Source of the DNA: Roseobacter sp. HKCCD6576-2
Lineage (GTDB): Bacteria; Pseudomonadota; Alphaproteobacteria; Rhodobacterales; Rhodobacteraceae
Reading direction: 5' to 3'
NCBI RefSeq assembly: GCF_013179285.1
Contig: NZ_WVNW01000001.1
Location: forward strand, 558,001 to 622,000
Length of the DNA: 64,000 nucleotides
In this document: positions 1 through 64,000 of the stretch, piece after piece
Numbering within the stretch: the stretch's first letter is position 1
Layout: the number at the start of each line of letters is the position of its first letter
Notes under the pieces: generated by a model
The model's input: only the letters and a program-made list of their open reading frames with translations
Database searches by the model: none
Told to the model about the DNA's origin: nothing
Translations under genes and position numbers: made by a program

Positions 1-60
1 TTCGCCTTTGACAAAGGACAGCGGCGCGCGGGAATAGCTGGGAAGGACCGGGCTGATCAT
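1..60 (-). CDS. argD: Acetylornithine/succinyldiaminopimelate aminotransferase, N-terminus only
   Basis: Only the first 20 codons lie in the window; the gene runs off the left edge. On the minus strand ATG at 60 opens a frame reading MISPVLPSYSR then APLSFVKGE, which matches the start of alphaproteobacterial ArgD, the PLP enzyme that makes N-acetylornithine in arginine synthesis. A GGAG ribosome site lies just before the ATG (about 68-72). The identification rests on this short N-terminus only, and no catalytic residue is visible. Confidence 0.7.
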   Translation of the reverse strand, partial: MISPVLPSYSRAPLSFVKGE

Positions 61-135
61 AACCATCTCCGAGATCGGTGTTGCAAGAAGCCCCGGGCTT
101 GCCCGAAAGGTATCATTAAGTCAATTCAACAGCCG

Positions 136-633
136 TTATGCTCCATCAGTCATCTTCATGATGATGCAGGTGGTTGAGCCGGTGGCATAAAGTTTGCCGT
201 CCTGGACGCCGCGAATAGTGCCTTCTGCCACGCCGGTGGACCGCCCCGCATGACTGACGATACCCTCGGCGGTGATCTCCATGCCGACTGGGATCGAACG
301 GGTGATATTTATCTTGTATTCCAAGGTGGTATAGATCGAACCCTTGGGCACTTTCGTCATCACCGCGCAGGCCATGCAACTGTCGAGAAGCGTCCCGTAC
401 CAGCCGCCATGCACCGTCCCCATCGGGTTGGTATGGTCAAAGCTCGGGGCGCCGCGAAACACCACGCGCCCGTCTTCGACAGTGTCGAGCGCGTAGTTCA
501 GCCCTTGGGAGATCGGCGGCGCGGGCAAATGGCCATCCCTTATGCCCTCCATGAAGTCCAGGCCCGACATCGACAAAAGCGCCTCCTGATCCAGAAGCTC
601 ATCCATCGACTTTGCGTAGACCCGGTTTGCCAT
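136..633 (-). CDS. PaaI-type hotdog-fold acyl-CoA thioesterase
   Basis: A 165-residue protein of the PaaI/YigI thioesterase family, small hotdog-fold enzymes that hydrolyse acyl-CoA esters. The family signature HGGW is at residues 75-78 with D84 on the following helix, and the second half (EYKINITRSIPVG) gives the usual beta sheet. The length fits a single-domain thioesterase. It sits upstream of argD in the same direction, but a gap of about 75 bases and unrelated function argue against a shared role. The substrate cannot be told from sequence. No signal peptide, so cytoplasmic. Confidence 0.85.
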   Translation of the reverse strand: MANRVYAKSMDELLDQEALLSMSGLDFMEGIRDGHLPAPPISQGLNYALDTVEDGRVVFRGAPSFDHTNPMGTVHGGWYGTLLDSCMACAVMTKVPKGSIYTTLEYKINITRSIPVGMEITAEGIVSHAGRSTGVAEGTIRGVQDGKLYATGSTTCIIMKMTDGA

Positions 634-724
634 ATCGTCCTCCTATCCGTCTGAGCGATACCCAAGCGCGCGCGCGGGGGTTCCGCAAGCGGTGGAAAAG
701 GTGACGCAGCGTCGGAAAAAGAAC

Positions 725-776
725 GGAGATAGGTTACGAAAAATCGCGAAATACGGGAATTTTGTAACCTATCTCC
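725..776. repeat. Perfect 13-bp inverted repeat after metF
   Basis: GGAGATAGGTTAC at 725-737 is repeated exactly in inverted form at 764-776, with a 26-base AT-rich spacer. The right arm ends four bases past the metF stop codon (metF reads leftward). There is no T-run, so it is not a classical intrinsic terminator. It could still fold at the end of the metF mRNA, or be a binding or recombination site. I found no second copy in the window. Confidence 0.7.
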
Positions 777-780
777 GGGC

Positions 781-1647
781 TCAAGCCACTTCGGCCAGGG
801 CCAGTTTCGGGGTCACGCCCAGGGCGGCGCAGACCTCCCGTGTCAGTTCCGGGGTGTTCAATGTGTAGAAATGCAGATCGGTGACCCCGCCCTCAATCAG
901 GTCGGAGCAAAGCTCGCTACAGACCGCCGTCGAGAGTAGGGATTCGCGCCCATCGCGGATTGCGGCGGTGTAGGCCTCGTCCAACCAAGCCGGGATCACG
1001 GCACCACAGGCGGTGGCAAAGCGGCGGATACGGGTCCAGTTGTTGATCGGCAGGATGCCGGGGATGATCGGCGCGTCGATACCCGCCTTCACGCAAGCAT
1101 CGCGGAACCGGAAGAAGGTGTCGGCCTCGAAAAAGAACTGCGTGATGGCGGAGGTCGCGCCCGCGTCAATCTTGCGCTTTAGGAACTCCACGCAGGCCGA
1201 CAGATCAGGCGCATCTGGATGCGAGTCTGGATATGCGCCGACCCGCAGCGAAAACTTACCGGTTTTGGCGAGCGCCTCGATCAACTCGACAGAGCTTGCA
1301 AACCCATCCGGGTGCGGCGTGAATTTGCCCGCACCTTTTGGCGGGTCGCCGCGCAGCGCAACGAGTTGCGAGATACCTGCTTCGGCGTAACTCTCTGCAA
1401 TGGCGAGGGTCTCTTCACGTGTGGCGTCAACGCAGGTCAAATGCGCCGCCACCGGCACGCCGAAATTGCTGTCAATCGCGGTCACCGCGTCATGGGTCAG
1501 CTTTCGGGTTGTGCCGCCCGCACCATAGGTGACCGAAACGAATTTCGGGTCCAAAGGCGCCAAAACACCAAGCGTGTCCCACAGCCGAAACGACGCCTCC
1601 AATGATTGCGGCGGGAAGAACTCAAACGAGACGGCGGGCACAGGCAT
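781..1647 (-). CDS. metF: 5,10-Methylenetetrahydrofolate reductase
   Basis: Reduces 5,10-methylene-THF to 5-methyl-THF, the methyl donor for methionine synthase; a cytoplasmic FAD enzyme. The 288 residues match the bacterial MetF length. Landmarks: SFEFFPP at 7-13 with the catalytic Glu9, YGAGGTT at 41-47, ALRGDPP at 97-103, AYPDSHP at 138-144 and ITQFFFE at 168-174, the last shaping the FAD/folate site. It is transcribed divergently from metR with 94 bases between the two starts, the classic arrangement in which MetR controls met genes. The ATG at 1647 is the first in frame and fits family N-termini. Confidence 0.95.
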   Translation of the reverse strand: MPVPAVSFEFFPPQSLEASFRLWDTLGVLAPLDPKFVSVTYGAGGTTRKLTHDAVTAIDSNFGVPVAAHLTCVDATREETLAIAESYAEAGISQLVALRGDPPKGAGKFTPHPDGFASSVELIEALAKTGKFSLRVGAYPDSHPDAPDLSACVEFLKRKIDAGATSAITQFFFEADTFFRFRDACVKAGIDAPIIPGILPINNWTRIRRFATACGAVIPAWLDEAYTAAIRDGRESLLSTAVCSELCSDLIEGGVTDLHFYTLNTPELTREVCAALGVTPKLALAEVA

Positions 1648-1709
1648 AGCGATTCTGATCCTTGAAAAGACGCCACTGGATGTCGCATAGAGGGCAAGCT
1701 CAAGACAAA

Positions 1710-1735
1710 CTCATAAAACTCATCATCAATATGAG
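1710..1735. promoter_or_regulatory. Candidate MetR/LysR site between metF and metR
   Basis: The metF-metR intergenic region carries CTCAT at 1710-1714, again at 1719-1723, and its inverse ATGAG at 1731-1735. The last two make a 5-bp inverted repeat with a 7-base AT-rich spacer that ends six bases before the metR start. The placement suits autoregulation by a LysR-type protein. It does not match the enteric MetR consensus TGAA-N5-TTCA, so this is inference from position and symmetry. Confidence 0.35.
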
Positions 1736-1741
1736 CCGGAC

Positions 1742-2647
1742 ATGCATATCGAATTTCGCCACCTCCGCACCATCCGCGCCATCCACGAAGAGGGCGGACT
1801 GGCCAAGGCGGCGGATACGCTGCACATCACGCAAAGCGCGCTCAGCCATCAGATAAAGGGGCTGGAGGCGCAGGCCGGTGTGGAGCTGTTTGTGCGACGT
1901 TCGAAGCCGATGCGGCTGTCTTCGGCGGGGATGAAGCTTCTGCGGTTGGCCGAAGACATCCTGCCGCGCATTGCGGCGCTGGAAGAGGAATTCACCGGCC
2001 TGCGCGCGGGCAAATCCGGCCGGTTGCACATCGCGATCGAATGCCATGCCTGTTTTGACTGGCTCCTGCCGGTCTTGGAGAAGTTCCGCCAAGCTTGGCC
2101 GGATGTGGATGTGGATATCCGCCCGGGCCTGCAATTCGAAGCTCTGCCCGCCCTCGTGCGGGAAGAGGTCGATCTGGTGATCTCGTCTGACCCCGAAGAA
2201 CTGCCGGGCGTCGATTTCACACCGCTCTTTGACTATGAACCGGTGTTTGTCGCGTCCGCCGAGCATCCGCTGGCGGCGAAGGATTTCATCGAAGCCAAGG
2301 ATTTCGAGGGTGAGATGCTGATCACCTATCCGGTGGAGCGGGCGCGGCTCGATGTGTTCAACCAGTTGTTGACCCCTGCGGGCGTGGAGCCGCGCGGCAT
2401 CCGGCAAGTGGAGCTCTCCGCAGTGATCTTGCTTCTGGTCGCCTCAAACCGGGGGGTCTCGGTCCTGCCGGATTGGGTTGTGCGCGAGCAGCGGCAGAAT
2501 GCGAGCTATGTCACCCGACCTTTGACCAAGACCGGCCTGACCCGGCGGCTTTACGGCGCCACGCGGAGTGATGAGACCACCAAGCCGTTTATGTCCCATG
2601 TGCTGAAGCTGGCCCGGACCGAGCCATTGAAATTGCAACGCAAGTAA
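1742..2647 (+). CDS. metR: LysR-family regulator, MetR-like
   Basis: A 301-residue LysR-type transcription factor: winged helix-turn-helix at about 3-60 (AKAADTLHITQSALSHQIKGLE) followed by a periplasmic-binding-protein-like effector domain from about 90. The sequence resembles MetR, which senses homocysteine and controls methionine and one-carbon genes, and divergent metF supports this. The ATG at 1742 gives the standard N-terminus for the family. No ligand residue can be assigned from sequence alone. The next plus-strand gene (alternative oxidase) is 123 bases away and probably separate. Confidence 0.88.
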   Translation: MHIEFRHLRTIRAIHEEGGLAKAADTLHITQSALSHQIKGLEAQAGVELFVRRSKPMRLSSAGMKLLRLAEDILPRIAALEEEFTGLRAGKSGRLHIAIECHACFDWLLPVLEKFRQAWPDVDVDIRPGLQFEALPALVREEVDLVISSDPEELPGVDFTPLFDYEPVFVASAEHPLAAKDFIEAKDFEGEMLITYPVERARLDVFNQLLTPAGVEPRGIRQVELSAVILLLVASNRGVSVLPDWVVREQRQNASYVTRPLTKTGLTRRLYGATRSDETTKPFMSHVLKLARTEPLKLQRK

Positions 2648-2770
2648 TCGTTTCATCCCAATGGCTTAAATCTGCATCGACTTGTCGCAGGGTAAGCCGC
2701 GCGCAAGGTGTCGCAGTTGCATTGATCCGCCGGGCTTTACCCTCAGATTCTGGGGCAGGAGGCACGCGAT

Positions 2771-3406
2771 ATGTATGATCACCCTTACAACCCCGACCCT
2801 GACCTGACCCTTCACAAGCCGCCTGCGGACATCCATGACCGGATCGCTCTGAAGACGGTGAAATTCATGCGCGTCTTTGCCGATGCGTTTTTCGCCAAGC
2901 GCTATGGCCACCGCGCCGTCGTGCTGGAAACCGTCGCGGCGGTGCCCGGCATGGTCGGCGGGTTGTTGCAGCATCTCAAGGCGCTGCGCCATATCCGAGA
3001 CGATCAAGGCTGGATCCGTGAGCTTTTGGAAGAGGCGGATAATGAGCGGATGCATTTGATGACCTTCATCAAAATCGCCCAACCGACGCTTCTGGAACGC
3101 GGCTTGATCATGATCGGTCAGGCGGTGTTCTTCAATTTCTACTTCTTTCTCTACCTGTTTGCGCCACGCACCGCGCATCGCGTCGTGGCCTATTTGGAAG
3201 AGGAAGCCGTGGTCAGCTATACCCAGTATCTTGAGCAGGTGGATGCCGGGCGGCAAGAGGATGTGCCTGCGCCGCAGATTGCGATTGATTACTGGCATTT
3301 GCCGTCCGATGCGCGGCTGCGCGATGTGATCATCGCGGTCCGGGCCGATGAGGCCGGGCATCGCGATGCCAATCACCGTTTTGCCGATCAATTGGCGGCA
3401 GGCTGA
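2771..3406 (+). CDS. aox: Bacterial alternative oxidase (ubiquinol:O2 oxidoreductase)
   Basis: A 211-residue di-iron quinol oxidase that passes electrons from ubiquinol straight to oxygen without pumping protons. All di-iron ligands are visible: Glu53 in LET, Glu92 and His95 in NERMH, Glu143/144 in LEEEAV, and Glu194 and His197 in DEAGHRD. Two hydrophobic stretches (about 53-70 and 111-131) fit the monotopic membrane-bound fold. AGGAGG lies nine bases before the ATG. It stands alone, with no other respiratory gene nearby. AOX is common in plants, fungi and protists but patchy in bacteria, so this is an accessory oxidase. An imperfect inverted repeat (AGGGTAAGCC near 2690, GGCTTTACCCT near 2735) lies upstream. 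Confidence 0.95.
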   Translation: MYDHPYNPDPDLTLHKPPADIHDRIALKTVKFMRVFADAFFAKRYGHRAVVLETVAAVPGMVGGLLQHLKALRHIRDDQGWIRELLEEADNERMHLMTFIKIAQPTLLERGLIMIGQAVFFNFYFFLYLFAPRTAHRVVAYLEEEAVVSYTQYLEQVDAGRQEDVPAPQIAIDYWHLPSDARLRDVIIAVRADEAGHRDANHRFADQLAAG

Positions 3407-3485
3407 CCCCTAGCGCCGATTGAGCCCTTGGCAGGCCGCGCGTGCAGGTCTATACGCGCGGCCTGGTAGTCAAAGGGGCAAGGCC

Positions 3486-4286
3486 ATGCAAGGCAGCGCA
3501 AATCTCAACGTCATGATCAAAGCCGCTCGTCTGGCGGGGCGCTCGCTGGTCAAGGATTTCCGCGAAGTCGAAAACCTGCAGGTCAGTGCCAAGGGGCCGG
3601 GTGATTTCGTGTCCAAGGCCGATATGGCCGCCGAGCAGATCATCCGCGACGAGTTGATGGAGGCGCGCCCAAACTACGGCTTTCTCGGCGAAGAGAGTAC
3701 CGAGACCGAGGGCAATGACCCAACCCGTCGCTGGATTGTTGATCCGCTGGACGGCACCACGAATTTCCTTCATGGGATGCCGCATTTTGCCGTCTCGATT
3801 GCCTTGGAACATAAGGGTGAGATCGTCGCGGGCGTCGTGTTCGACCCGGCCAAGGACGAGATGTTCTATGCCGAGAAGGGCCAAGGCGCATGGTTGAATG
3901 ACAAGCAGCGGCTTAGGGTTTCTGGACGCACCCGGATGATCGAGAGCATCTTTGCGACCGGGGTCCCCTTTGGTGGGCGCAAATACCTGCCAGCGGCGTT
4001 GCAAGACTTGGCACGCCTGATGCCGCAATGTGCGGGCGTGCGTCGGTGGGGCGCGGCCTCGCTTGACCTCGCCTATGTCGCGGCTGGACGTTACGAAGGC
4101 TATTGGGAACGCGGTCTGAACGCTTGGGATATCGCCGCGGGCGTGATCATTGCGCGGGAAGCTGGCGCGATGGTGGAGCCGCTGCGCGAGGGGCAAGATT
4201 TGCTCACGGCGGGCAGTTTGATCGCAGCCAATGGCGGGATGTTCGAGGCTTTTGCCAAGGTGATCCGCGAACGGTCCGACGCTTAA
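3486..4286 (+). CDS. suhB: Inositol monophosphatase family protein (SuhB-like)
   Basis: A 266-residue Mg2+-dependent phosphatase of the IMPase superfamily. Metal-binding motifs: GEES at 68-71, WIVDPLDGTTNF at 83-94, and WDIAAG at 214-219. The family hydrolyses myo-inositol-1-phosphate; in bacteria SuhB also associates with transcription complexes, and which role applies here is not visible. The ATG at 3486 was chosen over an upstream frame extension because it follows GGGGCAAGG and matches family N-termini. The stop codon overlaps the stop of the convergent pcs gene. Confidence 0.92.
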   Translation: MQGSANLNVMIKAARLAGRSLVKDFREVENLQVSAKGPGDFVSKADMAAEQIIRDELMEARPNYGFLGEESTETEGNDPTRRWIVDPLDGTTNFLHGMPHFAVSIALEHKGEIVAGVVFDPAKDEMFYAEKGQGAWLNDKQRLRVSGRTRMIESIFATGVPFGGRKYLPAALQDLARLMPQCAGVRRWGAASLDLAYVAAGRYEGYWERGLNAWDIAAGVIIAREAGAMVEPLREGQDLLTAGSLIAANGGMFEAFAKVIRERSDA

Positions 4287-4972
4287 TCGCCGTTCAAAAC
4301 CTGCTGCGCGATCCCGGCGACGAGCAGATAGATTGACGTTATCGCCACGACCAGAGTCAGGGCCGGATTGGAGGCGAACCCCGTCCAAGCGGCCCAGCCG
4401 ATCGCCCCGGTCCAGACCAGGGCCACCGGCAGCGTGATCCATCGCCAGCGTTTGGTGCGCACGGGGTGGACGAATTTCAGCGGCAGGAACATCGCGACGC
4501 TGAGGATGATGACAAGCGCCAGCGTTATCCAAACCCCCGGCGTCATCACCAGGCAGCCCAGGATCAGCATATTCCAGCAGCCCGGGAACCCCGAAAAACT
4601 GTCATCGGCGGTCTTCATCCGGGTGTCGGCGAAGTAGAGCGCGCTGGCAAAGGGTACCAGCAACACGGTCAGCCAGCCGGTCCATCCCGGCAAGAGCCCT
4701 GAGGCGTAGAGCGCATAGGCCGGGATCACCACATAGGTCATGAAATCGATGATCAGGTCCAAGAGCACCCCATCGATTTCGGGCGCGTGGGTCTTGACCT
4801 CAAAATGCCGCGCCAATGGGCCGTCGATGCCGTCGACCACGAAGGCGAGGGCGAGCCAAAGCGCCATGACATCCCATCGCTGCTCCATCGCAGCCAGAAG
4901 GGCGAGCATGGCCAATGCCGCACCGATTGCGGTGAAGCCGTGGACGAAAAAGGCGGAAAGGCGCGCGTTCAT
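4283..4972 (-). CDS. pcs: Phosphatidylcholine synthase
   Basis: An integral membrane CDP-alcohol phosphatidyltransferase that condenses CDP-diacylglycerol with choline to give phosphatidylcholine, a pathway typical of alphaproteobacteria. The CDP-alcohol motif is present in its Pcs form: D47-G, D50-G, A54-R, then G68, D72 and D76. Six or seven hydrophobic segments follow. The ATG at 4972 gives a family-like start (MNARLSAFFVHGFT); a TTG at 5014, nine bases after xerC ends, is an alternative adding 14 residues. Neither has a strong ribosome site. It probably forms a unit with xerC. Confidence 0.9.
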   Translation of the reverse strand: MNARLSAFFVHGFTAIGAALAMLALLAAMEQRWDVMALWLALAFVVDGIDGPLARHFEVKTHAPEIDGVLLDLIIDFMTYVVIPAYALYASGLLPGWTGWLTVLLVPFASALYFADTRMKTADDSFSGFPGCWNMLILGCLVMTPGVWITLALVIILSVAMFLPLKFVHPVRTKRWRWITLPVALVWTGAIGWAAWTGFASNPALTLVVAITSIYLLVAGIAQQVLNGD

Positions 4973-5023
4973 CAAACTGTCATGACCGAAGAGGGCCCTG
5001 GCTTCAATGGGCAAGTTATGGGC

Positions 5024-5947
5024 CTATGCTTTGGGATGGGCGCTTTGATAGACTTCAAGGAGGCGCGCGGTGTCGACGGCGGTATAGGCTTGCGTGGTCG
5101 AGAGCGAGGCATGGCCAAGCAGTTCTTGGATCGCGCGGAGATCGCCGCCCGCGCTCAGCAGATGCGTCGCGAAGCTGTGCCGCATCGCATGCGGCGTGGC
5201 GGTGGCGGGTAGGCCAAGCTGCATCCGCGCCTGTTCCACGGTCTTTTGGATTTGCCGCGGGTTGAGCGCGCCGCCACGGATGCCGCGGAACAGCGGCGTA
5301 TTGGGATCAAGCCGATGCGGGCAGAGGTCGACATACTGCGCCACGGCCGCCCGTGCGGCGGGCAGAACCGGTACCTCGCGCTCCTTGCCGCCTTTGCCGC
5401 GAATGCGCAGCACCTCGCCCAAGGGGAGGGTGCTTGCGGTCAGGCCAAGCGCCTCGGATATCCGCAAGCCGCAGCCATAGAGCAGTGTCACGACAGCCAA
5501 ATCCCGGGCGCTGACCCAATCGGTTTGGTGCTGCATCTCGACCGTGTCGAGCAGGTCGCGGGCCGCCGGGGCGGCCAGAGGGCGGGGCAGGGGCCGTTGG
5601 AACTTCGGCGCGCGGGCGGCCAGCACGGCGGTGGCGTCGAACCCGTCCCGCTCGGCCCACCATCGGAAGAAGCCTTTGACGGCGGAGAGCTTGCGCGCCA
5701 GCGAGCGGGCGCTCACCTCACGGGCGCGCTCATCGGCCATCCAAGCGCGCATGTCGCGGATTGTGAGACCCCGAAGCGGGGCAAGGCCGAGGCTGTCGCC
5801 ATGATAGACGGTTTGGAAGCCCAAAAACCCGGCCACATCACGGCGATAGGCCTCGACTGTGGCATCTGCCGCGCCATCCAATGCGGTGATATGGGCAAGC
5901 CAGTGTTGCAGAAGGTCGCGGGCCGCCGGGCTGAGCGCGAGCGTCAT
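5024..5947 (-). CDS. xerC: Tyrosine recombinase XerC
   Basis: Site-specific recombinase that, with XerD, resolves chromosome dimers at dif. The 307-residue protein has the N-terminal SAM-like core-binding domain (about 10-110) and a catalytic domain with every active residue: R162 (GLRIS), K187, H253 and R256 (HAMRHSFATHL), H279 (LLGHAS) and nucleophile Y288. It is not a phage integrase: no att repeats or phage genes are near, and the upstream DUF484 gene is the usual partner of chromosomal xerC. Four bases separate it from that gene, implying one transcript. Confidence 0.93.
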   Translation of the reverse strand: MTLALSPAARDLLQHWLAHITALDGAADATVEAYRRDVAGFLGFQTVYHGDSLGLAPLRGLTIRDMRAWMADERAREVSARSLARKLSAVKGFFRWWAERDGFDATAVLAARAPKFQRPLPRPLAAPAARDLLDTVEMQHQTDWVSARDLAVVTLLYGCGLRISEALGLTASTLPLGEVLRIRGKGGKEREVPVLPAARAAVAQYVDLCPHRLDPNTPLFRGIRGGALNPRQIQKTVEQARMQLGLPATATPHAMRHSFATHLLSAGGDLRAIQELLGHASLSTTQAYTAVDTARLLEVYQSAHPKA

Positions 5948-5951
5948 GGAC

Positions 5952-6665
5952 TCAGGCCAAGTATTTGCGCATCAACCGCTCAAAAGCACCGTTGAAAAAG
6001 CTCAACAGATCCGTTCCTTGGCTGGGGCGGAACTGATGCGGGTCTTCGGCGCCCATAACCAGCAATCCAGGAAGGCGGCCTTCGCCGAGGTCAAGCCGCA
6101 ACAGCGCTTCGGATTTGATCCAATCGGCCGCCTCGCCATAGATCACATCGGAGCTGTCCCCGACTTGGCGGAGCGTCACCGAGCGCTGCGGCACGTCGCG
6201 ACCGCCGGTCAGATACTGATCGACAAAGCCGGGCGCGACGATGGTCAGCACATCCTCAAGCTTTTGCACTTTCGGCGCAGAGGTCTCGGTCGCTTCGGCG
6301 CTTTCAAGCACCAGGCGGACGCGATCGACCCGCAAAATCCCCGCCACATCGGTGCCGAGGATTTTCAGAAAGCTCTCGAAATCCGGTTGGTCCAGAAGGG
6401 CGATGATTGCGCGATGGATTTGATTGGTGCCCGAGAGGTTCTCATAGGCCGCGGCGATGACGGATCGGTGGGTATCCTCCAACCGATCCAGCCGATTTTC
6501 CAACCGTTCCATGGCGATGCCACGCATATCGACGATATTGCCGCCCATCTGCCGGTCATTCGCCGCAATCAGCGCCCGCATCAGGTCACGGTCTTCGAGA
6601 ATAAGCTCCGGGTCACTCAAGACCCGTTCCCGCCAATCGTCCAACATGTCTGCTCTTTCGCCCAT
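5952..6665 (-). CDS. DUF484 family protein
   Basis: A 237-residue protein of the DUF484 family, GAF-like proteins of unknown function that are widely encoded just upstream of xerC. The N-terminal 20-90 region is helical and charged (WRERVLSDPELILED, RLENRLDRLED), and the rest fits a GAF-type fold. No signal peptide. The stop lies four bases before xerC. A link to chromosome-dimer resolution is suggested only by conserved neighbourhood. Confidence 0.85.
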   Translation of the reverse strand: MGERADMLDDWRERVLSDPELILEDRDLMRALIAANDRQMGGNIVDMRGIAMERLENRLDRLEDTHRSVIAAAYENLSGTNQIHRAIIALLDQPDFESFLKILGTDVAGILRVDRVRLVLESAEATETSAPKVQKLEDVLTIVAPGFVDQYLTGGRDVPQRSVTLRQVGDSSDVIYGEAADWIKSEALLRLDLGEGRLPGLLVMGAEDPHQFRPSQGTDLLSFFNGAFERLMRKYLA

Positions 6666-6672
6666 TTTCCGC

Positions 6673-6704
6673 CTGCGCCTCAGTATTTTTATTGGTTGGC
6701 GCAG
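6673..6704. other. 7-bp inverted repeat between transaldolase and DUF484 gene
   Basis: CTGCGCC at 6673-6679 pairs perfectly with GGCGCAG at 6698-6704 around an 18-base T-rich loop containing CAGTATTTTTATTGG. It lies in the 53-base gap between the DUF484 start and the transaldolase stop. The loop is large and no T-run follows the stem, so terminator function is uncertain. Confidence 0.4.
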
Positions 6705-6718
6705 ACCTTACACGATGT

Positions 6719-7372
6719 TTACAGGATTTTCTGCCCTGTTTTTTCCCAATCCGCCAGAAACGCGGCCAAGCCCTTGTCGGTCAGGGCGTGATTGGCCATG
6801 GCCTTGATCACGCCCGGAGGCGCGGTTGCCACATCCGCGCCGATCAGAGCGGCGTCTTTCATGTGGTTTGCCGAGCGGATCGACGCGGCAAGGATTTCCG
6901 TCTCGAACCCGTAATTGTCATAGATCGTGCGGATATCGGCGATCAAATCCATCCCGTCGAGGTTCAGATCGTCGAGCCGACCGATGAAGGGCGAGATAAA
7001 GGTTGCGCCCGCTTTGGCCGCCAAAAGCGCCTGATTGGCGGAGAAGCAGAGGGTCACGTTGACCATTTTCCCTTCGCCCGACAGCACCTTGCAGGCTTTC
7101 AGCCCGTCCCAGGTGAGCGGCACTTTCACGGTGATGTTCTCGGCGATCTTGGCCAGCTTCCGGCCCTCGGCAATCATTGCCTCGGCCTCAAGCGCGACCA
7201 CTTCGGCGGAAACCGGCCCATCAACCAGATCACAGATCTCTTTGGTCACTTCCAGGATGTCACGCCCCGATTTCAGGATCAGCGAGGGGTTCGTCGTCAC
7301 GCCATCGACCATGCCCAGGTCATTGAGTTCTGCGATGGCATCGATATCTGCGGTATCTACGAAGAATTTCAT
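6719..7372 (-). CDS. tal: Transaldolase-like (fructose-6-phosphate aldolase subfamily)
   Basis: A 217-residue TIM-barrel class I aldolase of the short transaldolase/FSA subfamily, acting in the non-oxidative pentose phosphate pathway. The Schiff-base lysine is K83 in [15 protein letters not shown] at 26-31 and the C-terminal [13 protein letters not shown] segment are family hallmarks. ATG at 7372 gives the invariant start MKFFVDTAD; longer in-frame extensions upstream are non-homologous. It is divergent from priA, whose ATG is 75 bases away. Whether it is a true transaldolase or FSA-type aldolase cannot be fixed from sequence. Confidence 0.93.
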
Positions 7373-7447
7373 CGTACGGTGTCCTTTCGGGTGGCAGCCG
7401 GGATCATTTGCCGGTCTTCTAGCGCAAGGGGCGGGATGCGGAAAGAG

Positions 7448-9640
7448 ATGAGCCAAGACTATTTCGCAGAAGGAGAGCTGGTGGGCGTGTTGACCACCGA
7501 GCCGCTGGATCGGGTGCTGGACTACAAAGCGCCCGAAGGTGGCTGCTGGCTGGGTGCGTTTGTCGAGGTGCCGTTGGGGCCGCGCAAGGTTTTGGGTGTG
7601 GTCTGGGGGCCGGGGCGGGGCGATTGGGATATTGCCAAGGTGCGCGCGGTGAACCGGGTCTTGGATGTGGCCCCGATGCGCGGCGAGTTGCGCGGGTTTT
7701 TGGAGAAAGCCGGGGCATATACGCTGACCTCCATGCCAGCGATGCTGCGCCTAGCAACCCGCGCGCCGGGTCTGTCGGACCCGCCCTCTATGCGGAAGGT
7801 CTATCGCTTGGGTGCGTCTGCGCCGGATCGGATGACCGATGCACGACGGCGGGTTTTGGCGGTGTTGGAGGAGTATGGCGGCTTGGCCTTCACGCTGAAG
7901 GAACTCAGCGAGATGGCTGGTGTGACCTCCTCGGTGGTGAAAGGTCTGGCGACGCAGGCCGCGGTGGAGGAAGCCGATACGCCGCGTGATGCACCCTATC
8001 TGCCGCTTGACCCAGACCGCTCGGGCAAAGACCTGACCGAGGATCAGGCGGTGGCAGCCAAGGTTTTGCGCGAGGCGGTCGGCTCCGGCACCTATGGCAC
8101 GACGCTTTTGAAGGGCGTCACCGGGTCGGGCAAGACCGAGGTGTATCTGGAGGCCGTCGCGGCCTGTTTGAAAGCGGGGCGGCAGGCGCTGGTGCTTTTG
8201 CCGGAGATTGCGCTGACCTCAGAGTTTCTAACCCGGGTCGAGCAGCGCTTTGGCGCGAAACCGGCGGAATGGCATTCCGGGGTGACGATGACCGAACGTC
8301 GCCGCTGTTGGCGGATGTTGGGGCAGGGCGCGGCGCAGCTTGTGGTGGGCGCGCGGTCTGCGCTGTTTCTGCCGTTCCGCGATCTGGGTTTGATCGTCGT
8401 CGATGAAGAGCACGATACCTCGTATAAACAAGAGGATGGCGTTCTTTATAACGCGCGCGACATGGCGGTGTTACGCGCCTCGATCAACTCTGCTCAGGTG
8501 GTGTTGGCCTCGGCCACGCCGTCCTTGGAAAGCTGGGCCAATGCCGAGGCGGGGAAATACGCGCGCCTTGATCTGACCGCGCGGTTTGGCGAGGCGGTTT
8601 TGCCCGAAATGCGGGCGATCGACATGCGGACGGAGGATTTGCCGGGCGATGCCTGGGTCTCGCCCAGCCTGCAAGCGGCGGTGAAACGGCGGCTGGCCGA
8701 TGGCGAGCAATCGCTGCTGTTTCTGAACCGTCGCGGTTATGCGCCAGTCACGATTTGCCGGGCCTGCGGGCATCAGGTTGGCTGTGACAATTGCGATGCG
8801 CGGATGGTCGAGCATCGGTTTCAGAAACGTTTGATGTGCCACCAATGCGGGGAGACGAAGCCGATGCCGCTGGCCTGCCCAGAGTGCAAGATCGAGGGCA
8901 AGATGGCCGCCGTTGGTCCGGGCGTGGAGCGGCTGGCCGAAGAGGCTGCGACGCTCTTTCCCGATGCGAAACTGGCGGTTCTGTCCTCCGATCTGTTCGG
9001 CTCTACCCGAGCGCTGAAAACGCAAATCGAAGAGATCGCGCAAGGTGAGACCGATATCATCATTGGCACGCAACTGGTGGCCAAGGGCCATAATTTCCCG
9101 CGTTTGACACTGGTCGGTGTCATCGACGCTGATCTGGGTCTGCAAGGCTCCGACTTGCGCGCGGCCGAACGCACGTTTCAGTTGATGCGACAGGTGTCGG
9201 GCCGGGCGGGTCGCGTGGATAAACCCGGTGTCGCCCTGATGCAGACCTTTCAGCCCGATCATCCGGTGATCCGCGCGATCCTGTCAGGTGATGAAGAGGG
9301 GTTCTGGCGGGCCGAGGCGGAGGAGCGGCAACAGGCTGGCATGCCGCCTTATGGCCGGATGGCGGGGATCATCCTGTCCGGCCCCGATGCGGCGCAAGTC
9401 TTTGATCTGGGAACGCATCTGGCCCGCACAGACGCACCGCTCCGCGCGCTTGGGGCGACGGTTTATGGCCCCGCCCCTGCGGCGATCGCGCGTATCCGGG
9501 GGCGGCACCGCGTGCGCCTTTTGGTCAAAGCGCCCAAGGGTGTGGCGCTGCAGCCTGCGATTGCGGAGTGGACTCAAGGATTGAAGCTCAAAGGCGGGCT
9601 GCGCCTTGCAGTCGATATCGACCCGCAGAGCTTCTATTAA
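7448..9640 (+). CDS. priA: Primosomal protein N' (replication restart helicase)
   Basis: A 3'-to-5' DNA helicase that reloads the replisome at stalled forks. The 730 residues show the 3'BD ([16 protein letters not shown] near the start), Walker A GVTGSGKT at 223-230, Walker B DEEH at 319-322, and eight zinc cysteines in four pairs (437/440, 446/449, 464/467, 477/480) that bind two Zn atoms. The ATG at 7448 is chosen; an ATG four codons upstream (7436) is possible. The helicase C half has the usual [12 protein letters not shown] and QVSGRAGR. Monocistronic, divergent from transaldolase. Confidence 0.95.
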
Positions 9641-9709
9641 AATCGGTTCCCTTGCCTGATTTGCCCCGCTATTAACCCCGAACGATCCAACGAGAAGGGA
9701 CAGTTGCCC

Positions 9710-10795
9710 ATGTCCGCCGCTATCCGCCCGCAACCCGGCATTATGGAGATCGCGCTCTATCAGGGCGGGGCGAGTGCTATTGCGGGTATCGAAAACCCGC
9801 TCAAGCTCAGCTCGAACGAGAACCCGTTTGGCCCCTCGCCCAAGGCGGTTGAGGCGACGCAAGCGGTCGTGGCCGGGCTGCATCGCTATCCCTCCACCGA
9901 TCATGCGCCGCTGCGCGCGGCGATTGCCGAGATGCATGGTCTTGAGGCCGAGCGGATCATTATCGGTGTGGGCTCGGATGAGGTGTTGACGCTTTTGGCG
10001 ATGGCCTTCGCGGGGCCGGGTGATGAGGTGCTCTATCCTGAACATGGCTTCTCGCTCTATCGGATTTTTGCTCTCTCTGCCGGGGCGACACCGGTTGTGG
10101 CACCGGAAACCGACCGTGTTGTCGATGTGGATGCGATGCTCGCCCGGGTCACACCGGCCACGCGGCTTGTCTATCTCGCTAACCCCGCCAATCCGACCGG
10201 GACGCTGCTGAACAATACGGATCTGACCCGGCTGGCAGATGGCCTGCCCGCGGAATGTCTTTTGGTGCTCGACGGCGCTTACGCGGATTTTGTGCCGGGC
10301 TATGACGGCGGCGCGTCTCTGGTCAAAACCCGCGAGAATGTGGTGATGACCCGGACCTTTTCGAAGATTTATGGGCTTGGTGGGCTGCGTGTGGGCTGGG
10401 GCTATGCTCCGCAGCATGTGATCGATGTGCTGAACCGCATTCGCGGGCCGTTCAATATGTCGAGCCTCGCGCTGGCCGGGGCCGAAGCGGCGGTGCGGGA
10501 TCAAGCCTTTGTCGATCACTGCCGTCAGGTGAATATCGAGCAACGCGCCCGGCTAGCGGGGGGATTGGCGCAGCTTGGTATTCCGTCCGATGAGAGCCAC
10601 GCGAATTTCATCATGGCGCGGCTTGCCGATGAGGCCGAAGCCGTTGCGGCAGATACGCATCTGAAGTCACGCGGGATTTTGGTCCGGCTGGTGAAGGGCT
10701 ATGGCTTCCCCGAGGCGCTTCGGATCACTGTCGGGCGGCCCGAAGACGTCACGCGGGTGTTGGATGCCATGGCGGAGTTCAGAGGCGTGTCATGA
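9710..10795 (+). CDS. hisC: Histidinol-phosphate aminotransferase
   Basis: A PLP enzyme of the class I/II fold that transaminates histidinol phosphate in histidine synthesis; in this group it can also act on aromatic precursors. Of 361 residues, the PLP lysine is K219 ([15 protein letters not shown]), with ANPANPTG at 157-164 and D188/Y191. The ATG at 9710 follows GAAGGGA by 11 bases; a TTG two codons earlier is a weaker option. It overlaps tyrC by four bases (ATGA), which implies coupled translation and suggests a role in tyrosine/phenylalanine supply too. Confidence 0.93.
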
Positions 10796-11667
10796 GCATC
10801 TTATACAAAAAAGTTGCGCTGATCGGCTTGGGCCTGATCGCCGGGTCGATGGCCCATGCCATGCGCCGCGGCGGGTTGGCGGGCGAGATCATCGGCACGG
10901 CCCGCTCGGCCGAAACACGGCGGATCGCGGCGGAGATTGGCCTTTGCGATCAGATCGCTGAGACGGCGGCCGAGGCTGTGAAAGGCGCGGACCTCGTCGT
11001 CCTCTGCGTGCCGGTCGGGGTCATGGCTGCGGTGGCCGAAGAGATTGGCCCACATCTGACGCCGGGTGCGACGATCACCGATGTGGGGTCGGTCAAACGC
11101 GATGTGATCGCCCAGGTCGAGCCGTATCTGCCCGAGGATGTGCATTTTGTGCCCGGGCATCCGCTGGCCGGGACCGAGCATTCCGGGCCGAATTCCGGTT
11201 TTGCCGAGCTGTTCGACAATCGCTACACGCTATTGACCCCGCTCGAGGGCGCCGACCCGCAAGCGGTCGCCAAGCTGCGCGCGCTCTGGGAAGGCTGCGG
11301 CGCGAATGTCGAGGAAATGGACGCCGATCGCCATGATCTGGTGCTGGCCGTCACCTCGCACACACCGCATTTGATTGCCTACACGATGGTGGGTGTGGCC
11401 GATGATCTGCGCCGAGTGACCGATAGCGAGGTGATCAAATACTCCGCTGCGGGTTTCCGCGATTTTACCCGGATTGCGGCGAGTGATCCTACCATGTGGC
11501 GTGATGTGTTTCTGTCGAACAAGGATGCGACGCTGGAGATTCTCGGCCGCTTCACCGAAGAACTCTTTGCGCTGCAGCGCGCGATTCGCACTGGTGATGG
11601 GGACCATCTGCACGATTACTTTACGCGCACGCGGGCGATCCGACGCGGGATCATCGAAGCAGGTTAA
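10792..11667 (+). CDS. tyrC: Prephenate/arogenate dehydrogenase
   Basis: NAD(P)-dependent oxidative decarboxylase of the TyrA family that converts prephenate and/or arogenate in tyrosine synthesis. The Rossmann motif GLGLIAGS is at 12-19, and the catalytic-region motif [13 protein letters not shown] follows near 120-130. No chorismate mutase or ACT domain is fused; a separate chorismate mutase gene lies at 53861. The start overlaps the hisC stop. Length 291 residues is normal. Substrate preference (cyclohexadienyl versus strict) is not readable. Confidence 0.93.
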
Positions 11668-11723
11668 GATACCGATGCGCCGAATTTTGGGCGTGCCAGC
11701 CCGCGCAAAGAGGATGCAGCGGA

Positions 11724-12725
11724 ATGAGGCTGGCCGTCTGGGCTTTGAGCGTTGTGCTGGCTTGGCCGGCGCTTGCCCAGGCACCAGATCGGTCGCCTTT
11801 CCCCACACCGCGCCCGGGCGGGACAACCGCTGCACCGACAACAGAGGTGCGTCAGGCCTCCGCCGCGACGCCCGCGCGTGTCGTGATCCGCGCCAGTGCC
11901 AACGCACCGCGCCGGTCGCTCCGCCCAATACTCCGCCCCGGTGGGTCGCCTTCCCAGACGGCAGCCGCGCAACCGACCGGGCCCGTGCCCGCCGCCACCG
12001 GCGAAACTGTTCAGATCATCGAACGCAGCGGTTTGTTTGGGATGAACCGGCGTGTGGTGGAAGTGCGGGCGATCAACGGGGCGACACGGCTGGCCGTTGT
12101 GCGATCTTTGAGACCTGAGATCCGCCCCGACGGGTTGGAACAAACCGTGCGGGCCGCCGCGACCCGCACCACGCCGTCGCGTGTGGCGCAGCCTGGGCGG
12201 CGCGGCGCGCTCTGCGGTCGGCCCGGGATCGTCGGCGAGCGTTTGTCGCCAATCACCGGTCGGATCAGCGGCTGCGGGATTGCCGAGCCGGTGCGTGTGC
12301 GCGAGATCGATGGCGTCACGCTCAGCCAGCCTGCGACAATCAACTGCGACGCGGCGCGGGCCTTGCAAACATGGCTCAATGACGGCGCGATCCCTGCGGT
12401 TGGCCGTACCGGCGGCGGCATCGCCTCATTGCGCGTGGTGGCGTCTTACTCTTGTCGCACGCGAAACAGCCGCCCGGGCGCACGGCTCAGCGAACACGCC
12501 CGCGGCAATGCGATCGATGTGGCGGCGATTGGCCTGGTGAATGGCCAAGAGCTCAGCGTGCTCAGCGATTGGAGGCGCGGTAACACGCGCAACCTTATGC
12601 GCCGTTTGCACAGCGAGGCCTGCGGGCCATTTGGCACTGTGCTCGGCCCGAATTCGGACCGGTTCCACCAGGATCATTTCCATTTCGACGTGGCGAGCTA
12701 TCGCTCGGGGCCCTATTGCCGCTAG
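11724..12725 (+). CDS. Extensin-like C-terminal domain protein, secreted
   Basis: 333 residues with a clear signal peptide (MRLAVWALSVVLAWPALAQA), a Pro/Arg/Thr-rich linker to about 180, then the extensin-like C-terminal domain common in alphaproteobacteria. The domain shows paired cysteines and a metal-site-like pattern, SEHARGNAID and HFHFD (318-322), reminiscent of D-Ala-D-Ala carboxypeptidase/VanY-type folds, which suggests a peptidoglycan or cell-wall role. It follows tyrC by 56 bases. Function is unproven for the family. Confidence 0.85.
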   Translation: MRLAVWALSVVLAWPALAQAPDRSPFPTPRPGGTTAAPTTEVRQASAATPARVVIRASANAPRRSLRPILRPGGSPSQTAAAQPTGPVPAATGETVQIIERSGLFGMNRRVVEVRAINGATRLAVVRSLRPEIRPDGLEQTVRAAATRTTPSRVAQPGRRGALCGRPGIVGERLSPITGRISGCGIAEPVRVREIDGVTLSQPATINCDAARALQTWLNDGAIPAVGRTGGGIASLRVVASYSCRTRNSRPGARLSEHARGNAIDVAAIGLVNGQELSVLSDWRRGNTRNLMRRLHSEACGPFGTVLGPNSDRFHQDHFHFDVASYRSGPYCR

Positions 12726-12731
12726 GGCGCG

Positions 12732-13733
12732 CTACCGCAGCACCAGGCGCGGGGCGTCTCCCACGGGAATTGGGCCGAAAAACACCCGCTGATCCCGGAA
12801 GCTAAGAGGTGCATCGATATCGGTGTCGCGCCCCGAGAGGCCCGCGACCAGTCCCAAAATACGCTCGATCCCGCCACGCGCTTCAACCGGAATGGCGCCG
12901 GCATTCACCCCCATCTCGACCATCTCGCGCCAGTTCTGCGCGCGGACCGAAATCTCGCCGTTTGGGTAGCCGTCGGCATCGACGGCCATCTCCCCCGCGA
13001 GACGCAGGGACAACTCCCCCCAATTGGCGCTCAGATCGGCGAGATCAATCGACGTGATGCCGGGCCGCGACTGTTCCAGCGCCGTCAGGTCCCAGGGCCG
13101 ATCAAAGCCCATGACCGCTTCAAACCGAACCAATTCAATCGCTTCGGGCAAAATGCCCGCAGGGTTCAGCACGGCTTGTACGGGCTCCGCCGGAGTCAAC
13201 GCATTGGCCTCAAAGAGAATGTCATAAGTCGCGTTGGTTTCGGGCAGCCGCGCGACCTGAAGCTCCGCCGCTTCAAGCGCCATCTGCCACCCCTCGGTGC
13301 TGCGGACCGCGACATTGGCCAGGGTCATCTCAGATTCATCCAAGGCCAGGTCGCCGCCCGGGCGCACTTCCACCACCGCGCCCATCTCGGAATTGGTGAT
13401 CGTCAGCCGCTCGAAGGGGGATGCCAGGCTTTGCTCAGGCGGCCAAATCGCCTCGATCCGTTGCGGTTGATAGCTCGGCTGTGTGATCTGAAACTCGGGC
13501 GCGATCCAGGCCCATCCGGTCTCAGGATCGGCGAGTTCGACTTCACGCAGCTCCGTCCGAAACCGGATCGGATAACCACCGGTTTCAAGGCTCTCGTAAT
13601 TTACCAGCCAGCCTTCGGACGCGCGCGCGTCCAGCCAGGCGCCCATCACCCGCTCGGTCCCATAAGCCCCGGCAAACCAAATGCCCGACCAGAGCACCGC
13701 GATGATGCCCAAGACCCAAAACCAAACGCGCAT
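12732..13733 (-). CDS. DUF2125 family protein, membrane-anchored
   Basis: 333 residues with an N-terminal membrane anchor (MRVWFWVLGIIAVLWSGIWFAG) and a beta-rich periplasmic body including IWFAGAYGTERVMGAWL and GYPIRF, typical of DUF2125. The function of the family is unknown; its AsmA-like beta structure hints at envelope assembly. ATG at 13733 is chosen because the 13 upstream in-frame codons are charged and would mask the membrane anchor. Its stop is six bases from the convergent extensin-like gene. Confidence 0.82.
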   Translation of the reverse strand: MRVWFWVLGIIAVLWSGIWFAGAYGTERVMGAWLDARASEGWLVNYESLETGGYPIRFRTELREVELADPETGWAWIAPEFQITQPSYQPQRIEAIWPPEQSLASPFERLTITNSEMGAVVEVRPGGDLALDESEMTLANVAVRSTEGWQMALEAAELQVARLPETNATYDILFEANALTPAEPVQAVLNPAGILPEAIELVRFEAVMGFDRPWDLTALEQSRPGITSIDLADLSANWGELSLRLAGEMAVDADGYPNGEISVRAQNWREMVEMGVNAGAIPVEARGGIERILGLVAGLSGRDTDIDAPLSFRDQRVFFGPIPVGDAPRLVLR

Positions 13734-13804
13734 CGGCGCGATCTCCCCTTCAAATTCGTCTGCCCCCTGCATATAGGCAAGGGTTCAGGAAAGGACCATC
13801 TTCG

Positions 13805-14347
13805 ATGTCTGATGCGCTTTGGGTCTTTGGATATGGCTCGCTTCTTTGGGATCCGGGCTTCGATGTGGCAGAACGGCGGCTGGCCCGGCTTGATGGCTGG
13901 CATCGCAGCTTTTGCATGTCGTCGATCCACCATCGCGGAACCGAAGAGAACCCGGGGCTGGTCTTGGCGCTTGATGCGGCCGTGGGGGCGCATTGCGACG
14001 GTGTGGCGCTGCGGGTTGTGGGGGGGCAGGAAGAGGCGGTGCTCGCCTATCTGCGGGAGCGGGAGCTGATCTCCTCGGCCTATCTGGAGACTCGCCTCGT
14101 TGTCGATTTCCACTGCACGGGGCAGGCCGAGGCGCTGACCTATGTGATCAACCGCCAGCACCGGCAATATATGGGGGCGCTCAGTCTGGAGACACAGGCG
14201 AGGATCATCGCGCGCGCCACTGGCGGGCGGGGCCCAAATGACCAGTATCTCTACAACACCGCCGCCCATCTGGCGGAGCTGAACTTGGCCGATCCGGACA
14301 TGGAGTGGTTGGTGCGTCGGGTGCAGGCGCTGACAACTGAGGCGTGA
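13805..14347 (+). CDS. chaC: ChaC-type glutathione-specific gamma-glutamylcyclotransferase
   Basis: 180-residue cytoplasmic enzyme that cleaves glutathione to 5-oxoproline and Cys-Gly. The substrate-binding GYGSLLW is at 9-15 and the catalytic glutamate region YLRERE at 82-87, as in ChaC. The C-terminal YLYNTAAHLAELN is also conserved. Divergent from the DUF2125 gene. Found alone, with no chaA/B neighbours. Confidence 0.92.
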   Translation: MSDALWVFGYGSLLWDPGFDVAERRLARLDGWHRSFCMSSIHHRGTEENPGLVLALDAAVGAHCDGVALRVVGGQEEAVLAYLRERELISSAYLETRLVVDFHCTGQAEALTYVINRQHRQYMGALSLETQARIIARATGGRGPNDQYLYNTAAHLAELNLADPDMEWLVRRVQALTTEA

Positions 14348-14497
14348 TGTTGGATAAGTTCGGCACCGCGACCTGACGCATCTTTGGGTGCGATCCCGGC
14401 ACATCTTTCATCAGCGCCGTCTATACGACCGGCGGTTTGTCCCGAGCATCTGACATCGAGTGTGCGGCGACCCAATCCGCATGAGCCGGTCGGTGTG

Positions 14498-14839
14498 TCA
14501 CTCAACCTGTAACACGAACCTCTCGGCGCCCCAGCCAGTGACATTGCAGCGGGCGCGGATGAAGACCTGCGTGACACCCTCGGGGATCGTGACATTGCCG
14601 AGTGAGCGGGTGAAGGGTTGTTCCTCAACATGTGGGTGAAACAGGGTTCGCGTACCAAGCACGGTGCCGTCTTCAAGTTCGACTTGCCACCCATCGGCGT
14701 AGTGATCCCAACCTGTATCCGGATGGGCCAGCGTCACATGGATCGTGTCCCCCCGTTGTTCGGCAGCCAGAATTTCGGGGGGCTCGGCCAAGGCCAGGGC
14801 AGGGAAAAGCAAGGTCGCGGCAATCAAGGCCAGTCTCAT
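14498..14839 (-). CDS. Small secreted protein of unknown function
   Basis: 113 residues with a standard signal peptide (MRLALIAATLLFPALALA) and a mature part of about 95 residues rich in beta-forming sequence, including VTLAHPDTGWDHYADGW and a single Cys near RARCNVTGWG. I do not recognise the function. Its ATG overlaps the stop of the DUF599 gene by four bases, so the two are co-translated and probably work in the envelope together. The 150 bases downstream hold nothing I can identify. Confidence 0.75.
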   Translation of the reverse strand: MRLALIAATLLFPALALAEPPEILAAEQRGDTIHVTLAHPDTGWDHYADGWQVELEDGTVLGTRTLFHPHVEEQPFTRSLGNVTIPEGVTQVFIRARCNVTGWGAERFVLQVE

Positions 14840-15543
14840 GGCATCTCTCCATCATCGGTTAGGATAACTTCACGGGATGTCGAGGCGAAATCCCGGCTCC
14901 AGATTCCGTAGGAGATAATGGCGGTCGCGGCCAGAAGCGGCAAGGGGCCAAACAGCCACGCCAAGGAGCCGAGCGAGAAATAGATCGCTCGCATGCCGCG
15001 GTTGAAATTATAGGATGCGCGAATGTTGATCACGGCAGCTTTTGCGGCCCGTGAGGCGGCATGCGGATCATCCGGCTTGTTCGGGATGGCGGCCATCATG
15101 ACAGCGCAGTAGCCGAAGAGCCGGTTCGACCAGACGAAGCGCAGCACCGATTGGGCAAGAAGGCCAACGGTGAGCAGAAGTTTGATCTGCCACAGAAGGG
15201 CGGTTTCTTCTTCCAGGGTCAGGTCGCGGGCGACGACCAAGAGTTGATCGGAGTTGCTGATCAAGGTGAGCAGCCCGCCAAGTGCCAGCATTGCGCCAGA
15301 GGCAAAGAACGCGGTGCTTTGGCGCAGATTGGTCAGGATCGTCGCGTCGAAGATCCGCATCTCTCGCTGCACCAGCTCGTCCATCCAGGCGCGCCGATAA
15401 TGCGACATCAGCACGGTGACCGATGGATGGCGGACCCGATCCGATTCAATCCAAGCGCCAAGCCCGCCCCATGCGGCGAGCAGGAGCCCGACCGCCAGTG
15501 CATCAAGCCAGCTGAGAGAGGTTATGACCGAGAAGAAATCCAT
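14836..15543 (-). CDS. DUF599 family inner-membrane protein
   Basis: 235 residues with about four membrane helices (near 10-28, 80-98, 115-135, 195-220) separated by a cytoplasmic stretch; matches the DUF599 family of unknown function. ATG at 15543 (MDFFSVITSLSWLDALAVG) is preferred to a 22-codon extension because the family begins with this amphipathic helix; AAGG lies 12 bases upstream and AGAGG directly abuts the ATG. Transcribed divergently from glcD, so the large palindrome at 15577-15618 sits between the two promoters. Confidence 0.8.
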   Translation of the reverse strand: MDFFSVITSLSWLDALAVGLLLAAWGGLGAWIESDRVRHPSVTVLMSHYRRAWMDELVQREMRIFDATILTNLRQSTAFFASGAMLALGGLLTLISNSDQLLVVARDLTLEEETALLWQIKLLLTVGLLAQSVLRFVWSNRLFGYCAVMMAAIPNKPDDPHAASRAAKAAVINIRASYNFNRGMRAIYFSLGSLAWLFGPLPLLAATAIISYGIWSRDFASTSREVILTDDGEMP

Positions 15544-15576
15544 CCTCTGAACCTTAGCGATTGAGATTCCAGTTGC

Positions 15577-15618
15577 CATCCGGTGAAATTGGTTATATTT
15601 ATTTACCAATACCGGATG
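15577..15618. promoter_or_regulatory. Large nested palindrome, candidate GntR-type operator for glcDEF
   Basis: CATCCGGT at 15577-15584 and ATTGGT at 15588-15593 are mirrored by ACCAAT at 15605-15610 and ACCGGATG at 15611-15618, around an AT-only core (TATATTTATTT) that could hold a -10 element. The inner TTGGT/ACCAA half-sites resemble the operators of FadR-branch GntR regulators such as PdhR, LldR and GlcC, and GlcC controls glycolate oxidation in enterics. It ends 15 bases before the glcD start. No regulator gene is adjacent. Confidence 0.6.
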
Positions 15619-15632
15619 GGAGGACCGATATC

Positions 15633-17072
15633 ATGGAGATGCCAACACCGGATCCAGTCGTTCTGGAGAAGAAATCGGCGCTGGTTGCGCGGCTTCTATC
15701 GGTTTTGCCGAGGGAGGCGGTGATCCATGAAGAGGCGGAGACGCGTGCCTATGAATGTGACGCGCTCACGGCCTATAAATGTCCGCCGCTGGCCGCCGTC
15801 CTTCCGTCATCGACCGAAGAGGTCGCGGCGATTCTGAAGATTTGCCATGAAATGGGCGTCCCGGTGGTGCCGCGTGGTTCGGGCACCTCGCTTGCCGGTG
15901 GGGCCCTGCCCACTGCTGATAGTGTTATCCTGGGCGTTGCCCGGTTGAACGAGGTTTTGGAGACCGATTACGACAATCGGTTCATCCGCGTGCAGTCCGG
16001 TCGGACCAATCTGAGCGTCACAGGCGCCGTCGAAGAAGACGGGTTTTTCTATGCGCCGGACCCGTCAAGCCAGTTGGCCTGCGCCATTGCGGGCAATGTG
16101 GCGATGAACTCTGGCGGGGCACATTGCCTGAAGTATGGGGTGACGACCAATAACCTGTTGGGTGTCACCATGGTCACTATGGATGGTCAGGTGATGGAGA
16201 TTGGCGGCGCGCATATGGATGCGGGCGGGTATGACCTTTTGGGCTTGATCTGCGGCTCGGAAGGGCAATTGGGTGTGGTCACCGAGGCGACGCTTCGGAT
16301 CTTGCCAAAGCCCGAGGGCGCGCGTCCGGTGCTGATTGGGTTTGATGACAATGAGGTCGCAGGCGCGTGCGTTGCCGACATCATTAAGGCGGGCGTTCTG
16401 CCGGTTGCGATTGAATTCATGGATCGGCTTTGCATCGAAACCACCGAGAAATTCGCCAATGCAGGGTACCCCGACTGTAATGCGTTGTTGATTGTCGAGG
16501 TCGAGGGATCGGACGCCGAAATCGACGAACAGCTTGGCGTAATCCTGCAGATCGCGCGCAAATACGACCCGGTAGAGCTGCGCGAGAGCAAGTCGGCTGA
16601 AGAGAGTGCCAAGATTTGGCTGGGCCGGAAATCCGCCTTTGGCGCGATTGGGCAGATCAATGATTACATGTGTCTCGACGGCACGATCCCCGTCTCCAGC
16701 CTGCCGTATGTTCTGCGTCGCATTGGTGAGATGAGCGAAGAATACGGGCTTCAGGTTGGCAATGTCTTCCATGCGGGCGATGGCAATATGCATCCGCTGA
16801 TCTTGTTCGATGCGAATAAGCCTGGAGATTTGGAAACCTGCGAAGCCTTCGGTGCGGAGATTTTGAAGCTCTGCGTTGAGGTGGGTGGGTGTTTGACCGG
16901 CGAGCATGGCGTGGGCATTGAAAAGCGTGATTTGATGAATGCGCAGTTCAACCCGGACGATCTGGAGCTTCAGATGCAAGTGAAGGATGTGTTTGATCCA
17001 GCCTGGTTGTTGAATCCGGCGAAAGTCTTCCCGCTTGATGCCTCCCAAAGCCGTAGGGATGTCGCCGCCTGA
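15633..17072 (+). CDS. glcD: Glycolate oxidase, FAD-binding subunit GlcD
   Basis: Large flavoprotein subunit of membrane-associated glycolate dehydrogenase, which oxidises glycolate to glyoxylate and feeds electrons to quinone. 479 residues: PCMH FAD-binding domain with PRGSGTSLAGG at 80-90, and a FAD-oxidase C domain with FHAGDGNMHP and GEHGVGIEK. ATG at 15633 follows GGGAGG by eight bases; upstream in-frame codons run through the palindrome and are non-coding. It is first in glcD-glcE-glcF. In marine bacteria glycolate is a common algal exudate. Confidence 0.95.
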   Translation: MEMPTPDPVVLEKKSALVARLLSVLPREAVIHEEAETRAYECDALTAYKCPPLAAVLPSSTEEVAAILKICHEMGVPVVPRGSGTSLAGGALPTADSVILGVARLNEVLETDYDNRFIRVQSGRTNLSVTGAVEEDGFFYAPDPSSQLACAIAGNVAMNSGGAHCLKYGVTTNNLLGVTMVTMDGQVMEIGGAHMDAGGYDLLGLICGSEGQLGVVTEATLRILPKPEGARPVLIGFDDNEVAGACVADIIKAGVLPVAIEFMDRLCIETTEKFANAGYPDCNALLIVEVEGSDAEIDEQLGVILQIARKYDPVELRESKSAEESAKIWLGRKSAFGAIGQINDYMCLDGTIPVSSLPYVLRRIGEMSEEYGLQVGNVFHAGDGNMHPLILFDANKPGDLETCEAFGAEILKLCVEVGGCLTGEHGVGIEKRDLMNAQFNPDDLELQMQVKDVFDPAWLLNPAKVFPLDASQSRRDVAA

Positions 17073-17082
17073 CGGCGGCGAC
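17061..17082 (+). other. Perfect 9-bp hairpin with the glcD stop codon in its loop
   Basis: GTCGCCGCC (17061-17069) pairs fully with GGCGGCGAC (17074-17082); the four-base loop TGAC contains the glcD stop TGA (17070-17072). A second hairpin begins four bases later. No T-run follows. Such a structure could slow 3' decay or partial termination and so set the GlcD:GlcE ratio; this is inference. Confidence 0.6.
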
Positions 17083-17085
17083 CCG

Positions 17086-17134
17086 CTGGGGGCCGCTGAC
17101 CCCAGGCCCGACGGATATTTATCACCAGAAGAAG
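17086..17134 (+). repeat. Composite intergenic element, copy 1 (hairpin plus GGATATTT box)
   Basis: A hairpin CTGGGG (17086-17091)/CCCCAG (17100-17105) is followed by GGATATTT at 17113-17120 and AGAAGAAGG at 17126-17134. The same order of parts recurs at 32891-32950 between trmB and aroA. The purine-rich end lies 11 bases before the glcE GTG, so the final GAAGGA may serve as its ribosome site. Confidence 0.5.
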
Positions 17135-17144
17135 GACAGGCCCG

Positions 17145-18293
17145 GTGCTGACCCCGAAAATTGAAATTGAGTTGTCCGAGATGATTTCGGGCGCGACCGG
17201 GCCGCTGCGCGTGCAAGGCGGCGGGACGCGGCCGATTGGTAAGCCGGTGATCGGAGAAGGCCTCTCGACGGCGGGTCTGAGCGGGATCGAGCTTTATGAA
17301 CCGGGTGCGTTGACCATCGTTGTGAAAGCTGGAACCCCGCTGGCCGAGGTTGAGGCGGCCTTGGCGGCGGAAAACCAACGGCTGCCCTTTGAACCGATGG
17401 ATCATCGGGCCCTGCTTGGAACCAGCGGCACGCCGACTGTTGGCGGGATGGTGGCGGCCAATATATCCGGGCCGCGACGGATCCAGGCCGGGGCGTGTCG
17501 TGACAGCTTGATCGGTGTGCGGTTCGTGGATGGCACGGGCCGGATCGTGAAAAATGGCGGTCGGGTGATGAAGAACGTCACCGGCTATGATTTGGTCAAG
17601 CTGATGGCTGGGAGCTATGGCACGCTTGGGGTGTTGACCGAGGTGAGTTTCAAAGTGTTGCCGGGGGTCGCGGCGACCGCTTGTCTGCTTTTGAAAGGGT
17701 TGGACGACACGGCGGCGGTGTCGGCGATGGCGGTGGCGCTTGGGTCCCCATTTGAAGTGTCCGGCGCGGCGCATACGCCCAAGGGCCTTGATGGCTCGCC
17801 GGTTACGATGATCCGGATTGAAGGCTTTGAGGCCTCGGTGGCCTATCGGGCGGCGGAGCTGCAGAAGATCTTGGCGCGGTTCGGCGAGGCTGACGTCGAA
17901 ACGGGCTTGGCGGGTGACAGTGGCGGATTTGGCACCGATGCGGGCTGGGCCTGGGTGCGCGATGTGACGGGTCTGGCCGAGCAAGCCGGGGATGTCTGGC
18001 GGGTGTCGGTCAAGCCGTCGGATGCGCCAGAACTGGTCTCGCGGATGGGGGCGCTGGACGTACTCTATGATTGGGGCGGCGGTTTGGTCTGGGCGTTGAT
18101 GCCTCCGGGGACCGATTTGCGGGCCAAGCTCGGCGATGTGCCAGGTCATGCGACATTGATCCGCGCGGCAGAGGACACCAAGGCGCGACTGCCCGTGTTC
18201 CAGCCGGAGGCAGCGCCAATTGCGGCTTTGTCAGCGGGATTGCGCGAGAAGTTCGACCCGCGCGGCATCTTGAACCAAGGGTTGATGTCATGA
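17145..18293 (+). CDS. glcE: Glycolate oxidase, FAD-binding subunit GlcE
   Basis: Second flavin-binding subunit of the glycolate dehydrogenase complex; 382 residues with a PCMH-type FAD domain (VQGGGTRP at 23-30, GTSGTPTVGGMVAANISGP near 90-108, KNVTGYDLVKLMAGSYGTLG near 143-163). The GTG at 17145 is the only sensible start and follows GAAGGACAGGCCC. It is 72 bases from glcD and overlaps a 36-codon ORF by four bases (ATGA). Shorter than GlcD because the C-terminal oxidase domain is reduced, as usual in GlcE. Confidence 0.93.
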   Translation: MLTPKIEIELSEMISGATGPLRVQGGGTRPIGKPVIGEGLSTAGLSGIELYEPGALTIVVKAGTPLAEVEAALAAENQRLPFEPMDHRALLGTSGTPTVGGMVAANISGPRRIQAGACRDSLIGVRFVDGTGRIVKNGGRVMKNVTGYDLVKLMAGSYGTLGVLTEVSFKVLPGVAATACLLLKGLDDTAAVSAMAVALGSPFEVSGAAHTPKGLDGSPVTMIRIEGFEASVAYRAAELQKILARFGEADVETGLAGDSGGFGTDAGWAWVRDVTGLAEQAGDVWRVSVKPSDAPELVSRMGALDVLYDWGGGLVWALMPPGTDLRAKLGDVPGHATLIRAAEDTKARLPVFQPEAAPIAALSAGLREKFDPRGILNQGLMS

Positions 18294-18400
18294 GCGGCCG
18301 CAGATCGAGGATGTGCTTTCACCCGACGCCAAACGGCGGCTCATGCCATGGGGCGACCAATGCGAAACGGCTGGGCCGTAGAGATAGGCAGATGATCTAA
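18290..18400 (+). CDS. Possible 36-residue ORF between glcE and glcF
   Basis: ATG at 18290 overlaps the glcE stop (ATGA), an AAGGG lies nine bases upstream, and the TAA at 18398-18400 overlaps the glcF ATG (TAATG). The product is basic and has two cysteines (MCFHPTPNGGSCHG, then a Lys/Arg-rich tail). It fills the gap exactly, so ribosomes could pass from glcE through it into glcF. I recognise no family; it may be a real small protein or simply a translational bridge. Confidence 0.4.
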   Translation: MSGRRSRMCFHPTPNGGSCHGATNAKRLGRRDRQMI

Positions 18401-19722
18401 TGCAGACAACCTTCACACCCGAACAGCTGCTGGACCCGGCCACGGCGCGATCAAATGAGATTCTGCGTTCTTGTGTGCATTGCGGATTTTGCACCGCGAC
18501 CTGCCCGACCTATCAGGTTTTGGGCGACGAGTTGGATAGCCCCAGGGGGCGGATATATCTTATAAAAGATATGTTGGAGAATGACCGGCCAGCGGATGAG
18601 AAGACGGTCAAACATATCGACCGCTGCCTAAGCTGCCTGGCCTGCATGACCACCTGCCCATCCGGTGTGCATTACATGCATCTGGTCGATCATGCGCGTG
18701 AGTATATCGAGCAAACCTATAAACGACCCTTCACGGATCGGGCGTTGCGTTGGATTTTGGCGCGGATTCTGCCCTATCCGACCCGATTCCGGCTTGCGCT
18801 TTTGGGGGCAAAGATCGGGCGGCCCTTTGCGTCTTTGATGCCGGATGCGCGGTTGAAGGCGATGCTTGAAATGGCGCCGAAAACGATCCCGCCGGTAAGC
18901 CGCAATGACGACCCGCAAGTGTTTCCTGCGGAAGGGGAGCGGAAGATGCGGGTGGCGCTGATGACGGGCTGCGCGCAGCGGGCGCTGAATACCGATATCA
19001 ATGACGCGACGATCCGGCTTCTGACGCGGCTCGGCTGCGATGTGGTGATTGCCGAGGGGCAGGGGTGCTGCGGGGCACTGACCCACCACATGGGCAAGAC
19101 CAAAGAAAGCCATGCGACGGCGGCGAAGAACATTCGGGCCTGGAGCCGGGAGATGACGGGCGAGGGGCTGGACGCTGTCGTCATTAACACCAGCGGATGC
19201 GGCACGACCGTCAAGGATTACGGGCATATCTTCCGCAACGAGGCTTTGGCGGAGCAGGCCAAGGCGGTGAGCGAGATTGCTATGGATGTCTCTGAAATGT
19301 TGATGAAACTCGACCTGCCCGAAGGGGCGGACAAAGAGTTGACCATCGCCTATCACGCCGCGTGTTCCTTGCAGCATGGGCAGCAGATTAAGACCTATCC
19401 CAAGGATCTGTTGAAGCGGGCGGGGTTCAATGTCGTGGAACCAGCGGACAGCCATCTGTGCTGCGGCTCGGCGGGGACCTATAATCTGATGCAGCCGGAG
19501 ATTTCGAAACAGCTCAAGGACCGCAAGGTGCAAACGCTGGAGGCGAAAAATCCCGACATCATCGCGGCGGGGAATATCGGCTGCATGATGCAGATCGGCG
19601 GCGGTACGGAGGTTCCGATTGTCCATACCGTGGAACTGCTCGATTGGGCCACGGGCGGGCCGAAACCCCCGGCTTTGACGGTCGAGAGGACGTCCGGCCC
19701 CGCGGTTCCGATATTGCGCTGA
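18400..19722 (+). CDS. glcF: Glycolate oxidase, iron-sulfur subunit GlcF
   Basis: Electron-transfer subunit of glycolate dehydrogenase. 440 residues: two [4Fe-4S] motifs, CVHCGFCTATCP (Cys 25, 28, 31, 35) and CLSCLACMTTCP (Cys 76, 79, 82, 86), followed by two CCG heterodisulfide-reductase-like domains (GCCGALTHH and LCCGSAGTY). The ATG sits in TAATG with the preceding small ORF, suggesting translational coupling. It carries electrons from the GlcD/E flavins to the quinone pool. Confidence 0.95.
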   Translation: MQTTFTPEQLLDPATARSNEILRSCVHCGFCTATCPTYQVLGDELDSPRGRIYLIKDMLENDRPADEKTVKHIDRCLSCLACMTTCPSGVHYMHLVDHAREYIEQTYKRPFTDRALRWILARILPYPTRFRLALLGAKIGRPFASLMPDARLKAMLEMAPKTIPPVSRNDDPQVFPAEGERKMRVALMTGCAQRALNTDINDATIRLLTRLGCDVVIAEGQGCCGALTHHMGKTKESHATAAKNIRAWSREMTGEGLDAVVINTSGCGTTVKDYGHIFRNEALAEQAKAVSEIAMDVSEMLMKLDLPEGADKELTIAYHAACSLQHGQQIKTYPKDLLKRAGFNVVEPADSHLCCGSAGTYNLMQPEISKQLKDRKVQTLEAKNPDIIAAGNIGCMMQIGGGTEVPIVHTVELLDWATGGPKPPALTVERTSGPAVPILR

Positions 19723-19751
19723 TCGGTCGCCCCTGACGAAATTGAGCACCT

Positions 19752-19804
19752 CGGGCGCACACCTTTTGATCCGGGCATCGCCCGGGTCAACGGTGCGCGC
19801 CGGG
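19752..19804. other. Long two-part hairpin after glcF
   Basis: TTGATCCGGGC (19766-19776) pairs with GCCCGGGTCAA (19780-19790) around ATC with one wobble, and flanking GGCGCACACC (19754-19763) pairs with GGTGCGCGCC (19792-19801) with one mismatch. The total is about 21 base pairs. It sits 30 bases past the glcF stop. No T-run follows on either strand, so it is a candidate 3'-end stabiliser or Rho-type end rather than a canonical terminator. Confidence 0.5.
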
Positions 19805-19875
19805 TGCATATATGGGCCTCAATTTCGCCCCAGTATCCCGATAAACGCCGGGTCGGTTTTGCTTGGAGGCCGGTC

Positions 19876-20724
19876 ATGGCGCGTCTTTTTAAGGCATTTG
19901 GTCTATGTTTTATTGTTGGCTCAGGCGCTTGGGCGCAAGGGCTGCAACTGCCCACTATTGAGCCGGACACCACGTTGCGCCCATTGCAAACGGCGGATGA
20001 GTTGCGCGGGTGGGAGGCCATTGGCCGGTTAGACACAGGCACCGGGTTTTGCACAGCAACCTTGATCGCGCCCGATCTGGTTCTGACGGCGGCGCATTGT
20101 CTGTTCGATGAGACAGATGGGACGGTGACACGGAGCCCGGACGCAATCTTGTCGTTCAACGCGGGTCTTCGCAACGGGCGTGTTGTGGCGCAACGCGGTG
20201 TGAAGCAGACGATCCTGCATCCCGAATACACCTATGGCAGCCCCGAAGATTTGGGGCGTATCCGGGTCGATATGGCGCTTCTGCAATTGGACCGCGAGAT
20301 ACCTGAGCAGATGATCCGCCCCATGGCCACACGTGGCAGCGTGGAAACCGGTGATGTGGTGCAGGTTGTGTCCTATGGCCGGGATCGGGAGGAGTTCGCG
20401 TCACTTGAAGATGATTGCGAGGTCTTGGCCGATGATCCTGGCGTCTTGGTCCTGTCTTGTTCGGTCGTGCAGGGGTCTTCCGGGTCGCCCGTGATGGTGA
20501 ACCGCGATGGGCAGATGAATGTCGTCTCCGTGGTCTCGGCCACGGCGGATTGGCGGAATGATCCCGTAGCGTTGTCAGCCGAGTTGCAAGGCGAGTTGGT
20601 GGTTCTGTTGGACCTTCTCGACCGGTCGAATGCGCAATTTGTCCGCTCTCTGCCGCAGGTGCGCAGCCTTTCAGGCGCGAATGATGGGCGCGAAAGCTCG
20701 GGCGCGCGGTTTGTGCGGCCTTGA
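19876..20724 (+). CDS. Secreted trypsin-like serine protease
   Basis: 282 residues, S1 chymotrypsin fold, with a signal peptide (MARLFKAFGLCFIVGSGAWA). The catalytic triad is visible: H74 in TAAHC, D132 in VDMALLQL and S202 in GSSGSP. Cysteines at 59/75 and 181/195 can form the usual disulfides. The ATG at 19876 has TTGGAGG nine bases upstream; the longer frame would bury the signal peptide. Likely periplasmic or secreted; no PDZ domain, so not DegP-like. Target unknown. Confidence 0.88.
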   Translation: MARLFKAFGLCFIVGSGAWAQGLQLPTIEPDTTLRPLQTADELRGWEAIGRLDTGTGFCTATLIAPDLVLTAAHCLFDETDGTVTRSPDAILSFNAGLRNGRVVAQRGVKQTILHPEYTYGSPEDLGRIRVDMALLQLDREIPEQMIRPMATRGSVETGDVVQVVSYGRDREEFASLEDDCEVLADDPGVLVLSCSVVQGSSGSPVMVNRDGQMNVVSVVSATADWRNDPVALSAELQGELVVLLDLLDRSNAQFVRSLPQVRSLSGANDGRESSGARFVRP

Positions 20725-20730
20725 GCCGGT

Positions 20731-20759
20731 CTTGAAACGTCGAAGATCCTTCCACACAT
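20731..20759 (+). promoter_or_regulatory. Candidate sigma-32 (RpoH) promoter of hsp20
   Basis: CTTGAAA at 20731-20737, then 14 bases, then CCACACAT at 20752-20759. This is close to the heat-shock consensus CTTGAAA / CCCCATNT with normal spacing. Transcription from it would leave a leader of about 100 bases before hsp20. Confidence 0.6.
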
Positions 20760-20770
20760 GAAGGCTGTCG

Positions 20771-20864
20771 CGGTGCCCAATTGGGGCCGGGATACTCACC
20801 AATGGGCGGGTCCGATCCTGGACCGTCCGATCTGATTGTTGTCGCTCAAATGGAGGATAACCCT
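20771..20864 (+). promoter_or_regulatory. Candidate ROSE-like RNA thermometer in the hsp20 leader
   Basis: The leader holds successive hairpins: GCCC-AATT-GGG(G)C near 20774-20787, then GGTCC-GATCCT-GGACC at 20809-20824. Closest to the start, TCGCT (20842-20846) stands opposite the ribosome site in GGAGGATA (AGGA at 20854-20857), eight bases before the ATG. U(U/C)GCU pairing with the Shine-Dalgarno AGGA is the hallmark of ROSE elements, which control small heat-shock genes in alphaproteobacteria. The fold was judged by eye. Confidence 0.5.
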
Positions 20865-21326
20865 ATGCGCACCTATGATTTGTCGCCCCTTTACCGGGCA
20901 ACCGTTGGCTTTGACCGGATGGCCGACCTTTTGGACCGGGTGATGACCCAAGATGTGGGTAGCAGCACCTACCCCCCGTACAATATCGAAAAGACCGATG
21001 AAGATGCCTATCGCATCTCGATCGCCGTTGCAGGCTTTACCGATGAAGAGTTGAGTGTTGAACAGCGCGAAACCGAGTTGGTCGTTGCAGCGCGTAAGGC
21101 GAAAGATGAGACCAAGCGGACCTATTTGCACCGCGGTATTGCAACGCGCGCGTTTGAAAAGCGCTTCCAACTGGCGGACCATGTGCGTGTGACGGGAGCC
21201 TCGAATGAGGCCGGTATGCTGCATGTGGATCTGGTGCGGGAAGTGCCGGAGGCGCTCAAGCCGCGGCAGATCGCGATCAACGCGACCGCTCCCAAAGCGA
21301 TTGATGCGGAGCCGGTTGAGGCCTAA
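20865..21326 (+). CDS. hsp20: Small heat-shock protein, Hsp20/IbpA type
   Basis: 153-residue ATP-independent chaperone that holds unfolding proteins. The alpha-crystallin domain spans about 38-130 with YPPYNIE, ISIAVAGF and YLHRGIATRAFEKRFQLADHV, the IbpA-class signature. The ATG at 20865 is preceded by GGAGG; earlier in-frame ATGs lie inside the structured leader. It has a sigma-32-like promoter, a probable RNA thermometer and its own intrinsic terminator, so it is a monocistronic heat-shock unit. Confidence 0.93.
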   Translation: MRTYDLSPLYRATVGFDRMADLLDRVMTQDVGSSTYPPYNIEKTDEDAYRISIAVAGFTDEELSVEQRETELVVAARKAKDETKRTYLHRGIATRAFEKRFQLADHVRVTGASNEAGMLHVDLVREVPEALKPRQIAINATAPKAIDAEPVEA

Positions 21327-21350
21327 GCCCTAGCTTTGTTATGATTTGAG

Positions 21351-21374
21351 CGCAGCCCGTTCGGGCTGCGTTTT
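21351..21374 (+). terminator. Intrinsic terminator of hsp20
   Basis: CGCAGCCCG (21351-21359) pairs with CGGGCTGCG (21362-21370) around TT, followed directly by TTTT. It starts 24 bases after the hsp20 stop and abuts the stop of the convergent MFS gene. Confidence 0.85.
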
Positions 21375-22549
21375 CAGTTGCGCAGGAGCCGGTTTAGGAG
21401 AACCGCGCCGGCCAGTGGTGCCAGGACACAAAGGATCAAGACGGGGCCATATCCCGCCAATCCAAAAAGGGCCGCGCCCAAAAACGGCGCCAGCGCGAAA
21501 AGCAGTAGATAAGGCGTTGCGACCGCGCCCGAGATGGCACCGAAATCGCGCTGACCAAAGACCTCGCGGGCGACGACCGGGCGCATGATGCCAACGACGC
21601 CATGACCTGCGCCCTGCAGAAAACCGAAGAGCAAGACCACCCCGGCGACCCACCCCGCCGCAGCCATCATCACAGCACCGAGCGCCACCGCGCCCATCGC
21701 GAGCTGCGCGATGCGGATGGCGGGGATATGCGGGCCAGCCGCCATCATCGCAATCCGGCCGATCACCTGCGAGGGGCCGATCAAGGCGGCTGCCAAGATC
21801 GCCAGATCGTCTGGCACACCTTGCGCCGCCATGATCGGGAGGAGATGGCTCACGAAAATGCCTAAGGTGAGGGCTGAGGCCGCAAAACCGATCGCCACGA
21901 GCCAGTATTCCGACCGGCGGAGGAGCCTTGCAGGCGGCGTCGCCACGTCTTCTGTTTCTTGTGGTTGGGCTGTGCGTGCGTCCCGTTCCAGACGGGTCGC
22001 GGCGAATACCGCGAGGGGCGCCGCAAGAACCAGATTCAGCGCCGCAAAGGCGTAGAGCGCCAACCGCCAGCCGCCGATCTCGGTCAGCCAATGGCTCAAC
22101 GGATACGCCAGGGTGCTGGCAAATCCGCCGACAAGCGTAATGGCTGTGATCGCTTGGCGTGCGGCGGGGCCCTTGGCGCGGGTGACGATCGCAAAGGTCG
22201 CCTCGTAGAGGGAGAGCCCCATGATAACGCCCATCGCAGCCCAAATTAGATAAAAGGCCCAAAGCGTCTCGATCCCCGTCAGCCCGAGCAGCAATCCCGC
22301 CCCCATCACCGTCCCCAGTGGCAGGCTAAGAGGCGCCGCGCCGCGATCAATCAGCCGCCCATAGAGCGGTGCCCCCAAGGCGTAGATCGCGATGGCCAGC
22401 GTGAAGGCGCCCATGATCTCCGGACTGCGCCAGCCGAACTCGGCCTGCCATTCAAGCACCAAGGCTGGAAAACTGTAAAACAATCCGGCCCAGACGGTGA
22501 TTTGCATCCCCATCAGGGCCAGAATGGCCGGATCGCGGATCAGGCGCAT
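21374..22549 (-). CDS. Major facilitator superfamily transporter
   Basis: 391-residue membrane protein with about twelve hydrophobic helices in two halves split by a polar loop near 180-210 (RLERDARTAQPQE). The loop-2/3 signature GAPLYGRLIDRG (about 59-70) is a form of the MFS G-x3-D-R motif. The architecture resembles MFS permeases for organic acids or efflux; the substrate cannot be predicted. Convergent with hsp20. The glycosyltransferase-like gene lies 22 bases upstream of its start in the same direction, so both may be co-transcribed. Confidence 0.85.
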   Translation of the reverse strand: MRLIRDPAILALMGMQITVWAGLFYSFPALVLEWQAEFGWRSPEIMGAFTLAIAIYALGAPLYGRLIDRGAAPLSLPLGTVMGAGLLLGLTGIETLWAFYLIWAAMGVIMGLSLYEATFAIVTRAKGPAARQAITAITLVGGFASTLAYPLSHWLTEIGGWRLALYAFAALNLVLAAPLAVFAATRLERDARTAQPQETEDVATPPARLLRRSEYWLVAIGFAASALTLGIFVSHLLPIMAAQGVPDDLAILAAALIGPSQVIGRIAMMAAGPHIPAIRIAQLAMGAVALGAVMMAAAGWVAGVVLLFGFLQGAGHGVVGIMRPVVAREVFGQRDFGAISGAVATPYLLLFALAPFLGAALFGLAGYGPVLILCVLAPLAGAVLLNRLLRN

Positions 22550-22571
22550 CGCCTGCCCCGCTGATTTGATG

Positions 22572-23444
22572 TCAGAACCATTGCCCCGGTTCCATCAATC
22601 CCAATTGCATCAACTGCTGCGATGACCAATGGAAGCGTGTCGATTTGTGCCAGCGGAAATCGGGCACATCATGACGCGAGCCGGGATTGGTGCGGAGCGC
22701 CTTGGCCACCCGAAAGGAACAGATGGTGGCTGAAAGCGAATGATGCCACGGGCACTCATAGGTGTTCATCTCTTCATCATTCAGCGTGTGATTTTCACGC
22801 AAGCGCAGCCCGGGGCGGGCCTGAAACAAGCCGACACGATCAATCTTGCGCTTTGGTTCTGGCACATGTTCCTCGAACCGCCAGCGCAGGCCGCCATAGA
22901 AGTTCAATTGACGCTCAAGGATCTGATCATCGGCATTGCGCCGGGTCGCGGCGTAGTAGCCGGAGCTGTCGATATGCGCGGTGTCGAGAGAGACACCGTT
23001 GGGATATGCTGTCAGATCGTCGGCATAGAGATCGATCACATAGGTTAGGATCGAGTTGCGCCGCTCCTCCATCGTGAAGGCGACAGCCTCGCCAATGCTG
23101 CGGTCTTCGCAAAACGGGAAGAAGAGAAACTCACCATTGTAGCAGTAATGCAGCCACTGCCCCGGCACTTTGTCGATCAAGGCATTGACCGCATCCTGCG
23201 CCGCCCCTTGTTGCCGGGTGCGATGGCGGATGACATCAATCTTGTCTGAAATCTCTGCCGGGTGATCCGGAAGTGCAATCTGATCCGGGGCCAGCAGAAT
23301 CACCCGACCAAAGCCAAGCTGAAGGCAGTGCATAACACTTGCCTCAACCTCGATCGCATCCTCGGCGACAATGACAGCGAAAGGGCCTTTGCCCATCGCG
23401 GAAGCTGGGGCGGCGCGGAACGCCTCAAGTGTCGGGTAAATCAT
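22572..23444 (-). CDS. Glycosyltransferase family 2-like protein
   Basis: 290 residues from ATG 23444 (MIYPTLEAFRAAP); the longer frame reaches into the miaB promoter region and is not protein-like. The N-terminal half looks like a Rossmann-type nucleotide-sugar domain (AVIVAEDAIEVEASVMHCL, FGRVILLAPD) and the segment WLHYCYNGEFLFFPFCED occupies the place of a GT-A D-x-D-like site. No membrane helix. Assigned to the GT2-like group by overall pattern only; acceptor and donor are unknown. Divergent from miaB. Confidence 0.5.
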   Translation of the reverse strand: MIYPTLEAFRAAPASAMGKGPFAVIVAEDAIEVEASVMHCLQLGFGRVILLAPDQIALPDHPAEISDKIDVIRHRTRQQGAAQDAVNALIDKVPGQWLHYCYNGEFLFFPFCEDRSIGEAVAFTMEERRNSILTYVIDLYADDLTAYPNGVSLDTAHIDSSGYYAATRRNADDQILERQLNFYGGLRWRFEEHVPEPKRKIDRVGLFQARPGLRLRENHTLNDEEMNTYECPWHHSLSATICSFRVAKALRTNPGSRHDVPDFRWHKSTRFHWSSQQLMQLGLMEPGQWF

Positions 23445-23581
23445 GCCTGTCTGCGGGGTTGGTCTTTGAAAAGCAGTGTGCCCGGCAATGGGTAAGATTG
23501 CAATTCCAATGGCTCGGCCCGTTGAAGGTCGCCCGCCCATGAGATATGGGCCAGGGCCAACACCCCGCAGGAGCCGCACCG

Positions 23582-24904
23582 ATGTCCGAGACCAAGAAGC
23601 TCTTTGTTAAAACCTATGGCTGTCAGATGAATGTCTATGATAGCGAGCGCATGGCCGAGGCTTTGGGCGCAAAGGGTTATGTGCAGACCGATCGCCCGGA
23701 TGATGCGGATATGATCCTGCTCAACACCTGCCATATCCGTGAGAAGGCGGCGGAGAAGGTCTATTCGGAATTGGGCCGGTTCAAACCCCTGCGCGAGGCC
23801 AATCCGGACCTGAAGATTGGCGTGGCCGGATGTGTGGCGCAGGCCGAAGGTGAGGAGATCATGCGCCGTCAGCCCATGGTTGATCTGGTTGTCGGGCCGC
23901 AAACCTATCACCGGCTGCCCGCGATGGTGGATACGCTGGCCGAGGGCGGCAAGGCGCTCGACACGGATTTCCCGGAAGAGGACAAATTCGCCCATCTGCC
24001 AAAGGGGCGCAAAGCGCCGCGCGGGCCAACTGCGTTTCTGACCGTGCAGGAGGGCTGCGATAAGTTTTGCGCCTTCTGTGTCGTGCCCTATACCCGCGGG
24101 GCGGAGGTTTCGCGCCCGGTTAAGCGCTTGTTGGGCGAGGCGCAAGACCTGGTCGAGCGCGGTGTCCGCGAGATCACGCTTCTGGGTCAGAACGTGAATG
24201 CCTATCACGGGCAAGGTCCCGAAGGGGCGGAATGGGGGTTGGCGCGGCTGATCCGCCGTTTGGCCGAAATCGACGGGTTGGAGCGTATCCGCTTCACCAC
24301 CTCGCACCCCAATGACATGGAAGACGACTTGATCGCCGCCCATGGAGATTGCGCCAAGTTGATGCCGTATCTGCATTTGCCGGTGCAGTCAGGGTCAGAC
24401 CGTATCTTGAAGGCGATGAACCGGAAGCACACGGCCGAGCACTATATTCGCCTGATCGAGCGCATCCGTGCGGCGCGCCCTGATCTGCTGCTCTCCGGCG
24501 ATTTCATCGTGGGCTTTCCAGGGGAGACCGAGGCGGATTTCCAGGCGACGCTCGATCTGGTTGCCGCGGTGGGTTATGGCCAAGCTTACTCTTTCAAATA
24601 CTCATCTCGACCCGGGACGCCCGCCGCCGAGCGCGCGCCCGTGGACCCGGATGAGGCAAGTGAGCGGCTCCAACGGCTTCAAGCGCTTCTGGGCCAGCAG
24701 CAACGTGCCGCCCAAGATGGCATGGTGGGCCGCGAGGTTTCGGTCTTGTTTGAAAAGCCTGGACGGTTGCCGGGGCAGATGGTCGGCAAATCCGAGTATC
24801 TGCATGCTGTCCATGTCGACGCGCCGGAGGCCCAACGAGGAGAGATCGCGCGCGTCAGAATCACGAACTCTGCGGCTAACTCTTTGGCGGGCGTGCTCCT
24901 TTGA
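23582..24904 (+). CDS. miaB: tRNA-2-methylthio-N6-dimethylallyladenosine synthase
   Basis: Radical-SAM methylthiotransferase that adds the methylthio group at A37 of tRNAs. 440 residues: UPF0004 domain with the auxiliary-cluster cysteines C14, C50 and C84, radical-SAM motif C159-x3-C163-x2-C166 ([16 protein letters not shown]), and a C-terminal TRAM domain. The ATG at 23582 follows AGGAG by nine bases. No miaA in the window. A 224-base gap separates it from the next gene. Confidence 0.96.
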
Positions 24905-25128
24905 CGCCGCCGCGTTGATTGACGTCGGCCCGGCAGAGGTGCGCGGTTAGCCAACGTTTTCCGAACAATGGCCCCAAGCGGTGGTGCAGTGTTTCCGTCT
25001 GGGGAACTATATTTAGTAAAATTGGCTTCACAAGATCACAAAACTTGCTATCCTCCTGCGAATAAATGGTGTTTTGCGCTGCGCTCTGCCAGGCGCGCTT
25101 TTAGCACAGAGAATTGGGGGATGCTGAC

Positions 25129-25716
25129 GTGGTTACACAACTCTCATCGGCTGTGGGGTCGATAGTCCGAACAACTTTGTATGGCGCCGCGCTGGGGGCG
25201 GTTGCGCTGTTTCTGCCGACCGGCGCCGCACAGGCGCAACAAAGCGCGACGATTACGGGCACGGTGGCGCCAACGATCTGGATTGATCCGGATGGCTGCC
25301 ACCATTGGGTCGCCGATGGTGGGATCGAAGGCTATATGGAAGGCCGGGTGAACCCGCAAAATGGGATGCCGGTGTGTATGGAGTTCAACACCTGCGCGGT
25401 GATGAATTCGGATGTGCTCTTCGCCACTGATAGCTCCCGGATCAGCCATGCAGGCCGCCGCGCGCTTGAGGATTTCTTCCGCGGTGCCGGGGCCTTCGCC
25501 TACGCGATTTATGGCCACACCGATAGCCGCGCATCGGATGAATACAACATCCGCCTGTCGCAGCGCCGTGCCGCCTCGGTGGCCAGTGTCGCCCGCTCCG
25601 TTGGGGCGCAGGTGGCGCGCGAGATCGGTTTTGGCGAGCGCCAGCCGGTCGCGCCAAACAATTCGGCTGCGAATATGCAGTTGAACCGTCGCGTTGAAAT
25701 CGTTTGCTACAGGTGA
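25129..25716 (+). CDS. OmpA-like envelope protein with an N-terminal DPDGC domain
   Basis: 195 residues from GTG 25129, with GGGGGA eight bases upstream (a TTG at 25114 would add five codons). Order: signal peptide to about residue 37 (ALGAVALFLPTGAAQA), a conserved 34-residue block at 50-83 (IDPDGCHHW, DGGIEGY, GMPVC), then an OmpA C-terminal peptidoglycan-binding domain at about 95-195 (YGHTDSRASDEYN, LSQRRA). The block recurs in the next gene. It likely tethers a periplasmic module to peptidoglycan. The 224 bases upstream hold an AT-rich stretch that may be its promoter. Confidence 0.82.
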   Translation: MVTQLSSAVGSIVRTTLYGAALGAVALFLPTGAAQAQQSATITGTVAPTIWIDPDGCHHWVADGGIEGYMEGRVNPQNGMPVCMEFNTCAVMNSDVLFATDSSRISHAGRRALEDFFRGAGAFAYAIYGHTDSRASDEYNIRLSQRRAASVASVARSVGAQVAREIGFGERQPVAPNNSAANMQLNRRVEIVCYR

Positions 25717-25721
25717 CCGCT

Positions 25722-26084
25722 ATGATCCGTCTTGAAAACATGAAGACCCCAGCCGTCCTTGTCGCTTGTACTTTGGCTTTGGCTGGATGCGTCGAATCCT
25801 TTGAGGGTGTGGGTCCACCGCGGGGCGATGGCCCGCCGCTGATTGCGATTGGAGAGGATCGTGGCCGCGACTCTGGTTCGCTAACCCAGCTTGAAGCCGG
25901 CATTTATATTGATCCCGATGGTTGCCACATCTGGATGATTGATGATGGGTTGGAAGGATATTGGTCCCGTCGCCGCGATCCGCGCAGTGGTCTGCCGGTT
26001 TGCACGCCGGTTGCCCCGCCCAACTCCGTTGTTGGCGAAATCAGCGCGAGCCCTGGCATCCGCGACCGCGTTCCACGGCGATAG
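25722..26084 (+). CDS. Small lipoprotein sharing the DPDGC domain
   Basis: 120 residues. The lipobox LALAGC (18-23) marks a lipoprotein anchored at Cys23. After a Gly/Pro-rich stretch comes IDPDGCHIW, DDGLEGY and GLPVC at 63-94, clearly the same domain as in the gene five bases upstream, and then a short tail. ATG at 25722 is preceded by AGGTGA; ATG 25740 is an alternative that leaves the lipobox intact. An intrinsic terminator follows, so the two genes form a closed transcription unit. Function unknown. Confidence 0.75.
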   Translation: MIRLENMKTPAVLVACTLALAGCVESFEGVGPPRGDGPPLIAIGEDRGRDSGSLTQLEAGIYIDPDGCHIWMIDDGLEGYWSRRRDPRSGLPVCTPVAPPNSVVGEISASPGIRDRVPRR

Positions 26085-26115
26085 TCCCCGGTCTCAGATT
26101 ATTTGGTAAGTTGAG

Positions 26116-26146
26116 CGGGCGGTCCCATTGGGGGCTGCCCGTTTTC
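26116..26146 (+). terminator. Intrinsic terminator after the lipoprotein gene
   Basis: CGGGCGGTCCC (26116-26126) pairs with GGGGCTGCCCG (26131-26141) around ATTG, with two G-U pairs, then TTTT. It ends the DPDGC two-gene unit and isolates it from phoH. Confidence 0.85.
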
Positions 26147-26240
26147 TATGCTGCATGGCCCAAGACCCGCCTTTTTGTCCGCTATTGGCCACAAGATGTT
26201 GCTTTGCGTCGCCAAGGTTGCCACACTGGAGGCAAGCCAT

Positions 26241-27275
26241 GTGATTTGGGAGTTCCCATTGGACTTGTCCACGCTGACTGCGCACCCCGCCGACCCGCCT
26301 GTGGAACTGCTGTTAGAATTTCCAGACAATCGTTTGTTGATCGAGCTATGCGGCGAGTTCGACCGCAACCTCGCACAAATTGAACATCTGATGAGCGTTC
26401 AGATTCTGCGTCGCGGCAATATGCTGGCGGTTTTGGGAGAGGCGCGCGCCGAGGCGGGTGAGGCGCTGCGAAAGCTTTATGAGCGGGTCGAGTCTGGCAA
26501 AGGTCTGGAACCTGGAGATATCGACGCGGTCGTCCGCTTGGGCGATTCCGCCGAAGGCACAGGGGCCCGCGACGGCGATCAGATCGAGATGTTCAAAGGA
26601 AGCGCCGAGGATCATATCGAGATCCGCACGCGCAAGAAAACCGTCGAGCCGCGCACCCAAGCACAGCAGGCCTATGTGCGGGCCCTCTATGATCACGAAC
26701 TGGCCTTCGGGATCGGGCCCGCCGGGACCGGCAAGACCTATTTGGCGGTTGCTGTCGCCGTGAACCAGATGATCAACGGTCATGTGGACAAGATCATCCT
26801 CAGCCGCCCCGCGGTTGAGGCGGGCGAGCGCCTGGGTTTCTTGCCGGGCGATATGAAGGACAAAGTCGATCCTTACATGCAGCCGCTTTACGACGCGTTG
26901 AACGACTTTCTGCCGGGCAAGCAACTGGCCAAGCTGATCGAAGAGAAGCAGATCGAGATCGCGCCCTTAGCCTTCATGCGGGGGCGCACGCTATCGAATG
27001 CTTATGTGGTTCTGGACGAGGCCCAAAACGCAACCGCGATGCAGATGAAGATGTTCCTCACCCGGCTCGGCCAAGGCAGCCGGATGGTGATCACCGGTGA
27101 CCGCAGTCAGGTGGATTTGCCGCGTGGTGTCTCAAGCGGTTTGGCCGAAGCCGAACGGATTTTGGGACGCATCGACGGGATCAGTTTCAACTATTTCACC
27201 GCCAAGGATGTCGTGCGTCATCCCATGGTTGCGAAGATCATCGAAGCCTATGACGCGGATGATCCGGCGAAATAA
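26241..27275 (+). CDS. phoH: PhoH-like ATPase (ybeZ type)
   Basis: 344-residue P-loop protein of the PhoH/YbeZ family, thought to act with YbeY in rRNA processing and RNA quality control. Walker A GPAGTGKT is at 159-166 and Walker B VVLDEAQN at 256-263; the N-terminal domain carries LEFPDNRLLIELCGEFDRN. The GTG at 26241 is chosen because GGAGG stands nine bases upstream; longer frames lack family similarity. It leads the phoH-ybeY-corC-lnt cluster, which is conserved across Proteobacteria. Confidence 0.92.
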   Translation: MIWEFPLDLSTLTAHPADPPVELLLEFPDNRLLIELCGEFDRNLAQIEHLMSVQILRRGNMLAVLGEARAEAGEALRKLYERVESGKGLEPGDIDAVVRLGDSAEGTGARDGDQIEMFKGSAEDHIEIRTRKKTVEPRTQAQQAYVRALYDHELAFGIGPAGTGKTYLAVAVAVNQMINGHVDKIILSRPAVEAGERLGFLPGDMKDKVDPYMQPLYDALNDFLPGKQLAKLIEEKQIEIAPLAFMRGRTLSNAYVVLDEAQNATAMQMKMFLTRLGQGSRMVITGDRSQVDLPRGVSSGLAEAERILGRIDGISFNYFTAKDVVRHPMVAKIIEAYDADDPAK

Positions 27276-27380
27276 CCCATCACACCGCCACCCGCGTTGC
27301 CAGTAACGAGCGCAGGTTCCACTCTAACTGATGCGAAGCTGCAGGCTGGACAATTGGTCTCACTTGGGATGGATGGCCGC

Positions 27381-27875
27381 ATGGAGATCGACATTCTCAT
27401 CGAGGCATCGGAATGGGAGGCGGTTGGGCTTGAGGCCCTAGCCGCTACCGCTTGCGCGGCCGCGCTGGCAGAGATCGGTTTGGACCCGGATCAGTTTGAG
27501 ATTAGCCTGCTTGGCTGCGACGATGATCGGATTGCGACGCTCAACACCGAGTTTCGCGGCAAGCCTCAGCCAACCAATGTTTTGAGTTGGCCGACAGAAT
27601 CGCGAGAGACGGCTCCAGGAGAAATGCCAACTTTGCCGATGCCAGATCCCAATGGCCCACCACATGAGTTGGGCGATATCGCAATCGCCTATGGAGTTTG
27701 TGCGACCGAAGCCGCAGCGCAGGGCAAGCCGATTGAGCATCATGTCAGCCATCTTTTGGTGCATGGCACGCTCCATCTGTTGGGTTTTGACCACATATCC
27801 GACCCCGATGCCGCTTTGATGGAAGGTTTAGAGACCCGCATCCTTGCAAGACTGGGTCTGCCTGACCCATATTAA
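27381..27875 (+). CDS. ybeY: Endoribonuclease YbeY
   Basis: Single-strand-specific metal-dependent RNase for 16S rRNA 3'-end maturation. The zinc motif HGTLHLLGFDH is at 128-138 of 164 residues, with FRGKPQPTNVLSWP mid-protein, where family members usually have a Lys/Arg-Asp-xx-TNVLSFP element. The ATG at 27381 (MEIDILIE) matches family N-termini; the ATG at 27369 would add four residues. It follows phoH by about 105 bases. Confidence 0.93.
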   Translation: MEIDILIEASEWEAVGLEALAATACAAALAEIGLDPDQFEISLLGCDDDRIATLNTEFRGKPQPTNVLSWPTESRETAPGEMPTLPMPDPNGPPHELGDIAIAYGVCATEAAAQGKPIEHHVSHLLVHGTLHLLGFDHISDPDAALMEGLETRILARLGLPDPY

Positions 27876-27918
27876 TCAAACGGGCCGCCGTTGGTCCGGC
27901 ATAGTTTGGAAAGGAGCC

Positions 27919-28824
27919 ATGAGCTCAACCCCTGACCCGTCGTCTAGCGCGGCGCAGAGCGCGCCCGAGGCCGATGAGACGCTAGAGAGAAAACCCGGCT
28001 TGTTTGCCCGGCTCTTTGGTGCAGATCGTACACCCGATATCCACATTGCCTATGGTGCCGATACGCTGCCCGCTGAGGATGGCGTGCCGGGCCCGGTGCC
28101 TGGCACAGGCATGTCCAACCTGCGCCGGTTGCGCGTGGAAGATGTGGCCATTCCGCGTGTGGAGATCATCTCGGTCGCCTGCGATATCGAGTTGGACGAT
28201 TTGGTCGCCGTGTTCCGGGAGAGCGGGCTGACCCGCTTGCCGGTCTATGATGGCACCTTGGACACCCCGATTGGCCTGGTGCATTTGAAGGATGTCTCTC
28301 TGCGCTATGGGTTTAATGGCGGCGGCAATGGCTTCTCGCTGCGCACGATGTTGCGCCCGCTGCTTTATGCGCCGCCCTCGATGCCGATTGGCGTCTTGCT
28401 GCAGAAGATGCAGACGGACCGGACCCATATGGCACTTGTGATCGATGAATATGGCGGTGTCGATGGCTTGGTCACGATCGAGGACCTGATCGAACAGGTT
28501 ATCGGCGAGATCGAAGACGAACATGACGTCGAAGAGGATCAACCCTGGACCCGCGAAAGCTCCGGTTCCTACTTGGCATTGGCGCGTGCGCCCTTGGAGG
28601 AGTTCGAGGCTGAGACCGGTTTGAAACTGGTTGATGCCGAGGATGACGACGAAATCGATACGCTTGGCGGGGTGGTGTTTCTGCTGACCGGGCGTGTCCC
28701 GGCGCGGGGCGAAGTTGTCCCGCACCCGTCTGGGGCGGAGTTTGAAGTGGTGGACGCTGATCCACGCCGGATCAAACGGCTGCGTGTCCGCTTGCCGGAG
28801 GGGGCGAAGGTTGCCGCTGGCTGA
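27919..28824 (+). CDS. corC: CorC/HlyC-type CBS-domain protein
   Basis: 301 residues: a charged N-terminal tail, two CBS domains (about 75-200, with RLPVYDGTLDTPIGLVHLKD and MALVIDEYGGVDGLVTIEDLIEQVIGEI split across them) and a C-terminal CorC_HlyC transporter-associated domain. It lacks the DUF21 membrane part, like E. coli CorC/YbeX, which is linked to Mg/Co efflux and ribosome health. RBS GGAAAGGAG lies five bases before ATG 27919. Its end overlaps lnt. Confidence 0.92.
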   Translation: MSSTPDPSSSAAQSAPEADETLERKPGLFARLFGADRTPDIHIAYGADTLPAEDGVPGPVPGTGMSNLRRLRVEDVAIPRVEIISVACDIELDDLVAVFRESGLTRLPVYDGTLDTPIGLVHLKDVSLRYGFNGGGNGFSLRTMLRPLLYAPPSMPIGVLLQKMQTDRTHMALVIDEYGGVDGLVTIEDLIEQVIGEIEDEHDVEEDQPWTRESSGSYLALARAPLEEFEAETGLKLVDAEDDDEIDTLGGVVFLLTGRVPARGEVVPHPSGAEFEVVDADPRRIKRLRVRLPEGAKVAAG

Positions 28825-30340
28825 CAAGGCCAGCGCCTGGTTGGCCGCGCGCAGTTTCCGGCAACGTCTCGTCTTGAGTTTCGCCGTCGGGACTGTCGCT
28901 GGTCTTGGTCAGGCGCCCTTTGATTTGCCCCTGGTCTCCGTTTTGGGCTTTGCGGCATTGATTGGCTTGTTGATGCAGGTCGGCACGGCTCGACGCGGGT
29001 TTTGGCTCGGGATGTGGGGTGGGGCCGGATACTTCACGGTATCGCTCCACTGGATTGTCGAACCATTTTTTGTGGACCCGGTCCGCCACGGTTGGATGGC
29101 GCCCTTCGCGATTGCGTTGATGTCATTCGGCTTGGCGTTGTTCTGGGCGTTGGCGGCGGGTCTGGCTGTGCGCTTGGCCAAGCCCGGCTGGCCGCGCGCA
29201 TTGGCTTGGGCGGTGCTGATGACAGTTGCGGAACTGGCCCGCGCGAGCGTTCTGACAGGATTCCCTTGGGCCCATCCGGGACATATCTGGATTGATACGG
29301 CGCTGTTGCCGCTGGCAAGCCTTGTGGGGCCCCATGGTCTGACCCTTTATACAACCTTCATGGCCGCTGTCCTTGCCGCCTTGGTGATCCAGCGCAGTAG
29401 GGTCGCGCTCGGGGTCCCGCTTGTTCACGTGGCGATGATTGGGCTCGCCTTGGCAATGCCGCCAGCGCCTCTACCAGCGGCTGACGCGGCGGTGGTCCGA
29501 CTGGTTCAACCCAATGCCGCGCAACACCTGAAATGGCAGCCCGAGATGATCCCCATCTTCTTCGAGCGCGCGATAAACCTCACAGCAGCGCTGCCGCAGA
29601 TTGAAGATCGTCCGCCCGCGATGGTGATCTGGCCCGAAACCTCTCTGGCCGCTTTGTTGAACCAATCCGAAGACTGGCGCGCTGTGATCTCAGATGCGGC
29701 GGGTCCGGTGCCGGTGATCCTGGGCGCGCAACGGTTGGAGGGGGTCACAGCCCGCAATTCATTGGCCCTTTTGGATGAGACCGGGGCCATCTCCGCGATC
29801 TATGACAAGCATCATTTGGTGCCCTTTGGGGAATATGTGCCCTTGGGCGATCTGATGGCACAGGCGGGCATTCGTGGCCTCGCCGCCGCGCTCCAAACGG
29901 GATATCGGCCCGGGGTGGGGCCGACGGTCCTTGATCTGGGTGATTTGGGTGATGCCTTTCTAATGATCTGTTACGAGGCGATTTTCCCAAGCTATATCCG
30001 TCAGGTAGACAGGCCGGACTGGATGATCCACATCACGAATGATGCGTGGTTTGGGCAATTCTCTGGCCCCTATCAACACTTGGCGCTCGCCCGTCTGAGG
30101 GCGGCGGAGCAAGGGATCCCGGTGATCCGGGCGGCCAATACTGGCGTGTCCGGCGCAATTGATGCGCGGGGCCGGGTCGTCAGCCATTTGCCGCTTGGCG
30201 TGGCGGGTGCGTTGGATGTTGTTTTGCCACCGCCTCTGCCGCCGACAGTCTATGCGAGATTTGGCGATTTGCCGGTCTATCTCGTGATTCTCGCAACGTT
30301 TTTGGGGCTGGTTCTAGCCCATCGCCGCAACAGGCATTGA
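28811..30340 (+). CDS. lnt: Apolipoprotein N-acyltransferase
   Basis: Inner-membrane enzyme that N-acylates the lipid-modified cysteine of lipoproteins, the last step of maturation. 509 residues with N-terminal membrane helices and a nitrilase-like periplasmic domain holding the catalytic triad E276 (WPETS), K333 (YDKHHLVPFGEY) and C387 (MICYEAIFP). No ATG fits; TTG 28811 lies inside the end of corC (14-base overlap) with GGAGGGGG upstream. It would serve lipoproteins such as the one at 25722. Confidence 0.9.
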   Translation: MPLADKASAWLAARSFRQRLVLSFAVGTVAGLGQAPFDLPLVSVLGFAALIGLLMQVGTARRGFWLGMWGGAGYFTVSLHWIVEPFFVDPVRHGWMAPFAIALMSFGLALFWALAAGLAVRLAKPGWPRALAWAVLMTVAELARASVLTGFPWAHPGHIWIDTALLPLASLVGPHGLTLYTTFMAAVLAALVIQRSRVALGVPLVHVAMIGLALAMPPAPLPAADAAVVRLVQPNAAQHLKWQPEMIPIFFERAINLTAALPQIEDRPPAMVIWPETSLAALLNQSEDWRAVISDAAGPVPVILGAQRLEGVTARNSLALLDETGAISAIYDKHHLVPFGEYVPLGDLMAQAGIRGLAAALQTGYRPGVGPTVLDLGDLGDAFLMICYEAIFPSYIRQVDRPDWMIHITNDAWFGQFSGPYQHLALARLRAAEQGIPVIRAANTGVSGAIDARGRVVSHLPLGVAGALDVVLPPPLPPTVYARFGDLPVYLVILATFLGLVLAHRRNRH

Positions 30341-30378
30341 ACCCGCCTGCGCTTGGGCGTAAGCCGGGCCGATCAAAG

Positions 30379-30424
30379 CTCCACAACGGCTTCCTGGCGT
30401 GGAGAGAAAACACCAATGGAGCAT
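30379..30424 (+). promoter_or_regulatory. SAM/SAH riboswitch controlling metK
   Basis: The stem CTCCAC (30379-30384)/GTGGAG (30399-30404) encloses the conserved AACGGCTTCCTGGC loop, and CCAATGGAGCA (30413-30423) supplies the pseudoknot strand that contains the GGAG ribosome site. This matches the SAM/SAH aptamer described upstream of metK in Rhodobacterales. Binding of S-adenosylmethionine hides the Shine-Dalgarno, so translation of SAM synthetase falls when SAM is plentiful. Confidence 0.93.
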
Positions 30425-30428
30425 TCCC

Positions 30429-31610
30429 ATGGCAAGACAGAATTTCATGTTTACCTCTGAATCCGTTTCGGAAGGCCATCCCGATAAGGTCTGTGACCGG
30501 ATTTCGGACGCGGTTCTCGACGCGTTACTTGCCGAAGAACCCGAGGCGCGCGTGGCATGCGAAACCTTTGCCACAACCAATCGGGTGGTAATCGGTGGTG
30601 AGGTCGGCCTGTCGGATCAGGACAAGCTGCAATCCTACATGGGTCAGATTGATCAGATCGCCCGCGATTGCATCCGCGATATTGGGTATGAGCAGGACAA
30701 GTTCCATCATAAGACGGTCGAGATCACCAACCTCCTGCATGAACAGTCCGCCCATATCGCGCAAGGTGTCGACGCCTCCGGCAACAAAGACGAAGGCGCG
30801 GGCGACCAGGGGATCATGTTTGGCCACGCGGTCAATGAAACGCCGGAGTTGATGCCAGCGCCGATTTGCTATGCCCACAACATCCTGCGTCGCTTGGCCG
30901 AGGTGCGGAAATCCGGCGCCGAGCCTGCCCTTGGCCCCGATGCGAAAAGCCAGCTGACCATGCGCTATGTCGACGGCAAGCCGGTCGAGGTGGCCTCGAT
31001 CGTGCTTTCGACCCAGCACCTCGATGAAAGCCTCACAAGCGATGATGTGCGCGCCATTGTCGAGCCGTACATTCGCGAAGAACTGCCTGAGGCTTGGGTA
31101 ACGGATGCCACGAAATGGTGGGTGAACCCGACCGGCAAATTCGTCATTGGTGGGCCGGATGGCGATGCGGGCCTGACCGGGCGGAAGATCATCGTGGATA
31201 CCTATGGCGGTGCCGCACCTCATGGCGGCGGCGCGTTTTCCGGCAAAGACCCGACCAAGGTGGACCGCTCGGCGGCTTATGCCGCGCGTTATCTGGCGAA
31301 AAATGTCGTTGCGGCCGGGCTCGCCCATCGCTGCACGATTCAGCTGAGCTATGCCATTGGTGTGGCAAAGCCGCTCTCGATCTATGCCAACACCCACGGC
31401 TCGGGTGAGGTGCATGAGAGCAAGATCGAAGCGGCGGTTGAACAGCTCATGGACCTGACCCCGCGGGGTATTCGGACCCATCTCGGGCTGAACAAGCCGA
31501 TCTATCAGCGGACCGCGGCGTATGGTCATTTCGGTCGTGCGCCGGACGCGGATGGTGGGTTTAGCTGGGAACGGACCGATCTGGTCGAGGCGCTGAAAGC
31601 GGCGGTCTAG
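30429..31610 (+). CDS. metK: S-adenosylmethionine synthetase
   Basis: Makes SAM from methionine and ATP; homotetramer, cytoplasmic. 393 residues with [10 protein letters not shown] at 11-20, the ATP loop [10 protein letters not shown] at 123-132, and the glycine-rich [17 protein letters not shown] in the second half. The ATG at 30429 lies five bases after the end of the riboswitch pseudoknot, so the starts and regulatory RNA fit each other; the 10-codon upstream extension is part of the aptamer. Confidence 0.97.
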
Positions 31611-31632
31611 GGCACGGTTGGAAACAGTCGGC

Positions 31633-32109
31633 ATGGCGCGCGGACGGCATCTGAGAACCTATGCGATCCGGTTCGTCGGCTCGGCCTTGGTGGTGAGCGG
31701 AGTGGTTTGGGCCATTCTGGCCTATGCGCCGGGCCTGATGTCGGGGGCGATTGGCCGCGGTGCTGTGACGGGGGGTGCCATCGGCGCGCTTCTCTGGCCG
31801 GCAGCGGCTTTCGCAAAGGACCATTTTGCGGGTGAAGGGGGTGCCCTGCCATCTGCGCAGCGCTGGGGCTATGCGTGGCGGTTCGCTCTGATTGCTCTAT
31901 GTGTGGCGATGCTTTTCGCGGTTGTCGCGTTTGCGTTCGGCTTCCCCAAATCCCTTGGCCTTTCAACTCTATCGCCAAACGAGCAGGGGCAGATCATCGG
32001 GTCTAGCTTGGCTTTGCCGGTGCTTTTGATGGTGCCGATCAATTGGCTTATGATCACCTCTGGTTTCAAAGGCGCCGCGCGAGGGGCAGCCCGGCGCAGG
32101 GTGCGCTAG
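31633..32109 (+). CDS. Inner-membrane protein of unknown function
   Basis: 158 residues with three or four hydrophobic segments (about 10-35, 43-60, 80-108, 128-148) and an Arg-rich C-terminus (GAARGAARRRVR), consistent with the positive-inside rule. I recognise no family with confidence; overall shape recalls small unnamed four-helix membrane proteins. It lies 22 bases after metK and 22 before trmB and may be read from the same transcript. ATG 31633 has only a weak ribosome site; a TTG at 31618 is possible. Confidence 0.65.
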   Translation: MARGRHLRTYAIRFVGSALVVSGVVWAILAYAPGLMSGAIGRGAVTGGAIGALLWPAAAFAKDHFAGEGGALPSAQRWGYAWRFALIALCVAMLFAVVAFAFGFPKSLGLSTLSPNEQGQIIGSSLALPVLLMVPINWLMITSGFKGAARGAARRRVR

Positions 32110-32131
32110 GTCTTTGCCCAAGAGGTCTCCA

Positions 32132-32830
32132 ATGTCGTCTGATCGCCCATTCCGCAACTTCTATGGCCGCCGCAAAGGGCAGCATTTGAAGGCAAGCCAG
32201 GAGCGATATCTGGCGGAGGATTTGGCGGCGCTGTCGCCGGGTCCAGTGGATTGGGACGTGAACCCTGACAGGGTGCCATTGGATTTGGCGGCGCTGTTTC
32301 AGGGTCGAGAGACATGGCTGGAGATCGGGTTTGGCGGTGGCGAGCATCTGGTGCACCAAGCGGCGACGCATTCCGATGTCGGCATCATCGGGTGCGAGCC
32401 GTATATCAATGGCGTCGCGATGCTCTTGGGCAAGATCCGGTCTGCAGGCGTGGAGAACCTCCGCGTTTATCCCGGCGATGCGCGCGACCTGTTCGATGTT
32501 TTGCCGGACGCCTCGATCAGCAAGGCCTTTTTGCTCTACCCCGATCCGTGGCCGAAGGCGCGCCATCACCGGCGGCGTTTTGTGACACCGGAGCATTTGG
32601 AGCCCTTGGCCCGTGTGCTGAAGCCGGGGGCTGTGTTGCGCGTGGCGACCGATATTCCCGATTATGTGCGGCAGACCTTGATCGAAGTGCCGCGCGCCGG
32701 GTTTGAATGGTTGGCCGGGGGGGCATCTGATTGGCGCGTGCCATGGGGTGATTGGCTGTCGACCCGATATGAACAGAAGGCGCTGCGCGAAGGGCGGGTG
32801 CCACATTATCTGACATTTCGGAAGCTGTGA
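32132..32830 (+). CDS. trmB: tRNA (guanine-N7-)-methyltransferase
   Basis: Methylates G46 in the tRNA variable loop using SAM. 232 residues: SAM motif LEIGFGGGEH at 63-72, catalytic-region motif YPDPWPKARHHRRRF in the middle, and TRYEQKALREGR near the end. Encoded near metK, which supplies SAM. A 17-base direct repeat (GGATTTGGCGGCGCTGT at 32218-32234 and 32281-32297) encodes DLAAL twice in the N-terminal part. ATG 32132 is chosen over an in-frame TTG at 32114. Confidence 0.95.
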   Translation: MSSDRPFRNFYGRRKGQHLKASQERYLAEDLAALSPGPVDWDVNPDRVPLDLAALFQGRETWLEIGFGGGEHLVHQAATHSDVGIIGCEPYINGVAMLLGKIRSAGVENLRVYPGDARDLFDVLPDASISKAFLLYPDPWPKARHHRRRFVTPEHLEPLARVLKPGAVLRVATDIPDYVRQTLIEVPRAGFEWLAGGASDWRVPWGDWLSTRYEQKALREGRVPHYLTFRKL

Positions 32831-32890
32831 GGGATGTCGTCTTGCCCCTTGGGCAAGCCGATCCACGCGCGCTGACGCGCGCAGTACTGC

Positions 32891-32950
32891 GGGGGCGCTG
32901 CCCCCTGGCGCGAGTGCGCCTCCCCCGGGATATTTGCGAAGCAGAGAAGG
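32891..32950 (+). repeat. Composite intergenic element, copy 2 (hairpin plus GGATATTT box)
   Basis: The hairpin GGGGGC-GCT-GCCCCC (32891-32905) is followed by GGATATTT at 32928-32935 and AGAGAAGG at 32943-32950, the same arrangement as at 17086-17134. A perfect palindrome GCAGTACTGC (32881-32890) lies directly before it. It occupies most of the trmB-aroA gap. Confidence 0.5.
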
Positions 32951-33016
32951 GGTGTGGACTGCCATGCTGGTGCGGTCTATCAGGCGGATGCGACGATCAA
33001 ACGAGGGATCTGTTCT

Positions 33017-34369
33017 ATGTCCGGCCATGGTGAGCCAATTCCAATGACCTCGCGCCGCGCCGCGCCGTTGAAAGGTGTGGCGGAGGTGCCGGGCGACAAG
33101 TCGATTTCGCACCGGTCGCTGATTTTAGGCGCAATGGCGGTCGGCGAGACGCGGATCAGCGGATTGCTGGAAGGCCAAGATGTGGTCGATACGGGCCGCG
33201 CGATGCGCGCCTTCGGGGCGGAGGTCACGCGACATGGGCCAGGCGAGTGGACGGTTCATGGCGTCGGTGTTGGTGGCTTTGCCGAACCGGATCAGGTGAT
33301 CGATTGCGGCAATTCGGGGACGGGCGTGCGGTTGATCATGGGGGCGATGGCGACCACGCCGATCACCGCCACCTTTACCGGCGATGCGAGCTTGAACGGG
33401 CGACCGATGGCACGGGTGACAGATCCGCTTTCGCTGTTCGGGGCCGTGGCCGTGGGCCGCGCGGGGGGGCGGCTGCCGATGACATTGGTTGGCGCCGAGG
33501 CGCCATTGCCGGTGCGCTACACGGTTCCGGTTCCCTCGGCGCAGGTGAAATCGGCGGTTCTACTGGCGGGATTGAACGCGCCCGGGCAGACGGTGGTGAT
33601 TGAGCAGGAAGCGACGCGGGATCATACAGAACGGATGTTGGCGGGCTTCGGCGCCGAGATCACAACCGAGGTGACCGAAGACGGCCGGGTGATCACGTTG
33701 ACCGGGCAGCCGGACCTGACCCCGCAAGACATCACCGTGCCACGCGATCCGTCGAGTGCGGCCTTTCCGGTCTGTGCCGCGTTGATTGTGGAAGGCTCGG
33801 ACGTGTTGGTGCCGGGCATTGGGCTGAACCCCACCCGCGCGGGCCTGTTCGAGACGCTGCGCGATATGGGGGCAGACCTGACCTATGAGAATATGCGCGA
33901 GGAAGGCGGCGAGCCTGTCGCCGATCTCAGAGCGCGGTTTTCGCCCAACATGAAAGGCATTGAGGTGCCACCGGAGCGGGCGGCCAGCATGATCGATGAA
34001 TATCCGATCTTATCGGTGGTGGCGTCTTTCGCCGAAGGGCTGACGATGATGCGCGGTGTGAAAGAACTGCGTGTGAAAGAGAGCGACCGGATTGCCGCGA
34101 TGGCGACAGGGTTGCGGGCCAATGGGGTCAGTGTTGAGGATGGGCCCGATTGGTGGAGCGTCACCGGCATGGGGCCCGGCGGGGTGCCGGGCGGCGGGCT
34201 CACCGAGAGCCACTTGGATCACCGGATTGCGATGTCCTTCCTGTGTCTCGGGATGGCGACGAAGGAACCGGTCCGGGTGGATGACGCAGGCCCGATTGCC
34301 ACGAGCTTCCCGATCTTCGAACCTCTTATGGCGGGCTTGGGCGCGCGGATCGAGCGGAGCAACCGGTAG
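33017..34369 (+). CDS. aroA: 3-Phosphoshikimate 1-carboxyvinyltransferase (EPSP synthase)
   Basis: Sixth step of the shikimate pathway, joining shikimate-3-phosphate and PEP. 450 residues with [10 protein letters not shown] at 25-34, NSGTGVRL near 100, DASLNGRPM near 130, and ELRVKESDR in the second half. Sequence pattern fits class II (long) EPSP synthases of alphaproteobacteria; the loop reads [10 protein letters not shown], so I make no statement about inhibitor tolerance. ATG 33017 ([15 protein letters not shown]) matches family starts. Starts an aroA-GFA-cmk run. Confidence 0.96.
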
Positions 34370-34465
34370 CGCGCTGATTGAGGAAATGGCCTATCTGGGA
34401 CGGTCGTCTGCCCCTTGTCTGCCCTTTGGTCTGGCAATACCGTTGCTCGGGATGGAGATTTGCCC

Positions 34466-34870
34466 ATGACCACCGGTTCCTGTCTTTGCGGCGCGATCCG
34501 CTACAGTGTTTCCGCCGCATTGCGCCCGGTGATCGCGTGTCATTGCGCCCAATGTCGCAAGACCTCCGGCCATCATGTGGCGGCGACATCTGCGCCGCGC
34601 GAGGCGGTTGAGGTGAGCGGAGATGTGACCTGGTATGCCTCCTCAGACATCGCGCGGCGGGGATTTTGCGGCATCTGCGGTAGCAACCTCTTCTGGGATG
34701 GGCCGGGCAGCCATCTGTCGATCTTCGCGGGGACGCTTGATGGCGATCCGGGCGTGCGCCTCGCTGGGCATATCTTCTGCGCGGATAAGGGCGCTTATTA
34801 TGAGATTGCCGATGGATTGCCGCAGGCTGCGCAGGATGATCCGGAATTGACGACACAGGTGACGTTATGA
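34466..34870 (+). CDS. GFA (glutathione-dependent formaldehyde-activating) family protein
   Basis: 134 residues with the zinc-binding cysteines of the GFA fold: C6 and C8 ([10 protein letters not shown]), C25, C27 and C30 (CHCAQCRK), and C68 and C71 (GFCGICGS). Many family members act in small-molecule detoxification, but only some bind glutathione-formaldehyde. RBS GGAG is nine bases before ATG 34466. Its stop overlaps the cmk start (ATGA), so it is translated with cmk. Confidence 0.88.
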
Positions 34871-35481
34871 GTTTTACGGTCGCGATCGATGGGCCGGCTG
34901 CGGCGGGGAAGGGCACAATCTCTAAAGCTGTGGCGGCGCATTTTGGGTTCGCGCATCTGGATACCGGGTTGCTCTATCGCGCTGTCGGGCGACGCATGCT
35001 GCGGGGCGAAGACCCGGTCGCGGCGGCGCAGTCGCTGCGCGCAGAAGACTTGCAGGGCGATGATCTGCGTGGCCCCGAGGTGGCGCAGGCCGCAAGCAAG
35101 GTGGCGGTGATCCCCGAGGTGCGGGCGGCTTTGGTCGATTTCCAGCGCGCTTTTGCGACCCGCGCGGGGGGCGCGGTGCTCGACGGGCGCGACATAGGCA
35201 CGGTGATCTGCCCGGAGGCGCAGGTGAAGCTGTTTGTTACCGCAAGCGCGGAGGTTCGGGCCGAACGGCGCTTTGCGGAGCTGGCTGCCAAAGGCTTAGA
35301 TGTGACGTTCGAAGGCGTCTTGGAAGATGTCCGCGCCCGCGATGCGCGAGACGCGGAACGCGCCACCGCGCCGATGGTCGCCGCCGCGGATGCTGTGGCG
35401 CTCGACACATCGGACCTCAGTATTGAAGCCGCTGTCGCGCGCGCCGTCGCGGTTGTCGGGGCCGCGCGTCAGAGTGCTTAG
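34867..35481 (+). CDS. cmk: Cytidylate kinase
   Basis: Phosphorylates (d)CMP to (d)CDP. 204 residues with P-loop GPAAAGKGT at 9-17, [10 protein letters not shown], and [11 protein letters not shown]. The aroA-cmk-rpsA order is common in Proteobacteria; here one secreted-protein gene has come between cmk and rpsA. The start overlaps the preceding GFA gene by four bases. Confidence 0.95.
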
Positions 35482-35609
35482 CGTCGAGAGAGGCGCGCGC
35501 CCGATCGCGCATATCTGTTGAGTGTGTCGAAACGCCATCACCAAAGCGTGCATTGGGCGTGTGGCTCAGGTCGCGCTAGGCTGAGGTCACCCATCTGAGA
35601 GGAGACCTC

Positions 35610-36128
35610 ATGTTGCGTGCCCTGCTAATTGTCTTGCTTCTAACGGTATCACCCGTGTTTGCGCATGACGCGCGAGACCCGATGACGCCTGAACGGGTGG
35701 CGCAAATCTTGCTTGCCCTTGACCCTGACGCGCGGGCGGTAGGCGCGCGCGCCGAGATGACCCTCGGTGATGTTCCGGTGACAGTGTTTCTCGACGAAGG
35801 GGCCAATCGGATGCGGGTCATGGTGCCGGTGGCCTCGGCCGAGGCTCTAAGCCCGGAAGATCTGACCCGGGTGTTGCAGGCCAATTTCGACACCGCGCTA
35901 GATGCCCGCTATGCGATTGCACAGGGGCGGCTTTGGTCGGTCTTCGTGCATCCGCTGGCCGAGTTGACCCGGGAGCAGTTGATCCTTGGGATCGGGCAAA
36001 CCGTAAACCTCGCCCAAAGCTATGGCACGCTTTACACAAGTGGCGCGCAGATATTCGGCCAGGGCGACAGCGGTGGGATCTATAGCGATCTGATCGAAGA
36101 GTTGTTGGAGCGTGGCGAGGCGCTCTGA
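35610..36128 (+). CDS. Secreted protein of unknown function
   Basis: 172 residues with a signal peptide (MLRALLIVLLLTVSPVFA). The mature part (AREMTLGDVPVTVF-like strands, then LTRVLQANFDTALDARYAIAQG and TREQLILGIGQTVNLAQ) has the alternating sheet-helix look of YbjN/type III chaperone-like proteins, but that is a weak structural guess. ATG 35610 follows GAGAGGAG. Lies between cmk and the rpsA promoter; the rpsA -35 element begins 14 bases after its stop. Confidence 0.7.
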   Translation: MLRALLIVLLLTVSPVFAHDARDPMTPERVAQILLALDPDARAVGARAEMTLGDVPVTVFLDEGANRMRVMVPVASAEALSPEDLTRVLQANFDTALDARYAIAQGRLWSVFVHPLAELTREQLILGIGQTVNLAQSYGTLYTSGAQIFGQGDSGGIYSDLIEELLERGEAL

Positions 36129-36141
36129 GCGCCACTGCCCC

Positions 36142-36170
36142 TTGCACATAAGGCCAAGCCGCGCTATACG
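36142..36170 (+). promoter_or_regulatory. Candidate sigma-70 promoter of rpsA
   Basis: TTGCAC at 36142-36147, 17 bases, TATACG at 36165-36170. The -35 matches TTGACA in four of six positions and spacing is ideal. It would give a leader of about 150 bases before the rpsA ATG. Confidence 0.55.
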
Positions 36171-36207
36171 GCGCTCCGTCAAGCAGGCGGTCAACGTCGC
36201 GGCAGAG

Positions 36208-36240
36208 CAGGGTCGGGTTTCTCCCGGCCCTGATTGTTTT
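36208..36240 (+). other. Terminator-like hairpin in the rpsA leader
   Basis: CAGGGTCGGG (36208-36217) pairs with CCCGGCCCTG (36223-36232) around TTTCT with one G-U pair, followed by ATTGTTTT. It lies between the putative promoter and the start codon, as an attenuator or protein-binding leader would. Confidence 0.5.
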
Positions 36241-36327
36241 GCGGCCACCCCGTCAAAGACCAACCCCAAAGACCGGCGGAGACAACCGCACGGCCAGATA
36301 AAACCCTGATAAGGAACTGAAAAACGC

Positions 36328-38013
36328 ATGTGCGCTAAAGCAACCATGGAGGAATTCGAAGCCCTCCTGAACGAAAGCTTCGAAATTGACACGCCCGAAG
36401 AGGGCTCCGTTGTCAAAGGTAAGGTTATCGCCATCGAGGCGGGCCAAGCCATCATCGACGTCGGCTACAAAATGGAAGGCCGTGTCGAGCTGAAAGAATT
36501 CGCAAATCCTGGCGAAGCCCCCGAGATCGCGGTTGGCGACGAAGTGGAGGTCTACCTCCGCAATGTCGAAAACGCCCGCGGTGAGGCGGTTCTGTCCCAT
36601 GAAATGGCCCGTCGTGAGGCCGCTTGGGATCGTCTGGAGAAGGCCTATGCCGATGAGAACCGCGTCGAAGGCGCGATCTTTGGCCGGGTCAAAGGCGGCT
36701 TCACGGTCGATCTGGGTGGCGCAGTTGCGTTCTTGCCTGGCAGCCAGGTCGATGTCCGCCCCGTGCGCGACGCTGGCCCTCTGATGGGTCTGAAACAGCC
36801 GTTCCAAATCCTGAAAATGGACCGTCGCCGTGGCAATATCGTGGTATCGCGTCGGGCGATCCTCGAAGAGTCCCGCGCCGAGCAGCGCGCCGAGGTTATC
36901 GGCAAGCTGGCCGAAGGCGATGTGGTCGACGGTGTGGTCAAAAACATCACCGAATACGGGGCCTTTGTGGATCTCGGCGGTGTCGACGGCCTGTTGCACG
37001 TCACCGACATGGCCTGGCGTCGTGTGAACGACCCGAAAGAGGTTCTGACCATTGGCGAGACCGTCAAGGTGCAGGTCATCAAGGTCAACAAAGAGACCCA
37101 CCGTATCAGCCTCGGCATGAAGCAGCTGCAGGACGATCCGTGGGATTCGGTCGAGACCAAGTACCCGCTCGATTCGACCCATACCGGTCGCGTCACCAAC
37201 ATCACCGATTACGGTGCGTTTGTTGAGCTTGAGCCAGGTGTTGAGGGTCTCGTGCACGTCTCCGAGATGTCCTGGACCAAGAAGAACGTGCATCCGGGCA
37301 AGATTGTCTCCACCTCGCAGGAAGTGGAAGTCATGGTGCTCGAGATCGACACCACCAAACGCCGCGTCTCGCTTGGCCTCAAACAGACCATGCGCAACCC
37401 GTGGGAAGTGTTCGAAGAGCAGTATCCGGTCGGCACGCAGGTCGAGGGCGAGGTCAAGAACATCACCGAATTCGGTCTGTTCGTGGGGCTCGACAACGAC
37501 ATCGACGGCATGGTCCACCTCTCCGATCTGACCTGGGAAGGTCGCGGCGAAGATGTGATCGGCAACTACCGTAAAGGCGATGTGGTTCAAGCGGTTGTCT
37601 CGGAAGTCGACACCGACAAAGAGCGTATCAGCCTGTCGATCAAAGCCGTTGAAGGCGACCCGTTCGCCGAGGTTGTCGATGGCGTCAAGCGCGGCTCGGT
37701 TGTGACCGTGGCCGTGACCGCGATCGAAGATGGTGGGATCGAAGTGGAATATGAGGGCATGAAATCCTTCATCCGCCGCTCCGACCTCTCCCGTGATCGC
37801 GCCGAACAGCGCCCTGAGCGCTTCCAGATCGGTGATAAGGTCGATGCCCGCGTGACCAACGTGGATGCGAAGACCCGCCGTTTGGGTCTGTCGATCAAAG
37901 CCCGTGAGATCGCCGAAGAGAAAGAAGCGGTTGAGCAGTATGGCTCCTCCGACTCCGGCGCATCGCTTGGCGACATTCTTGGCGCGGCGCTGAAAGGCGA
38001 CGACGACAAGTAA
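36328..38013 (+). CDS. rpsA: 30S ribosomal protein S1
   Basis: 561 residues with six S1 (OB-fold) repeats at roughly 25-91, 107-175, 194-262, 279-349, 366-436 and 453-520; repeats 3-6 are the most regular (GAFVDLGGVDGLLHV, GAFVELEPGVEGLVHV, GLFVGLDNDIDGMVHL). It binds mRNA at the ribosome's platform and helps recruit leaders with poor Shine-Dalgarno sequences. The start MCAKATMEEFEALL is typical of Rhodobacterales. Codon use is strongly biased, as expected for high expression. It has its own leader and a strong terminator. Confidence 0.97.
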   Translation: MCAKATMEEFEALLNESFEIDTPEEGSVVKGKVIAIEAGQAIIDVGYKMEGRVELKEFANPGEAPEIAVGDEVEVYLRNVENARGEAVLSHEMARREAAWDRLEKAYADENRVEGAIFGRVKGGFTVDLGGAVAFLPGSQVDVRPVRDAGPLMGLKQPFQILKMDRRRGNIVVSRRAILEESRAEQRAEVIGKLAEGDVVDGVVKNITEYGAFVDLGGVDGLLHVTDMAWRRVNDPKEVLTIGETVKVQVIKVNKETHRISLGMKQLQDDPWDSVETKYPLDSTHTGRVTNITDYGAFVELEPGVEGLVHVSEMSWTKKNVHPGKIVSTSQEVEVMVLEIDTTKRRVSLGLKQTMRNPWEVFEEQYPVGTQVEGEVKNITEFGLFVGLDNDIDGMVHLSDLTWEGRGEDVIGNYRKGDVVQAVVSEVDTDKERISLSIKAVEGDPFAEVVDGVKRGSVVTVAVTAIEDGGIEVEYEGMKSFIRRSDLSRDRAEQRPERFQIGDKVDARVTNVDAKTRRLGLSIKAREIAEEKEAVEQYGSSDSGASLGDILGAALKGDDDK

Positions 38014-38037
38014 GGCCAGTCGGCTTAGGAAAACAGA

Positions 38038-38067
38038 AGGCCCCGCTGAGCAGCGGGGCCTTTTTTA
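38038..38067 (+). terminator. Intrinsic terminator of rpsA
   Basis: AGGCCCCGCTG (38038-38048) pairs with CAGCGGGGCCT (38051-38061) around AG, then TTTTT. A textbook rho-independent terminator 25 bases after the rpsA stop. Confidence 0.95.
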
Positions 38068-38266
38068 TGACCCGGCGTTCACCCTATAGATCAGCTTGGC
38101 AACCTAACGAAGCGTTCGAAACTGCCTTTGCGGTCGTCCTGGGCAGAGGTCACGTGCCAGATGACGAAGCCAGATGGTCTCTGATCGGTCGTTTCCATGC
38201 CGCGCGACAGTATGGCCGGCGGTGGCCGACGTCAGGTGTGGGTCAGAGGCCACGCATCCTTTGGCA
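38068..38266. other. Non-coding stretch between rpsA terminator and orphan gene
   Basis: About 200 bases with no gene I can support. A 68-codon plus-strand frame (38067-38273) starts inside the rpsA terminator, has no ribosome site and resembles nothing I know. The stretch is the 3' side of the minus-strand gene at 38267-38569; I see no clear terminator for that gene. Confidence 0.5.
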
Positions 38267-38569
38267 TCATTGAACCTGCCGCCGCGCTTTCGACCCGCCG
38301 CGGCGATGGGGTCTCGGAAGGCAGAGGTTCAACGGTTCCGGCGGCATGCGCCGTGCTGCAAGCAGCAATGCGCAAAACACGCCAATCGCGGGCGATACCC
38401 GCTGAAATGGCAAGGCGCGCGCATAGGCCGCCCGTGCCTGGCGGTCGAAGTCGCTATCGCCGGGCAGGGACCCGAGCCATTCCATAAAACCGAGTTGGCC
38501 AAGCTCAACGGCTCGAAGTTGGTCGGCAGGGTGAGTTTGAAGTCTGTTCAAAACATGATTGAGTACCAT
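38267..38569 (-). CDS. Cobalamin-riboswitch-controlled small protein, unknown function
   Basis: 100 residues, read leftward from ATG 38569 with an excellent ribosome site (GGAGG five bases upstream). The first 65 residues look like a real soluble helical protein (LNRLQTHPADQLRAVELGQ, LGFMEWLGSLPGD, ARAAYARALPFQ); the tail is Pro/Arg-rich. It is the only gene of note downstream of the cobalamin riboswitch at 38688-38877. No cobalamin synthesis or transport gene is nearby. I do not recognise the family. Confidence 0.6.
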   Translation of the reverse strand: MVLNHVLNRLQTHPADQLRAVELGQLGFMEWLGSLPGDSDFDRQARAAYARALPFQRVSPAIGVFCALLLAARRMPPEPLNLCLPRPHRRGGSKARRQVQ

Positions 38570-38639
38570 AGCGCCCTCCGCGCAGGGGGCGGGTCTGACG
38601 CAGGCAATCTGAAATGTCTCGGCGGGGCCGGTCCGTCAT
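38505..38639 (-). CDS. Possible 44-residue leader ORF after the cobalamin riboswitch
   Basis: ATG at 38639 stands seven bases after AAGGAG and opens a 44-codon frame (MTDRPRRDISDCLRQ...) that runs 65 bases into the start of the 100-residue gene in another frame. The peptide is Arg-rich and not obviously protein-like. It could be a leader peptide through which the riboswitch acts on translation of the overlapping gene, or chance. Confidence 0.3.
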   Translation of the reverse strand: MTDRPRRDISDCLRQTRPLRGGRYGTQSCFEQTSNSPCRPTSSR

Positions 38640-38687
38640 CACAATGCTCCTTGCCAGGCACCCCGCCCGGGGTTGAGTTGAAGTGCG

Positions 38688-38877
38688 ATGGCAGGTCTCC
38701 TGACTTGCGGGTCTTGGCCGGTTCCGAACCTTCCCGGACCCTATGCCCAGTGGTGTTCCTCGGATCGGCTCACCGCCTACAGTTGCGGGGGCAGTTGCGG
38801 CATTGGCTGGCGTGTACCAGTCGCACCGCATTCCCTTTAAATCCCGCCGCCGAAACGGTCTGGGAACCATCGCCTCA
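38688..38877 (-). promoter_or_regulatory. Cobalamin (adenosylcobalamin) riboswitch
   Basis: Read on the minus strand, the region shows the class landmarks in order: GGGATTTAAAGGGAAT and GGTG near 38825-38845, GCAACTGCCCCCGCAACTGT with GGCGGTGAG near 38770-38797, the B12-box core CACCACTGGG near 38745-38755, GGGAAGG near 38730, and the closing GAGACCTGCC near 38690-38699. It controls the small gene beginning at 38569, about 118 bases downstream. A high-confidence aptamer, though its target is unusual. Confidence 0.93.
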
Positions 38878-38955
38878 ATCGGTAAAGAGACCGGGGGCTA
38901 GATGTCAATTGCTGATTGACGAAACGGGGTCGTCGGCGCGGCGACGGCTTTGACC

Positions 38956-39666
38956 TTAGTCGCGCGGACCGTCACCCATGGCCGCGGCCACCATGTGACT
39001 GGCACCCGATAGCTGCCCAAGCGGCAGTGGGTCGTTGCCCCGCGCGCGGCGGCGATCGGCCACAATCTGACCTCTGGTGAGCGCGATCCGGCTCACATCT
39101 GCGGCGTCTTCTGGTTGCATGACATAGACGCCGTCGATATCGGCCAAGATTGCATCACCCGGCAGCACGGCCGTGCCGCCAACGGAAACCGGCACATGCG
39201 CCCGCCCGCCGAGATTGGCCATCCGCGTTGTCATTGGCGAGACGCCGCGACACCAGACAGGGAACCCCAGTTCGGCCAGTTCCACGCTGTCGGTGCAGGG
39301 ACCATCGATGATGGCGGCCGCAATCCCTTGCCGCATTGCCGCCGCCGCAACACCGTCGCCGAGGCAGGCATGGCGTTGGTCGCCAAGCCGGTCGATCACC
39401 AGGATATCCCCAGGGGCGGCCAAACCGATGGCATGGTGCAGCATAACCGAACACGGCCCCGGGATTTGGACGGTCAGGGCTCGCCCGGCAATGCGCGGGC
39501 CAAAGCCCTGATTGGCGCGAATGCCTGGGTCGAGCGCTCCCCAATAAAGAATATGCCCCAGCATCGTTGTCTCGCATTGCTGAAGGGTCTCCACCGTGGC
39601 CGGGTCGAGGGCCGGTGGTTCGGGCCCGATCATGTATTTGGCTGGCGAGGGAAGGGGGCTGTTCAT
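38956..39666 (-). CDS. RraA-like protein / HMG aldolase family
   Basis: 236 residues of the RraA/4-hydroxy-4-methyl-2-oxoglutarate aldolase fold. The glycine-rich PGDILVIDRLGD (85-96) and the metal-site GD at 103-104 (LGDGVAAAA) are conserved. In aldolases an Arg-Asp pair follows about 20 residues later; here the site reads DGPCTD (121-126), so the Arg is missing and activity may differ. It is the last gene of a six-gene operon with a peptide-type ABC importer (four-base overlap), which suggests it acts on the imported compound. Confidence 0.85.
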   Translation of the reverse strand: MNSPLPSPAKYMIGPEPPALDPATVETLQQCETTMLGHILYWGALDPGIRANQGFGPRIAGRALTVQIPGPCSVMLHHAIGLAAPGDILVIDRLGDQRHACLGDGVAAAAMRQGIAAAIIDGPCTDSVELAELGFPVWCRGVSPMTTRMANLGGRAHVPVSVGGTAVLPGDAILADIDGVYVMQPEDAADVSRIALTRGQIVADRRRARGNDPLPLGQLSGASHMVAAAMGDGPRD

Positions 39667-40523
39667 CGTTCACTCCGCAAAGTCGGGTCGAGCCGGTCGC
39701 GCAACCAGTCACCAATCATTGAAACAGACAGCGCGAGGCAGAAGATGATCGCGCCAGGCAAAAGGGTCAGCCACCAAGCCGTCATCAAGCGGTCGCGCCC
39801 TTCGGACATGATTTGCCCTAGGCTTGTGAGTGGCGGTTGCACGCCAAGCCCCAAGAACGAGAGCGCCGTTTCCAAGAGCACCGTGAGTGGCAGATTCACG
39901 GTGAACTGAACTAACGCGACATTCAGGATATTGGGCAAGACATGGCGCAGATAGATCCGGGCGGGGGACGCCCCAAGCGCGCGAACGGCGGTGACATAGC
40001 CGGACTCTTTGGCTTGCAAGGTCGCGCCGCGCATCAGGCGGGCATAAACCTCCCATCCGTTTAACCCGACGAGCAGCAGAAAAAGCGTGAAGGAGTTGTC
40101 GAACATCGCCAGCATGAACAGGGCCACGATGATGATCGGCAAAGAAGCCTGCACATCGATGGCGGCGACGATGACCGCTTCGGTCTTGCCGCGTTTGGCG
40201 GCGGCAAGAATGCCGAGAAGCGAGCCCAAAACCGCGCCGATCACCGTGCCAACGATCGCCACGACCAGCGTGATTTGCGCGCCGGTGACAAGCCGCGCAA
40301 AAAGGTCCCTGCCGCGCGCATCCGTCCCGAGAAGGTAGCCCTCGGTGCCGGGCGGCTCCAGTCGATGAAACAGAGAGGTTTCGCGGAACCCGTGCGGCGT
40401 CAACAGATGGCCGAAAAGGGCGAACATGACGAAAAGCGTCACGAAACTGAGCGCAAGCTTCACGCTAAACGGGATTGGCGCGCGCGTCCGCTGCGGCGCG
40501 ACTGGTGCGGTTGCGTCGCTCAT
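39663..40523 (-). CDS. Peptide/nickel-type ABC transporter permease (DppC-like)
   Basis: 286 residues, membrane permease of the DppC/OppC type: first helix at about 24-44, periplasmic loop with LGTDARGRDLFARLVTGAQ, then five helices; the EAA loop (VRALGASPARIYLRHVLPN) binds the ATPase. Start and stop overlap the neighbouring genes by four bases. Pairs with the DppB-like gene upstream to make the channel. Confidence 0.92.
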   Translation of the reverse strand: MSDATAPVAPQRTRAPIPFSVKLALSFVTLFVMFALFGHLLTPHGFRETSLFHRLEPPGTEGYLLGTDARGRDLFARLVTGAQITLVVAIVGTVIGAVLGSLLGILAAAKRGKTEAVIVAAIDVQASLPIIIVALFMLAMFDNSFTLFLLLVGLNGWEVYARLMRGATLQAKESGYVTAVRALGASPARIYLRHVLPNILNVALVQFTVNLPLTVLLETALSFLGLGVQPPLTSLGQIMSEGRDRLMTAWWLTLLPGAIIFCLALSVSMIGDWLRDRLDPTLRSER

Positions 40524-41428
40524 TTTGCGCGGATCCTCGGGTCGATGATCAGATAGAGGAAATCGACGATCAAGTTCGCGATGACCATGGTGAAGGCGAC
40601 GACGAGGACCAGAAATTGCACCTGCGCCAGGTCCCGCGTTGCGACCGACCGCACCAGAAGCTGCCCGACCCCAGGCCAGGCGAAAACCTGCTCCGTCACA
40701 ACCGAGCCAGCCACCAAAGCGCCGAGAGAGAGGCCAATCAGCGTCACCAGCGGGATCGCGGCATTGGGCGCGGCGTGGCGCACAAGCCGCATCCCAAAGG
40801 GGATGCCACGTGCCTCTGCTGCGCGCATATAAGGCGCGTTGATCGTTTCCAGAACAGAAGAACGGGTAAACCGCGCGAAACTGCCCATCGCGGCCAGACC
40901 AAGGGTCAGCGCGGGCCAGATGACGCTGGCATTTTCACCGCCCAAAAATGTGCTGAATGCGAGGGCGGCGACCAGGATCATGACCAGACCGAACAGGAAG
41001 TTCGGCATCGCGAAGGCGAAAACAGAGAACCCCATAACGAAGCGATCAAGTGCCGTGCCACGCCGGATGGCGGCCACCGCCCCGATGGGAATGCCGATGG
41101 CAATGGCCATACAGAGTGCCGTTAACCCCAGATGCAAGGTGAAGGGCAGACGATCCAGGAATGTTTCTTCCACCGCAATGCCGGTATGGATCGAAAAGCC
41201 GAAATTCCCCTGCAAGATGCCGCCGACATAGCCCAAGTATTGCTGCCAGAGCGGTTGATCGAGGCCGAGGGCCCGGGTGTATTGATCAATCACCTCTTGC
41301 GGTGCGTCAGGCGGGACCAGGGCCGCCGCCGGATCGCCGGAGAGCCGGATGAACAGGAAAACCAACGTTACCGTGACCAACATGGTCAGCGCCGCGCGCA
41401 GTAATCGGGAGAGGATGTAGCCGGTCAT
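40520..41428 (-). CDS. Peptide/nickel-type ABC transporter permease (DppB-like)
   Basis: 302 residues with six helices; N-terminal helix LLRAALTMLVTVTLVFLFIRLSGDPA, EAA loop RAAEARGIPFGMRLVRHAAPNA, and a C-terminal helix LVLVVAFTMVIANLIVDFLYLIIDPR typical of DppB. Overlaps both neighbours by four bases. Substrate class (oligopeptide, modified amino acid or other small amide) is not readable from the permease. Confidence 0.92.
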   Translation of the reverse strand: MTGYILSRLLRAALTMLVTVTLVFLFIRLSGDPAAALVPPDAPQEVIDQYTRALGLDQPLWQQYLGYVGGILQGNFGFSIHTGIAVEETFLDRLPFTLHLGLTALCMAIAIGIPIGAVAAIRRGTALDRFVMGFSVFAFAMPNFLFGLVMILVAALAFSTFLGGENASVIWPALTLGLAAMGSFARFTRSSVLETINAPYMRAAEARGIPFGMRLVRHAAPNAAIPLVTLIGLSLGALVAGSVVTEQVFAWPGVGQLLVRSVATRDLAQVQFLVLVVAFTMVIANLIVDFLYLIIDPRIRAK

Positions 41429-43062
41429 GCCGCGCTCCCCTGCTGAAAGAGTTCGAGCCCGGGGGCGGCCTCTAACAGGCCCGCGGTATAGGGATGTTCC
41501 GGCGCCCCAAAGACACGATCGGCAGGGCCGCGTTCGACGATTTCACCGGATTTCATGACCAGGATGTCGTCCGCAATGGCGCGGGCCACGGCGAGGTCAT
41601 GCGTGATGAATAGGATCGCAAAACCAAACCGCCGTTGCATATCGGCGAAGAGATCCAAGATCTGGGTCTGGATCGAAACATCGAGGGCAGAAACGGCCTC
41701 GTCAGCGATCAACAGCTCAGGCTCCAAGGCGAGGGCGCGGGCGATGCAAATACGCTGCCGCTGCCCGCCCGAAAATTCCTGCGGATAGCGGCCAGCGGCT
41801 TGCGCCGAGAGGCCGACCAGTTCAATCAACTCCATCGCCTTGGCCCGCGCCGCATCGGGCGCCATGCCATGGATGATGGGCCCTTCGGCGATTGCAGACA
41901 GGATCGTCTGGCGCGGGTTTAGGGCGGAAAACGGATCTTGCAACACGACTTGGATCGATTGTCGCAGTTTGCGGAGCGGTGCGCCGGTGACATCGGCAAT
42001 CTCCGCACCTTTGAAGCGGATCGATCCGCTCTCGATATCCTCGAGCCGCAACAGGCACCGTGCCAGCGAGCTTTTGCCAGAACCGCTTTCCCCAACCACG
42101 GCCACGGTGCGGCCCTCCGAAATGCTGAGTGAGACGTCTTTAACAGCATGAAGCGCCTTGCGATTGCCCAAAAATCCGCTGCGATAGATCAGGTTCACAT
42201 CGGTCGCCTCAAGGATCGGCGCTTCATCATCGCTACCGAGCTGGCGTGGTGTAGGGTTGACCGCAGCGATGAGTTTTTGCGTGTAGGGATGCTGCGGGTT
42301 GCGCAGAACATCCTGCGCGTCGCCTGTTTCGACCAGCACGCCGTCCTGCATCACGGCCACTCGATCCGCAATCTCGGCGACGACGCCAAAATCATGGGTC
42401 ACAAATAGGACCGAGAGATCATGTTCCACCTTCAGGCGGGCAATCAGAGCCAGGATCTCGGCCTGGGTCGTTACATCAAGCGCGGTGGTCGGTTCGTCGG
42501 CGATCAACAGCTTGGGTTCCAAGAGAAGCGCCGCCGCGATCACGGCGCGCTGCGCCTGCCCGCCGGAGAGTTGATGCGGATAAGACCGGGCGAAGCGCTC
42601 CGGGTCCGGTAAGGCCACGTCGCGCAAGACGTCGAGCACGCGCGGTAGGCGCGCCGGTTTTGACACGCCATGCACGGCGAGAATTTCCGCCAGCTGCGCG
42701 CCAATGGTGCGGACCGGGTTCAAGCTGGCACCCGCATCTTGGAAGATCATTGCGATCTGGGCCGACCGAATTGCGCCAAAGGCGGCGTCGCGCTGCGGCG
42801 GCATGAGCTGGCCCGAGAACCGGATGCCACCGGCGGTCACGGGCAGCGCATGGGGGAGCATGCCAAGGATGGCTTGCCCGATCACCGATTTGCCCGAGCC
42901 GCTTTCCCCAACCAGGCAGAGCGTTTCGCCCCGATTGATCTCAAAGCGGATCTCACGCACGGCTTCGGGGCGATCGCCGTCTGCGGGCAAGGCGACCGTC
43001 AATCCATCAATGGAGAGGAGCGGCGCAGGCGGCGCCGTCTCCTCGGGGTTTGGCTCACTCAT
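41425..43062 (-). CDS. Fused two-domain ABC ATPase (DppD-DppF type)
   Basis: 545 residues carrying two complete nucleotide-binding domains: Walker A GESGSGKS at 52-59 and again at about 324-331, LSGGQAQR and FSGGQRQR signatures, and Walker B LLIADEPTTALD and LLIADEAVSALD. It therefore supplies both ATPase halves that are separate proteins in most Dpp/Opp systems. Oligopeptide-transporter C-terminal tails follow each domain. Overlaps the substrate-binding protein gene by eight bases. Confidence 0.94.
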   Translation of the reverse strand: MSEPNPEETAPPAPLLSIDGLTVALPADGDRPEAVREIRFEINRGETLCLVGESGSGKSVIGQAILGMLPHALPVTAGGIRFSGQLMPPQRDAAFGAIRSAQIAMIFQDAGASLNPVRTIGAQLAEILAVHGVSKPARLPRVLDVLRDVALPDPERFARSYPHQLSGGQAQRAVIAAALLLEPKLLIADEPTTALDVTTQAEILALIARLKVEHDLSVLFVTHDFGVVAEIADRVAVMQDGVLVETGDAQDVLRNPQHPYTQKLIAAVNPTPRQLGSDDEAPILEATDVNLIYRSGFLGNRKALHAVKDVSLSISEGRTVAVVGESGSGKSSLARCLLRLEDIESGSIRFKGAEIADVTGAPLRKLRQSIQVVLQDPFSALNPRQTILSAIAEGPIIHGMAPDAARAKAMELIELVGLSAQAAGRYPQEFSGGQRQRICIARALALEPELLIADEAVSALDVSIQTQILDLFADMQRRFGFAILFITHDLAVARAIADDILVMKSGEIVERGPADRVFGAPEHPYTAGLLEAAPGLELFQQGSAA

Positions 43063-44623
43063 TGTGGCCCGTCATATAAAGATGGTCGAAAATCGTGACG
43101 GCCGAATTGCCCGGATCCCAGGCCAAGTCTTGGTCAATCGCGTAGTTCACGACGTTGCGCCACATATACATGCCCGGCGTCACTCGCTCCCATTCCGCGA
43201 CCAGATCAAGATAGGCCTGATAGCGGGTCTCGAAATCCTGGCTCTGTTCGAAGGCCTCACCGAGACGAACAAAATCTTCGGTCATGTCCCAAGTGCGATG
43301 GGAGGCCCGAAACCGGCTCGATTGTGGGCCCCAATCCATCCAAAGCGGCCGGTAGGGGTCGCCGGAGAATTCCGAACTCATCGACATGTTGAGGAAGTGG
43401 AACGGGCGTTCATAGGCCAGCGAGAAATTGTCTTTCAACTCGATCCGCACATTGATGCCAAGCTCGGCCCATTGCTCCACCATGAATTCCGCCGCGATCT
43501 CGTAATTCGGATAGAAGCCGCGGGTGATGTGCCAGATCAGCTCTTCGCCATCATAGTCGCTCTCGGCCAGATAGGCGGCGGCTTGCTCTGGGTCGAACGG
43601 CACGGCGCGCTCCCGGTCGGGATCGAAATAATCGCCATATTCCGGGAAATTAAACGGTGTTGGCACAAAGGTCGCATCATCCCAGATCGCGGCCGCAATC
43701 GCCTCCCGATCCACGCCTGCGACAATGGCCCGACGCAGGTTCACATCCGTCAGCGGATTGTCGGGCAGCGCTTCGGTCTCCAGCATGTTGAAGGCGAACA
43801 TCGGGTAGTTTTCGATCCCCTTCTCCATCACCGTCACGCCTTCGGTGCCCTCCAGGGACTCCACCTGATCGGCCGGCACGCTGACCACGACATCGTACTC
43901 GCCAGCGACCAGCCCCGCGAACCGGGTCGAGAATTCCGGCACGATCTCAAAGCGGAGCGAGGCGGCGGGCGGCTCACCCGCCCAATAGTCGTCAAACGCG
44001 ACGGCCTCGACGGCCACGGACGGGTCAAAGGAGGTCATCCGATAGGGTCCAGTGCCCATCGGCATCTGCCCGAAAGCCTCGGTGCCGACTTCTTCATAAT
44101 AATGGTGCGGTAAAACAAACCCGATCGGTGTGACCATGCGGAACGGCAGGTTCGGATCGGGGAAGCTGGTTTCGACCTCAATGGTCAGCGGTCCAGTGGC
44201 CTCGACCCGGACAAACCCGCGCGTATAGCGCGTGCCGCGGGGCGCCATTGGCTCTTCGCCCCAAAGCCGTTCAGCCGACAAAGAAAACGCGACATCTTCT
44301 GCATCCATGATGTGCCCATCATGGAATGGCACGCCCTCGCGCAGGGTGAATTCCCAAACATAGGGCGAGAGCTGTTGCCAGCTTTCGGCGAGCCAAGGCA
44401 CCAGTTCGGTGCCATCGGGGTCTTCCCACCGGTTTCGGCGCACCAAAGTGTCGAACACATTAGAATGCACCCGGGCACCGGTCGTCGAGATGCCGACCAC
44501 AGGGTCCATCGTGGGCCAAAGATTATCAACCGCGATCACCAGATCGGGGCGGTCTTGTGCCATGGCGGGCATCGCCACGGCGCTGGCCAGAAGTGTTGTG
44601 GCCATCAGGTTCCGAAAGGTCAT
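43055..44623 (-). CDS. ABC transporter substrate-binding protein, family 5 (peptide type)
   Basis: 522 residues with a signal peptide (MTFRNLMATTLLASAVAMPAMA) and a SBP_bac_5 fold: WPTMDPVVGISTTGARVHSNVFDTLV at the start, and the hallmark WEFTLREGVPFHDGH. Periplasmic receptor that sets the specificity of the importer; ligand unknown. Its start overlaps the end of the amidase gene by four bases, an unusual order since the enzyme gene comes first. Confidence 0.93.
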   Translation of the reverse strand: MTFRNLMATTLLASAVAMPAMAQDRPDLVIAVDNLWPTMDPVVGISTTGARVHSNVFDTLVRRNRWEDPDGTELVPWLAESWQQLSPYVWEFTLREGVPFHDGHIMDAEDVAFSLSAERLWGEEPMAPRGTRYTRGFVRVEATGPLTIEVETSFPDPNLPFRMVTPIGFVLPHHYYEEVGTEAFGQMPMGTGPYRMTSFDPSVAVEAVAFDDYWAGEPPAASLRFEIVPEFSTRFAGLVAGEYDVVVSVPADQVESLEGTEGVTVMEKGIENYPMFAFNMLETEALPDNPLTDVNLRRAIVAGVDREAIAAAIWDDATFVPTPFNFPEYGDYFDPDRERAVPFDPEQAAAYLAESDYDGEELIWHITRGFYPNYEIAAEFMVEQWAELGINVRIELKDNFSLAYERPFHFLNMSMSSEFSGDPYRPLWMDWGPQSSRFRASHRTWDMTEDFVRLGEAFEQSQDFETRYQAYLDLVAEWERVTPGMYMWRNVVNYAIDQDLAWDPGNSAVTIFDHLYMTGHNE

Positions 44624-45516
44624 GTCATAGCTCCCGTTGATGATTTTTGGTCTATCTGTGAGTTTTTGGTTGTTCCCTCTGCGCGTAGATCACGGAGGAT
44701 GTAATCGCGCGCATTCTGCAGGTTGGGGATTTGGCGTCGTGCGGCTGCGACGGCGTCGAGCGGCAAGTCCAACGTGACTTGGCCCGGAGCCTCGCCGCCC
44801 AGATCGGCAAGCACCTCGCCCCAGGGGGAGACGATTATGGAATGGCCCCAAGTAACACGCCCATCGGCGTGATTTCCGACTTGCGCCGCCGCGATCACAT
44901 AGGCGCCGTTCTCAATCGCCCGGGCGCGTAGCAACACCTCCCAATGGGCGCGTCCAGTTGGAACGGTGAACGCCGAGGGGATGAACAGGACCGTAGACCC
45001 GGCCAGGGCATAATCGCGGTAGAGATGTGGAAAGCGCAGATCGTAACAGATCGACAGCCCGAGCGGACCATAGGGGCTCTGAGCAACCACGGCCTCTTGA
45101 CCCGGGGCATAGCGATTGGATTCACCTGTCGGGGTGCGGCCATCCAGGAACACATCGAACAGATGAATCTTGTCGTAGCGCGCTACAATCTCGCCCGCCG
45201 GGTCGATCAGAACGGTGTGGTTGAGATACCGGCCATCGGGTGCCTTGATCGGCGACGAACCGGAGTGCACCCAAATTCCATGCCGCGCGGCCTCTTCCCG
45301 GCAGGCTGCGATATAGGGGTCATCGCCTTCCTCGGTGATTTGCGCGCGGGCGTGGTCTTTGTCTTTGTCCATAAGGCCTGCGGCTTCAGGGAGGGCCAGC
45401 ATCTCAGCGCCATCTGCTGCGGCTTGTTCGGCGGCGGCGCGCAGGCTTTTCACATTTTCGGCGTGAGTATTGTGCGATGTCATCTGAACCATCGACACAC
45501 GTAGCATTTCGGTCAT
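44620..45516 (-). CDS. Nitrilase-superfamily amidase (carbon-nitrogen hydrolase)
   Basis: 298 residues with the Glu-Lys-Cys triad of the superfamily: E44 (LPEAAGL), K116 (YDKIHLFDV) and C157 (SICYDLRFP). The YDKIHLFDV and CYDLRFP context matches the Nit/omega-amidase/deaminated-glutathione-amidase branch. ATG 45516 follows AAGGGGCGG; the 36-codon extension toward 45624 overlaps the divergent regulator's promoter and is rejected. First gene of the operon with the ABC importer and RraA-like enzyme, so hydrolysis of an imported amide is likely. Confidence 0.88.
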   Translation of the reverse strand: MTEMLRVSMVQMTSHNTHAENVKSLRAAAEQAAADGAEMLALPEAAGLMDKDKDHARAQITEEGDDPYIAACREEAARHGIWVHSGSSPIKAPDGRYLNHTVLIDPAGEIVARYDKIHLFDVFLDGRTPTGESNRYAPGQEAVVAQSPYGPLGLSICYDLRFPHLYRDYALAGSTVLFIPSAFTVPTGRAHWEVLLRARAIENGAYVIAAAQVGNHADGRVTWGHSIIVSPWGEVLADLGGEAPGQVTLDLPLDAVAAARRQIPNLQNARDYILRDLRAEGTTKNSQIDQKSSTGAMT

Positions 45517-45622
45517 GTCCGCCCCTTGCGTTGTCCTGCTTCCCGACCATAGAGCGGCAAAAATGCGAGAAAAAAGCGCAAAATAGTTGCAACCCGTCTG
45601 ATTTTCTAACATTCCATCGGCC
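45517..45622. promoter_or_regulatory. Divergent promoter region, amidase operon and lysR
   Basis: 106 AT-rich bases between the divergent starts. It contains a perfect palindrome GTTGCAAC at 45586-45593 and an inverted repeat TGCG (45564-45567)/CGCA (45577-45580) with nine bases between, either of which could be a LysR-type operator. No experimental or consensus match; position only. Confidence 0.4.
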
Positions 45623-46513
45623 ATGCACTCGACAAGGCGCCTCCCATCCCTGAATGCGCTGCGCGCTTTAGAAGCGGTTCGCGAAACCGGATCCGTGTCG
45701 GGGGCGGCGCGCAGGCTCAGCGTGTCGCATTCCGCAGTTAGCCATCAAATCAAGCAGTTAGAGGCGTGGATTGGCCGCCCCATCACCGTGCGCCGGGGTC
45801 GGAGCGTGGCCTTGACCGAGGCAGGCGAAAGCCTGGCCCGCGTGGTGCACGATTCCTTCGACGCGATCCGGCATGAGATCGATCTCCTGCCGCTCCGCTT
45901 TGCGCGTGCCGTCTCGATCTCAGCGCTGCCGGTGATTGCCGAAGAGATTCTCTTGCCCAATCTCGATCAGTTTCGCAGCGCCTTTCCCAATATCAGTTTG
46001 CACATCTCTTTGGCCCAGACCGACCGCCCGAAAACACCGGCCCCGGATGTAGAGATTCTGTTTCGGCAGAAGGATCGGCTCTTGCCGGGAGAGGTTGTTT
46101 TATTGCCCGGCGATGCGGTTCCGGTCTGCGCGCCCGAGCTGCTTGCAACATCGGGGCAAGATCCGGCCTCCGCAGTGCGCTTGGGTCCATTGCTGACAGA
46201 TGAGGACTCACGGATGTGGACCCGCTGGCTGCCACAGGTAGGCGACGAATGGACACCCGGCGATATGGCCAGAACGATCTATCTGGAGGGGTCGTTTTTG
46301 CTGCAGAAGGCGGCAGAACACGGGATTGGCATCGCCATCTGTCGAAAGGCAACCATCGGGCGCGCGATCCGGTCGGGCCGGTTGGTTCCGCTCTCCGATG
46401 TCGCGATTGATCAAGACTGGGCCTATACGCGTCGGGTCGCCGCCGGGCGAGAGATCGAACCTGAGGTCCAGATTGTGACCGACTGGCTCGATCGCGTGTG
46501 CGCAGCGCCGTGA
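45623..46513 (+). CDS. LysR-family regulator, GcvA-like
   Basis: 296 residues: winged HTH at about 8-66 (SLNALRALEAVRETGSVSGAARRLSVSHSAVSHQIKQLE, here written in parts as SLNALRALEAV and SHSAVSHQIKQLE) and an effector domain to the end. The SLNALRAFEA-type opening and ARRLSVSHSAVS are typical of the GcvA branch. Divergent from the amidase/ABC operon, so probably its activator with the imported compound or product as ligand. Confidence 0.88.
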   Translation: MHSTRRLPSLNALRALEAVRETGSVSGAARRLSVSHSAVSHQIKQLEAWIGRPITVRRGRSVALTEAGESLARVVHDSFDAIRHEIDLLPLRFARAVSISALPVIAEEILLPNLDQFRSAFPNISLHISLAQTDRPKTPAPDVEILFRQKDRLLPGEVVLLPGDAVPVCAPELLATSGQDPASAVRLGPLLTDEDSRMWTRWLPQVGDEWTPGDMARTIYLEGSFLLQKAAEHGIGIAICRKATIGRAIRSGRLVPLSDVAIDQDWAYTRRVAAGREIEPEVQIVTDWLDRVCAAP

Positions 46514-46616
46514 TCGGGAGCGGTCGGGCCGCAGGATTCGCATTGGATGGATCGGCGCAGCGCGGATCGCGCCCATCAAATGGCTGCGCCTTACGACCCG
46601 CATGAAACAGACGACG

Positions 46617-46638
46617 CTGCCATATAGCCGTTACATTC
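46617..46638 (+). promoter_or_regulatory. Candidate Pho box upstream of phoX
   Basis: Two 11-base units, CTGCCATATAG and CCGTTACATTC. The first heptamer matches the PhoB half-site CTGTCAT in six of seven positions, the second in four of seven. It lies 88 bases before the phoX ATG. Plausible because phoX is a known PhoB target, but the match is only moderate. Confidence 0.4.
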
Positions 46639-46725
46639 GCGCTATCTAAAGGGGCCACGCGGTCCGGGCTGCTCCGGTGCCGTTTCCCATGCAGCTATGC
46701 TTTCAGCGCCACAGGGAGGCCCTTC

Positions 46726-48753
46726 ATGAAGCGTGACGAGATCATCAAAAGCGATGAACATGGCAACAAGGCGGAAGCCTTCGAAGCCTTTGACGACATT
46801 CCCACCAACCCCAATCTCGGCAACACTATTGGCGACGTGATCAACCGTCGCTATGGCCGCCGCGACATCATGCGCGGCGCGCTGGCCGTCTCCGCCACGA
46901 CGGCGCTTTTTGGCACCACTGCCGTGATCGCGCCCAAGCAGGCCGCTGCGATGGGCAATGCCGAAGACAGCCGCTATGTCTTTGACGAGCTGACCTGGGG
47001 CAACGATGTGAACCACCACATCGCCGATGGCTACAACGCCGATATCCTGATCCGTTGGGGCGATCCGATCTTCGCGAACGTACCGGAATTCGACCCGCAG
47101 AATCAGTCAGCCGAAGATCAGAAAATGCGCTTTGGCTACAACAACGATTATGTTGGCTTCCACGAGCTGGAGCCGGGCCGCGGTATCCTCTGCGTGAACC
47201 ACGAATACACCAATGAAGAGGTGATGTTCCCGGGCCTTGGTCGTCAGGACCGGGACGGCTTCCAGGGTATGACCGAAGAGTTGGTGAACATCGAAATGGC
47301 GGCCCATGGCGGTTCGATCTTTGAGATTGTCAAAGGCGATGACGGCAAGTGGAGCGTTGTGCTCGATAGCCCATACAACCGCCGGATCACGGCCGACGAC
47401 ACCCAAATGACCTTCTCGGGCCCTGCCGCCGGTCACGCGCGTATGCAGACTTCGGCCGACCCCGCTGGCATGAACGTCATCGGCACCATCAATAACTGCG
47501 CTGGCGGCATGACGCCCTGGGGTACCTATCTGATGGCCGAAGAGAACTTCCACGGCTATTTCTGGACCGATGTCGTCGATGGCGACGGCGATCCCGACGT
47601 CTCCGCTCAGGCGGAAGCCGCGTCCATGCGCCGCTATGGCACGCCGGGCCGCTGGTATGCTTGGGGGCAGTATCATGACCGCTTCAATATCGATGTGGAG
47701 CCGAACGAGCCAAACCGCTTCGGCTGGATCGTCGAAGTCGATCCGACGGACCCGACCTCGACCCCTGTCAAACACACCGCGATGGGCCGGTTCCGTCACG
47801 AGGGCGCCGAGTCCACCGTGGCGGGCGACGGTCGTGTCGTGCTCTACTCAGGCGACGACAACCGCTTCGACTATGTCTATAAGTTCGTCACTGCGGACAC
47901 GGTGTCGGATGACAAAGCGGCCAATATGCAGCTCTTCTCCGAAGGCACGCTTTACGTGGCGCGCTACAATGACGACGGCACCTATGAGTGGATGCCGCTT
48001 GTTCATGGCGAAGGCCCGCTGACCGCGGAGAACGGGTTCGACAGTCAAGCGGATGTCATGATCGACACCCGTCTGGCGGCTGACCTTCTGGGTGCCACGC
48101 CAATGGATCGCCCGGAGGATATCGAGCCGCGCGGCGATGGCGCTGTGTTCGTGATGCTGACCAACAACTCGCGCCGGACGGCCGAGCAGGTGGATGCGGT
48201 GAACCCGCGCCCGGAAAGCAACTTCGGTCATATTCTGCAGATGAACGAAGATGGCGGCGATCACGCGGCGACCAGCGGCACCTGGGACATCTTGGTGCAG
48301 TGTGGTGACCCGAGCATCGCCGAGGTCGGCGCGGTATGGAATCCGGAGACCTCGGAAAATGGCTGGTTCGGCTCGCCGGATAACTGTGCGCTGGACGATA
48401 ATGGTCGTCTTTGGATTTCCACCGACCAAGGTTCTGGCTGGGGCCGGACCGGGAAATCCGATGGTCTTTACAGCCTTGAGACCGAAGGCGACCTGCGCGG
48501 CCATTCCAAGCTGTTCTTCCGCTGCCCTGTCGGTGGGGAGCTTTGCGGCCCGTATTTCGCCGACAATTCGGAGACCTTGTTCCTCGCGGTGCAGCATCCG
48601 GGGACTGATGGCACCCGCGATTTCGCCGGCTTTGAGCGGAACTCGACTTTCGAAGATCCGGCCACTCGCTGGCCTGATTTCGCCGAAGGTATGCCGCCGC
48701 GTCCATCGGTCGTGGTTGTGACCAAAGACGGGGGCGGTCAGATCGCTGTCTGA
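46726..48753 (+). CDS. phoX: PhoX-family alkaline phosphatase, Tat-exported
   Basis: 675 residues. A long N-terminal region ends in a twin-arginine signal (RRYGRRDIMRGALAVSATTA, 41-60), so the folded Ca/Fe enzyme is exported by Tat. PhoX landmarks include CVNHEYTNEE, NNCAGGMTPWGTYLMAEENFHGYF in two pieces, and CDNCALDDNGRLWISTDQG-like RLWISTDQG. It releases phosphate from organic phosphoesters in the periplasm, a main phosphate-scavenging enzyme in marine bacteria. The intergenic 212 bases upstream hold a possible Pho box; a terminator follows. Confidence 0.94.
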   Translation: MKRDEIIKSDEHGNKAEAFEAFDDIPTNPNLGNTIGDVINRRYGRRDIMRGALAVSATTALFGTTAVIAPKQAAAMGNAEDSRYVFDELTWGNDVNHHIADGYNADILIRWGDPIFANVPEFDPQNQSAEDQKMRFGYNNDYVGFHELEPGRGILCVNHEYTNEEVMFPGLGRQDRDGFQGMTEELVNIEMAAHGGSIFEIVKGDDGKWSVVLDSPYNRRITADDTQMTFSGPAAGHARMQTSADPAGMNVIGTINNCAGGMTPWGTYLMAEENFHGYFWTDVVDGDGDPDVSAQAEAASMRRYGTPGRWYAWGQYHDRFNIDVEPNEPNRFGWIVEVDPTDPTSTPVKHTAMGRFRHEGAESTVAGDGRVVLYSGDDNRFDYVYKFVTADTVSDDKAANMQLFSEGTLYVARYNDDGTYEWMPLVHGEGPLTAENGFDSQADVMIDTRLAADLLGATPMDRPEDIEPRGDGAVFVMLTNNSRRTAEQVDAVNPRPESNFGHILQMNEDGGDHAATSGTWDILVQCGDPSIAEVGAVWNPETSENGWFGSPDNCALDDNGRLWISTDQGSGWGRTGKSDGLYSLETEGDLRGHSKLFFRCPVGGELCGPYFADNSETLFLAVQHPGTDGTRDFAGFERNSTFEDPATRWPDFAEGMPPRPSVVVVTKDGGGQIAV

Positions 48754-48772
48754 TCTTCTCTGCTCAAAAACA

Positions 48773-48801
48773 AACGGCCTCGCAACGCGCGGGGCCGTTT
48801 T
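48773..48801 (+). terminator. Intrinsic terminator of phoX
   Basis: AACGGCCTCGC (48773-48783) pairs with GCGGGGCCGTT (48789-48799) around AACGC with one G-U pair, ending in TTTT. It begins 20 bases after the phoX stop and also separates phoX from convergent mipZ. Confidence 0.85.
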
Positions 48802-48822
48802 CCGTTCTCGAGGCGGGGTGAC

Positions 48823-49632
48823 TTAGAAATCGATGGTCACGCCGGGCAAGTTCAATCCCGACATCAGATCGCGTACCTCTTGCCGTGCGGCCACGTTCGA
48901 GATGTTCAGCCGTTCCACCCCCATCTCGCGCAGATCCAGCAGCGTCATACCGGTCGGGAACAGCTCCCGAAAAATCACCCGTTCGGAAAACCCGGTGCCG
49001 ACGCGGAACCCGATCCGCTGCGCCAGCCGGTCGAGCGCGCCGCCCACCTTGCGCTTGTTATGCATCTGCTGCGCGCCAACCCGGTTGCGGACGACGATCC
49101 AATCAATCGGACTCAGCCCTGCCTTCGCGCGAAGCTGCCGCGCATGCCAAACCATCTCGGAATAGACCGATGGGCCACGAATGTCGTAGGTCTCTGGATC
49201 AACGCGCGCCAGCAGGTCGAAATCGACAAAACTGTCATTCATCGGCGTAACCAACGTGTCAGCCAGCGAATGCGCCACCTGGCTCAACCGCGTATGCGAG
49301 CCGGGGCAGTCGATCACGATGAAATCGCAATTACCCTCCAACTCGCCCACTGCCGCCGAGAGACGGCGGTCATAGATGTTTTCCTCGGGCCCAAGTTGCT
49401 CGGGGTTGATCTGCGGTAGTTCCATCAGAAGGGGGCAGGCGATATCCATGTCGCGGGCGGCGATCGTGTTTTGCCGGTTCTCGATATAGCGATGGAAACT
49501 GCGCTGTCGCAGATCCAAATCCAACGCCCCGACCGTATGGCCCATCCGCGCAAGGGCGGTCGCGATATGCATCGCGGTGGTCGACTTGCCCGACCCGCCC
49601 TTCTCATTGCCCAAAACGATGATATGCGCCAT
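48823..49632 (-). CDS. mipZ: Division-plane positioning ATPase MipZ
   Basis: 269-residue ParA/MinD-family ATPase. The deviant Walker A KGGSGKST is at 11-18, the switch regions ALDLDLRQRS (about 36-45) and VIDCPG follow, and the rest matches MipZ. In alphaproteobacteria MipZ binds ParB, forms polar gradients and inhibits FtsZ so that division occurs at midcell. ATG 49632 follows GGGGGATC; upstream in-frame codons are non-homologous. Convergent with phoX. Confidence 0.94.
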   Translation of the reverse strand: MAHIIVLGNEKGGSGKSTTAMHIATALARMGHTVGALDLDLRQRSFHRYIENRQNTIAARDMDIACPLLMELPQINPEQLGPEENIYDRRLSAAVGELEGNCDFIVIDCPGSHTRLSQVAHSLADTLVTPMNDSFVDFDLLARVDPETYDIRGPSVYSEMVWHARQLRAKAGLSPIDWIVVRNRVGAQQMHNKRKVGGALDRLAQRIGFRVGTGFSERVIFRELFPTGMTLLDLREMGVERLNISNVAARQEVRDLMSGLNLPGVTIDF

Positions 49633-49979
49633 GCCCGATCCCCCGGAGTTCGCTGCCGAGCGGCCCTCATTTCGTGGGGTCGCCATATTTCGGCGCAATA
49701 TACGGGAGGGAGCCGGAGCTGTTAAGCGCGAAACCGGTCCAATCTTGATTGGCGTGATAATTTGGTGTCCCTGTGGCTGGCAATGAGGTGTGGCTCTATA
49801 AATGTCAGCCTGGAGCCTAATGCGTCAAATGCTGCGGCGAATGCGAACGGCTGCTTCCAAGGCCGGTGTACGAGAGTTCGTGCGCAGGCTAAATGTCTCA
49901 GAACGATGATCAGTCATCCCCTCACGCACGATCTGGGCTTGGTATGATATCGAAGCGGTTCCGAATCCTGATTGTGGAA
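49633..49979. other. Gene-free stretch before the methyltransferase
   Basis: About 350 bases between the divergent mipZ and methyltransferase genes. No protein-like frame, RNA gene or clear promoter was found. An in-frame upstream extension of the methyltransferase to 49893 exists but has no ribosome site and no family resemblance. Base composition falls toward the right, into the AT-richer methyltransferase gene. Confidence 0.5.
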
Positions 49980-50825
49980 ATGACCCCGATGTTTGAAGAA
50001 CTATCCGAAATCCACCGAAAACCGGGTTTGTTTTCCGTCTACACGGCGGAGACATTGTGGACGAAGCCACACTTGGCTCAGCAAATGCTCAAGACGCATC
50101 TGGACCAGACGACGCCGCTGGCATCGCGTCCCCTGCATAGTATCGATCAAGCAGTGCAGTGGCTTGATGAGGAATTTGGCCTGAGCGGCAAAAAAGTTTG
50201 CGATTTGGGCTGCGGTCCGGGTTTGTACGCAGAACGATACGCGCAACGTGGAGCGCAAGTTGAGGGCGTGGATTTTTCCGCCAGTTCCATCGAATATGCC
50301 ACCTTCAACTCCAATCCAGGCTGCGGTTCAGTTGTATTTCGACAAGCCAATTACCTTACCGACGCACTTCCAGCACAGCAGGATTTGATAACACTCATAT
50401 ATTGCGATTTCTGCGTCCTTTCCCCCTCTCAACGCAGGACCTTGTTGGACAAGGTGCGCCGCTCGCTCAATTCTGAAGGCGCTTTTGTCTTCGATGTGCC
50501 TTCAATGAAGGCTTTTGAGACGGTCTCTGAGGGAGTTGTCTTTGCGCGCAACTACATGGGTCGGTTCTGGACGGCTGATGAATGCTACGTCTTTCATAGC
50601 ACCTGGAAGTACGAACCTGCGGCTGTTTCCCTAGATCTCTTCACTATCGTGGAAGAGCAAGAAACATGGCGTGTTTATAATTGGTTGCAGCACTTTTCCC
50701 AAAGCACCCTCGAGGCTGAGTTGAAATCAAGCGGCTTTGAAATTGACGACATAAGTAGCAAACTTGATGCGACTGACACAGAGGCTCATTCGTTTACAGT
50801 CGTTGCCAGACGATGCGGAAGCTGA
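49980..50825 (+). CDS. Class I SAM-dependent methyltransferase, probably acquired
   Basis: 281 residues with a SAM motif I VCDLGCGPG (73-81), motif II acidic VEGVDFS (94-100) and post-motif LITLIYCDFCVLSP; a typical small-molecule or unspecific class I methyltransferase with an N-terminal PGLFSVYTAETLWTKPH stretch. Start is ATG 49980 or 49989. It is visibly AT-richer than its neighbours: 50341-50400 has 27 G+C of 60, against 39 of 60 in mipZ at 49261-49320, with codons the flanking genes avoid. That suggests horizontal transfer. Substrate unknown. Confidence 0.8.
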   Translation: MTPMFEELSEIHRKPGLFSVYTAETLWTKPHLAQQMLKTHLDQTTPLASRPLHSIDQAVQWLDEEFGLSGKKVCDLGCGPGLYAERYAQRGAQVEGVDFSASSIEYATFNSNPGCGSVVFRQANYLTDALPAQQDLITLIYCDFCVLSPSQRRTLLDKVRRSLNSEGAFVFDVPSMKAFETVSEGVVFARNYMGRFWTADECYVFHSTWKYEPAAVSLDLFTIVEEQETWRVYNWLQHFSQSTLEAELKSSGFEIDDISSKLDATDTEAHSFTVVARRCGS

Positions 50826-50883
50826 CGTCGGAACCGACGTGACCAATCCCCTTTTCGTCCGCGAAACGGCTCTCGACCCGCAA

Positions 50884-50919
50884 AACAAAAAACGCCACCC
50901 CAATCCGGGATGGCGTTTC
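50884..50919 (-). terminator. Intrinsic terminator of rpmE
   Basis: On the minus strand AAACGCCATCCC pairs with GGGGTGGCGTTT around GGATT and runs into a T-tract (the plus strand shows AAAAAACGCC at 50887-50896). It lies about 20 bases after the rpmE stop. Confidence 0.9.
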
Positions 50920-50940
50920 TCAGTCTCCAAGGCGTAGGTT

Positions 50941-51162
50941 TTAGAACCCCAGGCCTTCGTATTTCTTCTTGAACTTCGACACGCGACCGCCCGTGTCCAT
51001 CAGGCGGGAGTTGCCGCCGGTCCAGGCCGGGTGAACGGTCGGGTCGATGTCCAGCGCAAGGGTGTCGCCTTCGGCGCCCCAGGTCGATTTCATCTGCACG
51101 ATATCGCCGTTCGTCATTTTGACGTCGATGACGTGATATTCGGGATGGATGTCTTTTTTCAT
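50941..51162 (-). CDS. rpmE: 50S ribosomal protein L31
   Basis: 73 residues beginning [10 protein letters not shown] with the conserved HPAWTGG and a basic C-terminus ([11 protein letters not shown]). It has no cysteine, so it is the zinc-free form usual in alphaproteobacteria. Twelve bases after rplS in the same direction, and ended by a strong terminator. L31 bridges the two ribosomal subunits. Confidence 0.96.
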
Positions 51163-51173
51163 CTCGCCGCTCC

Positions 51174-51557
51174 TTACGCTTCAGCGCCAGATTTGGGCTT
51201 GTAGTTGGTGACTTCGGCGATCCGGGCTGATTTGCCCCGACGCGAGCGCAGATAGTACAGCTTCGCACGACGGACACGACCGCGACGCACCACGGTGATG
51301 CTATCGATATTGGTCGAATGAAGTGGGAATACACGTTCCACACCTTCGCCAAAGCTGATTTTGCGGACGGTGAAGGATCCGGCAATGCCGTCGCCGTTTT
51401 TGCGGGCGATGCAGACGCCTTCGTAATTCTGAACACGAGAGCGGGTGCCCTCGGTTACTTTATAGCCGACACGAATGGTGTCACCGGCTTTGAAATCGGG
51501 GATCTTGGCCCCGAGGGCGGCAACTTGTTCCGCCTCGATCTGTGCGATCAGGTCCAT
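51174..51557 (-). CDS. rplS: 50S ribosomal protein L19
   Basis: 127 residues with the L19 core ([65 protein letters not shown]; given as fragments [11 protein letters not shown] and [16 protein letters not shown]). Sits at the 30S/50S interface. It follows trmD after a 308-base gap, larger than the usual spacing in trmD-rplS operons, then leads directly into rpmE. Confidence 0.96.
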
Positions 51558-51865
51558 CGCAACTCTCCATATATGATCACGGTTTGCCCGCGAATGTGTG
51601 TGCGCCTCAGAGCTCTTGGTCTTCTTCCGGGTCCGCAGATGCGCCCGCCAGAGATCAGGTCAGCTTTACTTTCGTCGACGTGTCATCAGGGTCTGACCAA
51701 AGGGAGAAGCCGAAGAAAGCCGCCCAAGAAAGTCATCGCCAATAACAAACCTGTTCCGTGAGTCGGAAATCCCGACCGGAACGGGCGGTGTATATGTCTG
51801 ATCGCCCTTACGATCAAGGCTCAATTCGGAGCTGAGGCATCCTCTGGCCAGAGCTTCTTAAAACC
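51558..51865. other. Gap between trmD and rplS with a bulged hairpin
   Basis: 308 bases without a gene. Its one clear structure is at 51753-51782: GTTCCG and GTCGG (with TGA between them) pair with CCGAC and CGGAAC around AAATC. Read on the minus strand it follows trmD and is trailed by AGGTTTGTTATT, so it may be a terminator or attenuator between trmD and rplS. The remaining bases show no protein-like frame. Confidence 0.55.
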
Positions 51866-52672
51866 CTAACCCTCGCCATCCTGTTGCCGCCGGGCCCAGA
51901 GATCAGGGCGTCGCTCTTGGGTCAGCCGCTCCGCCTCGGCGCGGCGCCACTCCGCAATGCGCTGATGGTGCCCGGACATCAACACCTCTGGGATATCGTG
52001 ACCGCGCCAAGTTGCGGGTTTTGTGTATTGCGGATGCTCGAGCAGCCCGTCGGAAAAGCTTTCTTCTTCGGTGGAGGCTTGATTGCCCAACACATTCGGG
52101 ATCAGCCGCACGGTGGCATCGACCAGCGCCTGAGCCGCGATCTCACCGCCGGTGAGCACAAAATCCCCGATCGAGATTTCTTCCAGCGCAAAATGGTCGA
52201 TCACCCGTTGATCGACCCCTTCGAAGCGGCCGCAGAGCAGCGTCATGCCCTCTGCTTTCGAAAAACGCGCTGCATCGGCCTGCGTAAAGGGTTTCCCGCG
52301 CGGCGACAGGTAGACACGCGGCCAGCGTGTCGCATCGTCTGGCGTGCCATTGGCGGCTTGATCGAGGGCGCGGCCCAGGACATCGGGGCGCATCACCAAT
52401 CCGGCACCACCGCCTGCAGGCGTGTCATCGACATTGCGGTGCTTGCCAGCGCCAAACGGGCGGAGATCAATGGTTTCTAGTGCCCAAAGCCCCTCTTGTA
52501 GGGCTTTACCAGTCAGAGATTGACCTAAGACACCGGGAAAGGCCTCGGGGAAGAGCGTGACGATCTTCGCAGTCCAGGCGCCTTTGAGGCGCGGCGTTGG
52601 GGTCATTAGATCGCGCGGAGTGAGGCTGGCAGAGATCGACAGACGCCCATGGGATTTGGGTTTATCCGCCAT
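51866..52672 (-). CDS. trmD: tRNA (guanine-N1-)-methyltransferase
   Basis: Methylates G37 next to the anticodon to prevent frameshifting. 268 residues with the SPOUT trefoil-knot motifs GRFEG (148-152) and [11 protein letters not shown] (167-177). Compared with E. coli TrmD the protein has about 30 extra N-terminal residues before [12 protein letters not shown] 52672 lies inside the last codons of rimM (11-base overlap), so translation is coupled. Confidence 0.95.
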
Positions 52673-53174
52673 CGAAGAGCCCCTCGGGCGGGTCGATGAT
52701 GATCCGTTTGGCAGTGAGGTCCACTGTCGGCACAACCTCTTGGGTGAACGGCACCAAAACCGTGTTCTTCTGCTCCTTCGCACGAACTTCGAGCAGGTCA
52801 GAAGCGCCGTGATTATGCACCGCATGCACCCGGCCACGATCTTGCCCGCCAGTGTCGACAACCGCGAGGCCGATCAGATCGGTGTGATAGAATTCATCAT
52901 CCGGCAGGGCAGGCAGGGCGTCGCGCGGTGCATAGAGCCGCGTGCCTTTCAACGCGTCGGCTTGTTCCTTAGTCGTGACGCCAGAGAGCCGCGCGGCAAA
53001 ACCGTTTTTGACAGCTCGGGTGATCTTCAACGTAAAGTTGCGGCTACCATCCTCCGTGCTAAGGGGGCCATAATCGCCCATCGCGTCTGGCTCAGCGCAG
53101 AAGGATTTCACCCGCGCCTCGCCTTTCACCCCGAATGAGCCGGTGATCGCGCCGACGCAAATCCGATCACTCAT
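52662..53174 (-). CDS. rimM: Ribosome maturation factor RimM
   Basis: 170 residues: N-terminal RimM barrel ([20 protein letters not shown]) and C-terminal PRC-barrel ([31 protein letters not shown] in part). Assists 30S head assembly with S19. ATG 53174 follows GGAGGGG; it is two bases after the stop of a small membrane-protein ORF and overlaps trmD at the other end. Confidence 0.95.
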
Positions 53175-53176
53175 CT

Positions 53177-53317
53177 TTACCCCTCCGCGCAGAATCCGGC
53201 GCGCATCCATTGCCCACCAGATTGGTCACACAGCCCTTGTTGATGCGTCCGTTCAAAGATCATGCCCGCCACGAAGGCGAGGATCATGAAGACGACAAGA
53301 CGGATCAGGCGAAACAT
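53177..53317 (-). CDS. 46-residue single-helix membrane protein between rpsP and rimM
   Basis: A short gene on the minus strand: ATG 53317, TAA 53177-53179, two bases before the rimM ATG. The product begins [20 protein letters not shown], a clear membrane helix preceded by Arg residues, then a short tail with two cysteines ([17 protein letters not shown]). Codon use matches the neighbours. The ribosome site is weak. Its position inside the rpsP-rimM-trmD operon suggests a genuine small protein; function unknown. Confidence 0.65.
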
Positions 53318-53385
53318 TGGGCAACACCCGGGTCAAGGTTGTGCAGGTGGGCCACTGACGATCAAGCAGCCCACCGATTCTGAGA

Positions 53386-53820
53386 TCAGCTGGCCTCTTC
53401 GGTTGCTGCGTCCTCAGCGGGTGCTTCTTCAACGGCAGCTTCTTCTGCCGGCGCTTCTTCTTCAGCAGGGGCTTCCGCTGCGGCGGCTGCTTTGCTGGCC
53501 TTCTCCTCAGCACGCTCAACAGCTTTCTTGCCCGGCTCGCCCTTTTTCAGATTGGCACGCTCTTTTTTCTCCAGAACGCCAGCCGCTTCGAGGAAGCGCG
53601 AGACGCGGTCGGTGGGCTGTGCGCCTTCGTTCAGCCAATGCTGCACACGCTCCATATCCATTTTCACGCGTTCTTCGCTGTCTTTTGGCAAGAGCGGGTT
53701 ATAGGTGCCGAGTTTCTCGATATAGCGCCCGTCGCGCGGCATGCGGCTGTCAGCGGCCACAATGCGATAGAAGGGACGTTTTTTCGAACCGCCACGTGCG
53801 AGCCGGATTTTCATAGCCAT
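53386..53820 (-). CDS. rpsP: 30S ribosomal protein S16 with long acidic tail
   Basis: 144 residues. Residues 1-85 are ordinary S16 ([33 protein letters not shown]). The rest is an Ala/Glu/Pro-rich extension ([21 protein letters not shown], then repeats of EEAPAEEA), roughly 55 residues longer than E. coli S16. Such tails occur in Rhodobacterales and look disordered. ATG 53820 follows AAAGGAG. First gene of rpsP-small ORF-rimM-trmD. Confidence 0.95.
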
Positions 53821-53860
53821 GGGTTGATCTCCTTTGATGGCGTGGACAGGCAGGTGCCTG

Positions 53861-54157
53861 TTATTCTTGGTGTTTCTTGTGGTGCTGAATGACTTCAGCG
53901 ATGATGAAGTTGAGGAAATTCTTAGCGAATTCCGGGTCCAGGTCGGCGCGGCGCGCCAGGTCTTCAAGCCGCCCGATCTGCGCGGCTTCGCGCGCGGGGT
54001 CGGACGGGGGAAGGTCGTGATCGGCTTTCAGTTTGCCAACCGCTTGGGTGTGTTTAAACCGCTCGCCAAGCGTGTAGACGAGGATCGCGTCGAGCCGGTC
54101 GATGCTCTCGCGGTGCTCTTTCAGAAGCGCGGCGGCGCGGGTGGTGGCGTCACTCAT
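53861..54157 (-). CDS. Chorismate mutase, AroQ class
   Basis: 98 residues forming the all-helical AroQ fold, with [24 protein letters not shown] and a C-terminal [16 protein letters not shown] helix. Converts chorismate to prephenate, the substrate of TyrC at 10792. No signal peptide, so the cytoplasmic biosynthetic type. Its start overlaps the stop of the first GNAT gene (four bases) and rpsP follows 40 bases later, an unusual place for it, between ffh and rpsP. Confidence 0.92.
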
Positions 54158-54666
54158 ACGGCAATCTCCGATGGGGCAGGGTGGCGATAGACAAGGGTGC
54201 CGGGTTTGGGTTCGATCGCTGTTTCATCCAGCGTGCAGCCAAGCCGTTCGGCCAAGGCGATGGAGCGCGTATTCCCTGGCGCGATATAGCTGACCGCGGT
54301 TGTCCAGCCGAGCGTGTCATAGCAGTGGAGGCGGGCCGCCTCAGCCGCCTCAAACGCATAGCCCGCGCCTTCCGCCCCATCGAATATCAGCCACCCGATC
54401 TCGGCTTCCGGCCAGCCGTCAGGATAATAGGGACCGACAAGGCCGATGATTGCATCTTCACCGCGCCGCGTGACAGCCCACAACCCGTACCCCCGAACCT
54501 CCCAATGGCCGAGCGTCGACGCAAAATGCCGCCATGCAGCCGGGCGCGGAACATGGCCGCCTGCCATATTCGAACGTTCGGACATGTAGAACGCCGTCGT
54601 GGCCTCTGCATCTTGCGCCGCCGGGCGACGAAGCGTCAGCCGATTTGTGACAAGGGTCTGTGTCAT
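54154..54666 (-). CDS. GNAT acetyltransferase, tandem copy 1
   Basis: 170-residue RimJ/RimL-like N-acetyltransferase. Pattern shared by all four copies: NRLTLRRP at the start, GLVGPYYPDGWPEAEIGW in the middle, AGYAFEAAEAARLHCY as the acetyl-CoA helix, and NTRSIALAERLGCTLDE near the end. Overlaps copy 2 and chorismate mutase by four bases each. Substrate (protein N-terminus or small amine) unknown. Confidence 0.88.
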   Translation of the reverse strand: MTQTLVTNRLTLRRPAAQDAEATTAFYMSERSNMAGGHVPRPAAWRHFASTLGHWEVRGYGLWAVTRRGEDAIIGLVGPYYPDGWPEAEIGWLIFDGAEGAGYAFEAAEAARLHCYDTLGWTTAVSYIAPGNTRSIALAERLGCTLDETAIEPKPGTLVYRHPAPSEIAV

Positions 54667-55178
54667 GCCAAGGCCTCGCGCGATGGGTGGCGCCAGACAT
54701 TCATTGTCCCAAAAACCTCGTGGGTGAATTGCCCATCTTGTGTGCAGCCCAAGCGTTTCGCCAGCGCCAGAGAGCGGGCATTTTTGCTGTCCACGCAGCT
54801 GATCACTGTGGACCAGCCAAGCGTCTCATAGGCATAGGTGCGCACGGCCAGCGCCGCTTCATAGGCGATGCCGCGTCCTTCGCCTGCCGCGAATAGTGAC
54901 CAGGCGACTTCCGCTTCGGGCCATTCAAGGGGATGGTGCAGCCCGGTGACGCCCAAAGGTTCGTCGGTGTCCTTGTCCGCAATCATCCAGCGGCCATAGC
55001 CCCGGAGCTGCCACTGGCCGATTAGCGCGCAGAGCTGTTGCCAGGCTTGTCCGGGTGTGTTGGGACCGCCGACGAAGGCCGCCCGATCCGAACCCCGGAA
55101 ATCGGCATAGGCGTCGAAATCCGACAGTTGCGGCGCGCGCAGTATGAGGCGTTCGGTGGTCACGGTGGGAATGGTCAT
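54663..55178 (-). CDS. GNAT acetyltransferase, tandem copy 2
   Basis: 171 residues from ATG 55178 (MTIPTVTTERLILRAP). Shows LGVTGLHHPLEWPEAEVAWS, GRGIAYEAALAVRTYAYETL and NARSLALAKRLGCTQDG. It lies between copies 1 and 3 with four-base overlaps. The GxxGP loop of the other copies is changed to GVTGLHHP, so substrate contacts may differ. Confidence 0.88.
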   Translation of the reverse strand: MTIPTVTTERLILRAPQLSDFDAYADFRGSDRAAFVGGPNTPGQAWQQLCALIGQWQLRGYGRWMIADKDTDEPLGVTGLHHPLEWPEAEVAWSLFAAGEGRGIAYEAALAVRTYAYETLGWSTVISCVDSKNARSLALAKRLGCTQDGQFTHEVFGTMNVWRHPSREALA

Positions 55179-55717
55179 GCCAGCGCCTCCGGCGATGGAT
55201 GACGATAGACAAGAAGCGGCTCGTCTGGATCTGGACCAGCGGCGTCGGGGTCGAGCGTGCAACCAAGCCGTTCGGCCAGTGCGATTGAGCGCGTGTTTTT
55301 CGGGTCGATATAGCTGACGGCGGTGGTCCAGCCGAGGTCTTCATACGTATGACGCCGCAGCTCCAGCACCGCTTCATAAGCAAAACCCTTGCCCTCAGCC
55401 TCTTCGGTCCAAATGGTCCAGCCCAGTTCTCTTTCGGGCCAGCCTGCAGGATACCACGGACCAGCCGAGCCAATCGGCGCGCCGGTCTTGCGATCTTCCA
55501 ACACAAATGTGCCGAAACCCCGCAGCGGCCAGTGGCCGGTCAGAATCGCGAGAACCCGCCACGCGTGGGTTTCGTCCTTGTCCGCGCCGCCGCCGACATA
55601 TTTGGACCGATCAGACATGATGAAGGGTGCCAGTGCAGGGAAATCCGACGCGCGGGGCGCGCGGAGGATCAGCCGCTCGGTTTCCAGCATGGGCAGGTTC
55701 GAGAGCGCAACAGTCAT
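55175..55717 (-). CDS. GNAT acetyltransferase, tandem copy 3
   Basis: 180 residues from ATG 55717 (MTVALSNLPMLETERLILRAP). Shows IGSAGPWYPAGWPERELGW, GKGFAYEAVLELRRHTYEDL and NTRSIALAERLGCTLDPD, close to copy 1. The best-conserved pair in the array seems to be copies 1 and 3. Overlaps both neighbours by four bases. Confidence 0.88.
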   Translation of the reverse strand: MTVALSNLPMLETERLILRAPRASDFPALAPFIMSDRSKYVGGGADKDETHAWRVLAILTGHWPLRGFGTFVLEDRKTGAPIGSAGPWYPAGWPERELGWTIWTEEAEGKGFAYEAVLELRRHTYEDLGWTTAVSYIDPKNTRSIALAERLGCTLDPDAAGPDPDEPLLVYRHPSPEALA

Positions 55718-56241
55718 GCAGCCGCTCCTGACCAACGTTTGGCATCGTGGCGATAGCTGTCGCAGCCCGGGAACGGGCTTTCGGTCTCGGGGTCGAGGGT
55801 CGCGCCCAGACGAAGCGCCAGCGCCCGAGAGGCGGCGTTCTTGGTGTCGATGAAGCTGACCAAGCAGGTCCACCCCTGACGTTTGAACAGCTCGGCCAGA
55901 ATGGCGTGGCAGGCTTCATAGGCGTAGCCTTTGCCCTCATGTCGCGCATCGGTCAAAAGCCACGACATCTCGGGTTCGGCGAAGCTTTCGGGGTGATAAG
56001 GGCCAGCCATACCAACTGTCTCGCCTGTGTCTTTCAGCCTGATCGCATAAAGACCATAGCCGCGCAGCGCCCATTGCCCGACATAGGCCGCAAACTTGTG
56101 CCAAGCCGCAAACACCGTCATCGGCCCGCCATAGAACTCCGCCCGTTTCGACCCCAGAAAATCGAGCATGGCTTGCGTATCCGCCGCCGTCGGGGCGCGG
56201 AGCAGCAATCGCTCGGTCTGGAGAGAGGTGGACTGCATCAT
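55714..56241 (-). CDS. GNAT acetyltransferase, tandem copy 4
   Basis: 175 residues from ATG 56241. Shows ERLLLRAP, VGMAGPYHPESFAEPEMSW, GKGYAYEACHAILAELFKRQ and NAASRALALRLGATLDPE. First of the array, one base after the ffh stop, so the whole set is probably read from the ffh promoter. The most divergent copy; WPE of the others is FAEPE here. Confidence 0.88.
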   Translation of the reverse strand: MMQSTSLQTERLLLRAPTAADTQAMLDFLGSKRAEFYGGPMTVFAAWHKFAAYVGQWALRGYGLYAIRLKDTGETVGMAGPYHPESFAEPEMSWLLTDARHEGKGYAYEACHAILAELFKRQGWTCLVSFIDTKNAASRALALRLGATLDPETESPFPGCDSYRHDAKRWSGAAA

Positions 56242-56242
56242 C

Positions 56243-57751
56243 TTACTTCTTCTTGCCGAACCCGCTGAGACCAGGAGGTAGCGCTGCACCGCCGCCGAGG
56301 CCGGGCAACCCGCCGGGCTGGCCCAACTGCTTTGCAGCGGCTTCGAGTGCTTTAGGGTCCATATTGGCCGGGTCCATATCTTTCAGCGCTTGCGGCGCGC
56401 CTTTGCCCATAAGGGCACCGAGGCCACCGCGCATCAGGCCCTTTTTTCCCATCTTGCCAAGTTTCTTCATCGCGTCCGACATCTGCCGGTGCATCTTCAG
56501 AAGCTTGTTGAGATCGCTCACATCCTGCCCTGCACCCGCGGCGATGCGTTTTTTGCGGGAGGCTTGCAGAAGGCCTGGATTGGCCCGTTCGCGTTTGGTC
56601 ATCGAGTCGATCAGGGCGATCTGACGGCGGATCACCTTGTCATCCATGCCTGCATCGTCGAGCTGCTTTTGCATCTTCGCCATGCCGGGCATCATCGACA
56701 TCATGCCTTCCATGCCGCCCATTTTTAGCATCTGGTCGAGTTGGGAGCGCAGGTCGTTCATGTTGAACTGACCTTTTTGGAAGCGCTTCATCATCCGCTC
56801 GGCCTGTTCGGCCTCGAGCGTTTCCTGCGCCTTTTCGACCAGGGCGACGATGTCGCCCATGCCAAGAATACGGCCCGCGATCCGCTCAGGTTCGAAGGTC
56901 TCGATGGCGTCCATCTTCTCGCCGAGGCCGACAAAGCGGATCGGTTTGCCGGTGACCGCCCGCATCGAGAGCGCCGCGCCGCCGCGCCCGTCGCCGTCCA
57001 TCCGGGTCAGAACCACGCCGGAGACGCCGATCTTCTCGTCAAACTCTTGCGCGACATTGACTGCGTCTTGGCCGGTCAAGCCGTCCACAACCAAAAGCGT
57101 CTCGCGCGGGTTGGCCACATCGCGGACAGCGGCGGCCTGCGCGATCAACTCTTGATCGATATGCAACCGGCCCGCCGTGTCGAGCATATAGACGTCATAG
57201 CCACCAAGGCTTGCCTGCGTCTTGGCGCGCTTTGCGATGGCAACCGGGTCCTCACCTTTCACGATGGGTAGGGTATCGACACCAATCTGTCCGCCGAGGA
57301 TCGCAAGCTGCTCCATCGCCGCCGGGCGGTTGGTGTCGAGCGAGGCCATCAGCACCTTCTTGCCCTCGCGCTCTTTCAAGCGCTTAGCGAGTTTCGCGGT
57401 GGTGGTGGTTTTACCAGAACCCTGCAGACCGACCATCAAGACCGGAGCGGGTGGGTTGTCGATCTTCAGCGCGCCAGGGTCACCTTCACCGGTCAGGGTC
57501 GCGATCAACTCATCATGAACGATTTTAATGACCTGCTGACCAGGCGTAACCGATTTCGTAACGGCCGCCCCAGTTGCCTTTTTCTCAACCGACTTGATGA
57601 AGGCGCGGGCGACGGGCAGCGAGACATCGGCCTCGAGCAGCGCAACACGCACCTCACGCATCGCTGTGCGGACGTCATCCTCCGACAAAGCGCCCTGTTT
57701 GGTGAGGCGGTCGAAGACGCCAGACAGGCGTTCGGAGAGATTTTCAAACAT
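56243..57751 (-). CDS. ffh: Signal recognition particle protein Ffh
   Basis: GTPase that targets membrane proteins to SecYEG with 4.5S RNA and FtsY. 502 residues: N domain 1-90, G domain with GLQGSGKTT at 108-116, DTAGR near 195 and TRMDGDGRGG near 252-261, and a Met-rich M domain from about 300 to 435, then a Gly/Pro tail ending FGKKK. A 5' leader hairpin precedes it. Leads into the four GNAT genes, chorismate mutase and rpsP. Confidence 0.96.
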   Translation of the reverse strand: MFENLSERLSGVFDRLTKQGALSEDDVRTAMREVRVALLEADVSLPVARAFIKSVEKKATGAAVTKSVTPGQQVIKIVHDELIATLTGEGDPGALKIDNPPAPVLMVGLQGSGKTTTTAKLAKRLKEREGKKVLMASLDTNRPAAMEQLAILGGQIGVDTLPIVKGEDPVAIAKRAKTQASLGGYDVYMLDTAGRLHIDQELIAQAAAVRDVANPRETLLVVDGLTGQDAVNVAQEFDEKIGVSGVVLTRMDGDGRGGAALSMRAVTGKPIRFVGLGEKMDAIETFEPERIAGRILGMGDIVALVEKAQETLEAEQAERMMKRFQKGQFNMNDLRSQLDQMLKMGGMEGMMSMMPGMAKMQKQLDDAGMDDKVIRRQIALIDSMTKRERANPGLLQASRKKRIAAGAGQDVSDLNKLLKMHRQMSDAMKKLGKMGKKGLMRGGLGALMGKGAPQALKDMDPANMDPKALEAAAKQLGQPGGLPGLGGGAALPPGLSGFGKKK

Positions 57752-57781
57752 GGGCGCGGGCCCCTTCTTCTCAACTGCGAT

Positions 57782-57804
57782 TGTCCCTTCTCAGGTAAGG
57801 GACA
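57782..57804 (-). other. 8-bp perfect hairpin in the ffh leader
   Basis: TGTCCCTT (57782-57789) and AAGGGACA (57797-57804) are perfectly complementary around a seven-base loop. It lies about 30 bases upstream of the ffh ATG, in the probable 5' leader. Could be a protein operator or a leader structure; no T-run. Confidence 0.45.
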
Positions 57805-57934
57805 GGATCGAATGCACCAAGGCCCCCGTGGGCGAAACCTCGCTGACGGGGGGCGATCCTGAAACACCCAGGACCGGAGCGTTGATGCGTCCGGATATGT
57901 TGGGTGGGCGTTTACGCGCGCGCGGTAGGTGGAG

Positions 57935-58450
57935 TCAAGTGCACTGCACCGTCAGCATCGTGACATCCCCCGCCAGCATATCGGCGCCACTGGCATGAAG
58001 TGAGAAGGCCCGGCGCAGGTCCATCCGGTCCCAGTCTTCCTGAGTCTGGGGCGGGGCAACATTCTCGCGCGATCCGGGCGGCCCAAACAGCGTCAGCGCC
58101 ATCGGGCCGTCGAAAGACACACCCGCCACGCTCAACCCTTCGACGTGATGCGCATAAACGCCGACCAAATCGGCGGCATTGCCACGTGAGGTGGTGATCA
58201 AGGTCCAAATCGGGCCCGAGATACTGTCGCCCAATACCATCTCGCCCGAGGCCAAATGCGCGGTCGAGCCGCCCTCTTGTCGGAAGCTCTGTCCGACGGT
58301 GGTGTATTCGGCAGACCCGTTCAAAAGCGTGCCCGGGCGAATTTCGCCAACGCCCTGGGTCACCTCGATGGTAAAATCGAGAGAACAGGTCTGCGCCAGC
58401 GCAAGGCCTGGGAACAGGCAGAGGCATGACGCGAGAATAGGCTTCCACAT
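57935..58450 (-). CDS. Secreted protein of unknown function
   Basis: 171 residues with a signal peptide (MWKPILASCLCLFPGLALA, cleavage near Gln20) and a mature domain of mainly strand-forming sequence containing only two cysteines (C22 and the penultimate C170), which could pair. I recognise no family. It is transcribed leftward, with 46 bases separating it from azoR upstream, and might be co-transcribed with it. Confidence 0.75.
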   Translation of the reverse strand: MWKPILASCLCLFPGLALAQTCSLDFTIEVTQGVGEIRPGTLLNGSAEYTTVGQSFRQEGGSTAHLASGEMVLGDSISGPIWTLITTSRGNAADLVGVYAHHVEGLSVAGVSFDGPMALTLFGPPGSRENVAPPQTQEDWDRMDLRRAFSLHASGADMLAGDVTMLTVQCT

Positions 58451-58496
58451 GGAGGGAAGCCTATCATCGTTGGATCAAAACGCAATTCGCGGGGCG

Positions 58497-59084
58497 TCAG
58501 GCCGCAATTTGCAGCGCGTCGAGCTGTGCTAGGGCTGTCTGCATAGAAGCATCGGCATCGACCATAAGCCGGTCGGCGGTGACAAATTCCACATCATGAA
58601 TGCCGATGAAACCCAGCACATGGCGGATATAGCCCGTTGCGAAGTCGATCGCGCTACCGGCTTCGGTGCCGCCGGAGGCCACGGCCACAACGGCGCGTTT
58701 GCCCTCAAGCAGGCCTTTCGGGCCTTGTTCTGTATATTGGAAGGTCACGCCAGCACGGGCGACCAGATCGACCCAGGCTTTCAAAGCTGCGGGCACACCG
58801 AAATTGTAGATTGGCAGGCCAATGATCAGCGTGTCGGCGGCTTTGATCTCCTCAATTAGCGTGTCCGAGAGGGCGAGCTTGGCCTTTTGTTCGTCGGTCC
58901 GCTGCTCGGCGGGGGTAAAGTTCGCGCCAACCCAGTCCTCATCAATCAGGGGCAGGCCCTCGGCGAGATCGCGTGCGGTGACATCGGCCTCTGCGAACCG
59001 GGCGATAATTCGATCGGATAAATCGCGCGACACCGAGCCGTCGCGGCGGGCGGATGCATCGATGCGGAGAATGGAATGGGTCAT
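58497..59084 (-). CDS. azoR: FMN-dependent NADH-azoreductase / quinone reductase
   Basis: 195-residue flavodoxin-fold enzyme of the AzoR/AcpD family, which reduces quinones and azo compounds by two-electron transfer with NADH. The flavin loop SILRIDASAR at the N-terminus and GLPIYNFGVPAALKAWVDLV in the middle are diagnostic. ATG 59084 follows GAGAGGACC. Divergent from a LysR regulator with 111 bases between, a common arrangement for quinone or electrophile sensing. Confidence 0.92.
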   Translation of the reverse strand: MTHSILRIDASARRDGSVSRDLSDRIIARFAEADVTARDLAEGLPLIDEDWVGANFTPAEQRTDEQKAKLALSDTLIEEIKAADTLIIGLPIYNFGVPAALKAWVDLVARAGVTFQYTEQGPKGLLEGKRAVVAVASGGTEAGSAIDFATGYIRHVLGFIGIHDVEFVTADRLMVDADASMQTALAQLDALQIAA

Positions 59085-59195
59085 GGTGTCGGGTCCTCTC
59101 GGAAATGGGATATCGTGGTGGGAAGAAATTTGGCCCTTGCGAGAATGAACACAATATGCCCAAATATACGTTCTTATGTGTGGGAGTGCACAGAT

Positions 59196-60080
59196 ATGTC
59201 CTTTGACCATTGGGATGAGATTCGCACCGCGTATCAAGTTGCGCGGATGGGTACGGTGAGCGGTGCGGCGGAAGTCTTGGGTGTCCACCACGCGACGGTG
59301 ATCCGCCATATCGATGCGCTGGAGGGGCGCCTGGGCGCAAAGCTCTTTCAGCGCCACGCGCGTGGTTATACCGCGACGGAGGCCGGGCAAGACCTGCTGC
59401 AAGTCGCCGCCGGGGCCGATGATCAATTCTCGCAGCTTGCGGGGCGGATCAAGGGTCGGGGCGATGAAGTGACGGGCGAGTTGATCGTGACCTCGCTGGA
59501 GTCGCTCTCACCGCTTTTCATCCCGGCAATCGGCAAGTTTCAGGAGGAACACCCCGAACTCCGCGTCCGTTTGGTCACCGATAGCCGCCTGTTCCGCTTG
59601 GAATACGGCGAGGCGCATGTGGCGATCCGGGCGGGCACGCTGCCGGACCAGCCTGACAATATCGTGCAGCCGTTTTTTACCCAGACGATCCGGCTGATGG
59701 CGCATAAGGCCTATGTCGAAAAATACGGGATGCTCGACGATACCAATCTGGATCAGCACCGGTTTATCGGCTCGGTCGTCGACACGCCGCGCGCACCTTT
59801 TCTGCGCTGGATGACGCAGATGGTACCCGATGAGAGCATCTATTTCCGCACCAGCGAGATGCGGGCGGTGAAAGATGCCGTCATGGCGGGGATCGGCATC
59901 GGGTTTCTGCCCGGTTGGGATCGCGATGGTGTGGAGGATCTAGTCGATATGTTGCCGCCCTTGGAGGAATGGTCGGCCAAGCTCTGGCTGGTGACCCATA
60001 TGGATTTGCACCGGACCGCCAAGGTTCAGACCTTCCTGCGCTTCTTGAAGGAAGAGGTGAAAACCTGGCCGGTGGAGTAG
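59196..60080 (+). CDS. LysR-family regulator next to azoR
   Basis: 294 residues: HTH at about 3-62 (WDEIRTAYQVARMGTVSGAAEVLGVHHATVIRHIDALE, seen here as VSGAAEVLGVHHATV) and an effector domain. ATG 59196 has GGGAG nine bases upstream. It probably controls divergent azoR and maybe itself; the 111-base gap is AT-rich in the middle, with ATAT-GCCCAA-ATAT as a weak symmetric motif. The EamA transporter begins three bases after its stop. Confidence 0.88.
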   Translation: MSFDHWDEIRTAYQVARMGTVSGAAEVLGVHHATVIRHIDALEGRLGAKLFQRHARGYTATEAGQDLLQVAAGADDQFSQLAGRIKGRGDEVTGELIVTSLESLSPLFIPAIGKFQEEHPELRVRLVTDSRLFRLEYGEAHVAIRAGTLPDQPDNIVQPFFTQTIRLMAHKAYVEKYGMLDDTNLDQHRFIGSVVDTPRAPFLRWMTQMVPDESIYFRTSEMRAVKDAVMAGIGIGFLPGWDRDGVEDLVDMLPPLEEWSAKLWLVTHMDLHRTAKVQTFLRFLKEEVKTWPVE

Positions 60081-60083
60081 CCC

Positions 60084-60983
60084 GTGCCGCATGCGATTTC
60101 TGCCGCAAGGCAAGGGCATTTGGCGATGCTGGCGTTTTCGGCTCTGGTTGCCGGATCCTTCTCGCTCGGTGGACAGATTGCAAATGAGATTGCGCCAACA
60201 GCGCTGAACGGGGTCCGATTTGCGCTGGCTGCGGCGGTGATCGGGGCCGTGATCGCGGCGCGGGGCGGCGGGTTTCGAACCGTCGCCGTCGCGCCGTGGC
60301 GGTATCTGATCTTGGGCGGACTCTTTGCAATCTATTTCGTGACCATGTTTGAAGGGTTGAAAACCGCGCCGCCGATCTCGGCGGCGGCGGTCTTCACCCT
60401 GACGCCGGTGATGGCGGCCGGGTTTGGCTGGCTCATGTTGCGCCAAATTACGACGCCGCGCATCGCTCTGGCGCTCAGCATCGGCGCGGCTGGGGCACTT
60501 TGGGTGATCTTTCGCGCCGATCTCTCGGCCCTATGGGCGTTTGAGATCGGGCGGGGCGAGTGGATCTATTTCTGGGGCTGTGTGTGTCACGCGGCCTATA
60601 CACCCGCCGTGCGGCTCTTGAACCGTGGTGAGCCGGTCTTGGTCTTCACCTTCGGCACTTTGGTGGCCTGTTCGGCGCTGGTCTTGATCTGGGGTTGGCG
60701 TGATGTTGTGGCGACCGATTGGAGCGGCCTGCGCCCATTGGTTTGGATCACATTGATCTATGTTGCGGTGTTCGCCAGCGCGCTGTCTTTCTTCCTGGTG
60801 CAATTCGCCACCCTACGCCTGCCAGCCGCGAAGGTCATGGCCTACACCTATCTAACGCCAAGCTGGGTGATCCTGTGGGAGATCGCACTTGGGCAGCCGG
60901 TGCCACCGGTTTTGGTGCTGGGCGGCATCGCGTTGACAGTCATGGCTTTGCTGATGCTCTTGAAAGACGACGCCACCGCTTGA
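60084..60983 (+). CDS. EamA/DMT-family transporter
   Basis: 299 residues with ten hydrophobic helices in two EamA repeats, typical of drug/metabolite exporters. GTG 60084 is the start, with GGAG six bases upstream inside the end of the lysR gene. Key features: MFEGLKTAPPISAAAVFTLTPVMAA in repeat 1 and VFASALSFFLVQFATLRLPAAKVMAYTYLTP in repeat 2 (both given in part). Coupled to lysR, so it may export a compound related to the AzoR substrate. Confidence 0.88.
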   Translation: MPHAISAARQGHLAMLAFSALVAGSFSLGGQIANEIAPTALNGVRFALAAAVIGAVIAARGGGFRTVAVAPWRYLILGGLFAIYFVTMFEGLKTAPPISAAAVFTLTPVMAAGFGWLMLRQITTPRIALALSIGAAGALWVIFRADLSALWAFEIGRGEWIYFWGCVCHAAYTPAVRLLNRGEPVLVFTFGTLVACSALVLIWGWRDVVATDWSGLRPLVWITLIYVAVFASALSFFLVQFATLRLPAAKVMAYTYLTPSWVILWEIALGQPVPPVLVLGGIALTVMALLMLLKDDATA

Positions 60984-61047
60984 CGTGGGTCAAGGAAAGG
61001 CGCGCGCAATCTGCCATTAAACTTGCGGTTGAAAGGAGGGCTTTGCG

Positions 61048-61542
61048 ATGCCTGCAGCAACCACCCGCGATGCGCTGATCGCCGTCACTGTCAAAGACTA
61101 CGCCAAGCTTGAGAAGCTGATCGCCGATATCCCCGCCGGTTTGGCGGAGCGGAAGCTTGAGGACGACACGTCGATCAAGGATGTGATTTGCCATCGCGCC
61201 CATTGGGGCGGGCTGTTCTTCAAATGGATCGATCAGGCTGCGGCCGGCGGGCCGGTGCATATGCCCGATGAGGGTGTGAAGTGGAACCAGCTCAAGCCTT
61301 ACAACGCCGATCTGCGGGAACGCTATGCCGATCTGTCGTGGGACGACGCCAGGGGCTGGCTGGCGCGGGAACATGAAAGGTTGCTGGCCTTCATGGAGGC
61401 GGGCACAGATGAGAGCCTTTATGGCGGGCCTTTTCCCACCACGTCGGGCTGGACCACGGGGCGCTATGCCGAGGCAAGCGGGCCCAGCCACTACCGATCT
61501 GCGGCGAAATTCATCCGCGCGTGTTTGAAGAAGGCCGGATGA
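61048..61542 (+). CDS. ClbS/DfsB-family four-helix-bundle protein
   Basis: 164 residues of the DinB-like ClbS/DfsB family. Landmarks: TTRDALIAVTVKDYAKLEKLI, SIKDVICHRAHWGGLFFKWI (His49/His52-type metal site), and WTTGRYAEASGPSHYRSA. The namesake ClbS hydrolyses colibactin and DfsB members act on DNA-reactive compounds, but most members are uncharacterised. No biosynthetic cluster is near, so self-resistance is not implied. Its stop is four bases from the convergent secreted-protein gene. Confidence 0.8.
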   Translation: MPAATTRDALIAVTVKDYAKLEKLIADIPAGLAERKLEDDTSIKDVICHRAHWGGLFFKWIDQAAAGGPVHMPDEGVKWNQLKPYNADLRERYADLSWDDARGWLAREHERLLAFMEAGTDESLYGGPFPTTSGWTTGRYAEASGPSHYRSAAKFIRACLKKAG

Positions 61543-61546
61543 AGCG

Positions 61547-62185
61547 TCACTCGGCCGGTAAATCTCGCACCCGAGCGCGCATCTCTTCGGGGAAGGCCGA
61601 GAGCGGCACACGGGTTAGATCATAGATGATCGTGCCAAGCGGGGCGGGCAGGGCCACCATCTGCTGCAGGCTATCGCCCGCACAGGTATAGGTGATCACC
61701 GGATTGAAGGTTTGCGGGCCAGGCGGCGGGGCAAGGGGCGCGGTTGCGCTCCCGCCTTCGGATGTCACCGTCATCTGCCCCGTCAGACCGCCTTCACCGC
61801 CCGGCAGATGGCAGATGTCGAGCATGCCACCCATTGCGGAGAGGTAACCGGCGCTGCTGATGGTCTGGGCATTCATCTCCATATGCGTCACATGCCCGTG
61901 CTCATCCTGGAAGACCGCATTGCCATCTGCGCCCATCGGGAAGGTTTCGAAAAACCCGTCTTCGTAGATGATCATCGCCACGGGGCGCCCGAAATCACTG
62001 AAATTGGCGCGCACATTGTTGGGCATGGAGCGTAACATCCGTTCCATGGCCTCGGGGATCGTGCTGGAGCCAACCCAAGCGCCGACCACACATGTTTCGA
62101 TCGGACCTACGGGGCCTTCACAGGTTTGGGTAAGTGCCGGGCTGGCCAAAGTGGCGGCGAGGATCGCGGGAATGAGCGCGCGCAT
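61547..62185 (-). CDS. Secreted protein of unknown function
   Basis: 212 residues with a signal peptide (MRALIPAILAATLASPALT). The mature part has a Met-rich stretch (MERMLRSMPNN) and a calycin-like or lipocalin-like strand pattern (ETCVVGAWVGSSTIPEAM, VITYTCAGDSLQQMVAL), with cysteines that may pair. I do not recognise the family. ATG 62185 follows AAGGATGCC. It lies 59 bases after the stop of the ArsR regulator, in the same direction, and may be its target. Confidence 0.72.
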   Translation of the reverse strand: MRALIPAILAATLASPALTQTCEGPVGPIETCVVGAWVGSSTIPEAMERMLRSMPNNVRANFSDFGRPVAMIIYEDGFFETFPMGADGNAVFQDEHGHVTHMEMNAQTISSAGYLSAMGGMLDICHLPGGEGGLTGQMTVTSEGGSATAPLAPPPGPQTFNPVITYTCAGDSLQQMVALPAPLGTIIYDLTRVPLSAFPEEMRARVRDLPAE

Positions 62186-62244
62186 GGGCATCCTTTCAGG
62201 TCTTAGATCAGTCTTACATAAGACGCGGATCCTGTCGCCTGCGT

Positions 62245-62571
62245 TCAATCAGTGCCCAATTCGCGCTCCAGAAAGGCTTCAAACGCATCCAGGTTCACCG
62301 GTTCGAACTGTCCGAACCCTTGCATCCAGACGGAGGCATCTTTCATCGCGTCTGGATCGAGCTTGCACCACTTTACCCGGCCGCGCTTCTCCTGCGTGAT
62401 CAGGCCCGCGCGGGTCAGGATCGTCAGATGTTTGGAAATCGCCGCGAGCGACATCTCAAAAGGCTCGGCCACGTCGGTCACCGCCATATCGTCCTCCAAG
62501 AGCATCGATAGAATCTGCCGCCGGGTTGGATCGGCCAGCGCGGCGAATGTGGTGTCGAGACGGTCAGACAT
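62245..62571 (-). CDS. ArsR-family winged-helix regulator
   Basis: 108 residues: DTTFAALADPTRRQILSMLLE and AISKHLTILTRAGLITQEKRGR form the ArsR HTH, with a short C-terminal helix. No metal-binding Cys pair, so it belongs to the metal-free group (SdpR/PagR-like). ATG 62571 sits 32 bases from a perfect palindrome (62604-62619), its probable operator, so it likely represses itself. Controls the downstream secreted protein and/or unknown genes. Confidence 0.88.
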   Translation of the reverse strand: MSDRLDTTFAALADPTRRQILSMLLEDDMAVTDVAEPFEMSLAAISKHLTILTRAGLITQEKRGRVKWCKLDPDAMKDASVWMQGFGQFEPVNLDAFEAFLERELGTD

Positions 62572-62603
62572 GACGTCGCTTAAACGCAGGCAAGGCCCAA
62601 TCG

Positions 62604-62619
62604 TCAACCATTTGGTTGA
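62604..62619. promoter_or_regulatory. Perfect 16-bp palindrome, probable ArsR operator
   Basis: TCAACCA (62604-62610) TT TGGTTGA (62613-62619) is a perfect inverted repeat. It matches the CAACCATTTGGTTG type motif found in front of SdpR-like ArsR regulators. It lies 33-48 bases upstream of the arsR start codon. Confidence 0.75.
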
Positions 62620-62671
62620 ATATGGTCTTGGTTGCTGTGTGAGGGGTCGCCTTTGTCGCACGGATATTATA

Positions 62672-62685
62672 TTGAGTAATATCAA
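62672..62685 (+). promoter_or_regulatory. Candidate FNR/FnrL box upstream of atpI
   Basis: TTGAG-TAAT-ATCAA matches the FNR consensus TTGAT-N4-ATCAA at nine of ten fixed positions. It sits within a 7-bp inverted repeat (ATATTGA 62669-62675, TCAATAT 62682-62688). It is 95 bases before the atpI ATG and 101 bases before the divergent arsR start, so either gene could be its target. Confidence 0.45.
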
Positions 62686-62779
62686 TATCTTATGGACTAC
62701 GTGAGAGCGTCTTTCGCGCGTTGACTCTGATCCCTGCGCGGCCTAGCTTCCGCCCGAACCTCAAAGGGGTGTCCTGCCG

Positions 62780-63097
62780 ATGCCTGACCAGCCTGATCCC
62801 GACCGCCTCAAGGCACTCGAGGAGCGGCTGGCCAAAGCAAAAGGCACGCAGGAGCCGAAGCCCCATATGGAGGAACATTATTCTCAGGCGCAGATGGCCT
62901 GGCGGATGGTGATAGAGTTGGTGGCCGGTCTCGGGATCGGATTTGGCATCGGCTACGGGTTGGACGTTCTCTTGGGCACCCAACCTTGGTTGATGGTGGT
63001 GTTTACGCTTCTCGGCTTCATCGCCGGGGTGAAGACGATGATCCGCTCCGCGCAGGAAATGCAGCGCGGGGCAGAGGCGAAAGACAAAGGGGAATAA
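62780..63097 (+). CDS. atpI: ATP synthase protein I / AtpZ-like
   Basis: 105 residues with two membrane helices ([22 protein letters not shown] and [19 protein letters not shown], each in part) after a charged helix; the standard AtpI/AtpZ protein at the head of the F0 operon. It aids c-ring assembly and Mg2+ handling. atpB begins three bases after its stop. A possible FNR box lies upstream. Confidence 0.93.
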
Positions 63098-63100
63098 GAC

Positions 63101-63961
63101 GTGGCAGCGGATACGAACGCATCGGCAGAAACCAAACCAGCTTCTGGCGGGTCGGGTAAGATCATCGCCTATGGTCTGATCGCGGTAGCTGCGGTTCTGT
63201 TTATCCTCGGCCTGATGGACGACTATGAGAGTGGTCTTTCGATCCACCCGATGGATCAGTTCATCGTCGCGCCCTTCTTTGGCGGCGACACCGTGCATTG
63301 GTACACGGTGAGCAACACGACGGTCTGGATGGGTCTAGCGATCTTGGCGGTTGTCCTGCTGATGGTGGTCGGCACCCGCGGGCGTGCTGTGATCCCAAGC
63401 CGGGCGCAGTCGATCGCCGAGCTGGCCTATGGTTTCGTCCGCAAGATGGTGGAAGACGTGGCGGGCAAGGACGCGCTGCCGTATTTCCCGTATATCTTCA
63501 CGCTGTTCCTCTTCATCCTCTGCGCCAACTTCCTGGGCCTGATCCCCGGCAGCTTTACCTCGACATCGCATATCGCGGTGACTGCCGTAATGGCCGCCGC
63601 CGTCTTCATCACCGTGACGCTGCTGGGCTTCATCAAAAACGGCGCTGGGTTCCTCAGCCTGTTCTGGGTCTCCTCCGCGCCGCTGGTGCTGCGCCCGATC
63701 CTCGCTGTGATCGAGTTGATCTCTTACTTCGTGCGCCCCGTGAGCCACTCCATTCGTTTGGCCGGCAACGTCATGGCGGGCCACGCGGTTTTGAAAGTGT
63801 TTGCCGGGTTTGCCGGTGCGCTTGGCGCCGGTGCCGTGGCGCCGATCATCGGCGTTGTTGCAATCTACGGGCTGGAGGTGCTTGTGAGCGCGATCCAGGC
63901 CTATGTGTTCACCATTCTGACCTGCGTCTATCTGAAAGACGCGCTTCACCCGCATCACTAA
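63101..63961 (+). CDS. atpB: F0F1 ATP synthase subunit a
   Basis: 286-residue membrane subunit that forms the two half-channels of the proton path next to the c-ring. The essential Arg is R219 in [14 protein letters not shown], and the C-terminal [15 protein letters not shown] helix is conserved. GTG 63101 is the start, with GGGGAATAA upstream; the N-terminal 20 residues are low-complexity and may vary. The last 39 bases of the window belong to the gap before atpE, which lies outside. Confidence 0.95.
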
Positions 63962-64000
63962 CGCGGGTCTGGTCAGGGTTCAGAAATCTCAGCCAATTCC

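Follow-up and report, generated by a model that had tools for sequence, protein, structure and literature searches.

The window analysed here is a 64,000-nt stretch of Roseobacter sp. HKCCD6576-2 (contig NZ_WVNW01000001.1, positions 558,001 to 622,000), in which a cobalamin riboswitch precedes a gene for a small protein. The features of this locus are the following:

38673..38886, minus strand: cobalamin riboswitch aptamer (RF00174), full length (cmscan 125.4 bits, E 4.6e-31, model positions 1-189 of 189)
38651..38672, minus strand: hairpin with the GGGCGGGG stretch, P13/L13-like (consensus stem; GGCGGGG invariant in 30 aligned leaders)
38505..38639, minus strand: possible upstream ORF of 44 codons that begins behind AAGGAG and runs out of frame into the small gene
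38571..38583, minus strand: GCGC-GGAGG-GCGC, a 4-bp hairpin whose loop holds the ribosome-binding site (nearly invariant, 30 of 38 extracted leaders)
38267..38569, minus strand: small-protein gene, an intact ORF of 100 codons starting with ATG
38037..38062, minus strand: terminator-like hairpin past the small gene (consensus scan, 1 found versus 1.0 expected in shuffles)

The Infernal match covers all 189 model positions at a score well above the curated gathering score of 31.5 bits, and it encloses the complete minus-strand aptamer that a first-pass annotation had placed at 38688-38877. The small gene starts 103 nt past the aptamer end and is preceded on the minus strand by GCGCGGAGGGCGC, whose GGAGG lies just 5' of the start codon, in agreement with the 100-residue ORF and ribosome site described earlier. 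We take the hairpin at 38651-38672 to be P13/L13-like, with the CCCCGC loop of the aptamer as its putative pairing partner. A search of window positions 37950-39050 found no sigma-70-like promoter.

The next gene downstream (36328-38013, plus strand), which encodes six S1 RNA-binding stretches, is convergent with the small gene, as fits the earlier description of a lone gene. The terminator-like hairpin sits between the two and is a weak candidate, since the scan found no more hairpins than the shuffles predicted. Upstream on the same strand lie genes for an RraA-like protein and a peptide-type ABC transporter. No cobalamin gene was found among these window neighbours, and the claim that none is within reach therefore stood for the neighbours examined; it failed in some relatives, which carry a BtuF-like or MetH gene directly after the small gene or gbcAB near it.

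The genome itself holds seven cobalamin riboswitches. As judged by eye, the six besides the window copy front transport, CobN/CobW-like and similar genes, which makes the window riboswitch the odd one out. At one genomic site (C56:47392-47616), a cobalamin riboswitch precedes a short ATPase ORF similar to the PF01297-type ABC runs described below. According to PMC3766115, the regulons of this riboswitch class cover the synthesis of B12, the transport of B12 and of cobalt, and isozymes that correspond to B12-dependent enzymes. The complete, above-threshold window aptamer and the settings of its sister copies resemble such regulons; the gene that it controls differs in lying outside every named protein family found, so that, as far as tested, it belongs to none of the classes given there.

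When searched against Pfam and NCBIfam, the window protein matched 0 families at E 1, and a search with 41 aligned members gave no good match either (best E 0.075). The HMM search proposed in the first-pass annotation thus led to a gene of an unnamed family. Within the window's bacterial family, a 6-row profile matched 42 of 394 genomes, one of which was later dropped, and a 41-row profile matched 47 of 394. A class-wide profile search matched only 4 of 332 genomes, the window's own counted, and the family is therefore mainly of Rhodobacteraceae type. The sources of the 48 member loci taken from genome contig records include Rhodosalinus, Shimia, Marivita, Roseovarius, Roseicyclus, Oricola and Hoeflea, and a protein search added three Cereibacter plasmids. 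Two sequence groups, A and B, can be told apart by eye; the window protein falls in group A, and group B loci are often flanked by a gene for a UvrD-like helicase on one side and by mraZ-like genes on the other.

A short ORF of this kind could belong to a long leader, or be what is left of a decaying gene, rather than encode a functional protein, and the three Cereibacter plasmid records, which annotate it as hypothetical (two) or not at all (one), might be read in that way. However, the median dN/dS among 13 Marivita-like loci was 0.066 (74 of 78 pairs with finite dS), and the frame is open in 41 aligned members, with W31, A45, A48 and the tail conserved. The AlphaFold2 model was also confident (pLDDT 85.7), showing four helices followed by a basic RRGGxxRR tail that is nearly invariant in the alignment and is the least confident part of the model. 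A non-functional ORF is thus scarcely credible: the family is coding and under purifying selection, and the small protein represents a real protein family. A fold comparison, in which only 102 chains were aligned, returned no convincing known fold for the model, and inspection by eye revealed no hydrophobic segment or signal peptide.

The family is tightly coupled to cobalamin riboswitches. A same-strand RF00174 match lay 38-328 nt upstream in 38 of 43 whole-genome loci; among the other five, the genes of G311 and G386 are 2.4-2.9 kb behind a riboswitch, and none is listed for G297, G322 and G326, the last of which was later discarded as spurious. The riboswitch core motif occurred within 600 nt upstream in 46 of the 48 contig-record loci, the exceptions being L113, which lies at a contig end, and L094, in which the small gene closes an ABC-transporter run headed by a riboswitch. 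Over 82 distinct members, the motif was present at this distance in 76, versus 28 of 956 other ORFs of the same loci, and three further members terminate riboswitch-led gene runs. Rfam confirmed the upstream riboswitch in all six motif loci checked (L098, L108, L116, L121, L126 and L134), and the motif was also seen in both of the Cereibacter records opened. At the margins of the family, the weak in-family match of G391 has a riboswitch 83 nt upstream, four others fetched (G046, G105, G179 and G111) have none, and a weak match outside the bacterial family (G695/L155, E 1.7e-4) starts 38 nt past an RF00174 match. No riboswitch was found in the 3.3-kb locus of a good match outside the family (G721/L153, E 2.4e-21) or in the locus of the weak distant match L154.

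The first-pass annotation had proposed a B12-linked job for the small protein, to be given up if the ORF was not conserved next to cobalamin riboswitches in related genomes. The linkage in 38 of 43 and 46 of 48 loci contradicts such a lack of conservation and lends support to the proposal. Because the pairing recurs in dozens of related bacteria, the small protein very probably serves the response to B12 scarcity. In this class, riboswitches usually turn expression off with B12; by the same polarity, plentiful cobalamin would bind the leader RNA and keep small-gene expression low, and the small protein would be made when cobalamin runs short.

The leader between aptamer and start codon is itself conserved. 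We aligned 30 of 38 extracted group A leaders, all of which share the GGGCGGGG hairpin, with a stem of mostly G-C and G-U pairs in the fold of the alignment. The same 30 leaders carry GCGC-GGAGG-GCGC directly 5' of the start codon, which puts the ribosome-binding site into a loop closed by four base pairs. Both stems are backed by sequence conservation rather than covariation, and the leader without its aptamer folds no better than shuffles (z 1.04). At least one of the eight unaligned leaders (L057) breaks the GCGC-GGAGG-GCGC motif, which is also absent from group A loci such as L046, L052, L064, L073, L094 and L108. A search for this motif followed by ATG covered 24 member genomes, mostly chosen from those already seen with the motif, and picked out the small gene's own leader in 23 of them; it also gave matches in 4 of 24 non-member genomes. 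Of 66 leaders, 48 have an SD-like site with a start codon in the stretch that separates the hairpin from the gene. Since the frame of this upstream ORF relative to the small gene varies (25/17/6 among the 48), a conserved leader peptide is not supported; translational coupling of the upstream ORF to the small gene is possible. One locus, L144 in genome G036, is a leader swap, in which the family's riboswitch (618-831) and GCGCGGAGGGCGC leader drive a different ORF of 139 aa (916-1335); this ORF has no Pfam match, and the small protein was not found in that genome.

In 64 of 82 loci, the window's included, the next gene is neither BtuF-like nor a homocysteine methyltransferase or MetH gene. In 12 of 82 (L047, L049, L052, L060, L063, L098, L105, L112, L134, L136, L138 and L140), the next same-strand gene encodes a BtuF-like PF01497 protein, confirmed by hmmscan in all 12, and, of the 10 loci in which the junction was measured, 6 have its start overlapping the small-gene stop by 1-4 nt. 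These neighbours differ from BtuF in that they begin without an evident signal peptide, as judged by eye, and in that the L047 protein scores 54.7 bits against an equivalog cut-off of 234; the small protein itself is not BtuF-like. Furthermore, MetH or a homocysteine methyltransferase (PF02574) follows within 250 nt in 6 of 82 loci, with MetH as two genes in L053, L069, L070 and L108 (the second gene of L108 by similarity); L059 and L116 have a single PF02574 gene in this place. In L116 (Vannielia), an SAH riboswitch (RF01057, 41.1 bits) spans 4955-5030, just before the homocysteine methyltransferase gene at 5053-6102. The Roseicyclus locus L134 carries at its edge a match to the pyrrolysine insertion element family PYLIS_3 (RF02510, 49.4 bits; 7-106, plus strand).

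A tree of 81 members, itself poorly resolved, implied no fewer than 8 changes for the BtuF neighbour and 4 for the Met neighbour, so that both pairings seem to have come or gone several times; when the BtuF and Met labels were compared with each other alone, they showed no clear clustering on that tree. One Cereibacter plasmid carries a pair of cobyric acid synthase genes some 1.6 kb from the small gene, in divergent orientation and with a hypothetical gene between, and a second record is alike.

Another kind of neighbourhood bears on uptake, for which the small protein could be an accessory part, acting on B12 or cobalt alongside BtuBCDF or AztABC-like transporters. In L064 (G386) and L094, the small gene is the last of a riboswitch-led ABC transporter run with a PF01297 (ZnuA) binding protein, possibly a cobalt importer, and most other cobalamin riboswitches of the window's genome seem to drive transport genes. 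Yet, as judged by eye, the small protein has no hydrophobic stretch or export signal, and its commonest partner, the BtuF-like protein, also starts without an evident one; we regard a part in uptake as improbable.

Co-occurrence was compared between 41 strong holders (E 1.1e-14 or better) and 39 non-matching genomes, which were picked by the order of their handles rather than at random; the tests ignore kinship and are uncorrected for number, and the non-holders may hide divergent members. A BtuF ortholog was present in 18 of 41 holders versus 4 of 39 non-holders (Fisher p 0.001) and absent at E 1e-30 in the other 23 holders. In the window's own genome, the PF01497 protein at C1:15684-16508 (L091 10685-11509) belongs to a riboswitch-led BtuB/F/C/D-like run; it also has no evident signal peptide, and its orthologs occur in 22 of 80 genomes. 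CobJ passed its cut-off about equally often in both sets (26/41 versus 23/39, p 0.82), which makes a role in corrinoid synthesis look less likely. The MetH activation domain (PF02965), scored over all 394 genomes, was found in 11 of 41 versus 56 of 353 (p 0.08) and was not found in the window's genome, so that it is no clear partner of the small protein. Holders also carry more cobalamin riboswitches (159 in 41 versus 77 in 39, or about 3.9 versus 2.0 per genome, added by hand), and co-occurrence may therefore reflect a larger B12 regulon or kinship.

Both MetH and the split MtgC/D/E methionine synthase of roseobacters need cobalamin (PMC5764234, PMC12478193). According to these two papers, marine roseobacters such as Phaeobacter inhibens and Ruegeria pomeroyi have no classical MetH and use the split cobalamin-dependent system instead, which in R. 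pomeroyi also demethylates glycine betaine. The small gene touches this pathway through the MetH and methyltransferase genes that follow it, but the protein occurs both with and without the MetH activation domain and has no detectable cap-domain similarity. A profile comparison with the four-helix MetH cap (PF02607), represented by five cap domains that closely resemble one another, showed no likeness: hhalign gave a probability of 0.2% over 1 aligned column.

Our first choice of mechanism, held tentatively, is that the small protein delivers scarce cobalamin to methyltransferases, because of its repeated pairing with a seemingly cytosolic PF01497 protein and with methionine synthesis, together with the lack of a tie to B12 synthesis. 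It would act as a cytosolic helical adaptor, working with the BtuF-like cobalamin-binding protein that has no evident signal peptide, and the pair would hold scarce cobalamin and hand it to the B12-dependent methyltransferases, MetH or split MtgC/D/E; the basic tail would be a docking or nucleic-acid-facing end. Animals have B12 trafficking chaperones, of which such a delivery system would be the bacterial counterpart in function. That this undescribed family and the cytosolic BtuF-like protein together form a shortage-only route of cobalamin to methionine synthase and the betaine methyltransferases is a further and more doubtful step.

The main rival to delivery is a regulator of a B12-sparing response, whose basic tail would bind RNA, DNA or the ribosome and which would turn down B12-consuming enzymes or raise those that do without B12, for example the glycine betaine monooxygenase GbcAB. 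GbcA is indeed commoner in holders (14/41 versus 4/39, p 0.015), and a cobalamin riboswitch lies directly before the gbcA-like gene in at least 9 of the 14 holders with GbcA and in 1 of the 4 non-holders with GbcA (genomes G311, G344, G058, G123, G137, G314, G386, G259, G235 and G031), at a distance of 107-138 nt, with all gbcA matches below the NCBIfam cut-off. Genes resembling gbcAB also lie near the small gene, on either strand, in eight loci (including two copies of a single one; L050 backed by hmmscan), and G311 has the run riboswitch-gbcA-gbcB-small gene. Here GbcAB may take the place of the cobalamin-dependent betaine demethylase without itself needing B12. The near-invariance of the tail, though it is modelled with least confidence, and the frequent solitude of the small gene, as is common for regulators, would also suit this role. 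On the other hand, no nucleic-acid-binding fold was recognised among the 102 chains aligned, and the leader hairpin followed by ATG occurs outside the small gene's own leader in 4 of 24 member genomes versus 4 of 24 non-members, so that no shared RNA target site stands out. Moreover, the BtuF-like and MetH neighbours point to cofactor handling, and we consider a regulator possible, though somewhat less likely than delivery.

Rhodobacteraceae and their relatives are important marine suppliers and users of vitamin B12. A family tied this closely to cobalamin riboswitches and with no known B12 role points to a gap in the picture of bacterial responses to B12 shortage, and riboswitch-led gbcAB in several holder genomes would connect B12 supply to betaine use. 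A full-text literature search did not turn up the small protein among the matches listed, and none of the best 10 of 33 papers matched joined glycine betaine, gbcA and a cobalamin riboswitch. By analogy only, the family may be set beside FbpA/B/C of Bacillus, small proteins of metal-sparing responses that are likewise small, basic and made under nutrient shortage, but that answer to another signal in other taxa. Being small and present in named Shimia, Marivita, Roseovarius and Cereibacter strains, the protein lends itself to direct tests of its role. Elsewhere in the window, Rfam matches include a SAM/SAH riboswitch (RF01727, 55.2 bits) at 30375-30423 on the plus strand and an ffh RNA motif (RF01793, 59.8 bits) at 57815-57867 on the minus strand.
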